Shown: piece after piece, positions 1 to 45,435 of the stretch
How the letters are laid out: each line of letters starts with the position of its first letter
Position numbering within the stretch: position 1 is the first letter of the stretch
Source: Parabacteroides acidifaciens
GTDB taxonomy: Bacteria > Bacteroidota > Bacteroidia > Bacteroidales > Tannerellaceae
Assembly: GCF_003363715.1 (NCBI RefSeq)
Contig: NZ_QREV01000008.1
Span: 1-45,435, forward strand
Length of the DNA: 45,435 bases
Direction of reading: 5' to 3'
Translations under genes and position numbers: made by a program
The notes under the pieces: model-generated
The model's database searches: none
What the model was told of the DNA's origin: nothing
The model's input: the letters and a program-made list of their open reading frames with translations, nothing else

Positions 1-254
1 TTGCCGGTATCCAGGTCAACCCAACGGCGACGGCGAACGTGAAGGATTAGACTTTTTCCACGCAATGGAAAGTCATGAATAGAGGCAGGAGGATAAAATC
101 CTTTGGATTGAAGATGTTTTCCACTTCGTTCTTCCTCGGATAAATCCTTCTCATCTAAGTATATTAATATAGCTGTTGCTGTGCGATCGGCATGGGTTAC
201 TTCAAAGTAAGTCAATATGCCTTCGGGTAAGAATAGTTCGTAACCTGTTTCCAT
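1..254 (-). CDS. IS transposase helper protein (ISAon1 N-region-like), cut by window edge
   Basis: The minus strand reads openly from an ATG at 254 to the first base of the window, giving 84 residues with no stop. It starts METGYELFLPEGILTYFEV and contains IYLDEK, SKGFYPP, IHDFPLRG and VRRRRW. That series matches my memory of the small N-region protein that precedes the main transposase in ISAon1-like elements of Bacteroides. The basic RRRRW stretch fits DNA binding. The rest of the element would lie left of the window. The same frame stays open upstream to an ATG at 443, so a longer product is formally possible. The family call is from memory. Confidence 0.6.
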   Translation of the reverse strand, partial: METGYELFLPEGILTYFEVTHADRTATAILIYLDEKDLSEEERSGKHLQSKGFYPPASIHDFPLRGKSLILHVRRRRWVDLDTG

Positions 255-443
255 TGAGCAAAAATAATTATTTTTTGCTTTCTCCACAACTTTTCGGGGT
301 GAGCCACTAATGTATCCCCAAGAAAATATCGGGTGAGCCGGAATTTGTTTACGCATTTCATAATCAGCAAATGCCTTAAATGCCTTGAATAATGTATCAA
401 AGCCAATATTATATAGCGATCTTATTTCCATTTCGGGTTCCAT
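255..443 (-). other. Open upstream extension of the IS helper frame, origin unclear
   Basis: From an ATG at 443 the minus strand reads in frame into the IS helper ORF (63 extra residues, including MRKQIPAHPIFSWGYISGSP). The extension may be a host-gene fragment fused to the IS gene, or chance readthrough of the IS end. A different minus frame ends at 422 with a plausible protein tail (DGTRIEWNPKWK, then stop), so two frames overlap here. I do not recognise either product. Confidence 0.3.
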
Positions 444-586
444 TCAATCCTTGTTCCGTCTTCTGAAGAATAGTTACATATCATCCATTGAAAATAACCG
501 ACTCTCTATTTCATATTTGAAAAGGACTTTTTTCTTCAAAGCCTCTATCTTGGGAACCAATAAGTCCGGCTTGAAATATTAATAAT

Positions 587-1166
587 TTGATAAACACCTA
601 TATTCGTGAGGTGTTTATCCCCGAATATGCCAGTAACTTCAACAAAGAACTATCTGCTTTGGATACAAAATTTTACGGTAAGATTCATTTTGATCGTAGC
701 CGTTCAGATAATGAACTGAATATGCACTGTCATTTGATAGTCAGCAAAAAGACCAATCCAATAAAAAGAAGTTATCACCGCTTACCAATCACAAAAGCAC
801 CAAGAGAGGGGTAATCAAAGGTGGTTTGACCGAGTAAACCTCTTTCAACAAACAGAACAGAGTTTTGACAAACTCTTTGGCTACGATTGCCAACTATCTG
901 AATCATTTGAGTATATCAACACCATGAAGAACGGTTCTATATCTGAACAGCTTAAGCTGCAAGGGCAAGAAGCTCAATCCGATGAAAGAATAATAGAAGT
1001 CGATCAGCATAGTAATCAGCAAAGCCTTATTTCTATCGGTTTTAGAAAAGATCAAACATGCGGTTTATTCATTTCTTTCATTTCATAAGAAACAAGCTTT
1101 TCATTCCAATCTAATGAACACATACTCGAACCTAAGAAGAAAAAGAAAAAATCTCCAAGACTATAA
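587..1166 (+). pseudogene. Decayed relaxase/mobilisation protein (MobB/DUF5712-like)
   Basis: This is the remnant of a mobilisation relaxase of the type carried by Bacteroides mobilisable elements, which nicks oriT and pilots transfer. The first frame contains YIREVFIPEYASNFNKE, FYGKIHFDRSRSDNE and the histidine pair in MHCHLIVSKK that fits a metal-binding relaxase core. The reading frame then changes: KLSPLTNHKSTKRGVIKGG is in a second frame (about 768-829), and FDRVNLFQQTEQSFDKLFGY and what follows is in a third (about 828-1088). A lysine-rich tail, EPKKKKKKSPRL, lies in yet another frame and ends at 1166. At least three frame changes plus loss of the N-terminal part make it non-functional. 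The family call is from memory of DUF5712-type relaxases; the frame breaks are seen directly. Confidence 0.7.
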
Positions 1167-1271
1167 TTCACACTAACTATTAAATGATACTATAAAATTG
1201 CTTTAGCATGCTAAAATCAAGTTAGTAAAATATTTGAAGGTAAAGTTATACTGCTTTTTTGTTTTTATTTG

Positions 1272-1279
1272 TATTTTTG
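1272..1279 (+). promoter_or_regulatory. Candidate -7 promoter element of methyltransferase cassette
   Basis: TATTTTTG matches the Bacteroidetes -7 consensus TAnnTTTG. It lies about 100 bases before the methyltransferase ATG, leaving a long leader. No gene was seen in 1167-1377. Confidence 0.4.
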
Positions 1280-1377
1280 TACTCCATAAGTGAACCCCAC
1301 TTACCAGCAAGTCTACTTATAGTAAACTTATTTAACTAATATATCTTAAACAAGTATACATACATTGTAAAAGAAAG

Positions 1378-2631
1378 ATGGCAAAAAACAAATTAAATCA
1401 AGTATACAATATTGACTCTAGACATATTCTTGAATCGATACCGCAAAATATAGAAATCCAAACTACGATCACATCACCACCGTATTTTGACATGAAAGAT
1501 TACGGTTCTGAAAATCAAGTTGGCTATGGACAGATATATGAAGACTACTTGAATGATTTGCAAAACATATTTGGACAAATCTTGAAAATCACAAAAGATG
1601 ATGGTACACTTTGGATTATAATTGATACTTTTAAAAGAAATAATCAAGTAGTTTCTCTACCTTTTGATCTAGCTAATAAACTTAAAGATATAGGTTGGTT
1701 TCTCCAAGATATAATTATTTGGAAAAAAGATAAAACAGTTCCTTGGTCTACAAACGGATTTATGCAAAGAAAATTTGAATACATATTATTCTTTTCAAAG
1801 TCTCCAAAATATAAGTCAAACAAAGATAAAGTAAGAATCTACGACACTTCACAATTAAAAAAATGGTGGGTTAAATATCCAGAAAGATATAATCCAAAAG
1901 GAAAAGCATTAGATGAAATATGGGAATTCCCTATTCCTGTTCAAGGATCTTGGGGAGATGAGTATATTCGCCATTTTTGTCCACTGCCAAAAGAATTAGT
2001 AGCAACCATGGTACAAATAAGCACGGATGAAAATGATATAATATTAGACCCTTTTGCAGGAAGTGGAACAGTGCTATCTCAATCTGCTTATATGAAAAGG
2101 AATTACATTGGATTTGAACTCAATAATGAATATATAAAAATGTTTGAAAATTATCTTAAGCGAACGATAAAAAAATACAGGAAAGAATATGAATTATTGG
2201 AGCAACAAAATAATCAGAGTGACTTTGAGATACAAATTTTGAATTTAAGGGTGTTAAAATATGCCCGTTTACTTATAAATAAAATTGAAGAAGAAACAGC
2301 AAGGGATGATTTTAAAATTTTTGTTACAATAAAAAATAGAAGTAGTAAAAGAAATAAGTCTATAGTTGCTGAATATCAAATTATAGGTGATGCTGAATCG
2401 GATAATATTTTAAAACTTATCAACGAAATTATAGTCAAGCCCCCTTTGTCAAAATTTGGAATAGAAGCAATATTTAAGTGTGTAAAAGAAAATAAAGTAA
2501 AATCCAAAAATGTTTTTGGTTATTCAAAAACAAATTCCTATTCATATATTAAAAATATAGATATGTCATCCCCAAAAGTTAAAGTGATAAGTGATATCTG
2601 TGTTGATTTAAACGAAAAAGATTACGACTAA
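1378..2631 (+). CDS. Beta-class DNA methyltransferase (N4-cytosine/N6-adenine type)
   Basis: A DNA amino-methyltransferase of 417 residues. The catalytic motif IV, TSPPY, is at residues 32-36. The AdoMet-binding motif I, DPFAGSGTV, is at 224-232, preceded by HFCPLPKELV (motif X-like). The order IV then I is that of the beta class, and SPPY is more often seen in N4-cytosine than in N6-adenine enzymes. Residues from about 260 to 417 form a charged C-terminal extension that I do not recognise. The ATG follows a purine-rich AAGAAAG. The stop is 11 bases before the next gene, a DGQHR-domain protein, so the two are almost certainly co-transcribed. The pair is markedly AT-rich and flanked by mobile-element debris, which points to horizontal transfer. 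The target sequence cannot be told from this. No classical restriction gene is adjacent, so this may be part of an unusual restriction or modification-sensing system. Confidence 0.85.
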   Translation: MAKNKLNQVYNIDSRHILESIPQNIEIQTTITSPPYFDMKDYGSENQVGYGQIYEDYLNDLQNIFGQILKITKDDGTLWIIIDTFKRNNQVVSLPFDLANKLKDIGWFLQDIIIWKKDKTVPWSTNGFMQRKFEYILFFSKSPKYKSNKDKVRIYDTSQLKKWWVKYPERYNPKGKALDEIWEFPIPVQGSWGDEYIRHFCPLPKELVATMVQISTDENDIILDPFAGSGTVLSQSAYMKRNYIGFELNNEYIKMFENYLKRTIKKYRKEYELLEQQNNQSDFEIQILNLRVLKYARLLINKIEEETARDDFKIFVTIKNRSSKRNKSIVAEYQIIGDAESDNILKLINEIIVKPPLSKFGIEAIFKCVKENKVKSKNVFGYSKTNSYSYIKNIDMSSPKVKVISDICVDLNEKDYD

Positions 2632-2642
2632 AGACTTCCACT

Positions 2643-4418
2643 ATGGCAAAGAAAAATACAAAGAAAAACAAAAAAAAACTCTCTTCTGTCGAAATTTATC
2701 AACGCAACGAGCAACGAAATCAGAAAAAAGAGATATGCGATATTCTTAAAAATATAGGTTTCGATAAGCTGTCTTACATTGATGGTAAAGAATTTAATTA
2801 TGAAGGGAGAACATCGGAATTAGATGATATATTTATATTTGAGAATGTTATTTTGTTAACAGAATACACCATTGGAGATCCTCATTTATTAAAGAAAAGT
2901 ATTTTCTATAATAGAGTTAACAGTGATAAAAAGGCCTTCATAAATTTTATGCTGCAAGAAGAAAAACTTAGCAGTTTTAAAAAGTATTACCAAGATAATA
3001 TAAAAGATAAATATTCCATTAATCAGTTAAGAGTAAAGATCTTATATTGCTCTAAAAAAAGCATATCAGAAGAACATAAAAATGTTGTTAATGATGTGAT
3101 TTACTTTGATTATCATGTAGTACAATATTTCAAAAGTTTGACAAAAGTAATAAAAAGATCAAGTAAATACGAATTCTTAGAATTTATAGGTATCCCATTT
3201 AACGAATTTGGTGAAAATATTTTAGGATCAGGACATATTTCCATCAATAAATTCTCAGGACATATTTTGCCAGAAGAAAAAAGTTCTTTTAAAGAAGGTT
3301 ATAAAATTGTATCTTTTTATATTGATGCTGAATCATTAATAAAAAGAGCTTATGTTTTACGCCAAGAAGGTTGGAGAGAAAAAGATAACATAGGCTACTA
3401 CCAAAGAATGTTCGAAGCAAAAAAAATATCAAGTATGAGAAAGTATTTGACAGAAAATAGCAGAGTTTTTATAAACAATATTATTTCTACAATTGCAGAA
3501 AACCAAATTAAACTATTTGATCGCAAAGGAAATCCTATTATAATAAATGATAAAGGTGAATTTGAAGGAGATAATGCTTCTACAAATGTAACTCCGGCTT
3601 TGATAGAGATTAATGATGAGTGTAATATTATAGGACTAATTGATGGTCAACATAGAACCTATGCTTATCATGAAGGAGATGATATCTACGAATCTCATAT
3701 TGCCAAACTGAGAAAGATACAAAATTTATTAGTTACTGGAATTTTATTTCCTCAAAAGGAAAGTAAAGAAAGTCGATTAAAATTTGAAGCTAATCTATTT
3801 TTAGAAATTAACCTAAACCAGACCAAAGTAAAGCCTAAATTGCAACAAGAGATAGAATTAATGATTACTCCATTCTCAAATGTCGCTATAGGTAAAAGAA
3901 TTTTAAAAGGGCTTAATTCGAATGGTCCATTAAGTAATTTAATTGAGCAATACTCTTTTGAAAAGGGTAAAATTAAAACGGCTTCAATTGTTAGTTTTGG
4001 TTTAAAGCCATTAATTAAACTTGATGACATAAAAAGTAACGATAGTTTATATAGCTTATGGAAAAATCAAAACAAAGCTATGCTAAAAGAAAGTAAATCA
4101 GAAGAATATCAAATCCTGAATGAATATATTTGTTTTTGCATTACGAAAATAAGAGATCTTTTAATTGCCTTTAAATCTGAATTAAGCTCAGATAAATGGG
4201 AAACATATACTCCTCGAAATCCTAATGGAATATTAACTGTTACATTTATAAATGGAGTGTTAAATGTATTAAGATTACTAATTGAGAATAATAAAATATC
4301 AGATGTTCAAAGCTATAAAGAGAAATTAAAAGATATCGATAAATTTGACTTTAAAAAATACAAGTCTAGTCAATATAGAAAAATGGGAAAAGATATATAT
4401 GCAAGATATTTTGAATAA
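2643..4418 (+). CDS. DGQHR-domain (DndB-like) protein with nuclease-like N-terminus
   Basis: A 591-residue protein with the signature DGQHRTYAYHEGDD at about 334-347, followed by FLEINLNQTKVKP. This defines the DGQHR family, which includes DndB, the regulator of DNA phosphorothioation, and DpdB of the 7-deazaguanine DNA systems. After a lysine-rich start, residues 30-165 look like a separate alpha/beta domain: GRTSELDDIFIF (56-66), then VILLTEYT (69-76), then VKILYCSK and DVIYFDYH. The spacing resembles a PD-(D/E)XK core (D61 or D62, then E74-x-T76), but threonine stands where the catalytic lysine is expected. The nuclease idea is therefore an inference and activity is uncertain. The gene sits 11 bases after the methyltransferase and is equally AT-rich. 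No dndCDE, dpd or brx genes are visible, so it appears to work as a two-gene unit. Confidence 0.8.
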   Translation: MAKKNTKKNKKKLSSVEIYQRNEQRNQKKEICDILKNIGFDKLSYIDGKEFNYEGRTSELDDIFIFENVILLTEYTIGDPHLLKKSIFYNRVNSDKKAFINFMLQEEKLSSFKKYYQDNIKDKYSINQLRVKILYCSKKSISEEHKNVVNDVIYFDYHVVQYFKSLTKVIKRSSKYEFLEFIGIPFNEFGENILGSGHISINKFSGHILPEEKSSFKEGYKIVSFYIDAESLIKRAYVLRQEGWREKDNIGYYQRMFEAKKISSMRKYLTENSRVFINNIISTIAENQIKLFDRKGNPIIINDKGEFEGDNASTNVTPALIEINDECNIIGLIDGQHRTYAYHEGDDIYESHIAKLRKIQNLLVTGILFPQKESKESRLKFEANLFLEINLNQTKVKPKLQQEIELMITPFSNVAIGKRILKGLNSNGPLSNLIEQYSFEKGKIKTASIVSFGLKPLIKLDDIKSNDSLYSLWKNQNKAMLKESKSEEYQILNEYICFCITKIRDLLIAFKSELSSDKWETYTPRNPNGILTVTFINGVLNVLRLLIENNKISDVQSYKEKLKDIDKFDFKKYKSSQYRKMGKDIYARYFE

Positions 4419-4700
4419 ATGCCACATGATTCAATGAAAGTTGTATTTTTTTTAATGATTATTTGATCTGTTTTTGATATTTCATTTTGGCTTTTTAAAA
4501 TTATTATTTCTCATAAGAGATTTTAAGCTATCTTTGTCCTCAGTATTCTCCATGAGCAAACTACTGCAAAAGTACATGGCAAATTAGTGGGATATTCATG
4601 GGATATGCCTGAAGTTAAAATATAAAGTTTTAAATATCAGTATGGTAACTCTGTTGAGAGAATCCCAGGCGGATCACTGAAAACAAAAGAAAAATCAAGC
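4419..4700. other. AT-rich intergenic stretch, no gene seen
   Basis: Between the DGQHR gene and the terminator I see no convincing coding frame or RNA gene. The sequence around 4575-4680 looks less AT-rich and could be the edge of an older insertion, but no attachment-site repeat was identified. Confidence 0.4.
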
Positions 4701-4744
4701 AAAGAGGTTGTATTAAAATACTGGCACAACCTCTTTCTTTTTTA
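4701..4744 (+). terminator. Rho-independent terminator after the MTase/DGQHR cassette
   Basis: An 11-bp perfect stem (AAAGAGGTTGT at 4701-4711 with ACAACCTCTTT at 4726-4736) is followed by CTTTTTTTA. It is nearly 300 bases past the DGQHR stop, so it may belong to a lost gene. Confidence 0.75.
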
Positions 4745-4894
4745 GTAGGTAACAGACTATGTTTAAAAAAACATAAAAATTTATTTTGTTTGTTGACGGA
4801 TGTAGTTTGTCTTGCGATCTCTCATTTGAGAAAGAAGTATTTGATAATAATACAGAAAAACAGATATACGTTTTAACAGTATGAAGTATTTAGC

Positions 4895-5059
4895 ATGGAT
4901 AAATTTAATGAGGGTGAGAGGATTGATACCGCAAGGTTAGAAAAACTATTTCTCGAAAAAGGCACATTGAAAGTGCTTAAGAAAAATGAATATATGGTTT
5001 GTCAAAACGATAAAATGCTCCTTAAAAAATTAGAGGTAAAGCCTGTGGTAGAGGTTTGA
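4895..5059 (+). pseudogene. N-terminal stump of a Crp/Fnr-family regulator
   Basis: A 54-residue frame begins MDKFNEGERIDTARLEKLFL and continues through LKKNEYMVCQNDK. This resembles the start of the cyclic-nucleotide-binding domain of Bacteroidetes Crp/Fnr regulators, where a helix is followed by a 'gel..l.kge.l...g' strand pattern. It stops at 5059, long before the end of a normal domain (about 110 residues) and without the helix-turn-helix. It is probably a truncated remnant, in keeping with the mobile debris around it. The family call rests on a short match. Confidence 0.45.
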
Positions 5060-5143
5060 TAAAATACTCATCCCTATGGAGTATTGAGTAAATTATATAT
5101 GAATGATATTCAAATATATATATAACAGCGGAAAATGATATAT

Positions 5144-5206
5144 AACCCTATGCCTTACGGCTTCCACCCCATAGCTTTATCCCTCCTAACCCTATGGGTT
5201 ACGGCT
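5144..5206. repeat. 19-bp direct repeat at the 3' end of the SDR operon
   Basis: AACCCTATG-CCT-TACGGCT at 5144-5162 recurs as AACCCTATG-GGT-TACGGCT at 5188-5206, 44 bases apart. The right copy overlaps the SDR stop codon. It also contains the palindrome AACCCTATGGGTT, so it could form a small hairpin at the transcript end. Confidence 0.6.
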
Positions 5207-6068
5207 CGCCAAGTGGCACAAAAGAATCTTTATCTCGTTTCCCTGGTTTCAATGGTCCGTAGAAAAAAGATGCCGTTGCACCACCGTCTATCAGAAAATC
5301 TGCACCGGTAATGAATGCCCCTTTGTCATTCATCAGAAGCTCTGCAACATTAGCTACTTCATCTGCTGTTCCCGGACGGCCTGCGGGACATTTGGCAAAC
5401 ATATTCTGATAGAAATCTCCTCTTGGTCCATTAAATTCATCTAATGCCAGTGGAGTCACTATGATTCCTGGAGAAATAGAATTTATTCGCGCTCCTTTTT
5501 CTCCCCATTTCACAGCTTCCGCCATGACACGTTTCACGTTGCAACGTTTCGCTATCTGGTAGGCGTGTAACGTATCTTTAATGTTTTTGGGTTGCAGTAC
5601 TTCGAGTTTCAGTAGTTTTTCCGTTGGTGTGAGAGCTAATTGTTCATCTACTTCCGGAATGAGAGCCGGCATACGGTGTCCGGATTGGCTGGAGATAGTT
5701 ATACCTACACCCTCTTCCTTTATTACTTTACCAATTTCTTCTAATAATACAGCTGTTCCGTATAAATCGACTTTCAAGATGGTCTCTATTGATGCCTGAC
5801 TGGGTGAAACGCCTGCGGCATTAATCAACATTGAAACTTCTCCATACTTCAATGCTTCTGCAATCATCGAAAGAACAGACGAACGGGATGAAAGATCCAT
5901 TTGTATGGCAACCGCATCAAAACCGGCTTCGTTCATGATCCTTGCAATGGCTTTGGCATGCTCCACATTTTTATCTCCAATTACTATTTTCTTTCCATAA
6001 CCCATACGGCGTGCAATTGCCATACCTATCTGACCTGCACCAGTCAAAATCATAACTTCTTTTTTCAT
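5199..6068 (-). CDS. Short-chain dehydrogenase/reductase (SDR)
   Basis: An NAD(P)-dependent oxidoreductase of the classical SDR fold, about 289 residues from the chosen start MKKEVMIL. The dinucleotide-binding TGAGQIGMAIA lies at the N-terminus, NAAGVSP marks the end of strand 4, TISSQSG carries the likely catalytic serine, and AYQIAKR supplies the YxxxK pair. SPGIIVTPL follows as expected. The C-terminus GADFLIDGG is typical. The ATG at 6068 overlaps the flavodoxin stop (ATGA), which suggests translational coupling; the frame is open seven codons further upstream, but that start would lie inside the flavodoxin gene. It is the last gene of the redox operon. The substrate is unknown. Confidence 0.85.
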   Translation of the reverse strand: MKKEVMILTGAGQIGMAIARRMGYGKKIVIGDKNVEHAKAIARIMNEAGFDAVAIQMDLSSRSSVLSMIAEALKYGEVSMLINAAGVSPSQASIETILKVDLYGTAVLLEEIGKVIKEEGVGITISSQSGHRMPALIPEVDEQLALTPTEKLLKLEVLQPKNIKDTLHAYQIAKRCNVKRVMAEAVKWGEKGARINSISPGIIVTPLALDEFNGPRGDFYQNMFAKCPAGRPGTADEVANVAELLMNDKGAFITGADFLIDGGATASFFYGPLKPGKRDKDSFVPLGEP

Positions 6069-6745
6069 AAATCTTGTTCTTTCAGCCATTTTACCACATC
6101 TTCCTTAGCTTTGGGTACACTTCCTGCGGAAATGGACGGCCCTTTAATCACTTTTGCATTCTTTTCCATTGTGGCTATCGTTTCCACCGATTGCGAGAAA
6201 CGACTTCCTCCGTGGGTGACAAACGGAATAATGGTTTTTCCGCTGAAATCATATTCATCGAAAAAAGAATAAATAGCCATCGGCATATCGTACCACCAAT
6301 TGGGATAGCCAACGAAGATGATGTCATAATCCTCCAGGTTTTTGATATGTGTTGTCAGCTTGGGATGCTGTTTGGCTTCCGCTTCCTTTTTAGCTGCATC
6401 GATCAATGCCTTATGGGGAGCCGGATAGGTGCGCTCGGTTTTGATGGCAAACAAATCTCCTCCGGTTGCTTCACTGATAATATGCGCTATGTATTCCGTA
6501 TTACCGTAAAGTCTGCCGTTTGAGATGACACGGCTGGCACCTGTCTTAGCATCCGTTCCATCCGGTTCGGGCCATGTAAAGTAAGTTACCAACACTTTAC
6601 CTCCTGCTTGTACAGTGGTAGTGTTCTCAACGATGGCAGATTCCATAGGCATTTCCTGATTTCTTGTTTCTGCATGAACCCATAATAAGGTGGAACCCAA
6701 CAGTGCTACTGCTACAATTCCTACTTTCTGATAAATCTTTGTCAT
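6065..6745 (-). CDS. Exported flavodoxin-family protein
   Basis: A 226-residue protein with an N-terminal hydrophobic signal (VGIVAVALLGSTLLWVHAE) followed by a flavodoxin-like fold. GKVLVTYFTWP is the first strand with the FMN phosphate loop region, DYDIIFVGYPNWWYDMP is the conserved FMN-contacting segment, and IIPFVTHGGSRF is the third. This matches the flavodoxin_4-type proteins common next to aldo/keto reductases in Bacteroidetes. Export suggests electron transfer outside the cytoplasm, in line with the Tat-signal reductase and membrane polyferredoxin upstream. The stop overlaps the SDR start. The gap to the upstream aldo/keto reductase is 38 bases, so all four genes form one operon. Confidence 0.85.
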   Translation of the reverse strand: MTKIYQKVGIVAVALLGSTLLWVHAETRNQEMPMESAIVENTTTVQAGGKVLVTYFTWPEPDGTDAKTGASRVISNGRLYGNTEYIAHIISEATGGDLFAIKTERTYPAPHKALIDAAKKEAEAKQHPKLTTHIKNLEDYDIIFVGYPNWWYDMPMAIYSFFDEYDFSGKTIIPFVTHGGSRFSQSVETIATMEKNAKVIKGPSISAGSVPKAKEDVVKWLKEQDL

Positions 6746-6783
6746 ATTGTTTTCTATTTATGTGTATTGCTATCTATTTTATA

Positions 6784-8190
6784 TTATATCGTACCTTGTT
6801 TTAACTGTTCCACAAACTGGTCTATGCGTTGCAACTGCTCCGGTATCTGTATGTTTTGCGGACAGTGGAGCGAGCATTGGTTACACCCGATACAGTGGTT
6901 GGCCTGCCGCAAACGGGGTACGCTCCGGTCATACCCCACAAGGAAAGCACGGCGTGCCTTGCGGTAGTTTTCGTCCTGGCTGCTTTCGGGCACATTCCCT
7001 TCGTTTACGCACCGGTTATAATGCAGCAGAATCGCCGGAATGTCAATACCATACGGGCATGGCATACAGTATTTACAGTCGTTGCAAGGTACGGTAGGGT
7101 ATTTCAACATCAGTTGCGCCGTATCTTCCAAAAACGCCTTGTCATCATCGGTCAAGGGTTTCAAAGGTGCATAGGTCCGCAGGTTATCCTGCAAATGTTC
7201 CATATAGGTCATACCGCTAAGGACAGTCAGTACACCGGGCCATGTCCCGGCAAATCGGAATGCCCAGGAGGCGACGCTACTTTCCGGTTCACGCTGTTTG
7301 AGCAGGGAGATGATATGTGTCGGGACATTGGACAGACGACCGCCCAACAACGGCTCCATGATGATGGCCGGAATGCCTCGCTTGGTCAGTTCGCCATACA
7401 GGTATTCCGCATCCGTGTTTCGCGGATTGGTTTCTTTCGCATGCTTCCAATCCACATAATTCAATTGTATCTGTACGAAATTCCATTGGAATTCATCATG
7501 ACGGGAAAGCAGGTAATCGAATACCTCTATATCGCCATGATAAGAGAAGCCGAGATTACGGATTCGTCCGGCTTCCCGTTCGCGAACCAGGAAGTCGAGC
7601 ATGCCATTATCCAGATACCGTCCCTTCAGCGCTTCCATGCCTCCCATACCGATGCCGTGCAACAACAGGTAGTCGATGTAGTCTACTTGCAGCTCTTTGA
7701 ATGAATTGCGGTACATGGCCATGGATGCTTCACGGCTCCAGGTAGCGGGCGAAAAGTTAGAAAGTTTGGTCGCTATAAAATAGCTGTCACGCGGATGCCG
7801 GCTCAAGGCTATACCCATGGCGTGCTCGGAGCGTCCTTTGCAATAGGCAGGGGAGGTATCAAAATAATTGACACCATGTGCCAGGGCGTAATCCGTCAGG
7901 TGATTCACCATCTCCTGGTCTATCTCGTCGGCTCCCTCTCCGGCATCGGGGGTGCTTATTGTCGGCAAACGCATACATCCATATCCTAAGAGCGACACCT
8001 TGTCGCCGGTGGAAGGATTGGTGCGGTAAGTCATTTTGTCGGTCGGAATTTCACCTGTGGCCGTACCTTCGGGAGTCAGGTTCTGATTTATATCTCCACA
8101 ACCATACAGAGTGGCGGTGGAGGCAGCAGCTCCTGTTCCAAGGACTTTCAGGAAACTGCGGCGGTTCATTTCTTTTCGTTTCTTTTCCAT
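6784..8190 (-). CDS. Tat-exported aldo/keto reductase with C-terminal 4Fe-4S ferredoxin domain
   Basis: A 468-residue protein from the start MEKKRKEMNRRSFLK. The RRSFLK twin-arginine motif, the hydrophobic stretch and LYGCG (a possible lipobox) suggest Tat export and perhaps lipid anchoring. The TIM-barrel aldo/keto reductase core shows FDTSPAY with the catalytic tyrosine, IATKLS and LLHGIG. Near the C-terminus, CNDCKYCMPCPYGIDIP and CIGCNQCSLHCP give two cysteine clusters for 4Fe-4S centres. I chose the ATG at 8190 because the frame upstream overlaps the polyferredoxin gene, leaving a 16-base gap. The protein probably takes electrons from the polyferredoxin or flavodoxin to reduce a carbonyl compound outside the cytoplasm; the substrate is unknown. 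Confidence 0.9.
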   Translation of the reverse strand: MEKKRKEMNRRSFLKVLGTGAAASTATLYGCGDINQNLTPEGTATGEIPTDKMTYRTNPSTGDKVSLLGYGCMRLPTISTPDAGEGADEIDQEMVNHLTDYALAHGVNYFDTSPAYCKGRSEHAMGIALSRHPRDSYFIATKLSNFSPATWSREASMAMYRNSFKELQVDYIDYLLLHGIGMGGMEALKGRYLDNGMLDFLVREREAGRIRNLGFSYHGDIEVFDYLLSRHDEFQWNFVQIQLNYVDWKHAKETNPRNTDAEYLYGELTKRGIPAIIMEPLLGGRLSNVPTHIISLLKQREPESSVASWAFRFAGTWPGVLTVLSGMTYMEHLQDNLRTYAPLKPLTDDDKAFLEDTAQLMLKYPTVPCNDCKYCMPCPYGIDIPAILLHYNRCVNEGNVPESSQDENYRKARRAFLVGYDRSVPRLRQANHCIGCNQCSLHCPQNIQIPEQLQRIDQFVEQLKQGTI

Positions 8191-8206
8191 AATCTTCTTT
8201 TTTTCA

Positions 8207-9688
8207 TTAAACAGTTCTGTGCATTTCGTGTCCTTCCACATAGATGGCGCTGAACGGGCGTGCCGGACAGAGATTCTCGCAAGCTCCACAACCGATGCAA
8301 CGCTCCACGTTTATTATCGGAATTTTCGGAGAGTCGGATCTATCGGGATCGGAAGGAACCATTTGGATGGCCCCGGTAGGACAGTGACGGGCACAGTTGC
8401 CACAATCCACACCGTCTCTCAGCGGAATACAGTTTTTCTTTACCCATACGGCATGGCCGATCTGGACGGCCGATTTATCCTCGACCGTTAACGGATGGAT
8501 GGCTCCGGCCGGACAAACTTCGGAGCATTTTGTACATTCGGGACGGCAATAGCCACGCTCGTAAGACATTTCGGGCTGCATCAGTTTCATTAAATCGGTA
8601 GAGGGGCGGAGCACTCCGTTGGGACATGCCGATATGCACAGTTGGCAGGCGGTGCAATGCTGTGTCAGGTTGCGTGCACTGAATGAACCCGGAGGTGTCA
8701 GCGGGGTAGTACGGTTGGGGATTAGCTTGTCTTCTATCTTTGCCAATCCGCCGTCCACGTTTTTCTCCTGTGCTTTCAGGGCAGAAGTCGTTGCCAGCAC
8801 AGTTGTCGTTGTGAGAAAGCTACGGCGGGTATTGTCTATTTTCTCATTTGATGCCGGTGTCGCATCCTTGCCGGAAGGATGGGTATAGCTGATGGCCCCC
8901 TTATGGCATTTGCCGATACAGTCCATACATGCCACACACCGGCTGTAGTCTATCTTGTGCTCTTTCACATCGATGCACGCCGATTTGCAATTGCGGGCAC
9001 AAAGGTTGCAGTTTACACATTTGGAGGTATCGATCACCGGCTTCAGCCACGCATATTTAGCGAGAAAGCCAAGTACGGTACCCACCGGACAAATGGTATT
9101 GCAATAAGTACGCCCGCCACGCCATGCCAGGATGGCGATGATTATAAAAGTGAAGGCGGCAATGATAAAAGTAGAAAGGCTTTTCATCCAGACATCCACC
9201 GAATAGAAGGCATAATTGCCGGCGCGTTCCGACAGATAAGCAAGCCCGTTGTTACTCCATTGCCACAACGGCTGAAACAGGTTGTTTGCCATCCGTCCGT
9301 AAGAACTGTAGGGAGCAAGCAACGCGACAAGCGAGCCTATTCCGGCGATAAGTGCCACGATAAAAAGTCCCAGCACACCGTAGCGCAACCAATTTAAAGC
9401 TTTAGAATAACCGTAGCGGTTCTTTTTCCGCTTCTTGCCCAACCATGCCACTGCGTCTTGAAATACCCCCAAAGGGCAAATGACAGAACAGTAGATACGG
9501 CCGAAAACTAATGTCAGGAGAATGAGCAACACCACGGCTCCTATGTTTAAAGCCAGTACTGCCGGCAGGAACTGAATTTTTGCCATCCATCTGAACCAGG
9601 CATGCGCCGTCCCTGTGAAATCAAGGAACAGGAGTGTCACCAGGGTGAAAAACAGAATGGCGAGAGTTAGTCTGATTTTTCGTAACAT
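8207..9688 (-). CDS. Membrane polyferredoxin, NapH-like with fused ferredoxin domain
   Basis: A 493-residue iron-sulphur membrane protein. The first 215 residues contain about five hydrophobic segments and the NapH-type CSVICPLG and CNTICPVG motifs. CVNCNLCARNC and CVACMDCIGKC then give two 4Fe-4S sites. At about residue 286 a second twin-arginine-like stretch, NTRRSFLTTTTVLATTSAL, appears in mid-chain, followed by four more cysteine clusters (CTACQLCISACP, CTKCSEVCP, CGNCARHCP, CIGCGACENLCP). The layout looks like a NapH-like protein fused to a NapG-like exported ferredoxin. It heads the redox operon and likely carries electrons across or along the inner membrane to the exported reductase. 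A -7 promoter element lies just upstream. Confidence 0.9.
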   Translation of the reverse strand: MLRKIRLTLAILFFTLVTLLFLDFTGTAHAWFRWMAKIQFLPAVLALNIGAVVLLILLTLVFGRIYCSVICPLGVFQDAVAWLGKKRKKNRYGYSKALNWLRYGVLGLFIVALIAGIGSLVALLAPYSSYGRMANNLFQPLWQWSNNGLAYLSERAGNYAFYSVDVWMKSLSTFIIAAFTFIIIAILAWRGGRTYCNTICPVGTVLGFLAKYAWLKPVIDTSKCVNCNLCARNCKSACIDVKEHKIDYSRCVACMDCIGKCHKGAISYTHPSGKDATPASNEKIDNTRRSFLTTTTVLATTSALKAQEKNVDGGLAKIEDKLIPNRTTPLTPPGSFSARNLTQHCTACQLCISACPNGVLRPSTDLMKLMQPEMSYERGYCRPECTKCSEVCPAGAIHPLTVEDKSAVQIGHAVWVKKNCIPLRDGVDCGNCARHCPTGAIQMVPSDPDRSDSPKIPIINVERCIGCGACENLCPARPFSAIYVEGHEMHRTV

Positions 9689-9725
9689 AATCTATTTTCT
9701 ATAAGTTGTTGTCTTTTATTTTTTG

Positions 9726-9733
9726 CAAAAATA
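9726..9733 (-). promoter_or_regulatory. -7 promoter element of the redox operon
   Basis: The minus strand reads TATTTTTG, matching TAnnTTTG, about 38 bases before the polyferredoxin ATG. The remaining bases to 9906 hold no gene I can support. Confidence 0.5.
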
Positions 9734-9906
9734 GAGTATGCCAAACAGATAGAAGATAGATAAATTACGGTTACATTTACCATTATTGCGGATTCTTACC
9801 TCCTATGAAGAATATTGGCATGGCGCACCAGCTATTCTCCATCGGAATATCGGGAAGCCCTATGTGTAATGGCAAAAAGAATTGACAGTTCGCCGCCGCC
9901 TTTGGA

Positions 9907-11525
9907 TTAGCCTATGAGATCAATATATTCCCACTTTTGTCCTCCGGCATGCTTATTCTTTGGTTTTTTACAGCAACATAGGCAGATTGCCGAGCTGCTT
10001 ATATTATATTTTTCAGCAGCTTCTTTAAGTGTATCGAATATCTCTCCGGTATTGATGCACCTTATCTTTCTACTCCTTTTTCGTATTGTATTCTTTAGTT
10101 TGCAGCTTTTACAACCTTGTCCTTTCAATAAATTTCCTGGATACGACTGCCAGACCTTATTGCATTCGCTACATTGTACTAATATAGGTTCACGCCTGCA
10201 TACATATGTTCCCAGGATTTTAATTGTAGGTGACAACTTTGCGATTTCCGCGACAAAATCACCATGGGTCCTTCGTGCCTTATTGGAACACTTAGGACAA
10301 CCTGTTCTGCCAGATTTTGCTAAAAGATGATACGGTTGAGTAGACCATATATAGTCACATACTTTACATTTTATTGTTATATTAGTGCTATTGTTGATAT
10401 ACCCTGTCAGAGGTATCATATTGGGTTGTAATAAGTTTAATCTTTCAATGAATTTATTATTCGTTATTTTTAAAGTGCCTGCACATTTAGGACATCCTGA
10501 ACCTAAACGTAAAGACGTCGGTACCACATACCATTCATGGTTGCAGGTTTTACATCGTGCTTTAATTTTATCATTAGCTCCTGTAAAATCACCAATGATT
10601 TCAATTTTATCGTTTATTTTAGATAGTTCTTCTTTAAATTCATCTGTTGTCATCCGCCTTGAATCGATTTGAGCATTCCTTTTAATTTCTTCCCATTCAT
10701 TTATATCAAGGTTTGAATCTAAGCCAAATTCAGAGAGGATGGCTTTTGTCATTTCAATCAGTTTATTGGTATTTCGGCGGGAGGTAAGATCACAATGTGT
10801 CACAAGGCAATTATCAAAAGGAGCTGTTGTTTCATCATAGTGATCATATATGGTAATAAGTCTGATCCCTTTATCCTTACACAACAGATGCTTTTTCCAG
10901 TCTTTTGCTACCAGATTTTTATGCCAGTACCATGAACCGGGTTCTATGGCTGCTTTCAATTCTGGTATATATATGTCTAATTCAACTCCTATAGTGTTTT
11001 TTCTCTTGATATTACTTTAGATTTGTTTAGAATGTGGGTAAATGTGTGGTATATGAACTGCTCTAAAAAGGAGGTACATGCCCTGTGGCAATTTGGACAG
11101 CCACGTTTACTCAAAACATCATGAGGTGATATTTTGTATTCATATCCGCAGGCATTACAGTGGAGTGGCATTAGTGTATGATTATTTATATATATTCCAT
11201 CCCCCTTCACAACAAGATTCGAATCGATTTTATGAAGACGTTCTAAAAAGATTTCCATTGATAGGCGTTGAGATTCTCCCCGGCGGGATCGCCCACATTC
11301 CGGACATCCCCTGCCGCTAAGAATATGTGCAGGGGTTATATCACATTCATGTCCACATTTCAAAAATCTGAACTTGGCTTTTTCAAGTGCTTTCACATAC
11401 TTACTGATTATAATAACATCATCTCTTTTGGATTTCAAATCTTCAACAAATTCTGCATGGGATTTCCGATTGGTCCCTCTATATTGGGGGCACCTATGTT
11501 CGTGTGTTAGCCTTTGTTTTGACAT
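9907..11525 (-). pseudogene. Frameshifted homing-endonuclease-like gene: zinc ribbons, Vsr-type nuclease, NUMOD-like tail
   Basis: Two minus-strand frames make one gene. The 5' part (11525-10989, start MSKQRLTHEH) has two zinc ribbons (FLKCGHECDI...GCPECG; LHCNACGYEY...GCPNC) and ends SFLEQFIYHTF...SREKTL. The 3' part (frame open from about 11000 to 9907) carries on with IGVELDIYIPELKAAIEPGS, then WYWHKN, KHLLCKDKGIRLITIYD, three more CxxC ribbons, and a tail CINTGEIFDTLKEAAEKYNI...GGQKW. The ELDIYIP/IEPGSWYWH/GIRLITIYD series is that of Vsr-like PD-(D/E)XK nucleases, and the tail resembles the NUMOD1 DNA-binding module of homing endonucleases. Adding one A to the run of six at about 11002-11007 would restore a single frame of about 540 residues. 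It is either broken or a homopolymer sequencing error. The gene is AT-rich and stands alone between two operons. Confidence 0.7.
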
Positions 11526-11585
11526 AAGAATATTTTTCGTAAAGATAATATTTTTGTAATTTCTGTAAAACTTCAATCAAAATTG

Positions 11586-11593
11586 TATCTTTG
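11586..11593 (+). promoter_or_regulatory. -7 promoter element of the GNAT gene
   Basis: TATCTTTG, a perfect TAnnTTTG, 35 bases before the ATG at 11628. It lies inside the longer open frame from 11583, which argues for the later start. Confidence 0.6.
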
Positions 11594-11627
11594 GTTGAGT
11601 TATAAAAACTATAAGAAAGAAGTAACG

Positions 11628-12386
11628 ATGATTGATTTTGTTAACTTGACAGCAGAAAACCTTGCCGATGAGCATTTATGTTGCATTATCCGCAGTAAAA
11701 AGCCCCATCCAGGAGTGGAGGCAAAACGGCAATGGCTCTCTGAGCGGTTGGGGGAAGGCCATGTTTTTAGAAAGTTGAATGAGAAGGCTGTGGTTTTTAT
11801 TGAATATGCTCCTCTTGAAACAGCTTGGGTTCCCATAACCGGTGACAACTATTATTATATATATTGCTTATGGGTTTCCGGTAACTATAAAGGAAAAGGG
11901 TATGGAAAAGCTCTGATGGAGTATTGCTTAACTGATGCCAAAAAGAAGGGTAAGTCCGGCGTTTGTATGCTTGGTGCGAAAAAACAAAAATCATGGCTTT
12001 CTGATCAGTCTTTTGCTATGAAATTCGGTTTTGAGGTTGTCGATACCACCGAAAATGGGTATGAGTTGTTGGCGCTTTCCTTTGATGGGACAGTACCTCA
12101 ATTTGCAGGGAATGCGAAGAAACTAAGCATCGATAGCAAAATCTTGACTATTTATTATGATATGCAATGCCCCTATATTCATCAAAATGTAGAAATGATA
12201 AAACGGTATTGTGAGACGCATAAGATTCCAGTCGATTTAATAAAAGTGGATACATTGCGCAAGGCAAAAGAATTGCCTTGCGTTTTCAATAACTGGAGCG
12301 TATTCTATAAAGGTAAATTTGAAACAGTAAATTTGTTGGATGTCAGTTATCTGGAAAGAATATTGAAAAAGAGGGAAAAGCAATAA
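11628..12386 (+). CDS. GNAT acetyltransferase with YoaP-type C-terminal domain
   Basis: A 252-residue cytoplasmic protein from MIDFVNLTAENL. Residues about 20-150 are a GNAT domain; VSGNYKGKGYGKALMEYC is the acetyl-CoA pyrophosphate-binding motif A (Q/RxxGxG/A). The C-terminal part begins ILTIYYDMQCPY and looks thioredoxin-like, ending in a segment (VFNNWSVFYKGKFETVNLL) that fits the YoaP domain found after GNAT domains. The substrate is unknown. I chose the ATG at 11628 because a -7 promoter element lies just upstream and overlaps any earlier start. The stop is only seven bases from the convergent TolC gene, with no room for a shared hairpin. Confidence 0.8.
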   Translation: MIDFVNLTAENLADEHLCCIIRSKKPHPGVEAKRQWLSERLGEGHVFRKLNEKAVVFIEYAPLETAWVPITGDNYYYIYCLWVSGNYKGKGYGKALMEYCLTDAKKKGKSGVCMLGAKKQKSWLSDQSFAMKFGFEVVDTTENGYELLALSFDGTVPQFAGNAKKLSIDSKILTIYYDMQCPYIHQNVEMIKRYCETHKIPVDLIKVDTLRKAKELPCVFNNWSVFYKGKFETVNLLDVSYLERILKKREKQ

Positions 12387-12393
12387 TAGAATT

Positions 12394-13467
12394 CTAAAAT
12401 TCCACATCCCAGATCCCGCAGGTCTTTTCCAGTTCGATCAGCGCGGAGGCATATCCAAAATTATACCATGCCTGGCTGATTTCGGTCCGGACTTGGAGCG
12501 CTAAGTCCCTTTTCCTGATATTCGATTGCTCGATACGAAACTTAGCTGCTTTTACCGCTCCTTTATTGATGTTGGAGAATTTCAGCGGAATGCTGATCCC
12601 GCCGGTCAGGGAGCGGGAAGGAGGAAGGAAGCCGTTCCAGTCCCTCTCGTATGAAAGCGACAGACCGATATCCGGCCGTCTCTCGGCACGGGTCAGTTTG
12701 TATTCATTCGTACTGATCTCGATTCCCTTTTCCGAAGCAAGCAGGTCGATGCGCTTTTCCAGTCCCTCTTTTATCAGTGTGGAAAGATCGAACTCCCGTT
12801 CCAGCATCTCCCATGTCCCGGCCGGCACGGTCAGTGTATCGGTCGTTGCTCCCATATTTTGGTTCAGTACGGCCAAGGCAGACTTGTATGTCGCCTCCTG
12901 TTCATAGACTTCGTTAAGCAAAGCCGAGGCTTCGAGCCTCGACTGCCGTACATCGTTTTCGGTTATCTCGCCCGATAGGAAGCGCAGGCTGTCCGAATGG
13001 CTTAACTGCCGCATATATTCGTAGGAATCTGTTTTTACGTGCAACAGTTCCCTTTGCAGAATGGCTTCCAGGAAAAGATTAGCCGATTCGGCCCTTAATT
13101 CCTGGAAATAATATTCAAGCGACAGTTTTTCATATTCCGCCATGCTGCGCGCTAACTTCACCCGCGCTCTGCGTTTATTGCCAAGTTCCAGGGAATAGCC
13201 TAACCCTAAGGAAAATGTTTCATCGGCCGCTTCAAACTCCAGGTCAGGGTCGGGGAGAACCTTTTGGGCGATAATTTCCGCCTGTGCGATGTCGACATTA
13301 AGCTGCTCGGCCAGGTAATTGAGGTTGTTTTTGCCGACACGCGTCAGATACTCCCGGAAATTCAGTTCTTTCGACGGTACAGTTCCGATGGTTTGAGCGG
13401 AAACTTCATTATATGTCATATATATAAGAAAGATGATGAGGATCTTATATCGTTTCATTTTCTTCAT
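12394..13467 (-). CDS. TolC-family outer-membrane efflux protein, internally shortened
   Basis: The outer-membrane channel partner of the adjacent metal RND pump, 357 residues with a signal peptide ending near EVSAQ. The first half has the usual coiled-coil hairpin: AESANLFLEAILQ, then about 58 residues, then YKSALAVLNQNMG. In the second half the equivalent helices are joined directly: EISQAWYNF runs straight into GYASALIELEKTCG. Relatives are normally about 410-420 residues and have a 'SYKRGETSLLEVLNAQRTYNE'-like segment there. I infer an in-frame deletion of about 55 residues removing most of one hairpin; the ends of the protein (CGIWDVEF) are intact. The start overlaps the end of the pump gene; the second Met (13458) is an alternative. 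The channel is probably impaired. Confidence 0.8.
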   Translation of the reverse strand: MKKMKRYKILIIFLIYMTYNEVSAQTIGTVPSKELNFREYLTRVGKNNLNYLAEQLNVDIAQAEIIAQKVLPDPDLEFEAADETFSLGLGYSLELGNKRRARVKLARSMAEYEKLSLEYYFQELRAESANLFLEAILQRELLHVKTDSYEYMRQLSHSDSLRFLSGEITENDVRQSRLEASALLNEVYEQEATYKSALAVLNQNMGATTDTLTVPAGTWEMLEREFDLSTLIKEGLEKRIDLLASEKGIEISTNEYKLTRAERRPDIGLSLSYERDWNGFLPPSRSLTGGISIPLKFSNINKGAVKAAKFRIEQSNIRKRDLALQVRTEISQAWYNFGYASALIELEKTCGIWDVEF

Positions 13468-16400
13468 GGCTATTTGTTATTAAATTTCTTTTTTCAATCA
13501 GATAATAAAAGGTCGGAAGCACAAACATCGAGATCAGTGTCGAGAACATCAGTCCGTAGACGATTACCGTTGCCAACGGACGTTGTACATCACTCCCGAT
13601 ACCCGTTGCCAACGATGCTGGTAGCAACCCGAGGATTGTCGTGACAGACGTCATCAGAATCGGACGAAAGCGGTGTCGCGTCCCTTGGCAAACGGATTCG
13701 TATAACGGCATTCCCGCCTTGCGCAACCCGTTGATGTGCGACACCATGATAATACCGTTCTGTATCGAGAGCCCGAACATCGCGATGAAACCTACGGCGG
13801 AAGAGACATTGAGCGTCATGCCCCGCAAGTTGAGTGCCAACATCCCACCGAAAAGCGCTAAGGGGACGATACCTAACACCAGCGTAGCCTGCCGGAACTT
13901 CCCGAATGTGCTATAAAGAAGTATGAACATCAGCATCAGCGTGAGCGGGATAATAATAGCTAAGCGCGAATAGGCCCTGTTCTGGTTTTCAAACTGTCCG
14001 CCCCATTTGATCGTGTATTTGTCCTTGTCGTATTGCACCTTTTCCGCTATCCTGCTCTGTGCCTCTTTCAGGAATGAAGCTAAGTCGCGCCCGCGCAGGT
14101 TGAGCTTGACGGTGAGGTGGCGCCGGTTCATCTCGCGCGTGATCGTGCTTTCGCCCGTGCTGAGCCGTACTTCGGCAACTTGCGAGAGGGGAATTTTCGC
14201 ACCTGTTTGGGAGGTTAGCATCAGGCCGGCAATCTTCTCCGGCGTGTCGCGCGTTTCTTCCTTATATTTGCAGGTGATGTCGTATTGGCGATCGCCCTGA
14301 TAGAGTTGTGCGACTGCTTTCCCGCCGATAGCCACTTCGACCAGGTCCGAAACATCCGAGACATTCAGTCCGTAGCGGGCGATTGCGTCCCGGTTCATCA
14401 TAATCTGCAACTGGGGCAGGGGCGGTTCCTGATCGATGTCTAAATCGACCGCGCCGTCGACTTCTCTCAACACATTCATTACTTCCTCGGCAATCCTTCG
14501 TGTCTCGCGCGGTTCATTCCCATACACCTTGACAACAAGTTCGCTGTGCGCTCCGGCGATTTTATCCATCACGCCGTCGATCATCGGCTGGCTGAAGCCT
14601 ACGCGGAATCCGGGCAATGTTTCATATTCTTTCGCTAACTCTTCAATCAAATCGTTCTTCGTTTTTCCTCTTGACCATTCGTTATAAGGCCTGATACCTA
14701 CCGACACCTCGAAATGCGAGGGCGTGAAGGGGTCCGTCCCGTCATCGTTTCGTCCTGCCTGCACGGCGATGTAGGTCACTTCGGGATATTTCATCGTGCG
14801 GGCCCGGAGCGTGTCGGACATCTCCCTCGATTTCTCAACCGACAGTCCTGGCGGCAGGTTCACTTGCAACCAGATAGAACCTTCGTCGAGCGTCGGAAGG
14901 AAATCCTTTCCGACTGTGATGCTCAATACGATTCCGGCAATAAGGATCACTGCTACGGGTACAAAAATCCGGCGCGGCCTGTCCAGTATCTTTTCCACTA
15001 CGGCGGCATATCTATCCCTTAGCTTTTCCAGCCATCTGTTCTTATAAATCCGGCGCGGCTTGCGATAGATCGCGTAGGCAATGCCCGGTATCAACAGTAG
15101 TGCAACCAATAGTGCGCCTATCATGGCATAACTCATTGTGAAAGCCATCGGCGTGAACAGTTTCCGTTCGACCCGTTCGAAGGCAAAGAGCGGAAGATAG
15201 GCGGTGATGATGATAACTGTCGAAAACAAGATCGGTTTTCCAACCTCCTTTGCCCGCCGGGCGATACTCGTTTCCTCGATATATTCGCCCGCATGATCCT
15301 CCCGTTTTTTGAGAATCGTCTCCATCATTACGATCGCCCCGTCCACGATAATCCCGAAATCGATTGCCCCCAACGATAGCAAATTTGCCGGAATGTCCGT
15401 CATCTTCATCAGGATAAAAGCGATCAGCAAAGCTACCGGAATAGTCACCGAAACCAGTAGTGCCCCACGCCAGTTGCCAAGAAACACAATCAGCACCAAC
15501 ACGACCAGCGCCATTCCCATCATCAGCGTATGCGACACTGTACTGAGCGTTGTCTCCACCAGGCTTGTGCGGTCGAGGAAGGTGTGAATCCGCACACCTT
15601 CCGGGAGCGTCTCGTTGTTCAGTTCTTCTACCGCCGCATGTACCTCAGCCAGCACTTCCGACGGATTCTCGTGCTTCAGCAACAACACGATTCCTTCAAG
15701 ACTCTCGCTGTATTCACGGCTCCGGTCGCTGTAACCGAAAACTCCCTTTCTTTCGAGGTTCCCATACCGGAGTGTACCGATATCGTTAAGGAAAATAGGG
15801 ACGCCGCCTTCCGAACTTACAACAATCTTTCCCAGATCGTCCAATCCCTCTATCAGTCCGATGCCACGTACCACATAGCCCAGGTCACCCCGGTTCAGGA
15901 CACTTCCCCCCACGTTGGCATTATTGTTTTCAATCGCTTCGATCACCTGTGCGAGCGACAAATCGTATTGTTCCAGCTTCCGCGGGTCGACTTCCACCTG
16001 GAATTGTGTCGTGATGCCGCCGAAGTTGGTCACGTCCGCCACGCCCGATACCTCTTTGATACGCGGGATAACCACCCAGTTCTGAAGGTCCGTCAGTTCG
16101 CGTAGCGAGTGGTTGTCGCTCTCTATCAGATAGCGGTAAATTTCGCCGATCGGCGATGTCAGCGGGTCCAGTCCCGGCACGGCGCCGTAAGGGAGTTCTA
16201 TCTCGTTCAGCCTTTCCTGTACCCGCTGCCGGCTCCAGTAGTCCTCGGTCCCGTCTTTAAAGACAATGGTAATCATTGAAAGCCCGAAGGTGCTTTTGCT
16301 GCGCATCACGTGCATGCCGGGTAACCCGTTGATGACGCGTTCCAGGGGAATGGTAATCTGTTGTTCCACTTCTTCGGCTGCCAATCCGGGTACTTGTGTC

Positions 16401-16549
16401 ACTACCTGCGACGTTACGTCGGCGATATCCGGATAAGCCTCGATGGACAACTGCTTCCAGGAATAGTAGCCGAACACGCACAGCATCAGAAACAGGCAGA
16501 GCATCACCCAGCGTTTCCGTATAACGGTCAACATCATATCTTTTTTCAT
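13445..16549 (-). CDS. CusA/CzcA-family heavy-metal efflux RND pump
   Basis: The inner-membrane proton-driven pump of a tripartite metal exporter, 1034 residues, the normal length for the family. The N-terminus has one membrane span followed by YPDIADVTSQVVTQVPGLAA, typical of the HME-RND group. TM4 contains LLSLGAIDFGIIVDGAIVMM with the acidic residues needed for proton relay, and GFIAMFGLSIQNGIIMVSHI is the second conserved span. The metal (Cu, Ag, Zn, Co, Cd) cannot be assigned by eye. It is the middle gene of a three-gene operon: adaptor stop and pump start are seven bases apart, and the TolC gene overlaps its 3' end. Confidence 0.92.
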   Translation of the reverse strand: MKKDMMLTVIRKRWVMLCLFLMLCVFGYYSWKQLSIEAYPDIADVTSQVVTQVPGLAAEEVEQQITIPLERVINGLPGMHVMRSKSTFGLSMITIVFKDGTEDYWSRQRVQERLNEIELPYGAVPGLDPLTSPIGEIYRYLIESDNHSLRELTDLQNWVVIPRIKEVSGVADVTNFGGITTQFQVEVDPRKLEQYDLSLAQVIEAIENNNANVGGSVLNRGDLGYVVRGIGLIEGLDDLGKIVVSSEGGVPIFLNDIGTLRYGNLERKGVFGYSDRSREYSESLEGIVLLLKHENPSEVLAEVHAAVEELNNETLPEGVRIHTFLDRTSLVETTLSTVSHTLMMGMALVVLVLIVFLGNWRGALLVSVTIPVALLIAFILMKMTDIPANLLSLGAIDFGIIVDGAIVMMETILKKREDHAGEYIEETSIARRAKEVGKPILFSTVIIITAYLPLFAFERVERKLFTPMAFTMSYAMIGALLVALLLIPGIAYAIYRKPRRIYKNRWLEKLRDRYAAVVEKILDRPRRIFVPVAVILIAGIVLSITVGKDFLPTLDEGSIWLQVNLPPGLSVEKSREMSDTLRARTMKYPEVTYIAVQAGRNDDGTDPFTPSHFEVSVGIRPYNEWSRGKTKNDLIEELAKEYETLPGFRVGFSQPMIDGVMDKIAGAHSELVVKVYGNEPRETRRIAEEVMNVLREVDGAVDLDIDQEPPLPQLQIMMNRDAIARYGLNVSDVSDLVEVAIGGKAVAQLYQGDRQYDITCKYKEETRDTPEKIAGLMLTSQTGAKIPLSQVAEVRLSTGESTITREMNRRHLTVKLNLRGRDLASFLKEAQSRIAEKVQYDKDKYTIKWGGQFENQNRAYSRLAIIIPLTLMLMFILLYSTFGKFRQATLVLGIVPLALFGGMLALNLRGMTLNVSSAVGFIAMFGLSIQNGIIMVSHINGLRKAGMPLYESVCQGTRHRFRPILMTSVTTILGLLPASLATGIGSDVQRPLATVIVYGLMFSTLISMFVLPTFYYLIEKRNLITNSHEENETI

Positions 16550-16555
16550 CGTATC

Positions 16556-17659
16556 TTATTTTAAGTAGTAACCACCTTCACTAATCACGCTCTCGCCTTC
16601 CTGTAGCCCGGAAGCTATTACTGCCAGCCCTTCTTTTACAATTTCCACTTCCACCGGCCTGCGCACATATCTGTTTTCCGCTGTCTGTACATATACATAG
16701 CTATCCTTTTCACCTTGTAGAAGCGCTTTTTCGGCAATATGAATCATTCCGGCCGGTTCGCTGATGAAATGCATGGTTGTGTACATCCCTAATTTCAGCA
16801 TTTCTTCCCGGTTATCGCATATCGACAGTACACGGATGGAGCGGGTGCTCTCGTCGACCGATTCTTCGACGTGAAAAACCGTTCCTTCGATATGCTTACC
16901 GGGAAAAGCGGATACTTCGATATCAAGTTTGTTTCCTTCCCGGATAAAACGGATATCCTTTTCTTTCACCTGTGCCGTAATCCAAACTTTCGATAGGTCG
17001 GCAACTACTGCAATCGGTTCGGAGTCATCCTTTAGGTATTGTCCGGTGACGATGTTGTTCTGAATCACATTTCCGGTGATAGGAGCGCGGACCATTAGAG
17101 GTTGTCCGAGTACCATCTTCTCCGGCTCGTCCACTTGGTAGACCCGTAGAGCGGCCAGGGCGTTCTCATATTCCTTCTCGGCTATAAGCAAGGTGTTTTC
17201 CGCCTCCTCCAGTTCTTTTTCCGAGCTCACACCATTTTCCGTCAGGTCTTTTTTACGACGGAAATCTTTCTGTGCCAGCTCGCGTGAGAGGTGGGCCTGG
17301 AAAAAATCTTTCTGTGCGGTGGTAAAATCGGGTGAACTGATTTCAAACAGCGGCGTTCCTTCCTGCACCTGTTGTCCCAAGCGGACATACGATTTCATTA
17401 CCCGGCCTGAGAAAGGCGGTGCGACGTAGGCGAACTGTGTCGGAATGGCTTGCACCGTTCCCGCTGTGACAACCTCTTTGGAATAGGGCATGAGTTGCAC
17501 CTCCGCAACTTTCAACTTCTCATTCAGTATCGGATTGGCGACAATAACCGTGTCGCCCCTGTGCTGATAGTTACCGCCCTCTTTTTCCTCCACACTCTTC
17601 TTACATCCCGCAAGAAGCAGCATCGCAAGCAAAATCAAATGTAGCATTCTCTTTTTCAT
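16556..17659 (-). CDS. RND periplasmic adaptor lipoprotein (CusB/CzcB-like)
   Basis: The membrane-fusion protein linking the pump to the outer-membrane channel, 367 residues from MKKRMLHLILLAMLLLAGCK. The LAGC lipobox predicts a lipoprotein. A biotinyl-lipoyl-like half motif (VAPPFSGRVMKSYVRLGQQV) comes before a coiled-coil hairpin (about 125-185), and the second half (VRAPITGNVIQNNIVTGQYL) follows it; a beta-barrel and a membrane-proximal domain end the protein. This is the standard adaptor order. It is the first gene of the efflux operon and has a -7 element and a phased TTAGA array upstream. I saw no cysteine/histidine-rich metal-binding N-terminus beyond the lipobox. Confidence 0.92.
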   Translation of the reverse strand: MKKRMLHLILLAMLLLAGCKKSVEEKEGGNYQHRGDTVIVANPILNEKLKVAEVQLMPYSKEVVTAGTVQAIPTQFAYVAPPFSGRVMKSYVRLGQQVQEGTPLFEISSPDFTTAQKDFFQAHLSRELAQKDFRRKKDLTENGVSSEKELEEAENTLLIAEKEYENALAALRVYQVDEPEKMVLGQPLMVRAPITGNVIQNNIVTGQYLKDDSEPIAVVADLSKVWITAQVKEKDIRFIREGNKLDIEVSAFPGKHIEGTVFHVEESVDESTRSIRVLSICDNREEMLKLGMYTTMHFISEPAGMIHIAEKALLQGEKDSYVYVQTAENRYVRRPVEVEIVKEGLAVIASGLQEGESVISEGGYYLK

Positions 17660-17705
17660 ATGCATAAACTTAAATGACAGTTAGTATTCATCCTGATTTC
17701 TGTCG

Positions 17706-17713
17706 CAAAAGTA
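17706..17713 (-). promoter_or_regulatory. -7 promoter element of the metal-efflux operon
   Basis: The minus strand reads TACTTTTG (TAnnTTTG), about 47 bases before the adaptor ATG. The TTAGA array begins about 24 bases further upstream. Confidence 0.55.
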
Positions 17714-17736
17714 GAACGCCTATGTTTGTGAGGCAG

Positions 17737-17774
17737 TTAGAAAACTATTAGAAGAGAATTAGAAAACCATTAGA
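17737..17774. promoter_or_regulatory. Four TTAGA motifs at 11-bp spacing: probable regulator-binding array
   Basis: TTAGA begins at 17737, 17748, 17759 and 17770, an exact 11-base period. Seen as larger units, TTAGAAAACTATTAG (17737-17751) is repeated as TTAGAAAACCATTAG (17759-17773). The array sits about 24-67 bases upstream of the efflux operon's -7 element, where an OmpR-type response regulator would activate. It also lies just before the divergent gene at 17825. No regulator gene is adjacent. Confidence 0.6.
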
Positions 17775-17824
17775 GGAGCGATCAAAAAGTAAACAACTTA
17801 TTCTTGTCGGATGTTATAATTACA

Positions 17825-20371
17825 ATGAGTGAAATGGCGCAAATACATTGGTTTTACCGGGGGGTGTTTACTTGTCTGTTGCTTGTCTTGCTGTCCCCGT
17901 TTCGTGCGGATGCTGCCGTGCAAGATACTGTCAGGCGGTCTATCTATCCGCAGGATATGAAAAATAAAAGCGACCTTTACAATAAGCTTTGGGGCGTGCA
18001 CTACCGGACGCTTTATACTATTCCGATTACGGTAGAAGCTGTCACGCTACATACGCTTTTAGGGGGTATGCAGGGAGTGGATCAAGCAGCAGATTTCCAT
18101 GCCCTGATCCTGGCCGACCGGCACAACCGGCTGTATATGCTCAAGCCGCTTGGCGGTTCCACCAGCTTCCTCGAATCCAAGTTCTTTCGTGAGATGTATA
18201 GTAAGAAAGAATTCAAGGGAACTTATCTTGATAAGTTTATCGGGGATGCCTATACCATTATTAACCCTTACACCTTTCTTGCCACCGACCGGATGGCAGA
18301 GATCGCCGGACTGAGTAATAACAATTCCCGTATTTATTTTATGCAGGGAGGAACACAGGAAGATACGATTGCCAACGGAGCCAGCATCCACAACAAACTG
18401 ATCAGCCTTCGGAACGTGCCCGACACTGCTACCCAAAGGAACATCTTTTCTACCGAACAGCTGCTCAAACAGATACGGCAGAGCAAATCCTACCAGGTGA
18501 ATCAGCAGGAATACATTGCCGAACGCTTGTACGATATGCTGATAGGCGACTGGAACAAGATTCCCGAAAACTGGAATTGGCGGGCTGTGCATTTGTCCGA
18601 CAGTATATTGTTTACTCCGATCGTGATAGACCGCAATCATGCCTTTACTAAGACTGACGGTTTGCTGTTCAAACAAATGTTGAAAGTCTTGGGACTCGGT
18701 TTTATTACAAACTTCAGCGATCATCCGAAAGATGTCGAGAAGATCAATACGCTTGGCTATACACTCGATATGGCATTAACAGGCCAGACAGACGAACAGG
18801 TCTGGATACAACAAGCTTTGATTCTCCAAAAGACCCTGACCGATTCGGTTATAAACGAGGCGTTCCGGCTTCTCCCTCCTGAAATCCAGGGAACCGAGAC
18901 GGATGCAATAAAGGCGAAACTGCTAATCCGTCGTGACAGCCTGCCGTATATGGCTCACCGTTATTACCGGAAACTGCAACGGACACCTGTCCTGACGGCT
19001 ACGGATGGGGACGACCGGATCATGCTCGAACGCTTCGGACATGACAGCCTGCGGGTCTGCATCTATCCGAAAGGAAATCCTGTACCCTCTTTTCAAAAGA
19101 AATATTCCGGTAAGGATACTGAAGAAATCTGGCTGTATGGACTGGATGGCAATGACGAGTATGAGGTGAGGGGAGAAGCCGCAAAGGAGTTTCCCGTCTA
19201 TCTGATAGCCGGACCGGGACGTAATACGTATAATATGGAGCAAGCCCGCCGGATTCGTATTTATGCGAATGAATCCGATCGTGATCGTCTGAAATCTGTT
19301 TCCGGTGTCCATAAAATCATATCAGACAGTCCTGCTATCCACGACTACGACTATGAGAAGGTGAAATATAAAAAGCTTGAGTTCACTCCCTGGGGATTCT
19401 ACGATTCTGATATAGGCTTTAGCTTAGGGGCTTTCTTTACCTATACGATGTACGGCTTCAAACAGTCGCCTTTCACCTTCCGCCACCGTATTGGTTACAA
19501 CTATTTGCAGGGATTCATGTATCAGGGAACATTTCCTTTTTATGACGAGCGGAAGAGCTTCAATCTCGATGCTTTCATCGCTTCGCCCCGTAACTTCTTC
19601 AACTTCTTCGGTTACGGCAATAATTCGGAAGGCTTCAAAGATGAGGCGAAAAACTATAACCGTGTCACGCTTCGGCAATATTCGTTGATCCCTTCTTTCC
19701 GTATGGAAATGAAACGGAACCAGCTGTTAACGCTGTCCGCTTCGTTCGAGATGTATAAAGCTAAGCAGACGGAAGGCCGGTATATCAGCCAGATACTTCC
19801 TGACAATCATCCGATATATGGGATGAACTTGTTTGCCGGAGTGGAAGCTGCCTATCAGATCGGGATGGCTCCGGCTTCTTTTATTCCCAAACTGGAAGTG
19901 GCTGCTTCATCCGGTTGGAAGATGAACTTGAAAAATCCGGGGCGCAACTTCCCGTATTCTAAACTGGACCTGTCCGCCACGTTCCGATGCTCGGATCGTT
20001 TTTCGATAGAGACCGGGGCGGAAGTGAAGCTTTTATATAATAATAAATATGATTTTTATCAGGCTGCCGGTATTACCTTACGGGGGTTCCGGGATAACCG
20101 TTTTATCGGAAAGCAGTCTTTCTACCAGCATACCGATTTCCGACTGGATATGGGGAAGATCCAAAACCCGTTCACACCGCTGAAATACGGACTGTTTACC
20201 GGTTTCGACTATGGGCGCGTCTGGTTTCCGGACGAGCATTCCCGAAAGTGGCATACTTCTTATGGAGGAGGTTTCTGGCTGACGGTTGTGAATAAGGTGA
20301 CGACTCAATATTCCTGGTTCGGTTCGGAGGAAGGGGCACGTTTTCTGTTTGCGATAAGGCTGGATGTTTGA
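17825..20371 (+). CDS. Large outer-membrane protein: unknown N-terminal domain plus Omp85-like beta-barrel
   Basis: About 848 residues with a signal peptide (FTCLLLVLLSPFRADA). Residues of about 45-520 form a soluble region I do not recognise; it contains DRHNRLYMLKPLGGS, RLYDMLIGDWN and a glycine/aspartate stretch (LYGLDGNDEYEV). The last 300 residues are rich in aromatic-ended beta strands, and TLRGFRDNRFIGKQSFYQ near the C-terminus resembles the (V/L)RG(F/Y) motif of Omp85/TpsB barrels. Bacteroidetes have related barrels fused to phosphoesterase domains, but no metallophosphoesterase motifs are visible here. The start at 17825 is the first ATG; 17834 is possible. It is divergent from the efflux operon and may share its control region. 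Confidence 0.6.
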   Translation: MSEMAQIHWFYRGVFTCLLLVLLSPFRADAAVQDTVRRSIYPQDMKNKSDLYNKLWGVHYRTLYTIPITVEAVTLHTLLGGMQGVDQAADFHALILADRHNRLYMLKPLGGSTSFLESKFFREMYSKKEFKGTYLDKFIGDAYTIINPYTFLATDRMAEIAGLSNNNSRIYFMQGGTQEDTIANGASIHNKLISLRNVPDTATQRNIFSTEQLLKQIRQSKSYQVNQQEYIAERLYDMLIGDWNKIPENWNWRAVHLSDSILFTPIVIDRNHAFTKTDGLLFKQMLKVLGLGFITNFSDHPKDVEKINTLGYTLDMALTGQTDEQVWIQQALILQKTLTDSVINEAFRLLPPEIQGTETDAIKAKLLIRRDSLPYMAHRYYRKLQRTPVLTATDGDDRIMLERFGHDSLRVCIYPKGNPVPSFQKKYSGKDTEEIWLYGLDGNDEYEVRGEAAKEFPVYLIAGPGRNTYNMEQARRIRIYANESDRDRLKSVSGVHKIISDSPAIHDYDYEKVKYKKLEFTPWGFYDSDIGFSLGAFFTYTMYGFKQSPFTFRHRIGYNYLQGFMYQGTFPFYDERKSFNLDAFIASPRNFFNFFGYGNNSEGFKDEAKNYNRVTLRQYSLIPSFRMEMKRNQLLTLSASFEMYKAKQTEGRYISQILPDNHPIYGMNLFAGVEAAYQIGMAPASFIPKLEVAASSGWKMNLKNPGRNFPYSKLDLSATFRCSDRFSIETGAEVKLLYNNKYDFYQAAGITLRGFRDNRFIGKQSFYQHTDFRLDMGKIQNPFTPLKYGLFTGFDYGRVWFPDEHSRKWHTSYGGGFWLTVVNKVTTQYSWFGSEEGARFLFAIRLDV

Positions 20372-20396
20372 GGGATAGAATCAGAAATAAAAAAAA

Positions 20397-20430
20397 GCGG
20401 GTAGTTTTTGTTACGCTACCCGCCTGTTTT
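20397..20430. terminator. Bidirectional terminator between convergent genes
   Basis: GCGGGTAG (20397-20404) pairs with CTACCCGC (20416-20423). It is preceded by a run of A and followed by CTGTTTTT, so it can serve both strands. Confidence 0.75.
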
Positions 20431-20434
20431 TGCT

Positions 20435-21643
20435 TTATTTGATTGTCACAGTCAACGGCTCTTTCAGATTCTGTGCGAACTTCTGCACATAGTCGAACCA
20501 TTCGGCGGAATTCTTGAAACCCCATTTGCTCCAGCCTGCACCACTGTAATAAGTATATGTGTCGCCCGGATTGTAAGTGCTGTAAGCCAAAACATGTCCT
20601 TCGGCGCCGCGTTCGGCTTTTTCTTTGTCCGAAAATTTGACAGCTTTTGCTTCGTTGATCTTTTCCGGGAATACGGCAGCAACAAACGTCTGGCCGTTTG
20701 CCGGTTCTTCCGGATCGGCATAGGCAATGTAACCTTTAGCGGCATCTGCCTGGTAGTCTTCGCTCGGTTCATGCAGTACGATACCGGTAACAACCGGTGT
20801 AGCCTCTGTCAGGTTATCGTATGCAACGGAAATCTTATTCAACTGTGAACCTGCATCGAGAGATATCATGCGTGTTTCGATCACGTTGCTGTTATCTTTT
20901 ACGGTCAGCGGATTGTAAACCAGTTTAACGGTGAAACGCAGCGGACCGTTATCCAGAATCTGATACTCTTTATAGCAATACGGATAAACGATAGAGTCGT
21001 TGGCCAGCAGGGCGGAAGTTCCGGCTCCCAAAGTCGGGCCTACCTTATAATAATCCAGCCCGTTGCCATGATCGATATGGTATGAAACCGATTCTGCCAA
21101 TTGCTGGGCGGCTTTCGGATCCGTTTTACGCAGTTCTGCAATCTTTGCTTTTGTTTCCGGGTCCAGTTCCGTCTTGTAACGCATATCGACAACCGGTTCG
21201 GATACGCATTTAACCCAGACATCGCAGCCATAAGCCTTTTCTCCGGAAGCCTGAAGGGCAGGACCATAGGTACGGAACGCAATGCGGTCATTTTCCCAGG
21301 CTACGTCGTCTACACGTTCGGGATATTGTTTTCCGCAAGCAATCGTTTTAAATTCTTCCGGTGTCCCCGGAGTAATCTTGTATGTCACGTTTTCACCAGC
21401 CTTGACGGAGACAGGGAAAATGATTTTGTTGTCATACGTTACCTGATAGGGAATCTGGGAGCCGCTGTTGTCGGAAATGATAAACGTTTCTCCATTCAGT
21501 TTGGCAACAGCATCCGATGTGATTTCGGTAATTTCATTCGTACGGTCCGTTGCGGACGGATTGCTGATGGTTATCTCGACCACCTTTTCCTGCGTGCACG
21601 CAAACGCAGAAGCTGCTAACAATAAGCTGAAAATCTTCTTCAT
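20435..21643 (-). CDS. DUF4861-family lipoprotein
   Basis: A 402-residue exported protein. The N-terminus MKKIFSLLLAASAFACTQEK has a lipobox-like end (AFAC). The body matches my memory of DUF4861, a Bacteroidetes family of beta-rich proteins often found with pectin or other polysaccharide utilisation genes; recognisable parts are ITISNPSATDR, WENDRIAFRTYGPAL, YHIDHGNGLDYYKVG and GAGWSKWGF near the C-terminus. The biochemical role is not established as far as I know. No SusC/SusD or glycosidase gene is next to it here, so the usual context is lacking. The 245-bp repeat lies 185 bases upstream of its start. Confidence 0.7.
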   Translation of the reverse strand: MKKIFSLLLAASAFACTQEKVVEITISNPSATDRTNEITEITSDAVAKLNGETFIISDNSGSQIPYQVTYDNKIIFPVSVKAGENVTYKITPGTPEEFKTIACGKQYPERVDDVAWENDRIAFRTYGPALQASGEKAYGCDVWVKCVSEPVVDMRYKTELDPETKAKIAELRKTDPKAAQQLAESVSYHIDHGNGLDYYKVGPTLGAGTSALLANDSIVYPYCYKEYQILDNGPLRFTVKLVYNPLTVKDNSNVIETRMISLDAGSQLNKISVAYDNLTEATPVVTGIVLHEPSEDYQADAAKGYIAYADPEEPANGQTFVAAVFPEKINEAKAVKFSDKEKAERGAEGHVLAYSTYNPGDTYTYYSGAGWSKWGFKNSAEWFDYVQKFAQNLKEPLTVTIK

Positions 21644-21827
21644 AAATTTGTTATGTGTTTAATTTAATATATTCGTTGATATTGATTTTGCAAATTTGGT
21701 TGTAAAAATAGGGATTATTCATTAAGTTTTCAAAAGTAAGCACCGCTTTGTTGAGCAGATTTGTTGTTTAAAGGTTATTTATACTTTTTTTGTGTGTTCA
21801 TATGTAGGTCGGACGGCTGTAGGATTT

Positions 21828-22072
21828 ACAATAACCCCCTTTTAGGGCTGTTTTTCTATTTCATCCGAAATCTTGATCGATTTTGGTTTGACTTTTTTCA
21901 TGGTTTATCCCTTCCTGTCTGACAATAGGTGGGGTGAGGTGCGCAGCCCGTTCTGAAAAGCATTCTTTTTGATTGCCGGAAGGCATAAACACCGACAAAG
22001 TGATAAAGCTTAACTCCCGGAGAATCGCCTGTAGCAAAACAAAGGCGGACTGCGTCTCAAATATGCAAGGAA
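21828..22072. repeat. 245-bp interspersed intergenic repeat, copy 1
   Basis: Begins ACAATAACCCCCT and ends GCAAGGAA, as does copy 2 at 45191-45435 in the same orientation. The best-kept parts are 21870-21890 and the 34 bases at 21994-22027, which are identical to 45357-45390. The middle is diverged with small compensating gaps, yet total length is equal. No transposase or clear terminal inverted repeats were seen. Confidence 0.8.
21842..21901 (-). CDS. 19-residue small ORF inside the 245-bp repeat
   Basis: MKKVKPKSIKISDEIEKQP, preceded by a purine-rich AGGAAGGG. The second repeat copy has the cognate frame MKRVNPKPIKISDEIEKWP, extended by 11 residues. Changes between copies include both silent and amino-acid changes, so coding selection is not shown. 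It may simply ride on conserved DNA. Confidence 0.25.
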   Translation of the reverse strand: MKKVKPKSIKISDEIEKQP

Positions 22073-22097
22073 AATTTCGGGAGCTTGTCGCCACGAC

Positions 22098-22173
22098 GAC
22101 CGTCTTCATCGCCCTCGCGACCGTCTTCATTGGAATGGTGACCGTCTTCATAGGGTACGGCGACCGTCTTCAT
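22098..22173. repeat. Minisatellite: four GACCGTCTTCAT units, 21-22 bp apart
   Basis: GACCGTCTTCAT begins at 22098, 22119, 22140 and 22162 with unlike spacers of 9-10 bases. The unit is conserved and the spacers are not, which resembles spaced protein-binding sites or a degenerate minisatellite. It lies 25 bases beyond repeat copy 1. Confidence 0.7.
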
Positions 22174-22467
22174 GGCGATAAAGTACCTCGAAAATGAAAT
22201 AAAGGTTGACTTCCCTGCCTAAAGACTCCTGGAAAAGAAGAAAAAGTCCCTTTTTGACGTCCGAAAAGTGGATTAACATTTGTTTGCTTTCAGTCCTTTT
22301 CTTAACCTAAAAAATGCGTTTTATACAATAAGTCCCTTCGGAAATTTAAAACAGTATCTATAAATATAAAGGGGTGAGTGGCTAAGTGAAAATTGTAGAA
22401 AAGTAGAATTATTTGGTCAAATTGATATATTCTTAAAGGCCGGAGGATAATATGTCGGAAATATTTC
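22174..22467. other. Upstream region of the PhoH-like gene, no gene seen
   Basis: Nearly 300 bases with no credible coding frame or RNA gene. Short poly-A and poly-T tracts occur around 22235-22255 but no clear hairpin with a U-tail. Confidence 0.4.
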
Positions 22468-22475
22468 TATCTTTA
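22468..22475 (+). promoter_or_regulatory. Probable -7 promoter element of the PhoH-like gene
   Basis: TATCTTTA, one base off TAnnTTTG, 27 bases before the ATG. Confidence 0.4.
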
Positions 22476-22501
22476 AGGCATAATCATTAAATCGAAAGAT
22501 C

Positions 22502-23833
22502 ATGGGAGTAAAGAAGAATTTTGTGTTGGATACCAATGTTATCTTACACGATTACAAGTGTATTGAGAACTTTCAGGAGAATGATATTTATCTTCCGATC
22601 GTTGTGTTGGAAGAGTTGGATAAATTTAAAAAGGGGAGCGACCAGATTAACTACAACGCCCGCGAGTTCGTACGCGAGCTGGATACGTTGACCAGCAATG
22701 ATCTCTTTTTAAAAGGCGCCTCACTGGGGCCGGGCAAAGGTTCTTTGCATGTGGTGACCGGTGACAAATATCAGGAGAAGATTTACCAGTCGTTCCCGGA
22801 GAAAACAGCAGATCATCGCATACTGTCGTGCACACTCTCCGTTGCGGAAGCCGAAAAGAACAAAAAGGTAAAAACCATTCTGGTGACAAAAGACGTGAAC
22901 CTGCGGATGAAAGCTCGTTCGCTGGGTATCGAAGTGGAAGATTACATAACCGACAAGGTTGTCAATGTCGATATATTTGAACGTGCACAAGATACTTACG
23001 AGAATATCGATCCGGATCTGATCGATAAAATGTATGCCACATCTGACGGCATCGATGCCGACCTGTTCGACATAAAATCAAAGTTGGACCCGAACGAATG
23101 CTTTATACTGAAAAGTGTCCGCAATTCTGTTTTAGCCCGCTATAATCCATTTACGAATACATTCAAGAAAGTCGATAAAGGCACAAACTACGGCATCCAG
23201 CCCCGCAATGCGGAACAGAGCTTTGCTTTTGAGATTTTGAACGACCCGGATGTGAAACTTGTCGGATTGACCGGAAAGGCCGGTACGGGTAAAACCTTGC
23301 TGGCGTTAGCTTCTGCCTTGAAACAGGTGAATGTCTACAAGCAAATCCTGCTGGCGCGTCCGATCGTTGCTTTAGCAAATAAGGACTTAGGATTCCTGCC
23401 CGGCGACGAGAAACAGAAGGTGGCTCCCTATATGCAGCCGTTGTTTGACAACCTGAATGTCATCAAGGGACAGTTCTCACCCGGCAGTGCCGATGCCCGT
23501 AAGATCGACGAGCTGCAAAAGGGCGGACAGTTGGTTATCGAAGCATTAGCTTTCATCCGCGGGCGTAGCCTTTCGGATACATTCTGTATCATTGATGAAG
23601 CACAGAACCTGACGCCGCACGAGATCAAGACGATTATCACCCGTGCCGGCGAAGGAACGAAAATGGTCTTTACCGGTGATATCCAGCAAATCGACTCGCC
23701 TTATCTGGATGCCCAGAGTAACGGGCTCGCCTATATGGTGGATAAGATGAAAGGACAGGACCTGTTTGCCCATGTCAACCTGATAAAAGGTGAACGCAGC
23801 CAGTTGTCCGAATTAGCGTCTAATTTATTGTAA
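22502..23833 (+). CDS. PIN-PhoH ATPase (YlaK-like)
   Basis: A 443-residue cytoplasmic protein with an N-terminal PIN ribonuclease domain (residues 5-150: FVLDTNVILHDY with acidic D10, VVLEELDKF, and ILVTKDVNLRMKA) fused to a PhoH-type P-loop ATPase. Walker A is GLTGKAGTGKT at 255-265 and Walker B is FCIIDEAQNLTPHEIK; FTGDIQQID follows. This architecture (PhoH2/YlaK) is known as an RNA-dependent helicase/nuclease in other bacteria and is related to toxin-antitoxin PIN proteins, but no antitoxin gene lies upstream here. It stands as a single gene with its own promoter and a terminator after it. Confidence 0.92.
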   Translation: MGVKKNFVLDTNVILHDYKCIENFQENDIYLPIVVLEELDKFKKGSDQINYNAREFVRELDTLTSNDLFLKGASLGPGKGSLHVVTGDKYQEKIYQSFPEKTADHRILSCTLSVAEAEKNKKVKTILVTKDVNLRMKARSLGIEVEDYITDKVVNVDIFERAQDTYENIDPDLIDKMYATSDGIDADLFDIKSKLDPNECFILKSVRNSVLARYNPFTNTFKKVDKGTNYGIQPRNAEQSFAFEILNDPDVKLVGLTGKAGTGKTLLALASALKQVNVYKQILLARPIVALANKDLGFLPGDEKQKVAPYMQPLFDNLNVIKGQFSPGSADARKIDELQKGGQLVIEALAFIRGRSLSDTFCIIDEAQNLTPHEIKTIITRAGEGTKMVFTGDIQQIDSPYLDAQSNGLAYMVDKMKGQDLFAHVNLIKGERSQLSELASNLL

Positions 23834-23851
23834 CAAATAATTCACAGGAAG

Positions 23852-23884
23852 GGCGTGTCGGAAGTGCTTTTTGACACGCCTTTC
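23852..23884 (+). terminator. Terminator after the PhoH-like gene
   Basis: GGCGTGTC (23852-23859) pairs with GACACGCC (23873-23880), followed by TTTCATT. Confidence 0.65.
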
Positions 23885-23907
23885 ATTCATCCTGATTAAA
23901 TCAATCC

Positions 23908-25125
23908 ATGAAAAAGCTATTCCTTATTTTCGCTTGTCTCTGTATCATCCTTCAATATTCCGAAGCATGTACATCCATCATTATCTCCGGAAAAGCGACC
24001 CCGGACGGCAGACCGCTCATGTGGAAACACCGTGATACGGATGAGCCATATAACCATATTGTTTATGTGGACGAAGGCGGATATCGTTTTCTCGGACTTG
24101 CCAACAGCAGTAACAAGCAGGACGATGCTATATGGACAGGATCTAACGAAACCGGTTTTTCAATTATGAATACCGCATCTTTCAATCTGAAAGATGACGA
24201 TATTGAAGAGATGGATCAAGAAGGGACTTTGATGAGAAAAGCGTTGAAAACATGCAAAACCATCTCTGACTTTGAACATTTGCTGGACACGCTTCCCCGC
24301 CCGTTGCGTGTAGAAGCTAACTTTGGAGTAATCGATGCTTTCGGAGGAGCGGCCTATTACGAAACAAACAACGAACGATATTATAAAAAGGATGTGAACG
24401 ACCCTGTTCTGGCTCCCGACGGATACATCATCTACACGAATTTTTCTTTTGAGGGGCGTAAAGACAAAGGTCTGGGATACATTCGCTATGAAAGCGCCCA
24501 AAAGATTTTTAAGGAAATGGAAAAAGAGGAATTCACTCCCCGGAATATTTTCAAAGAAGCATCCTGTTCCTTCTATAACAGCCTGTTGGATATAGATCTG
24601 AAAAACGAAAATGAAAGTCCTAACCGCCACTCGGGATGGTTCGTCGAGCAAGATTTCATTCCCCGTTCGGAAAGTACGGCATCTATCGTCATACAAGGGG
24701 TAAAACCGGGTATGAATGCTGAATTGACCACCATATGGACTGCATTAGGTTATCCGCCAACTTCGGCAGTCCTTCCTTTATGGGTTAAAATGGGAACAGC
24801 CCAGCCGGCCCTCACTTCTTATGACTCTGTTTGCGGAACAGCTCCTCTCTGCTTATATGCCTCTAAACTGAAAGAGGATGTTTATTCCATTCACAGGGGA
24901 AACGGGCGTAAATATTTACATTGGCAACTGCTCTGGAACAACGAAAAAACGGGTTATATGCAAAAGCTCGCCTCCATCAACGACGAAACCTTTGACGTAT
25001 TCACATCAAAACAGGCGGAATGGGAAAAAAACGGCTTGGACACATCAACGATAAAAGAACTTTACCGAAACGCTGAAATAAAAATCAGAGGGGCTTACCG
25101 GCAATTATCGCTCGAAACAAAATAA
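23908..25125 (+). CDS. Exported Ntn-hydrolase, C45/acyltransferase-like
   Basis: A 405-residue protein with a signal peptide (LFLIFACLCIILQYSEA) followed directly by CTSIIISGKATPDGRPLMWK. A cysteine right after the signal cleavage site, then a conserved arginine in KHRD, is the pattern of N-terminal-nucleophile hydrolases related to C45 peptidases and acyl-CoA:6-APA acyltransferases. GFSIMNTASFN and RVEANFGVIDAFGGAAYYET fit the central sheets. The nucleophile would be the mature N-terminal cysteine. The substrate is unknown; amide hydrolysis (peptides, N-acyl amino acids or bile-acid-like compounds) is possible, and no neighbour narrows it. A second exported Ntn hydrolase of the C69 type occurs at 29846. 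Confidence 0.65.
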   Translation: MKKLFLIFACLCIILQYSEACTSIIISGKATPDGRPLMWKHRDTDEPYNHIVYVDEGGYRFLGLANSSNKQDDAIWTGSNETGFSIMNTASFNLKDDDIEEMDQEGTLMRKALKTCKTISDFEHLLDTLPRPLRVEANFGVIDAFGGAAYYETNNERYYKKDVNDPVLAPDGYIIYTNFSFEGRKDKGLGYIRYESAQKIFKEMEKEEFTPRNIFKEASCSFYNSLLDIDLKNENESPNRHSGWFVEQDFIPRSESTASIVIQGVKPGMNAELTTIWTALGYPPTSAVLPLWVKMGTAQPALTSYDSVCGTAPLCLYASKLKEDVYSIHRGNGRKYLHWQLLWNNEKTGYMQKLASINDETFDVFTSKQAEWEKNGLDTSTIKELYRNAEIKIRGAYRQLSLETK

Positions 25126-25186
25126 CCGGTTTGCATGCAAGGTTTTTCTTTTCTCTACATTTATATAGATAAAAATTCTACGTGTT

Positions 25187-26098
25187 ATGAGAAAGAAACA
25201 AAATGTATGGAAGTTTTTACCCGTTGTAGCCGTAATGGCATTGGCGGGAGTGGCCGGTTGTTCCGGCAATATGGATGATATTCCGGAGCCGGCTCCGGAT
25301 CCGAGGCCGGATATCGTTCGTCCGCCTGTAGAAAAGATTTTGTTGACAGTTGGTTTGGAGGTGCCGGAAGATACGGCGTTCTATTGTTTCAGGCAATGGG
25401 ACAAGGGACTGGGCTTTGCCGTCGTATCGATGGATGGAAAAGGGGTGTTGCTATACCGTTATCCGTCCCATGATCCGCATATGGAGGGGCTTCCGTTTAT
25501 CATGCAGGATAGTTTAAACTCGGTGTCCGCTGTTTTCGGAGGAAATATCGTTTCCGGTGCTGATTCACTGGTCGGCTATTTTATTCACAAAAGTATGATG
25601 AACTACAACATCTGCCAGCAGTATCAGTCGAAAGACGGGACTTTTGGTATGTACGATATTGTGGTTGGTGCGTGCCGTACGGAGACAGATGAAGAAGGAA
25701 ATATATCGGCCTCTATGGTTCTGAAACACCAGACCAGCCAGTTGGCGATCCGGTTTAAGAATGATACCGGCGATGAACTGACCATCGCCTGTGTACAGCT
25801 GGATGTGGTGGACAACAGCACCCCGTTCTACGATTATCTGACAGGTTATTTCGGATTCCGTCAGATGCAACCGCGTTCCGGTTCTATTTTTCTGACGACA
25901 GACAAAACACCGGTGGAGAAAGAAGGTATATTTACAGCTAATATATCCTTGTTTATGGCTGATGAAACAGCGCTCGAAGGAAAGGCTATCCGCTATACGG
26001 TCCGCACGAATAAGGGCGACTATGTCTATACAAAAGAAGGGGAAACATACCGGAAAGGAAACCGATATGTGGAAAATATTAAAATGAAAGGAAGATAA
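25187..26098 (+). CDS. Fimbrillin-associated-like lipoprotein (Mfa2/FimB type)
   Basis: A 303-residue lipoprotein: MRKKQNVWKFL, a hydrophobic run and the lipobox GVAGC, then a proline/aspartate-rich linker (PEPAPDPRPD). The rest is beta-rich with MVLKHQTSQLAIRFKND, as in the transthyretin-like domains of Mfa2/FimB and related fimbrillin-like proteins of Bacteroidales. It ends KGNRYVENIKMKGR, like the last strand of many such proteins. No other fimbrial gene is adjacent, so it may be a lone minor fimbrial or surface protein. The family call is tentative. Confidence 0.5.
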   Translation: MRKKQNVWKFLPVVAVMALAGVAGCSGNMDDIPEPAPDPRPDIVRPPVEKILLTVGLEVPEDTAFYCFRQWDKGLGFAVVSMDGKGVLLYRYPSHDPHMEGLPFIMQDSLNSVSAVFGGNIVSGADSLVGYFIHKSMMNYNICQQYQSKDGTFGMYDIVVGACRTETDEEGNISASMVLKHQTSQLAIRFKNDTGDELTIACVQLDVVDNSTPFYDYLTGYFGFRQMQPRSGSIFLTTDKTPVEKEGIFTANISLFMADETALEGKAIRYTVRTNKGDYVYTKEGETYRKGNRYVENIKMKGR

Positions 26099-26166
26099 AG
26101 TGTGGTAAAAGTGTTACTATATTAATGTTTTGCAGTCTAATCGTTGTGTAATCCCGAATAAGTTTC

Positions 26167-26174
26167 TATTTTTG
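26167..26174 (+). promoter_or_regulatory. -7 promoter element of the arginine decarboxylase gene
   Basis: TATTTTTG matches TAnnTTTG, 36 bases before the ATG. Confidence 0.55.
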
Positions 26175-26209
26175 TGCCCTTATTATTAATTAGTAAAACA
26201 TATTCGTAG

Positions 26210-26749
26210 ATGGTAAAGAAAGTTGGGAATTTAATTCCAAACACCTTTTTTATTACAAAGGGTAGTGGTGAATCTGATTTGGAAAAACATGCAGGATCTT
26301 ACCACATGGCTCTTTATGATGCTGGTATTGCAGACTTTAACATTATGACGTATTCGTCTGTTATCCCGGCAACTGCGCATCTGGCCACCATGGATGAGAT
26401 CGATCTTCCTCCGTTTGGTTCTGAAATGAAGACCATTATGGCTGTCTCTCATGGGTATCAGGATGAGTTTGTGTCTGCCGGTGTGGTTTACGCCTGGATG
26501 TACAAAGACGAAAATTTCGATGAAAAAGTCGGAGGTCTTGTATGTGAGGTAAGCGGCCGTTATCGTATCGAGGAGTTGGAATCCCGTTTGATCCGTGTGA
26601 TCAATGACCTCCACCTGAATACGTATGGTAAGTATTACCTGGGCGAGTTGAACTTCATCACGGAAGGTATTACCATCGAGAAACGATACGGAACAGCGTT
26701 GGCTGCCCTTTGTTTTGTTGATTTCTTGCAACCGGACGTTGAAGAGTAA
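26210..26749 (+). CDS. pdaD: Pyruvoyl-dependent arginine decarboxylase
   Basis: Converts arginine to agmatine, the first step of polyamine synthesis from arginine. The 179-residue proenzyme matches the usual length. The self-cleavage site is in MTYSSVIPA; cleavage between Ser49 and Ser50 would create the pyruvoyl group from Ser50. Around it are NTFFITKGSGESD, HMALYDAGIADFN and LPPFGSEMKTIMA, all typical of the PvlArgDC family; GELNFITEGITIEKRYGTAL closes the protein. It has its own promoter and a terminator downstream. No agmatinase or agmatine deiminase gene lies within the window. The symbol follows archaeal and Bacteroidetes usage. Confidence 0.9.
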   Translation: MVKKVGNLIPNTFFITKGSGESDLEKHAGSYHMALYDAGIADFNIMTYSSVIPATAHLATMDEIDLPPFGSEMKTIMAVSHGYQDEFVSAGVVYAWMYKDENFDEKVGGLVCEVSGRYRIEELESRLIRVINDLHLNTYGKYYLGELNFITEGITIEKRYGTALAALCFVDFLQPDVEE

Positions 26750-26791
26750 AAAGAGATATAGCAATAATTATTGTTAGCTTATTATTATGAG

Positions 26792-26831
26792 AAAGCAGAG
26801 ATAAGGAAAACTCCTTGTTTCTGCTTTTTTT
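26792..26831 (+). terminator. Terminator after pdaD
   Basis: AAAGCAGA (26792-26799) pairs with TCTGCTTT (26820-26827), an inner AAGGA/TCCTT adds to the stem, and a T-run follows. Confidence 0.7.
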
Positions 26832-26863
26832 ATGATGGCTACCGAAGTAAGCGTTTAGTTTCT

Positions 26864-26871
26864 TATATTTG
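26864..26871 (+). promoter_or_regulatory. -7 promoter element of the thioesterase-nfo operon
   Basis: TATATTTG, a perfect TAnnTTTG, 65 bases before the ATG at 26936. It supports the later start over an upstream open frame. Confidence 0.55.
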
Positions 26872-26935
26872 TGAGCCCATTTATTCGGGATTTCTCTTAA
26901 TTTTAAGAACAATTTATTTAAACCTGTTGTTGTGT

Positions 26936-27409
26936 ATGAAAAAGATTATTAATCCCTGGGAGGGGCTGGAAGGATATATGTGTTTTGGCTGTGCGCCGAG
27001 TAATCCGATGGGGCTTCACATGGAGTTTTATGAGGATGGCGATGACATTGTCGCATACTGGGAGCCGGAAGCACATTATCAGGGGTGGTTGAACACGCTG
27101 CATGGCGGTATCCAGACTACATTAATGGATGAATTGGCGGGGTGGGTGGTACTCCGGAAGTTACAGACTTCAGGTATGACATCCCGTTTGGATGCCCGTT
27201 TTATGAAAAGCATCTCGACTCGTGAATCCAGGTTGACCATCCGGGGACGTATCAAAGACCGTAAGCGGAATGCGATCTTTATTGAAACGGAAATCTATAA
27301 TTCGCAGAATGAATTATGTACGCGTGCAGACCTGGTCTATTTCGTGGTCACACAGGAACAGGCGACCGAGAAGTTTCATTTTGGAGGATGTAGGGCAGAA
27401 GGGGAATAA
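26936..27409 (+). CDS. PaaI-type hotdog-fold thioesterase
   Basis: A 157-residue cytoplasmic hotdog protein. MCFGCAPSNPMGLHMEFYED and HYQGWLNTLHGGIQTTLMDE contain the helix-capping 'HGG...DE' signature of PaaI/4HBT thioesterases, with D or E as the likely general base. It hydrolyses an acyl-CoA or related thioester, substrate unknown. I start it at 26936 because the upstream open frame (from 26771) runs through the pdaD terminator and this gene's promoter. nfo begins 22 bases after the stop, so they are co-transcribed. Confidence 0.85.
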   Translation: MKKIINPWEGLEGYMCFGCAPSNPMGLHMEFYEDGDDIVAYWEPEAHYQGWLNTLHGGIQTTLMDELAGWVVLRKLQTSGMTSRLDARFMKSISTRESRLTIRGRIKDRKRNAIFIETEIYNSQNELCTRADLVYFVVTQEQATEKFHFGGCRAEGE

Positions 27410-27431
27410 ACAATAAAAACATAAATAACAA

Positions 27432-28268
27432 ATGAAGTATATTGGAGCACATGTGTCGGCATCAGGTGGAGTGGAGAATGCTCCGGTGAATGCGCATGAG
27501 ATCGGGGCAAAAGCTTTCGCTTTGTTCACCCGTAACCAACGTCAATGGAAATCGTCTCCGCTGACCAAAAAGAGTATTTCTCTTTTCAAGGAGCGTTGCG
27601 AAGAGTTCGGCTATACGGCGGAACATATCTTGCCGCATGACAGTTACCTGATCAATTTGGGACATCCGGAGGCAGAAGGGTTGCAGAAATCGCGGGATGC
27701 TTTTTTAGACGAGATGCAACGTTGCGAACAGTTGGGGCTGGACCGTCTGAATTTCCATCCCGGAAGCCATCTGAACCAGATGAGTGTGGAGGATTGCTTG
27801 AGCCGTATTGCCGAATCGGTCAACTGGGCGTTGGAGCAAACATCGGGCGTGTGCGCCGTGTTGGAAAATACAGCCGGACAGGGTACGAACCTGGGATATA
27901 CCTTCGAGCAGCTTGCCTATATTATAGATAAGGTGGAAGATAAATCCCGTATCGGGGTTTGTATCGATACTGCCCATACATTGGCGGCAGGCTACGATAT
28001 CAAGACCGCTGAGGGGTTTACGGAGACATTTCGACGTTTTGATGAAATAATCGGTTTTTCGTATTTGCGCGGAATGCATATTAATGATTCCAAGAAAGAC
28101 CTGGCAACCCGTGTGGACCGTCATGACAGTATAGGAAAGGGAGTGATGGGATTGACTACATTCAAGATGTTGATGGAAGATCCCCGGTTTGACAATATCC
28201 CGTTGATTCTGGAGACGCCGGATGAGTCTATTTGGGCGGAAGAGATTGAATATCTGTATTCTATATAA
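27432..28268 (+). CDS. nfo: Deoxyribonuclease IV (endonuclease IV)
   Basis: An AP endonuclease of base-excision repair, 278 residues (usual about 280). The TIM-barrel metal ligands are in the expected places: [81 protein letters not shown] and PLILETPDE. Three zinc ions would be bound by these His/Glu/Asp residues. It is the second gene after a thioesterase, with no functional link evident. Confidence 0.95.
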
Positions 28269-28272
28269 AAGC

Positions 28273-28304
28273 GAAAGGAGCGGCTTTCACAAGTCACTCC
28301 TTTC
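28273..28304 (+). terminator. Weak terminator-like hairpin after nfo
   Basis: GAAAGGAG (28273-28280) pairs with CTCCTTTC (28297-28304), but only TATTTAACC follows. The loop holds GGCTTTCA (28282-28289), which is complementary to TGAAAGCC at 28327-28334. Confidence 0.45.
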
Positions 28305-28325
28305 TATTTAACCAAAACCTTAACT

Positions 28326-28373
28326 ATGAAAGCCCAAATGTACGGTGAATTTTTTAAACACGCAAGAGTATAG
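28326..28373 (+). CDS. Possible 15-residue leader ORF before nhaD
   Basis: MKAQMYGEFFKHARV then TAG, between the nfo hairpin and nhaD. It overlaps the TGAAAGCC segment that can pair back to the hairpin loop, and GCAAAA/TTTTGC can form another small stem just after it. This could be a regulatory leader or chance. I see no clear ribosome-binding site. Confidence 0.25.
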   Translation: MKAQMYGEFFKHARV

Positions 28374-28424
28374 GGCAAAAAGTTCTTCTTTTGCGAATAA
28401 ATAACAAATTAAACACATTGTATT

Positions 28425-29834
28425 ATGTTTATTTTAATGCCTGTCATTTTTGTTCTGGGTATCCTTGCGATTGCATTGGAGGATAAAATAAAGATCAATA
28501 AAGCTGCGATAGCTTTGTTTATGGCGATATCACTGTGGATGATATTGATGTTTGACGCCTATAATATTTTTGTTGAACGCTCCAGCCCTTTGTTTCAGGA
28601 GTTTCTGACACAAAATCCGGAAATGGCGAATGCGCCGTTGAAAGATCAGTTTATTACTTTTATCACGAACCGTTCGATTGTCTATCACTTGGGGAATGTG
28701 GCGGAAACACTTTTCTTTGTCATGTGTTCCATGCTGATTGTCGATATTGTCGATAAGCATGGTGGTTTCCGGGCCGTGACCGGTTATATCCGGACTGCCA
28801 ACAAGCGGAAGTTGCTGTGGTCTATCAGTTTTGCCGCTTTCTTCTTTTCTGCTTTGTTGGATAACCTGGCAGCCGCTATTGTTGTCATGGCTGTGTTGCG
28901 CAAGCTGGTTCCGGACCGGACCGACCGTTTGAAATATGCCTGTATGGTGATTATTGCGGCTAATGCCGGCGGTTCGTGGTCGCCGATCGGGGATGTGACG
29001 ACTATCCTGCTTTGGGTTGGGAAAAACATAACGGCGTCGCATCAGATATCCCATGTCTTCCTGCCGGCTTTGGTCAATATGCTTGTTCCGTTGACAATCG
29101 CCCATTTCTGGTTGTTTAAGAAACATGCGACGTTGCGTGTGATGAGCGAGGAAGAGATGGCGGACGAATATACACCGGAGATACCGAATCATTCGCGTCG
29201 TGTTATATTTGTGATCGGTGTCCTTTCTCTGGCATTGGTTCCGGTGTTCCAGATGCTGACGAACCTGCCGCCGTTTCTGGGGGTTCTGTTAGGCTTGGTT
29301 GTTCTGTGGTTTTATACGGATATCATGTACAGCAAGCTGCACATGCGTGAGTCCAATAAGTTGCGTATCTCCCAACTGCTGCCGAATATCGATTTGGCGA
29401 CGATCTTCTTCTTCCTCGGTATTTTGATGGCGGTAGGTGCTTTGGAAACATCCGGCCAGTTGGGATTGATGTCTACGTTTTTGGACAAACATGTGCATGA
29501 ACCCTATCTGATCAGCTTTGTGATCGGTGTTTTGTCTTCTTGTGTGGATAACGTGGCTTTGGTGGCTGCAACGATGGGTATGTATCCGATTGTTCCGGAT
29601 GCTGCGAACCTGGCGTCTTATGCCCAGTTCTTTGTGTCGGACGGCGGTTTCTGGACATTCCTGGCTTATTGTGCCGTGACGGGTGGCAGCATTCTGATTA
29701 TCGGTTCTGCAACAGGTGTGACGGTTATGGGATTGGAAAAGATCGATTTCATGTATTATACCAAACGATTTTCAATACTGGCGCTGATCGGCTATTGCTG
29801 TGGCGCCGGCGTATATATGTTATTATTTGCATAA
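28425..29834 (+). CDS. nhaD: NhaD-type sodium:proton antiporter
   Basis: An integral inner-membrane antiporter of 469 residues in the ArsB/NhaD ion-transporter superfamily. About 11-12 hydrophobic spans are visible. Typical segments are ALEDKIKINKAAIALFMA at the N-terminus, SALLDNLAAAIVVMAVL and AANAGGSWSPIGDVTTILLW in the core (the GGxWSPIGDVTT stretch is the family hallmark), ATIFFFLGILMAVGALE, and SSCVDNVALVAATMGMY in the second half. It swaps Na+ for H+ in pH and salt homeostasis. The next gene (C69 peptidase) starts 12 bases later, so the two may be co-transcribed. Confidence 0.93.
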   Translation: MFILMPVIFVLGILAIALEDKIKINKAAIALFMAISLWMILMFDAYNIFVERSSPLFQEFLTQNPEMANAPLKDQFITFITNRSIVYHLGNVAETLFFVMCSMLIVDIVDKHGGFRAVTGYIRTANKRKLLWSISFAAFFFSALLDNLAAAIVVMAVLRKLVPDRTDRLKYACMVIIAANAGGSWSPIGDVTTILLWVGKNITASHQISHVFLPALVNMLVPLTIAHFWLFKKHATLRVMSEEEMADEYTPEIPNHSRRVIFVIGVLSLALVPVFQMLTNLPPFLGVLLGLVVLWFYTDIMYSKLHMRESNKLRISQLLPNIDLATIFFFLGILMAVGALETSGQLGLMSTFLDKHVHEPYLISFVIGVLSSCVDNVALVAATMGMYPIVPDAANLASYAQFFVSDGGFWTFLAYCAVTGGSILIIGSATGVTVMGLEKIDFMYYTKRFSILALIGYCCGAGVYMLLFA

Positions 29835-29845
29835 ACTTTATTGAT

Positions 29846-31486
29846 ATGAGAAAAACATGGATTTTTATGGCAGCTTGTGCTGTGATGCTTTCCGGCATGA
29901 AAGCTGTCGCATGTACTGGGCTGTTAGTGGGAAAGAAAGCCTCGGTCGACGGCTCTGTTATGATCAGCTATGCGGCAGATTCGCATACGCTATATGGCGA
30001 ACTGTATCGCTGGCCTGCCGCCACCTGGCCGAAAGGGGCGATGCTGGATGTGATCGAGTGGGATACACATAAGCCGTTAGGACAGATCCCGCAGGTGGAA
30101 CAGACCTATTCCGTAGTTGGCAATATGAACGAACATCAGGTAGCGATTACGGAAAGTACGTTCGGCGGCCGTTCGGAACTGGTCGATACGACCGGTATCA
30201 TGGATTATGGCAGTCTGATCTATATTGCTTTACAGCGTTCCAAGACAGCGCGTGAAGCGATCGAGGTGATGACCGGTCTTGTAAAAGATTATGGCTATTA
30301 TAGCAGTGGAGAGTCTTTCTCTATTGCCGATAAGAATGAAGCTTGGGTAATGGAGATGATCGGTAAAGGTCCGGGTAATAAGGGCGCTGTCTGGGTTGCT
30401 ATCCGTATTCCGGATGATTGCATCTCGGCACATGCCAACCAATCCCGCATTCAGCAGATTCCTTTCGAAGATAAGGAAAACTGTCTTTATTCGCCGGATG
30501 TCGTGTCTTTTGCCCGTGAAAAGGGTTATTTCAGCGGGAAGGATAAGGATTTCAGTTTCCAGAAAGCCTATTGCCCGTACGATTTCGGCTCTTTGCGTGG
30601 TTGTGAAGCCCGTGTATGGTCTTTCTTCCGCAAATACGACAAGTCGATGGATCAATATACCGATCTGATCAAGGGCGATGTGACGAAAAAGCCGATGCCT
30701 TTGTATATCAAGCCGGATCGCCTGTTGTCCGTACAGGATGTACAGAACGGTATGCGCGATCATTTTGAAGGTACGGACCTGGATATGACGAAGGATGCCG
30801 GTGCCGGCTCTTACAAGGTCCCGTATCGTTGGCGTCCGATGACTTTCAAGGTTGACGGCCAGGAATATACCAACGAGCGTGCGATTGCCACACAACAGAC
30901 CGGCTTTGTGATTGTTCCGCAGATGCGCAGCTGGTTACCGGATGCCATTGGCGGCATTCTTTGGTTTGGCGTGGATGATGCGGATATGGCTGTCTTTACA
31001 CCGATTTATTGTTCTGTTACGGCTTCTCCCGAGTGTTATCGTGTCGGAAACGGTGATATGATGAATTTCTCCTGGACATCAGCCTTCTGGATTCATAACT
31101 GGGTTGCAAACATGGCATACGGCAAATATAGCTATATGATACAAGATATCCGTCCTGTCCAGCAGGAATTGGAGAATGGTTACCAACAGACAATTCCGGC
31201 TATCGATAAGGCCGCGATGGAGTTGTATGCTAAAAATCCGGCGGAAGCAGTCAAGTTCCTGACCTGGTTCAGTACGACAACTGCCGACCAGGCTACAGCT
31301 CGCTGGAAGAAGTTAGGCGAATACTTGTTAGTCAAATATATGGACGGCAATGTGAAGAAAGAAGAAAACGGACAGTTCAAGCAGAATGGTTATGGTTTGT
31401 CGGAGTATCCTGATTTCCCGGGTTATGATGAAGACTATTATCGCAGTATTGTGAAGAGCGCGGGAGATAAATTAAAAGTAAAGTGA
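29846..31486 (+). CDS. Exported C69-family dipeptidase (Ntn hydrolase)
   Basis: A 546-residue secreted peptidase. The signal peptide ends ...MKAVA and the mature chain starts CTGLLVGKKASVDGS, the C69/U34 dipeptidase hallmark in which the N-terminal cysteine is the nucleophile. MNEHQVAITESTFGGR, YYSSGESFSIADKNEAWVME and ISAHANQSRI are conserved core segments. It likely cuts dipeptides in the periplasm or outside the cell, feeding the amino-acid fermentation typical of Bacteroidales. I start at the ATG at 29846; an earlier TTG frame lies inside nhaD. The nhaD stop is only 11 bases upstream. Confidence 0.9.
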   Translation: MRKTWIFMAACAVMLSGMKAVACTGLLVGKKASVDGSVMISYAADSHTLYGELYRWPAATWPKGAMLDVIEWDTHKPLGQIPQVEQTYSVVGNMNEHQVAITESTFGGRSELVDTTGIMDYGSLIYIALQRSKTAREAIEVMTGLVKDYGYYSSGESFSIADKNEAWVMEMIGKGPGNKGAVWVAIRIPDDCISAHANQSRIQQIPFEDKENCLYSPDVVSFAREKGYFSGKDKDFSFQKAYCPYDFGSLRGCEARVWSFFRKYDKSMDQYTDLIKGDVTKKPMPLYIKPDRLLSVQDVQNGMRDHFEGTDLDMTKDAGAGSYKVPYRWRPMTFKVDGQEYTNERAIATQQTGFVIVPQMRSWLPDAIGGILWFGVDDADMAVFTPIYCSVTASPECYRVGNGDMMNFSWTSAFWIHNWVANMAYGKYSYMIQDIRPVQQELENGYQQTIPAIDKAAMELYAKNPAEAVKFLTWFSTTTADQATARWKKLGEYLLVKYMDGNVKKEENGQFKQNGYGLSEYPDFPGYDEDYYRSIVKSAGDKLKVK

Positions 31487-31507
31487 TGCGCTTTAATTAA
31501 AAAATAG

Positions 31508-31515
31508 TATATTTG
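31508..31515 (+). promoter_or_regulatory. -7 promoter element of the small OM barrel gene
   Basis: TATATTTG, 30 bases before the ATG at 31545. Confidence 0.5.
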
Positions 31516-31544
31516 GCGAGATTGTTGAACAAAATAAGAAAAGT

Positions 31545-32015
31545 ATGAAAAAATTAATTGTTATGTTGATGTTGACTGTGTTCAGTATAGGTGCATATGC
31601 ACAGACACAGCAGGGGCAGTCGTCATTCGGTTTTAATTTGGGCTATAATTTTAATGATATTGGAAATGCAACTGTCGGCATTGATTATCGTTATTGTGTG
31701 ACGGATGAATTTCGTTTGACTCCTTCTATTACCCATTTAATAAAGAATGACGGGTTGAGCGCGTGGGCGATCGATATGAATGCTCATTATGTCTTTAAAC
31801 TGAGTGATATGTTTGGTTTCTATCCGTTGGCAGGTTTGAGTCTTTCTTTCTGGAAAGCCGGTCCTTGGGATGAAAGCCGTTTTGGTGCAAACATTGGTCT
31901 GGGAGGAGAAGTCTATGCAACTGACCGGGTGTCAGTCGGTTTGGAAGCTAAATATAATATTATAAAAGATCTGGACGCTGCTGCTTTAGCTGTTCGTGTC
32001 GGATATAATTTCTAA
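31545..32015 (+). CDS. Small outer-membrane beta-barrel protein
   Basis: A 156-residue protein with a signal peptide (LIVMLMLTVFSIGAYAQ) and about eight alternating beta strands: FGFNLGYNF, TVGIDYRYCV, AWAIDMNAHYVF, FYPLAGLSLSFW, GANIGLGGEVYA, SVGLEAKYNII. It ends ALAVRVGYNF with the terminal aromatic residue expected for outer-membrane insertion. It resembles OmpA/OmpW-like eight-stranded barrels ('porin family'). No peptidoglycan-binding domain is present. The precise function is unknown. Confidence 0.8.
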   Translation: MKKLIVMLMLTVFSIGAYAQTQQGQSSFGFNLGYNFNDIGNATVGIDYRYCVTDEFRLTPSITHLIKNDGLSAWAIDMNAHYVFKLSDMFGFYPLAGLSLSFWKAGPWDESRFGANIGLGGEVYATDRVSVGLEAKYNIIKDLDAAALAVRVGYNF

Positions 32016-32038
32016 AATTTAGATATTACAATAAAGAG

Positions 32039-32072
32039 GAGGGCGTCAAAAGTTAGTTTTGACGCCCTCTTT
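32039..32072. terminator. Bidirectional terminator between OM barrel and HAD genes
   Basis: A 13-bp perfect stem (GAGGGCGTCAAAA, 32039-32051, with TTTTGACGCCCTC, 32057-32069) flanked by AAA and TTT, between convergent genes. Confidence 0.8.
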
Positions 32073-32083
32073 GTATCAAAGAA

Positions 32084-32728
32084 TTACCATTGCATGTATT
32101 CCTCAAAAGTAACATTTTTGAAATCGGGAATAACCTTATAAACCTTGTCCTTTAAGGATTCTTCCGAATTAGTCGTGCAAAGTCCGATCACCCGCATTCC
32201 CGCACTTGTCCCGGCTTGTACTCCGGCAAACGAATCTTCAAACACCAGGCAGTCTGCAGGAGATACATTCAGGTCGGATGCAGCCAACAAATAGCACATC
32301 GGATCAGGCTTCCCTTTCGTGATGCGGTCTGCACTCACAACTGTGTCGAAAAGCCCGTCGAGTTGCAAGAGGCTGAAAGCCCGTTTTAGCTTAACATCAT
32401 CGGAGCTGGTCACCAATCCCACCTTGACACCTTTGCTCTTCAGGAGATGGATAAATTCCATAGCGCCCGGAACCGGCGGGAAAGGCATCTGCTGTTCAAA
32501 CTCCATGGATTCGCGTGTTACCATTTCCTTAAATTCTTCGGACCGGTCGGAAAAGAATTTATCTAATATATAAGGCAATGTGGTCCCTTTAATGTGGGAT
32601 GCAAAGTCGGGAATTCCTGTACCATAACGTTCTCCGGCCTCATTCCAGTAAATATCGTAAATAGGTTCTGTGTCTACAATCACACCGTCGAAATCAAAAA
32701 AAGCAGTCTTCATAAACTGTTGTTCCAT
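32084..32728 (-). CDS. HAD-family phosphatase, beta-phosphoglucomutase-like
   Basis: A 214-residue cytoplasmic HAD hydrolase. FFDFDGVIVDTEP holds the nucleophile DxD, VGLVTSSDD is motif II (serine/threonine), KGKPDPMCY is motif III lysine and VFEDSFAGVQAG is motif IV with the metal-binding acidic pair. A small helical cap lies between motifs I and II, as in sugar-phosphate phosphatases and beta-phosphoglucomutase. Substrate unknown, a hexose phosphate being likely. The second Met (32713) is an alternative start. It is divergent from the sugar isomerase gene. Confidence 0.88.
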   Translation of the reverse strand: MEQQFMKTAFFDFDGVIVDTEPIYDIYWNEAGERYGTGIPDFASHIKGTTLPYILDKFFSDRSEEFKEMVTRESMEFEQQMPFPPVPGAMEFIHLLKSKGVKVGLVTSSDDVKLKRAFSLLQLDGLFDTVVSADRITKGKPDPMCYLLAASDLNVSPADCLVFEDSFAGVQAGTSAGMRVIGLCTTNSEESLKDKVYKVIPDFKNVTFEEYMQW

Positions 32729-32758
32729 AAAATCAATTCATTTATAATAATTTGAGTG

Positions 32759-32766
32759 CAAATATA
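32759..32766 (-). promoter_or_regulatory. -7 promoter element of the HAD gene
   Basis: The minus strand reads TATATTTG, about 30 bases before the HAD ATG; it is back to back with the plus-strand element at 32790. Confidence 0.5.
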
Positions 32767-32789
32767 CTTCTTATTGGAATATAATTAGT

Positions 32790-32797
32790 TACATTTG
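32790..32797 (+). promoter_or_regulatory. -7 promoter element of the sugar isomerase gene
   Basis: TACATTTG, 28 bases before the ATG at 32825. Confidence 0.5.
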
Positions 32798-32824
32798 CGT
32801 AAATTCGTAATAATCGTATAGCCT

Positions 32825-33679
32825 ATGAAGACACGATTTGTTATCCTTTTTATCACTCTATTTTGCTTTGTCTCTTTTTTGCAGGCACAATCATTGGCAG
32901 ACCGCATCGGGGTTTGCACTTCCGTCAATAAAGCTCTTTTGCTGAAACAGGCAGGCTGTTCGTATGTGGAAATCGGTATCCGTTCTTTCTTAATGCCGGA
33001 TCAGCCGGATAGCGCGTTTGCAGCTAATTTACAGGTTGCGAAAGAAGCGGAGTTGCCCTTATATTCGGGTAATAGCTTTTTCCCCGGAGATCTTAGGTTG
33101 ACCGGACCGGATGTTTGTCTGGACGAGATACTGAAATATGGAAAAGTGGCTATCAGGCGTGCGCATGAGGTCGGAGTTAAGATATTGGTCTTAGGGAGTG
33201 GAAATGCCCGTAATATCCCGGATGGTTTCAGTAGGGAAGAGGCCACCGGGCAGTTCACAACCTTATGCCGGAAGCTTGCCGAATATGCGGCCGGTTATGA
33301 TGTTTATGTAGTGATTGAACCGTTGCAAAGTTCAGAAACTAATTTTATCAATACGGTACGGCAGGGGACAGAAATTGCAAAGGCTGTCGATCATCCTAAT
33401 TTGGGAGTGTTGGCGGATTTCTTTCACATGCTGCGCGAGAATGAAGATGCCGGTGCGCTTATCGATGCCGGAAAATGGCTGAAGCATTGCCATATAGCAG
33501 AAAATGAAATCCGTTCCGCCCCTGGAGTAAAAGGAGACGATTTTACACCCTTCTTTAAGGCTCTGCACCAGGCCGGATATGCCGGAGCGCTTTCAATTGA
33601 ATGCAAATGGGATAATATGGATAATCAATTAGCAACTTCTGTCGCTGCTATTAAAGAACAAATTCGTAAATCTTATTGA
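32825..33679 (+). CDS. Exported TIM-barrel sugar isomerase/epimerase
   Basis: A 284-residue protein of the xylose-isomerase-like (AP endonuclease 2) fold with a signal peptide ending SFLQAQS, so it acts in the periplasm. Likely metal ligands sit in VVIEPLQSSE, GVLADFFHM, HCHIAENE and LSIECKW. Members of this group act as keto-sugar epimerases, isomerases or dehydratases. The next two genes (tandem DUF1080 and a Tat-signal Gfo/Idh/MocA oxidoreductase) make a 3-keto-glycoside pathway likely. A separate promoter lies before the DUF1080 gene, so it may be transcribed alone. Confidence 0.85.
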   Translation: MKTRFVILFITLFCFVSFLQAQSLADRIGVCTSVNKALLLKQAGCSYVEIGIRSFLMPDQPDSAFAANLQVAKEAELPLYSGNSFFPGDLRLTGPDVCLDEILKYGKVAIRRAHEVGVKILVLGSGNARNIPDGFSREEATGQFTTLCRKLAEYAAGYDVYVVIEPLQSSETNFINTVRQGTEIAKAVDHPNLGVLADFFHMLRENEDAGALIDAGKWLKHCHIAENEIRSAPGVKGDDFTPFFKALHQAGYAGALSIECKWDNMDNQLATSVAAIKEQIRKSY

Positions 33680-33718
33680 ATTTTTCGAGATTTAACGCGA
33701 TGGAAGTGTAAAAACTTA

Positions 33719-33726
33719 TATCTTTG
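33719..33726 (+). promoter_or_regulatory. -7 promoter element of the DUF1080-oxidoreductase operon
   Basis: TATCTTTG, 69 bases before the DUF1080 ATG at 33795. Confidence 0.55.
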
Positions 33727-33794
33727 TGCACGTACACATGAAGAACGACTAATGTAAATTGATTGTCTAACTAATATAGTATCAAGAAAACAAA

Positions 33795-35174
33795 ATGAAA
33801 ACGTATTTAAAATTAGCAGCCTTGTCTTTGACATTGCTGTGTGGTGCCTGCCAACCTAATGACGGATGGCAGAAGTTGTTTAACGGAAAAGACTTCACAG
33901 GTTTTAAGCAATTAAACGGAGAAGCTCCTTATCGTGTAGAGGATGGTTGCCTCGTTGGTAAATCCGTATCCGGCCAGCCGAATAGTTTTATGGCTACAGA
34001 GCAGGAATATGGTGATTTTATCCTGGAATTTGAAGTGAAGTGTGATCCGAGCCTTAATTCGGGTGTACAGTTCCGCAGTGAAAGTTTGCCGGACTACCAG
34101 AATGGCCGTGTACATGGTTACCAGTGTGAAATCGATCCTTCCGATCGTGCATGGAGCGGAGGTATTTATGATGAAGCACGTCGTGGATGGTTGGTTACTT
34201 TGACTGATAATGATGCAGGTCGTGCAGCCTACAAGAGAGACGACTGGAATAAGTATCGTATTGAGGCAATCGGCAATAATATCCGTATCTGGTTGAATGG
34301 TGTGAACACTTCCAATTTGATCGATGATATGACTCCGAAAGGTTTTATCGCTTTCCAGGTTCATGGAATCGGAAAGGACATGTCTAAGGAAGGAAAAGAA
34401 ATCTGGTGGCGTAATATCCGCATTAAGACGGAAAATCTGGAAGCAGAACGTATGCAAGGACAGTTGGCTCCGGAAGTAAACCGCATTCCGAATACATTGA
34501 CGGAAACAGAAAAAGCAGCCGGTTGGAAGTTGTTGTTTGATGGTAAAACGTCTAACGGATGGCGTGGTGCCGGTCAGGAAACTTTCCCTGAACATGGATG
34601 GAAGATTGAAAACGGCGAACTGACAGTGATGAAAAACGGAGGTCCGGAAGGTAAAAGAGGCGGTGATATCGTAACGAACGATGAATTTGGTGCCTTTGAA
34701 TTGAGCTTTGAGTTTAAGCTGACACCGGGTGCTAACAGCGGTATGAAATATCTGATACAGGAAAGCAAAAAGAACAAAGGTTTTGTGATCGGTCCGGAAT
34801 ATCAGGTATTGGACGACCAGCTCCATCCGGATGCTAAACTGTACACAACCTATCCGGGTAGCCGTACGGTATCCAGCTTGTATGACATTATTGCAGCGAA
34901 AAACAAACGTTTCAACGGTGTAGGACAGTGGAACCAGGGTGTAATCAAAGTATTCCCCAACAAGCATGTCGAACATTGGATGAACGGCTTCAAGACTGTT
35001 GAATATGACTGGGCTTCCGACGCATTCCTCGAATTGGTGAAGGGTAGCAAGTTTGCAAAGAAAGAATATAATGAATTTGGCGGTTTCGGAACAGCTGACA
35101 AAGGCCATATTTTGTTGCAGGACCACTGGGATGAAGTATCTTTCCGGAATATCAAGATTAGAGAACTGAAGTAG
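33795..35174 (+). CDS. Tandem DUF1080 (3-keto-disaccharide hydrolase-like) lipoprotein
   Basis: A 459-residue exported protein with a probable lipobox (LLCGAC at about residues 15-20). It has two LamG-like DUF1080 domains: the first (about 24-212) contains WQKLFNGKDFTGFKQLNG, LNSGVQFRSES and WNKYRIEAIGNNIRIWLNG; the second (about 243-457) contains WKLLFDGKTSNGWRG, ANSGMKYLIQES, KVFPNKHVEHWMNG and HILLQDHWDEVSFRNIKIRE. DUF1080 proteins have been linked to cleavage of 3-keto-glycosides in gut Bacteroidetes, an activity known for the family. The oxidoreductase 20 bases downstream would oxidise or reduce the C3 position. Confidence 0.88.
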   Translation: MKTYLKLAALSLTLLCGACQPNDGWQKLFNGKDFTGFKQLNGEAPYRVEDGCLVGKSVSGQPNSFMATEQEYGDFILEFEVKCDPSLNSGVQFRSESLPDYQNGRVHGYQCEIDPSDRAWSGGIYDEARRGWLVTLTDNDAGRAAYKRDDWNKYRIEAIGNNIRIWLNGVNTSNLIDDMTPKGFIAFQVHGIGKDMSKEGKEIWWRNIRIKTENLEAERMQGQLAPEVNRIPNTLTETEKAAGWKLLFDGKTSNGWRGAGQETFPEHGWKIENGELTVMKNGGPEGKRGGDIVTNDEFGAFELSFEFKLTPGANSGMKYLIQESKKNKGFVIGPEYQVLDDQLHPDAKLYTTYPGSRTVSSLYDIIAAKNKRFNGVGQWNQGVIKVFPNKHVEHWMNGFKTVEYDWASDAFLELVKGSKFAKKEYNEFGGFGTADKGHILLQDHWDEVSFRNIKIRELK

Positions 35175-35194
35175 TTAACTAAAAAAATAGAACC

Positions 35195-36541
35195 ATGACA
35201 ACACGCAGAGATTTCCTTAAACACAGCGCTTTGGGCGCGGCCGGTCTGACTATTGGCGGACTGGGTTTCAGTACTGAAAGTTACGCTAACATAATGGGAG
35301 CAAACGAAAAGATACGTGTGGGCATTGTCGGTTTTTCAGACCGTGCCCGCTATTCCCTGATTCCGTCTTTTATGGCTTGTGCCGATGAGTTGGGATTTGA
35401 GATCGTAGCCGTCTCCGACATATGGAAAAAGCGCCGGGAAGAAGGTGTTGCTTTCTTCCAGGAAAAGTATGGAAAGAAGGTAAAGGCATTCCGCAACAAT
35501 GAGGAACTGTATGACGCTAAAATATGCGATGCAGTGATTGTGGCGACTTCTGACTTCCAGCATGCTTTGCATTGTATCGAAGCGGTTAAAGCCGGATGCG
35601 ATGCTTATGTTGAAAAACCGTTTGCTGAAACAATGGAGGATGCCCGTGCCGCCCGTAAAGCTGTGCTGGAAAGTGGAAAGATCGTGCAGATTGGTTCTCA
35701 ACGCCGTTCGGCGCCTAACTATCATGCGGCTAATGATTTTATCCGTTCCGGTAAGTTCGGTAAGATCACGATGGTAGAGATGTGCTGGAATGTCAACCAA
35801 CCCGGCCGCTGGCGTCGTCCGGCGTTGGTTGCACAATGTTTTGAAAAAGATACAGACTGGAAACACTTCCTGTTGAATCGTCCGTATGAAGAGTGGGATC
35901 CGCGTAAATATCTGGAGTATCGCCTCTTCTGGCCGTATTCGTCCGGTATCCCCGGTCAGTGGATGTCGCATCAGATCGATACGGTACACTGGTTTACGGG
36001 ATGCAACCATCCGCGTAGCGTAGCTGCCAATGGCGGTATCTATCAGTGGAATGACGGACGTCGCAGTTATGACACGATGACGGCAGTGTTCGACTATGGC
36101 ACTCCCGACGGCTCACAGAACTTCCAGGTGGTTTATTCTTCCCGTATGCATAACTCTGCCGGCGGGACGAAAGAATTGTATTTCTCCAATGGCGGGACAT
36201 TGAATCTGGATACGAATAAAGTAACATCCGAAGGTGGTCTGACCAAACGTTTTGCAGATGAAATGGGTATGCAGCCGAATCTGTTGGATGAATATGTTTT
36301 GCCGTCTATCAAAGTGGAAACAGGTTCCAATACCGGTTCCGATCCGATGACAAACCTGCATATGCGTAACTGGATGGAATGCGTGAAGAGCCGTAAACAA
36401 CCGCATGCTCCTGTAGATGCCGGTTACAACCATTCGATTGCCAATATCATGTGTACAGCATCCCTTCGTACCGGTGAAAAGGCTACGTTCGATGAAGCAC
36501 GGCAGGAAGTATTGGCCGGCGGTAAAGTCTTTAAATATTGA
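35195..36541 (+). CDS. Tat-exported Gfo/Idh/MocA oxidoreductase
   Basis: A 448-residue NAD(P)-dependent sugar oxidoreductase with a twin-arginine signal (MTTRRDFLKHSALGAAG). The Rossmann start is IRVGIVGFSDRARYSL, the conserved YVEKPFAET gives the EKP motif, and IVQIGSQRRSAPNYH follows. The C-terminal half has WPYSSGIPGQWMSHQIDTVH with the likely catalytic D/H residues. Tat export means the cofactor would be bound before export, as in other periplasmic Gfo/Idh/MocA enzymes. It lies 20 bases after the DUF1080 gene, so the pair forms an operon for 3-keto-sugar chemistry. Its stop abuts the convergent glycosyltransferase stop with no terminator between. Confidence 0.9.
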   Translation: MTTRRDFLKHSALGAAGLTIGGLGFSTESYANIMGANEKIRVGIVGFSDRARYSLIPSFMACADELGFEIVAVSDIWKKRREEGVAFFQEKYGKKVKAFRNNEELYDAKICDAVIVATSDFQHALHCIEAVKAGCDAYVEKPFAETMEDARAARKAVLESGKIVQIGSQRRSAPNYHAANDFIRSGKFGKITMVEMCWNVNQPGRWRRPALVAQCFEKDTDWKHFLLNRPYEEWDPRKYLEYRLFWPYSSGIPGQWMSHQIDTVHWFTGCNHPRSVAANGGIYQWNDGRRSYDTMTAVFDYGTPDGSQNFQVVYSSRMHNSAGGTKELYFSNGGTLNLDTNKVTSEGGLTKRFADEMGMQPNLLDEYVLPSIKVETGSNTGSDPMTNLHMRNWMECVKSRKQPHAPVDAGYNHSIANIMCTASLRTGEKATFDEARQEVLAGGKVFKY

Positions 36542-38308
36542 TTATTCGTTCTGTAAAAAGCTGCAAAGTACGATTCTTTGACGTACATCAGCGATAACAT
36601 TCTTAGTGGAGGTAAGTAGACTGAATGTGTACTTATCTCCATAATTTTTTTGGATCTTTTCCAAGTCTTTTGCCGTACAGAAAAAGAAACCGCTGACCGG
36701 CTGTTCCTGATCGAAGTTATGGAACTTATTCCCCAAGTAGAAATTCAACCCGTAAAGATTGGAATATGTTTTCAGGTCATTCACGACATACATATTCGTG
36801 TCATCCAACGGATATTCTTTCTGAACCTGCTCGGCAAACGGACGGGCTGAACTTCCCTGGCGTATTCCGCGCATCACAACACCGTCGATCAGCAGGTTAA
36901 TACCGAAAGCAAGCGCTATGGTTGCATATAGTATCTTGATATTGATCTTCTTGAACATCTGGTAATAGACTGTTGCCAGAATAGCCAGTATAACTAACAA
37001 GATGCAGATCGTCAACCCGCAAGGATGCGAGAACATATTCGAAACCATCTCCACCATTTCCAATGTAGCTTGGCGGTTTGTGTATTGGCTTGCTATTTTG
37101 ACAGGATCGATTACACCCGCCATTGTCAATCCTACGGCAATCATTACGACAGCTGTGATCGAAGCCATGAATGCGGCAAACAGACGTGTGACTTTGGTCC
37201 GGTATTCTGTGATATATAAAGTGTACTGAGCCAGGAATATCGCGATAAACGGATAGGCAGGCATCAGATATACACTCCGTTTGCTGGATGGTATCGAATA
37301 GAAAAAGATGATACAAACCAATGCGACCAGGCTGAACAGTTTCTCTTTTTCCATCGATTGTATCTTGTTCCAGGTGTCTTTCAGAATCTCTTTCATGGAT
37401 TTCTCCGGTTTGTGGAGCTTCAATCCGAATAAAGAGAAAAAGAAGAAGATTGTCCAAGGAATAAATCCTGCTGCCAATGTCATGAAATTGTACCAGACAC
37501 CGTTTTCATGTCCCAGTTCATAATGGATTTCCGGTGTGCTCAAATGGAAGAAACGTCCGAAGTTTTCAGCCAATACCACATTCAGGAATGCATCGCCTCC
37601 CTGTTTCCAGGCTGCAACATACCATAGCAAGGGCAGGAACAGGGACGAAATACCGGCATAGAGAAGCGCTTTGAATATCACCAGGCAGGAATATTTGCGA
37701 AGCATCAGCAGGTAAACGCCGAAAACAAACAGCGGCAGGATAAGGCCTACAGGTCCTTTCGTCAGGACGGCGCATCCTAACAGGGCGGGAATGGCAATCG
37801 GCACACCTTTCAGATCCAGTTTGTCTTCCCATCGGTATAGTTGGAAAAGCCCGATCACCATAAACGTCGTCAGTAGCATATCCACACGGGTAGTCATCGC
37901 AGCCCGGTGTATCTCGATACAGGTAATAAGCAGTAGTGTCGCAATAAAAGCTTGCTGAAACCGTAGCCGCTTACCGAAGAAAACCAATGTAAAACCGATT
38001 AGTGTGATAAATGCCAGCGCAGACGGCAACCTGGAAGAAAACTCGGTCACATGCCCTTGCGGCAGAGAAGCTGCGGCCATCATCCAATGCGCCAATGGCG
38101 GCTTGTAAGCAAATTCGTTTGCGTAGACCTGAGGCAAAACCCAGTTGCCTGTTTCAAGCATCGAAACTGCAACTGCAGCTTCGCGAGGTTCTCCTTTTGT
38201 TGAAAAATCTCCCAGCCCTATCCAAGGGAGGACAGAGATAATACAAATGACGATAACCATCGTTACCGGTTTTTGCAGATAGAGATATTGAAGAGTCGGT
38301 GTGCGCAT
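36542..38308 (-). CDS. ArnT-like membrane glycosyltransferase (GT39/GT83 family)
   Basis: A 588-residue inner-membrane protein with about 12 hydrophobic spans. The first periplasmic loop contains FSTKGEPREAAVAVSMLETG and FAYKPPLAHWMMAA, the acidic E/R pattern of ArnT/PMT enzymes that use polyprenyl-phosphate sugars as donors. Such enzymes add a sugar (for example aminoarabinose in ArnT) to lipid A, another glycolipid or proteins on the periplasmic side. The acceptor here is unknown. It faces the Gfo oxidoreductase gene end to end, with no spacer. Confidence 0.85.
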   Translation of the reverse strand: MRTPTLQYLYLQKPVTMVIVICIISVLPWIGLGDFSTKGEPREAAVAVSMLETGNWVLPQVYANEFAYKPPLAHWMMAAASLPQGHVTEFSSRLPSALAFITLIGFTLVFFGKRLRFQQAFIATLLLITCIEIHRAAMTTRVDMLLTTFMVIGLFQLYRWEDKLDLKGVPIAIPALLGCAVLTKGPVGLILPLFVFGVYLLMLRKYSCLVIFKALLYAGISSLFLPLLWYVAAWKQGGDAFLNVVLAENFGRFFHLSTPEIHYELGHENGVWYNFMTLAAGFIPWTIFFFFSLFGLKLHKPEKSMKEILKDTWNKIQSMEKEKLFSLVALVCIIFFYSIPSSKRSVYLMPAYPFIAIFLAQYTLYITEYRTKVTRLFAAFMASITAVVMIAVGLTMAGVIDPVKIASQYTNRQATLEMVEMVSNMFSHPCGLTICILLVILAILATVYYQMFKKINIKILYATIALAFGINLLIDGVVMRGIRQGSSARPFAEQVQKEYPLDDTNMYVVNDLKTYSNLYGLNFYLGNKFHNFDQEQPVSGFFFCTAKDLEKIQKNYGDKYTFSLLTSTKNVIADVRQRIVLCSFLQNE

Positions 38309-38408
38309 AGTTTAAATCGGTAAGGAGCCTTCACCCCATTATATTCATTTTAATTAGAATGCAAAAGAACGACTTTTTACGGACTTTTTCTTCATTTTGA
38401 GAAACTTT

Positions 38409-39968
38409 TTATGTTCCTAAACATTCTTTGATGGAAGTCCGGATCACATCGGCATCTTCCTTGTTTTCCCGGAGTATGGAGAGGATGAGATTTAAGTAAC
38501 TCTCTTTGTTGCTGATACCACAGTATTTGCATAATTGGGATTGCGGCAACATCCCTTTCTGGTTGTAGACGCGGAGGATATTTTTGTAATCGCCGGTCTC
38601 GGCATATTGGATGAACTTACTCTTGATCCCTGTATAGATATCGTCTACGTGCACCGTCTCGCGAATGCTTTCCACATGCTCGGTCAGTTCTTCAACCGTA
38701 CTCATTTTCCGGTTCAGTGCTGTTTCTAACTTCTTTTGCACCCGGTGGCGGGCATGGAGCAGCACTTGGCTTTCGAGATCCTTCAGGAAAAGCTTGATCA
38801 CGTTTTCTTTCACCTGGCTGAAAACCACTTCAGGGTCTTTCATCAGACGCTTGGCAACAGTCTTGATAACCGGTTCCAGCATCAGCAGGTTTTCAACTTC
38901 GGCAACGTCGGGTACATAGATATGTTGTTCGCGCAGGTAAGCGATCTCGCCCTCTGTCCGGCGGTCACGGTCTACGATCCCTTTGGAATCCAATGTATGG
39001 AAGTCTTTCAGTTGTGAGAACGCTTTTGTCGTTTCGATTACCTTTTGGCAACCGCCCATCGGCTTCACTTTATAATCCGGGAAAATAAGCGGATAAAGCC
39101 GGTTGTCTATGCTGTTCGAATCTGTCCCTTCGATAAACAGGATCGGTTTGCGGCTTCCTAAGATTTCCATATAAACCTCTTCCGGGAAGGTGTCGGTGTT
39201 TTCGATCAGTTCATAATCCCATATCCGGGCATCTGCATTGTAGGAACGTATCCACAGACGTTTGCTGCTGTCGCGTGAGGCGGCGAAGTCGATGTCGTGT
39301 GTCAGATATACATAGGTGCAATCCGGACGTATGGCTTCTATCTCGTCCCACAAGGGGTTTTTGATAGAGTCGTGAAGCAGGATTTCCGGTTCTTCGATGA
39401 TCAAGAGGGCATTCACCGGAGCACAAAGTACGGCTCCGATCAGATAAAACACTAACTTTTCACCGTCACTCATCCGGCCGGCCGTGTATGAATCCCCGTC
39501 GATACTGGTAGAAGCTAATTCGATAAAACCGGATTTGCGCACCAGCCGGTTGTGTGGGAACATCTTTTCCCAGATGGTCTGGATACGGTCTATCTTAGTT
39601 ACCGGCGGCAACAAATCGGGTGTGAGTTTACAATCTTCCTTGTATTTGACGGCAGCTTCAAACTCTTCTGTTTGCAGATGCAGGATCAGTTTTTCATATT
39701 CCGACAAACGGGGCATGAAAAGCCGTTCGGCAATCATCGACTGAAGCCGTGCCAGTTCATTGCCGTCCGCGGGCGTTTCATTCTCCTCGCTACTGAGAAA
39801 GAGGGAATGCATTCCGGATATCCATACGCTTCGTCCTGCATATCGTTTGTGCAACTCTCTGCCGAAGGAACTTTTGCCGGACCCGTTGGCCCCGATTACG
39901 ACCAACACTTTTGTGTCGAGTGTGACAGGTGTTGAAGTATTCTGATTGGTAGGAAGAATGAGCTCCAT
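38409..39968 (-). CDS. AAA/ABC-type ATPase with DUF4435 (TOPRIM-like) domain
   Basis: A 519-residue cytoplasmic protein from MELILPTNQN. Walker A is VIGANGSGKSSFG near residue 25, the ABC-type signature is GRMSDGEKLVFYLIGA, Walker B is NALLIIEEPEILL and the H-loop is VYLTHDIDFA. From about residue 275, PILFIEGTDSNSIDNR, then DSKGIVDRDRRTEGE, then YVPDVAEVENLLML match DUF4435, which resembles the TOPRIM domain of OLD-family nucleases (E then DxD). It could therefore be an OLD-like nuclease or a defence ATPase, but single-copy housekeeping is equally possible. A TATCTTTG promoter element at 39993-40000 sets the start at 39968. Confidence 0.8.
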   Translation of the reverse strand: MELILPTNQNTSTPVTLDTKVLVVIGANGSGKSSFGRELHKRYAGRSVWISGMHSLFLSSEENETPADGNELARLQSMIAERLFMPRLSEYEKLILHLQTEEFEAAVKYKEDCKLTPDLLPPVTKIDRIQTIWEKMFPHNRLVRKSGFIELASTSIDGDSYTAGRMSDGEKLVFYLIGAVLCAPVNALLIIEEPEILLHDSIKNPLWDEIEAIRPDCTYVYLTHDIDFAASRDSSKRLWIRSYNADARIWDYELIENTDTFPEEVYMEILGSRKPILFIEGTDSNSIDNRLYPLIFPDYKVKPMGGCQKVIETTKAFSQLKDFHTLDSKGIVDRDRRTEGEIAYLREQHIYVPDVAEVENLLMLEPVIKTVAKRLMKDPEVVFSQVKENVIKLFLKDLESQVLLHARHRVQKKLETALNRKMSTVEELTEHVESIRETVHVDDIYTGIKSKFIQYAETGDYKNILRVYNQKGMLPQSQLCKYCGISNKESYLNLILSILRENKEDADVIRTSIKECLGT

Positions 39969-39992
39969 ACAAGTTCTAATTTGTTTCTTCTC

Positions 39993-40000
39993 CAAAGATA
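39993..40000 (-). promoter_or_regulatory. -7 promoter element of the AAA-DUF4435 gene
   Basis: The minus strand reads TATCTTTG, 25 bases before the ATG at 39968. Confidence 0.5.
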
Positions 40001-40033
40001 GAGAAGATAAATGAAAAATAGAGGTCTTTTATG

Positions 40034-40041
40034 TACATTTG
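40034..40041 (+). promoter_or_regulatory. -7 promoter element of the MBL hydrolase gene
   Basis: TACATTTG, 23 bases before the ATG at 40064, divergent from the AAA-DUF4435 promoter. Confidence 0.5.
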
Positions 40042-40063
40042 CACGAAATAATTCTACAATAAA

Positions 40064-40882
40064 ATGAAAAAGACAGCGACGGAACTGATCATGCTCGGTA
40101 CTGGAAATGCAACTGTAACCAAATGCTACAATACTTGTTTTATTATTAAAATGGAAGAGACTCTGCTTCTGGTGGATGCAGGCGGTGGAAACGGTATATT
40201 GACTCAACTGGAAAAGGCACAGGTACAACTGGCCGATATACATGAAATGTATGTGACGCATGCTCATACGGATCATATATTGGGAGCAGTTTGGGTGGTC
40301 CGGATGGTGATTCAACGGATGTTGAGTAAACGTTATACGGGAATATTCAACCTTTATAGCCATGCTAAAGTATTGCAGGTTTTGGACTATATGCTCCGGA
40401 TGATGCTTCCCAAAAAGCAAATAGCATTGTTGGGCAAGCAAGTTCTGTTCCATGAGATAGCGGATAAGGATGTGCTCCGGATAGGAGATATGGAACTTCA
40501 ATGTTTTGATATATTGTCTACGAAAGAGAAACAATTTGGTTTTCGGGCATTGCTTCCGGACGGAAAATCATTGGTTTGTCTGGGTGATGAACCTTACAAT
40601 GAATCGAACCGCCAATATGTGGAAAATGCAGACTGGCTGCTATGCGAGGCTTTTTGCCTGTATGAAGACCGTGAGATTTTCAAGCCTTATGAAAAACACC
40701 ATAGCACGGCGTTGGAAGCCGGCCGGTTGGCGGAAGAACTGAATGTGAAGAACCTGTTGTTATATCATACGGAAGATAGCCGTCTCGATACCCGCAAGAA
40801 AGATTATACGGCAGAAGCCAGCCTTAATTTTTCAGGATTTGTGGTTGTACCGGATGATTTGGAAAAGATAAGTCTTAAATAA
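40064..40882 (+). CDS. Metallo-beta-lactamase-fold hydrolase (RNase Z-like)
   Basis: A 272-residue cytoplasmic protein of the MBL fold. LLVDAGGGNGI precedes the zinc motif THAHTDHILGA (HxHxDH at 66-71), LVCLGDEPYNES carries a later metal-binding acidic residue, and KHHSTALEAGRLAEEL plus LLLYHTED supply the last histidines. The general shape and the 'kHsta.eag..A...n.k.LlL.H' C-terminal pattern are those of RNase Z and its relatives; Bacteroidetes have several of these beside the true tRNase Z, so the substrate is uncertain. Confidence 0.85.
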   Translation: MKKTATELIMLGTGNATVTKCYNTCFIIKMEETLLLVDAGGGNGILTQLEKAQVQLADIHEMYVTHAHTDHILGAVWVVRMVIQRMLSKRYTGIFNLYSHAKVLQVLDYMLRMMLPKKQIALLGKQVLFHEIADKDVLRIGDMELQCFDILSTKEKQFGFRALLPDGKSLVCLGDEPYNESNRQYVENADWLLCEAFCLYEDREIFKPYEKHHSTALEAGRLAEELNVKNLLLYHTEDSRLDTRKKDYTAEASLNFSGFVVVPDDLEKISLK

Positions 40883-40920
40883 GAAGAGGGTGTCAGATTC
40901 AACCTGGCACCCTCTCTTCT
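40883..40920. terminator. Bidirectional terminator between MBL and proS genes
   Basis: AGAAGAGGGTG...CAG pairs with CTG...CACCCTCTCTTCT, with a small bulge, across 40883-40919, between convergent genes. Confidence 0.7.
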
Positions 40921-40940
40921 ATTATATAAATTTCGGTTGA

Positions 40941-42422
40941 TTAGTAAGCCCGTGCAAACAATACGCGCTGTGCGGAAGGTTTGCCGGTTACCATACATTT
41001 GCCCGGAGTCTTGTCGCCTTCCAAAGGAATACAGCGGATGGTCGCTTTGGTTTCGTTCTTCACCTGCTCTTCTGTTTCGGGAGTACCGTCCCAGTGGGCC
41101 ATGATGAAGTAGCCTTCTTCGATCTTTTCTTTGAATTCTTCGTATGTATCGACAGTGATTGTCTTTTCCGTACGGTGGTCGAGTGCTTTCTGGAAGATAT
41201 TCTTCTGGATTTCTTCCAACAGGTTCTGAACGTATGTTTCGATGTTGTCGCAAGTCACTGTCTCTTTTTCCAGTGTGTCGCGGCGCATTACTTCGATCGT
41301 GTTGTTTTCCAGATCACGTCCGCCCATAGCCAGACGTACGGGAACGCCTTTCAGTTCGTATTCGGCAAACTTCCAACCCGGCTTCTTGTTGTCGGCGTCA
41401 TCATACTTGACTGAGATACCCAGCGCTTTCAGCTTGGCAACGATACCGTCGACTTTTTCGCTGATCTGCGCCAACTGTTCCGCACTGCGGTAGATCGGCA
41501 CGATCACTACCTGGATAGGAGCGAGGTGGGGAGGCAATACCAGACCGTTGTCGTCGGAATGAGACATGATCAGCGCACCGATCAGGCGGGTCGAAACTCC
41601 CCATGATGTAGCCCATGCATAGTCGCTCTTTCCGTTCTTGTCGATAAAGGTAACGTCGAACGCCTTGCCGAAGTTCTGTCCTAAGAAGTGGGAAGTACCG
41701 GCCTGAAGCGCCTTTCCGTCCTGCATCATAGCTTCGATCGTATATGTGTCCAAAGCTCCGGCGAAACGTTCGCTTGCAGACTTAACCCCTTTGATGACAG
41801 GCATAGCCATATAGTTTTCAGCAAAGTTTGCATAAACACCTTGCATCTTTTTTGCTTCGATTTCAGCTTCTTCCTGAGTCGCATGGGCGGTATGCCCTTC
41901 CTGCCACAGGAATTCTGCGGTACGGAGGAACAGACGGGTACGCATTTCCCAGCGCATTACGTTTGCCCATTGGTTACAAAGAATAGGCAGGTCGCGGTAA
42001 GACTGTATCCAGTTGCGGTATGTGTTCCAGATGATTGTTTCGGAAGTCGGACGGATAATCAGTTCTTCTTCCAGTTTGGCGGCCGGGTCGACCACAACAC
42101 CTGTGCCGTCGTGGTTTGTCTTCAGACGATAATGAGTTACAACGGCGCATTCTTTTGCGAAACCTTCCACATGTTCGGCTTCCTTGCTCAGGAATGATTT
42201 CGGGATCAGCAATGGGAAGTAAGCGTTTACGTGACCTGTTTCCTTGAACATATCGTCGAGGATACGTTGCATCTTTTCCCAAATTGCATATCCGTAAGGC
42301 TTAATCACCATACAGCCGCGTACTGCAGAATTTTCTGCCAGATCCGCTTTGATTACCAGATCCTGGTACCACTGCGAGTAGTTCACACTTCTCGGAGTCA
42401 GTTCTTTCAGCTCTTTTGCCAT
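40941..42422 (-). CDS. proS: Prolyl-tRNA synthetase, archaeal/eukaryote type
   Basis: Charges tRNA-Pro. The protein is 493 residues from [18 protein letters not shown]. It lacks the YbaK-like editing insert of the common bacterial ProRS and ends in tyrosine (LFARAY), as do the archaeal/eukaryote-like enzymes. Class II motif 2 is [22 protein letters not shown] (split here by eye: [20 protein letters not shown] is within it) and motif 3 is [15 protein letters not shown] ([12 protein letters not shown]). The ATG at 42422 is chosen because the upstream frame overlaps the promoter region. This form is normal in Bacteroidetes. Confidence 0.95.
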
Positions 42423-42467
42423 TTCTTTATTATTTCTTAGATGTTGTTTTTCTGTAATAACGAGGGG

Positions 42468-42475
42468 CAAAGGTA
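42468..42475 (-). promoter_or_regulatory. -7 promoter element of proS
   Basis: The minus strand reads TACCTTTG, about 45 bases before the proS ATG. Confidence 0.5.
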
Positions 42476-42486
42476 CAAAAAATTTA

Positions 42487-42494
42487 TATCTTTG
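42487..42494 (+). promoter_or_regulatory. -7 promoter element of the second Gfo/Idh/MocA gene
   Basis: TATCTTTG, 25 bases before the ATG at 42519; divergent and almost touching the proS element. Confidence 0.55.
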
Positions 42495-42518
42495 CTACAA
42501 ATCAATTTTATATAGACC

Positions 42519-43622
42519 ATGTACACACGTAGATTTATTACGGCATTTATTGCCTTGTCATTGTTTTTTATCCCCTTGTTCGTAAATGCCCAGTCGGGAA
42601 AGCCGCTTCGCTTGGGAGTTGCCGGAGTTTCTCATGGGCACCTGCACGAAGTGATTGTCCGCATGGACAGGGGCGATTTTGAGGTAGTAGGCGTTTCGGA
42701 ACCGGATGCTGAACTGAGAGCGAATAACGGGCTAAGTAAGAAATTACCGGCATCCTGTTTCTATGCCGATTTAGGAGAAATGCTGGATAAGGCGAAGCCG
42801 GAAGTGGTTGTTGCCTACGGTTCCATTTATGACCACCTTGCCGTGGTGGAGGCATGTGCGCCGCGCGGTATCCATGTGATGGTCGAAAAGCCGTTGGCTG
42901 TCAATATGGAGCATGCCAACCGGATGGCAAGCCTTGCCCGCAAAAACAAGATTCTGTTGCTTACCAATTATGAAACGACCTGGTATGATACGAACCATGA
43001 AGCATACCGCCTGATAAAGGAAAACGACGCGATTGGTAAGATAACCCGTATGAATGTATATGACGGCCATCAGGGACCTTTTGAAATCGGTTGCGGAAAG
43101 GCGTTTACAGATTGGTTGACAGACCCGAAGCTGAATGGCGGCGGTGCCGTTATCGATTTCGGCTGCTATGGTGCGAACCTCGCTACCTGGTTGATGGACG
43201 GGCAGAAACCGGTCAGCGTATATGCTGTCTTGAACCATCAGAAGCCCGACAAGTATCCGAATGTGGATGATGATGCGACGATTGTTGCCGAATATCCGGA
43301 TGCGACTGTTCAGATCATGGGTTCATGGAACTGGCCGATAAACCGGAAAGATATGCATATATATGGTAGCAAAGGATACATTTACCAGGACACGCCGACC
43401 CATATGCGTGTTTATAAGGACAAGAAAGAAACCCAATGGCAGTCACCCAAACTGCAAGCTCCTTATAACGATTCCTTCTATTACCTGAAAGCGGCCGTAC
43501 GCGGAGATATCCAGGTTGCTCCGACCGATTTGTCTTCTTTGGAAAACAATCTGATCGTTGTCGAGATATTGGAGTCCGCTATCAAAAGCGCCAAGAGCGG
43601 GGAGCCGATCCGGTTGCAATAA
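42519..43622 (+). CDS. Exported Gfo/Idh/MocA oxidoreductase
   Basis: A 367-residue NAD(P)-dependent oxidoreductase with an N-terminal signal (FITAFIALSLFFIPLFVNAQ); MYTRRF may make it Tat-like. The Rossmann motif is LRLGVAGVSHGHLHE, then VVAYGSIYDHLAVVEAC and HVMVEKPLAVN with the EKP lysine. The C-terminal half has GGGAVIDFGCYGANLATWL, with the likely catalytic D. It is different from the Tat oxidoreductase at 35195 (shorter, no RRDFLK) and stands alone between proS and pgk. The substrate is probably a sugar or cyclitol. Confidence 0.88.
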   Translation: MYTRRFITAFIALSLFFIPLFVNAQSGKPLRLGVAGVSHGHLHEVIVRMDRGDFEVVGVSEPDAELRANNGLSKKLPASCFYADLGEMLDKAKPEVVVAYGSIYDHLAVVEACAPRGIHVMVEKPLAVNMEHANRMASLARKNKILLLTNYETTWYDTNHEAYRLIKENDAIGKITRMNVYDGHQGPFEIGCGKAFTDWLTDPKLNGGGAVIDFGCYGANLATWLMDGQKPVSVYAVLNHQKPDKYPNVDDDATIVAEYPDATVQIMGSWNWPINRKDMHIYGSKGYIYQDTPTHMRVYKDKKETQWQSPKLQAPYNDSFYYLKAAVRGDIQVAPTDLSSLENNLIVVEILESAIKSAKSGEPIRLQ

Positions 43623-43644
43623 AGGGTCCGGTTACCATACAAAG

Positions 43645-43679
43645 AAGGGCTGTCTTCAATGCGGAAGGCAGCCCTTTTC
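43645..43679. terminator. Bidirectional terminator between oxidoreductase and pgk
   Basis: AAGGGCTG (43645-43652) pairs with CAGCCCTT (43669-43676), followed by TTCT, between convergent genes. Confidence 0.7.
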
Positions 43680-43701
43680 TATGATATTTACGATCTGTTT
43701 C

Positions 43702-44973
43702 TTATTTGTAAGGTTCGCCCTTAACAGCAGCGATACCCGGAAGAACTTTACCTTCGATCGCTTCCAGCAAAGCGCCACCACCTGTAGAAACGTAAGAAAC
43801 ACCGCTTGCCAGACCGAACTTGTTAACACAAGCTACAGAGTCGCCACCACCTACTAATGAGAATGCGCCGTTCTTGGTTGCTTCAACGATAGCTTCGCCT
43901 ACTGCACGTGAACCGTCTGTGAAGTTTTCGAATTCGAATACGCCTGTAGGACCGTTCCAAAGGATCGTTTTGGAGTTCTTGATCACGTCGGCATAGATTT
44001 CGATTGTCTTCGGACCGATGTCAAGACCTTCCCATCCGTCAGGAATTTCATTTACGTTAGCATAAGCAGTCTTAGCGTCGTTGCTGAAATCGTCAGCGAT
44101 CTTAGCGTCAACAGCCAATACCAGGTTTACACCTTTTTCTTTCGCTTTCTTCATCAGGTCGATAGCCAGATCCAGCTTGTCATCTTCGCAGATTGATTTA
44201 CCGATCTTACCACCCTGTGCTTTTGTAAATGTATAAGTCATACCGCCTGTGATGATCAGGTTGTCTACCTTGTTCAGCAGGTTTTCGATAATTTCGATTT
44301 TGGAAGAAACTTTGGAACCACCCATGATAGCGGTAAACGGACGAGCGATGTCGTTCATTACTTTCTCAACGGCTTTCACTTCTTTTTCCATCAGGTAACC
44401 GAACATCTTATGGTCGGTGTCGAAGTAGTCGGCGATCAGAGCCGTAGAAGCGTGAGCACGGTGAGCCGTACCGAATGCGTCGTTTACATAGCAGTCAGCA
44501 TAAGAAGCCAATCTCTTTGTAAATTCTTTCTGGCTTTCTTTAACGGCTTTCTTGGCAGCTTTCTTTTCTTCGTCTGTTGCATCTTCAGCCAATCCTCTCG
44601 GTTTGCCTTCTTCTTCAGCATAGAAACGAAGGTTTTCAAGCAACAAGGCTTCGCCCGGTTGAAGAGCAGCAGCTTTGGCACCGGCTTCTTCGCCGATACA
44701 GTCGTTAGCAAACTGAACATCCACACCTAATAATTCGGAAACGTGTTTCAGGATGTGTTTCAGTGAATATTTGTCAGTAACGCCTTTCGGACGTCCCAGG
44801 TGAGAACCGATAATTACACTGCCTCCGTCTGCTAAAATCTTTTTCAGAGTAGGAAGGGCGGCACGGATACGAGTGTCGTCTGTGATGTTGAAGTTTTCGT
44901 CCAGAGGAACGTTAAAGTCAACTCTTACAAATGCCTTTTTGCCGGCAAAATTGAAATTGTCAATTGATTGCAT
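43702..44973 (-). CDS. pgk: Phosphoglycerate kinase
   Basis: The glycolytic enzyme that makes ATP from 1,3-bisphosphoglycerate, 423 residues from [30 protein letters not shown] is the N-terminal substrate-binding signature, GSHLGRPKG and HRAHAST supply basic residues for the substrate, [15 protein letters not shown] starts the nucleotide domain, [13 protein letters not shown] and [15 protein letters not shown] bind ATP, and [18 protein letters not shown] closes it. The ATG at 44973 is chosen over one 20 codons earlier because a -7 promoter element (45031-45038) overlaps the earlier start. Confidence 0.96.
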
Positions 44974-45030
44974 AACTCTTGTATTTAAGTTCTGTATTAA
45001 AATGTCACGCTTAGCGGATGCAAACTTACA

Positions 45031-45038
45031 CAAAAATA
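45031..45038 (-). promoter_or_regulatory. -7 promoter element of pgk
   Basis: The minus strand reads TATTTTTG, about 58 bases before the pgk ATG at 44973. Confidence 0.55.
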
Positions 45039-45171
45039 TTTTATTTCGTTGTTTCAGATTCTGTAATTATTGGCTCAATTGAAAAAACTTCTTTCGCCGG
45101 AGTCTGAAATATGCTTGATTACTTAATATGTATAAACGGTCCTGTTGATTCATCGGGCAGGAACTGAAGCT

Positions 45172-45264
45172 TTATAAAATTGGGAAATATACAATAACCC
45201 CCTGTTTCGGCCATTTTTCTATTTCGTCCGAAATCTTGATCGGTTTTGGATTGACTCTTTTCAT
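45172..45264 (-). CDS. 30-residue small ORF inside repeat copy 2
   Basis: Begins MKRVNPKPIKISDEIEKWP and runs 11 residues past the point where the copy-1 frame stops. Its 3' end lies outside the repeat. Coding status is uncertain. Confidence 0.2.
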   Translation of the reverse strand: MKRVNPKPIKISDEIEKWPKQGVIVYFPIL

Positions 45265-45435
45265 TGTTTTGGCCTTTTTGTCTGACAACAGAGGAAATGG
45301 GGTGCCGAGGTCACTTCGGAATGCATACAATTTGATTATCGAAAACAGGAAACACTGACAAAGTGATAAAGCTTAACTCCCGGAGAATCGAATATTTGAA
45401 AATAAAACGGACGGCGTCCCAAATATCGCAAGGAA
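45191..45435. repeat. 245-bp interspersed intergenic repeat, copy 2 (may continue past window)
   Basis: Same orientation and same end motifs as copy 1 at 21828-22072. It starts about 218 bases upstream of the pgk ATG. The 34 bases at 45357-45390 are identical to 21994-22027. The window ends exactly at the last shared bases, so any following minisatellite cannot be seen. Confidence 0.8.

Follow-up and report, generated by a model that had tools for sequence, protein, structure and literature searches.

The window analysed here was a 45,435-nucleotide stretch of DNA from Parabacteroides acidifaciens (NCBI RefSeq assembly GCF_003363715.1, contig NZ_QREV01000008.1, positions 1 to 45,435 of the forward strand). 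It carried two intact plus-strand genes, as the preliminary description had set out: (i) a 417-aa beta-class DNA methyltransferase (MTase) at 1378..2631, with TSPPY (motif IV), DPFAGSGT (motif I) and a C-terminal domain, and (ii) after 11 bases, a 591-aa DGQHR protein at 2643..4418, predicted from model matches and its modelled fold to be a restriction nuclease-NTPase (DGQHR-nuclease). The pair was AT-rich, as had also been noted, with 26–29% GC versus mostly about 42–55% (with dips to 35–39%) in the window past 5.5 kb. The MTase matched PF01555 of Pfam (E 1e-45); its catalytic motifs were intact, with TSPPY ahead of DPFAGSGT in the beta-class order, and its C-terminal domain (about residues 270–417) was conserved across its MTase class. 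We take the TSPPY motif as a hint of N4-cytosine. PADLOC (2023) gave generic type II MTase matches only for this protein and a weak DpdB match for the DGQHR protein.

The DGQHR protein narrowly passed the cut-off of TIGR03187 (59.4 bits; cut-off, 58.85) and scored far under those of the dnd model TIGR04172 (32.8 of 450) and the DpdB model NF041060 (24.9 of 300), while some of its homologues bore a precomputed PF14072 (DndB) label. No Pfam family matched it at E ≤ 1, hence no DUF262, HNH or DUF1524 and no helicase family; no restriction-enzyme model of Pfam, NCBIfam or PADLOC and no meaningful PHROGs entry matched it either, and phmmer and profile searches found no solved structure related to the whole protein. 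The DndB/DpdB kinship proposed earlier thus stood for the DGQHR (ParB/Srx) domain and fell for the protein as a whole, for which the Dnd and DpdB models failed. The usual dnd/dpd partners had been described as absent, and this was borne out for DndC: a DndC search of the genome gave no match, and the 5.1-Mb host genome contained one DGQHR match. Model scores below the cut-offs, no DndC match in the genome and a single DGQHR gene were the grounds for rejecting a remnant of Dnd or Dpd.

Structure prediction resolved the DGQHR protein into three parts, all encoded on the plus strand: (i) a predicted PD-(D/E)XK-fold domain at residues 5–185 (2655..3197), (ii) a predicted ParB/Srx NTPase-type domain at residues 212–393 (3276..3821), related to ParB, Noc and PadC structures and containing the DGQHR motif at residues 334–338 (3642..3656), and (iii) a C-terminal part at residues 394–591 (3822..4415), which was all-helical in the model and matched to no fold. 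A nuclease-fold domain is thereby predicted N-terminal to a ParB/Srx NTPase-type domain within one protein, and the latter domain, as modelled, suggests NTP use. Homologues were aligned as 94 representatives at 75% identity, drawn from two listings of homologues (the best 120 of 1339 and 120 of 380, 240 in total) together with 26 locus-derived proteins. Among these listed matches, D61, N68, E74, H81, Y135, YQR 253–255, DGQHR 334–338 and N390 were each present in 94/94 and K85 in 93/94, while position 76 was Thr in 88/94 and Ser in 3/94 (T/S in 91/94). In the model, strand 62–66 opened with D61, strand 69–76 ended in E74 and T76, and helix 82–94 began with H81 and K85, giving a putative active site E59-x-D61 ... 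E74-x-T76 ... H81 ... K85 (2817..2897, plus strand). The canonical D...(D/E)xK arrangement was absent, ExK occurring in 0/94 of the matches listed; in the modelled fold the usual motif lysine seems to have moved to the next helix. With ExT/S instead of ExK, the domain is therefore filed as a fold-level PD-(D/E)XK variant with a migrated lysine. A comparable replacement of the motif III lysine by Thr, with the lysine likely relocated to the following helix, is reported for DUF1626 in the relevant portion of PMC1913061, and lysine migration in PD-(D/E)XK nucleases is described more broadly in an excerpt of PMC1189080.

From its conserved residues, we read this domain as probably active. The missing catalytic lysine in 94/94 listed matches would suit a DndB-like regulator, which would bind DNA and ATP and limit or time methylation, its PD-(D/E)XK fold being inactive and sensing nucleotides or DNA; the sections available present DndB as a repressor dependent on ATP (PMC12704722, PMC10853773) and propose inactive restriction endonuclease domains as sensors (PMC12839542). 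Invariance of D61, E74 and H81 and retention of K85 in 93/94 of the matches listed would, however, not be needed in a dead domain, and the protein fell under the cut-off of the dnd model. On these points and those given below, we consider the regulator reading rather unlikely.

Searches that took the DGQHR protein or its alignment as input, blind to the presence of an MTase, supplied the loci of the DGQHR-nuclease family. An MTase gene lay within 3 kb of the DGQHR-nuclease gene in all 33 distinct loci (the window as L001 and onward to L027, plus L034, L035, L037, L076, L077 and L079). Duplicates had been merged (L028, L043 and L080 with L007; L044 and L075 with L002; L054 and L078 with L014; L036 with L026 at 100% over 8004 bp; and re-fetches of the window), and four rows were weaker: L008, with a partial MTase match (residues 137–411) within a 631-aa ORF; L004, with the DGQHR gene broken into two ORFs; L037, with the DGQHR gene truncated at the record end; and L014, with two genes between the MTase and DGQHR genes. 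The two genes were on the same strand with a gap of −77 to +50 bases, by mechanical ORF starts, in 24 of 27 loci, the exceptions being L014, L019 (divergent) and L026 (convergent). From the MTase side, relatives of the window's enzyme (E ≤ 1e-30) occurred in 3/286 genomes of the order, all adjoining a DGQHR-nuclease. Chance neighbourhood was rejected, the naive expectation being well under 1% versus 33/33 loci; that expectation was based on three PF01555 matches at two places in the organism's own 5.1-Mb genome and would be raised by defence-island clustering.

Loci from other DGQHR families, 12 in number and taken from weak matches of the DGQHR searches, served as control and had an MTase within 3 kb in one case with short flanks and in three with longer flanks (L093, L094 and L095); the contigs of L092 and L096 were short, and the DGQHR genes of L087, L092, L093, L096 and L097 were placed by search-match coordinates rather than by HMM. 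MTase proximity is thus a wider DGQHR theme, a point that suits a DndB-like regulator, and it is constant only in this DGQHR-nuclease family. The MTase and the DGQHR-nuclease form a real unit. The preliminary description had proposed a compact two-gene modification or defence unit, to be abandoned if homologues of the two genes rarely adjoined; the pairing in 33/33 loci clearly goes the other way and leaves that proposal well supported.

ORF clustering disclosed no conserved third gene family in more than 3/27 loci, with family-model scans covering part of the neighbours. Against the regulator reading, no alternative gene family, nucleases included, exceeded that frequency. Single loci did contain further genes near the pair: a BglII-family restriction endonuclease gene in a Spirosoma record, an HNH_2 gene in L027, an HsdR-type gene in L075, an Mrr-nSTAND gene in L018 and a GHKL ATPase gene in L014 and L018; L037 is also listed among the loci with a nuclease gene near the pair. 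The DGQHR protein could then be an auxiliary module, assisting other restriction nucleases or serving as an R-M (restriction-modification) accessory, and for loci of just two genes, the window among them, it would be concerned with upkeep of a mobile element and not phage defence, or be a relic. Such a role draws on the neighbouring nuclease genes of the Spirosoma record, L027, L075 and L018, on the GHKL ATPase of L014 and L018 and on the mobile setting of the window's pair; against it stand the rarity of any third family (at most 3/27, resting on ORF clustering), the intact genes of the window and the 58–62% identity of its DGQHR protein to those of L013, L017 and L019 from other phyla. As a general explanation we hold it very unlikely, but L014 and L018, like the loci with another nuclease gene close by, may be cases of an accessory role; GHKL proteins occur in R-M operons according to the passage available from PMC2292703.

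The MTases beside this one nuclease family were of more than one kind. The METHYLTRANSFERASE varied from locus to locus, different MTase classes adjoining the same DGQHR-nuclease family. In an MTase tree of 32 rows (L008 left out; classes set from the alignment before the tree was built), class A comprised 21 rows, mostly of 417–440 aa with TSPPYF and a conserved C-terminal domain, and class B comprised eight rows of about 310 aa with (T/C)SPPYN; L077 and L079 made a third group, and L019, whose branch was very long, joined none of these. In the tree of DGQHR proteins (31 rows, without L004 and L037), the MTase classes required six changes, and well-supported branches forced at least three each for A and B, the exact count being unsure because both trees were quick and had several long branches. 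A cognate R-M pair that changes its specificity would give such a picture, a single nuclease family combined with different MTases. The ParB/Srx-domain kinship to GmrSD noted in part of PMC4619093 would also permit a type IV-like enzyme, attacking foreign-modified DNA as GmrSD does, with the MTase in an independent role. MTases of varied classes within 3 kb in 33/33 loci point to a functional need for an MTase, and the type IV-like reading is most improbable.

A relative in Aliiglaciecola (L019) differed in arrangement, with the MTase at 5963-7183 (minus strand), the DGQHR gene at 7959-9749 (plus strand) and an 83-aa HTH_3 gene at 7306-7557 between them. C-protein genes are regulators of type II R-M systems. 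The PDB sequence matches of the HTH_3 protein included C.BclI (2.1e-9), C.AhdI (8.5e-9) and an R-M controller protein (2.1e-8), and a C-box, GACTATAGTC-CGTC-GACCATAGTC, was present at 7242 ahead of the HTH_3 gene, the only match to the C-box pattern among the 40 loci scanned (duplicates included). According to the portion of PMC4824078 at hand, for most tested C proteins the C-box consists of two near-palindromes of the form GACT-tat-AGTC, the spacer having GT at its centre. A C-like gene and C-box by the pair were found in this one of the 40 loci; the window had neither, and a second C-like protein match lay 7 kb from the cassette in L018. L019 had been considered a false pair with an unrelated, divergent MTase, its genome giving one weak match (1.7e-6) to the window's MTase; this was set aside, the intervening gene having proved C-protein-like. 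The HTH gene and the DGQHR gene lie about 400 bases apart, and the link is therefore suggestive. The DGQHR gene sits here in the position of a restriction endonuclease, which speaks against a regulator of methylation.

In the window, the pair lay between two flanks that recurred without it. The left flank (599..1037, plus strand), found elsewhere in the genus, was a broken DUF5712 gene of a mobile element, and the right flank (4495..4703) was conserved at eight other fetched places. The left piece had been called a relaxase remnant; it proved to be a broken gene of which one open piece matched PF18976 (E 2.3e-9), a Pfam family of unknown function, and the relaxase label went unconfirmed. So did that of the supposed regulator stump, a 54-aa ORF at 4895-5059 with no meaningful Pfam match. 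Flank matches of some kind were found in 15/38 genomes of the genus. Both flanks enclosed differing genes in 8/8 fetched places, which were chosen where the flanks lie near each other. The genes scanned, which do not make up the entire cargo, included HaeIII endonuclease with two C5 MTases and Vsr (L073), QatA and QatC (L070), Beta_protein, 'beta' in PADLOC (L067), a NACHT NTPase (L069), a ResIII/DEAD helicase (L072), a metallophosphoesterase-HATPase protein (L068), NA37 (L071) and a DUF4747 protein (L074); two of the eight places held clear known defence systems, and PADLOC gave no match for the cargo of L068 or L069. The window's pair thus occupies a mobile-element cargo slot otherwise filled by other cargo, including HaeIII R-M and Qat genes. 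The last 44 bases of the right flank (4660-4703) may be a direct repeat that bounds the element. Seven genomes (G012, G014, G016, G022, G024, G026 and G033) had a copy of them beyond the DUF5712 match, on the same strand and 10.6–28.7 kb from the right flank. These copies would be the direct-repeat ends of an integrative element, placing the window's pair just within one end.

Gene structure, predicted fold, invariant residues, constant pairing, varied MTase classes, operon order, the cargo slot and the C-protein-like gene with its C-box in L019 together argue for a compact two-gene, NTP-linked R-M system with the DGQHR protein as restriction enzyme, a reading to which we give a probability of about 0.7. 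For such a pair we infer nuclease activity, NTP use, methyl sensing and phage restriction. The MTase would methylate its own recognition sites in the host; cutting of DNA would fall to the PD-(D/E)XK-fold nuclease at the N-terminus, its lysine being on the following helix; the central ParB/Srx domain would bind and probably hydrolyse NTP, coupling the reading of mark or site to cutting; and the helical C-terminus may contact DNA or a partner subunit. Incoming DNA without the mark would be cut and marked self DNA released, and this putative restriction role agrees with the earlier suggestion of a DGQHR protein sensing or acting on unmarked DNA. The N-terminal nuclease-fold domain, the cargo slot common to known defence systems and the C-protein-like gene of a relative had escaped the preliminary description.

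By analogy, the nearest worked precedent for such a mechanism is DndI, which the consulted part of PMC11662687 describes as a protein that combines a ParB/Srx DGQQR ATPase and an HNH nuclease, is toxic to cells without the phosphorothioate mark, is proposed to dissociate from marked DNA upon ATP hydrolysis and requires its motif arginine for ATPase activity and defence. Binding of ATP and GTP by a DndB-like protein is likewise reported in the section seen of PMC12704722. In a more specific version, offered tentatively, the restriction enzyme is a clamp of the ParB type: the DGQHR protein may load at an unmethylated site as an NTP-gated clamp and spread along DNA like ParB, its PD-(D/E)XT...K domains cutting on clamp collision or dimerisation. 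If so, this would be helicase-free, NTP-dependent restriction in which the mark is an ordinary methyl group placed by exchangeable MTases.

The pair shared with type II R-M systems (the HaeIII-like one of the same slot and C-controlled systems such as AhdI and BclI) separate MTase and nuclease genes, tight linkage with the MTase first, mobile-element carriage and, in one relative, a C-like protein with a C-box, but its nuclease had a predicted ParB/Srx NTPase-type domain and an ExT...K site. Like DndI, SspE and GmrSD, the window protein appears to unite nuclease and ParB/Srx NTPase-type domains in one chain, and DndI restricts DNA without the host mark (as stated in the available part of PMC11662687); theirs, however, is a C-terminal HNH with DGQQR, whereas the window protein has a predicted N-terminal PD-(D/E)XK fold with DGQHR and a methyltransferase as partner instead of phosphorothioation genes. 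DndB and DpdB have the DGQHR domain in common with it, but it lay far under their model cut-offs, has an extra predicted nuclease-fold domain and comes from a genome with no DndC match. Type III R-M (Mod-Res) likewise combines a beta-class MTase with an NTP-dependent nuclease, as is predicted here, while the window nuclease has no SF2 helicase and a predicted ParB/Srx domain in its place. DUF1626-type PD-(D/E)XK nucleases have the same exchange of motif III lysine for Thr and positive residues on the next helix, but a ParB/Srx domain is not mentioned for them in the text available from PMC1913061.

No literature on this MTase and DGQHR pair was found among openly licensed papers (DGQHR papers by title and abstract start; REBASE outside the scope), and the system proposed is, within that same scope, an R-M system with a nuclease type not found described. 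In the Bacteroides fragilis group, most type II MTases are without an identified neighbouring restriction endonuclease, according to the part consulted of PMC10333322; the DGQHR-nuclease would provide seemingly orphan MTases with a restriction nuclease. It would also join a ParB/Srx NTP switch and a PD-(D/E)XK cutter, known apart, in one protein that appears dependent on ordinary DNA methylation, and the two-gene system could serve to study self/non-self reading by a ParB-like switch. The family was distributed over Bacteroidota, Pseudomonadota, Thermodesulfobacteriota and Chloroflexota, and over plasmids and phage or viral records. Viral contigs gave zero matches with the single DGQHR protein as query and five loci with the alignment as query. 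Relatives were also carried by two rhizobial plasmids and, among the viral records, by Akkermansia phage Chantilly, where they adjoined the integrase of the phage.

Upstream of the MTase gene of the window (1378..2631), a perfect 14-base palindrome composed of two 7-base arms was found at 1202-1215; it would arise by chance with a probability of about 1/50 in 321 bases, a rough estimate in which base composition was ignored, and it is a possible operator. Elsewhere in the window's own genome, two more PF01555 methyltransferases were arranged in tandem (G000:C84:3618-5409), possibly representing another restriction-modification system.

Two DGQHR-nuclease loci, L014 (5376-7934 and 9709-10455) and L018 (3999-6526 and 9720-10484), displayed an extended form of the cassette, to which a GHKL-type ATPase (PF13589), a ~300-aa protein, and a ~250-aa protein without Pfam match were added; clustering of ORFs placed the ~250-aa family in DGQHR-nuclease locus L021 too. 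On Spirosoma plasmid NZ_CP056033.1 (L037), a BglII/BstYI-family restriction endonuclease lay between the MTase gene and the DGQHR-nuclease gene, the latter being truncated by the end of the record; this record may have been wrongly circularised, because the reading frame was disrupted just beyond the junction. The DGQHR gene of NZ_CP017943.1 (L034) was annotated in PLSDB as a predicted lmrP efflux pump, which looks like a false resistance call. Database homologue P0228 and its near neighbours formed a branch of the DGQHR-nuclease family (580 aa) that was frequent in metagenome data among the matches listed, e.g., with 654 contigs, among these matches, for the cluster named Ruthenibacterium lactatiformans.

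At L093:5578-9441, L094:5228-8453, and L095:5976-8293, MTase genes were also located within 700 bases of DGQHR genes of other families, which encode longer or shorter proteins (766, 785, and 478 aa, respectively), and adjoined them in two of the three loci; these perhaps belong to a broader set of DGQHR-MTase systems.

The slot holding the pair, flanked by a broken DUF5712 gene (599..1037) and by 4495..4703, carried other cargo elsewhere in the genus: (i) a 1159-aa metallophosphoesterase-HATPase protein (L068:1716-5195) and (ii) a 1245-aa NACHT protein (L069:1998-5735). Neither protein gave a PADLOC match, and both genes are candidate defence genes. Window 4660-4703 (44 bases) had copies at many places in the genus (89-100% identity), and in seven genomes a copy of the same orientation was also present past the DUF5712 match, on its side away from the right flank; this stretch is perhaps the attachment-site repeat of a mobile element.
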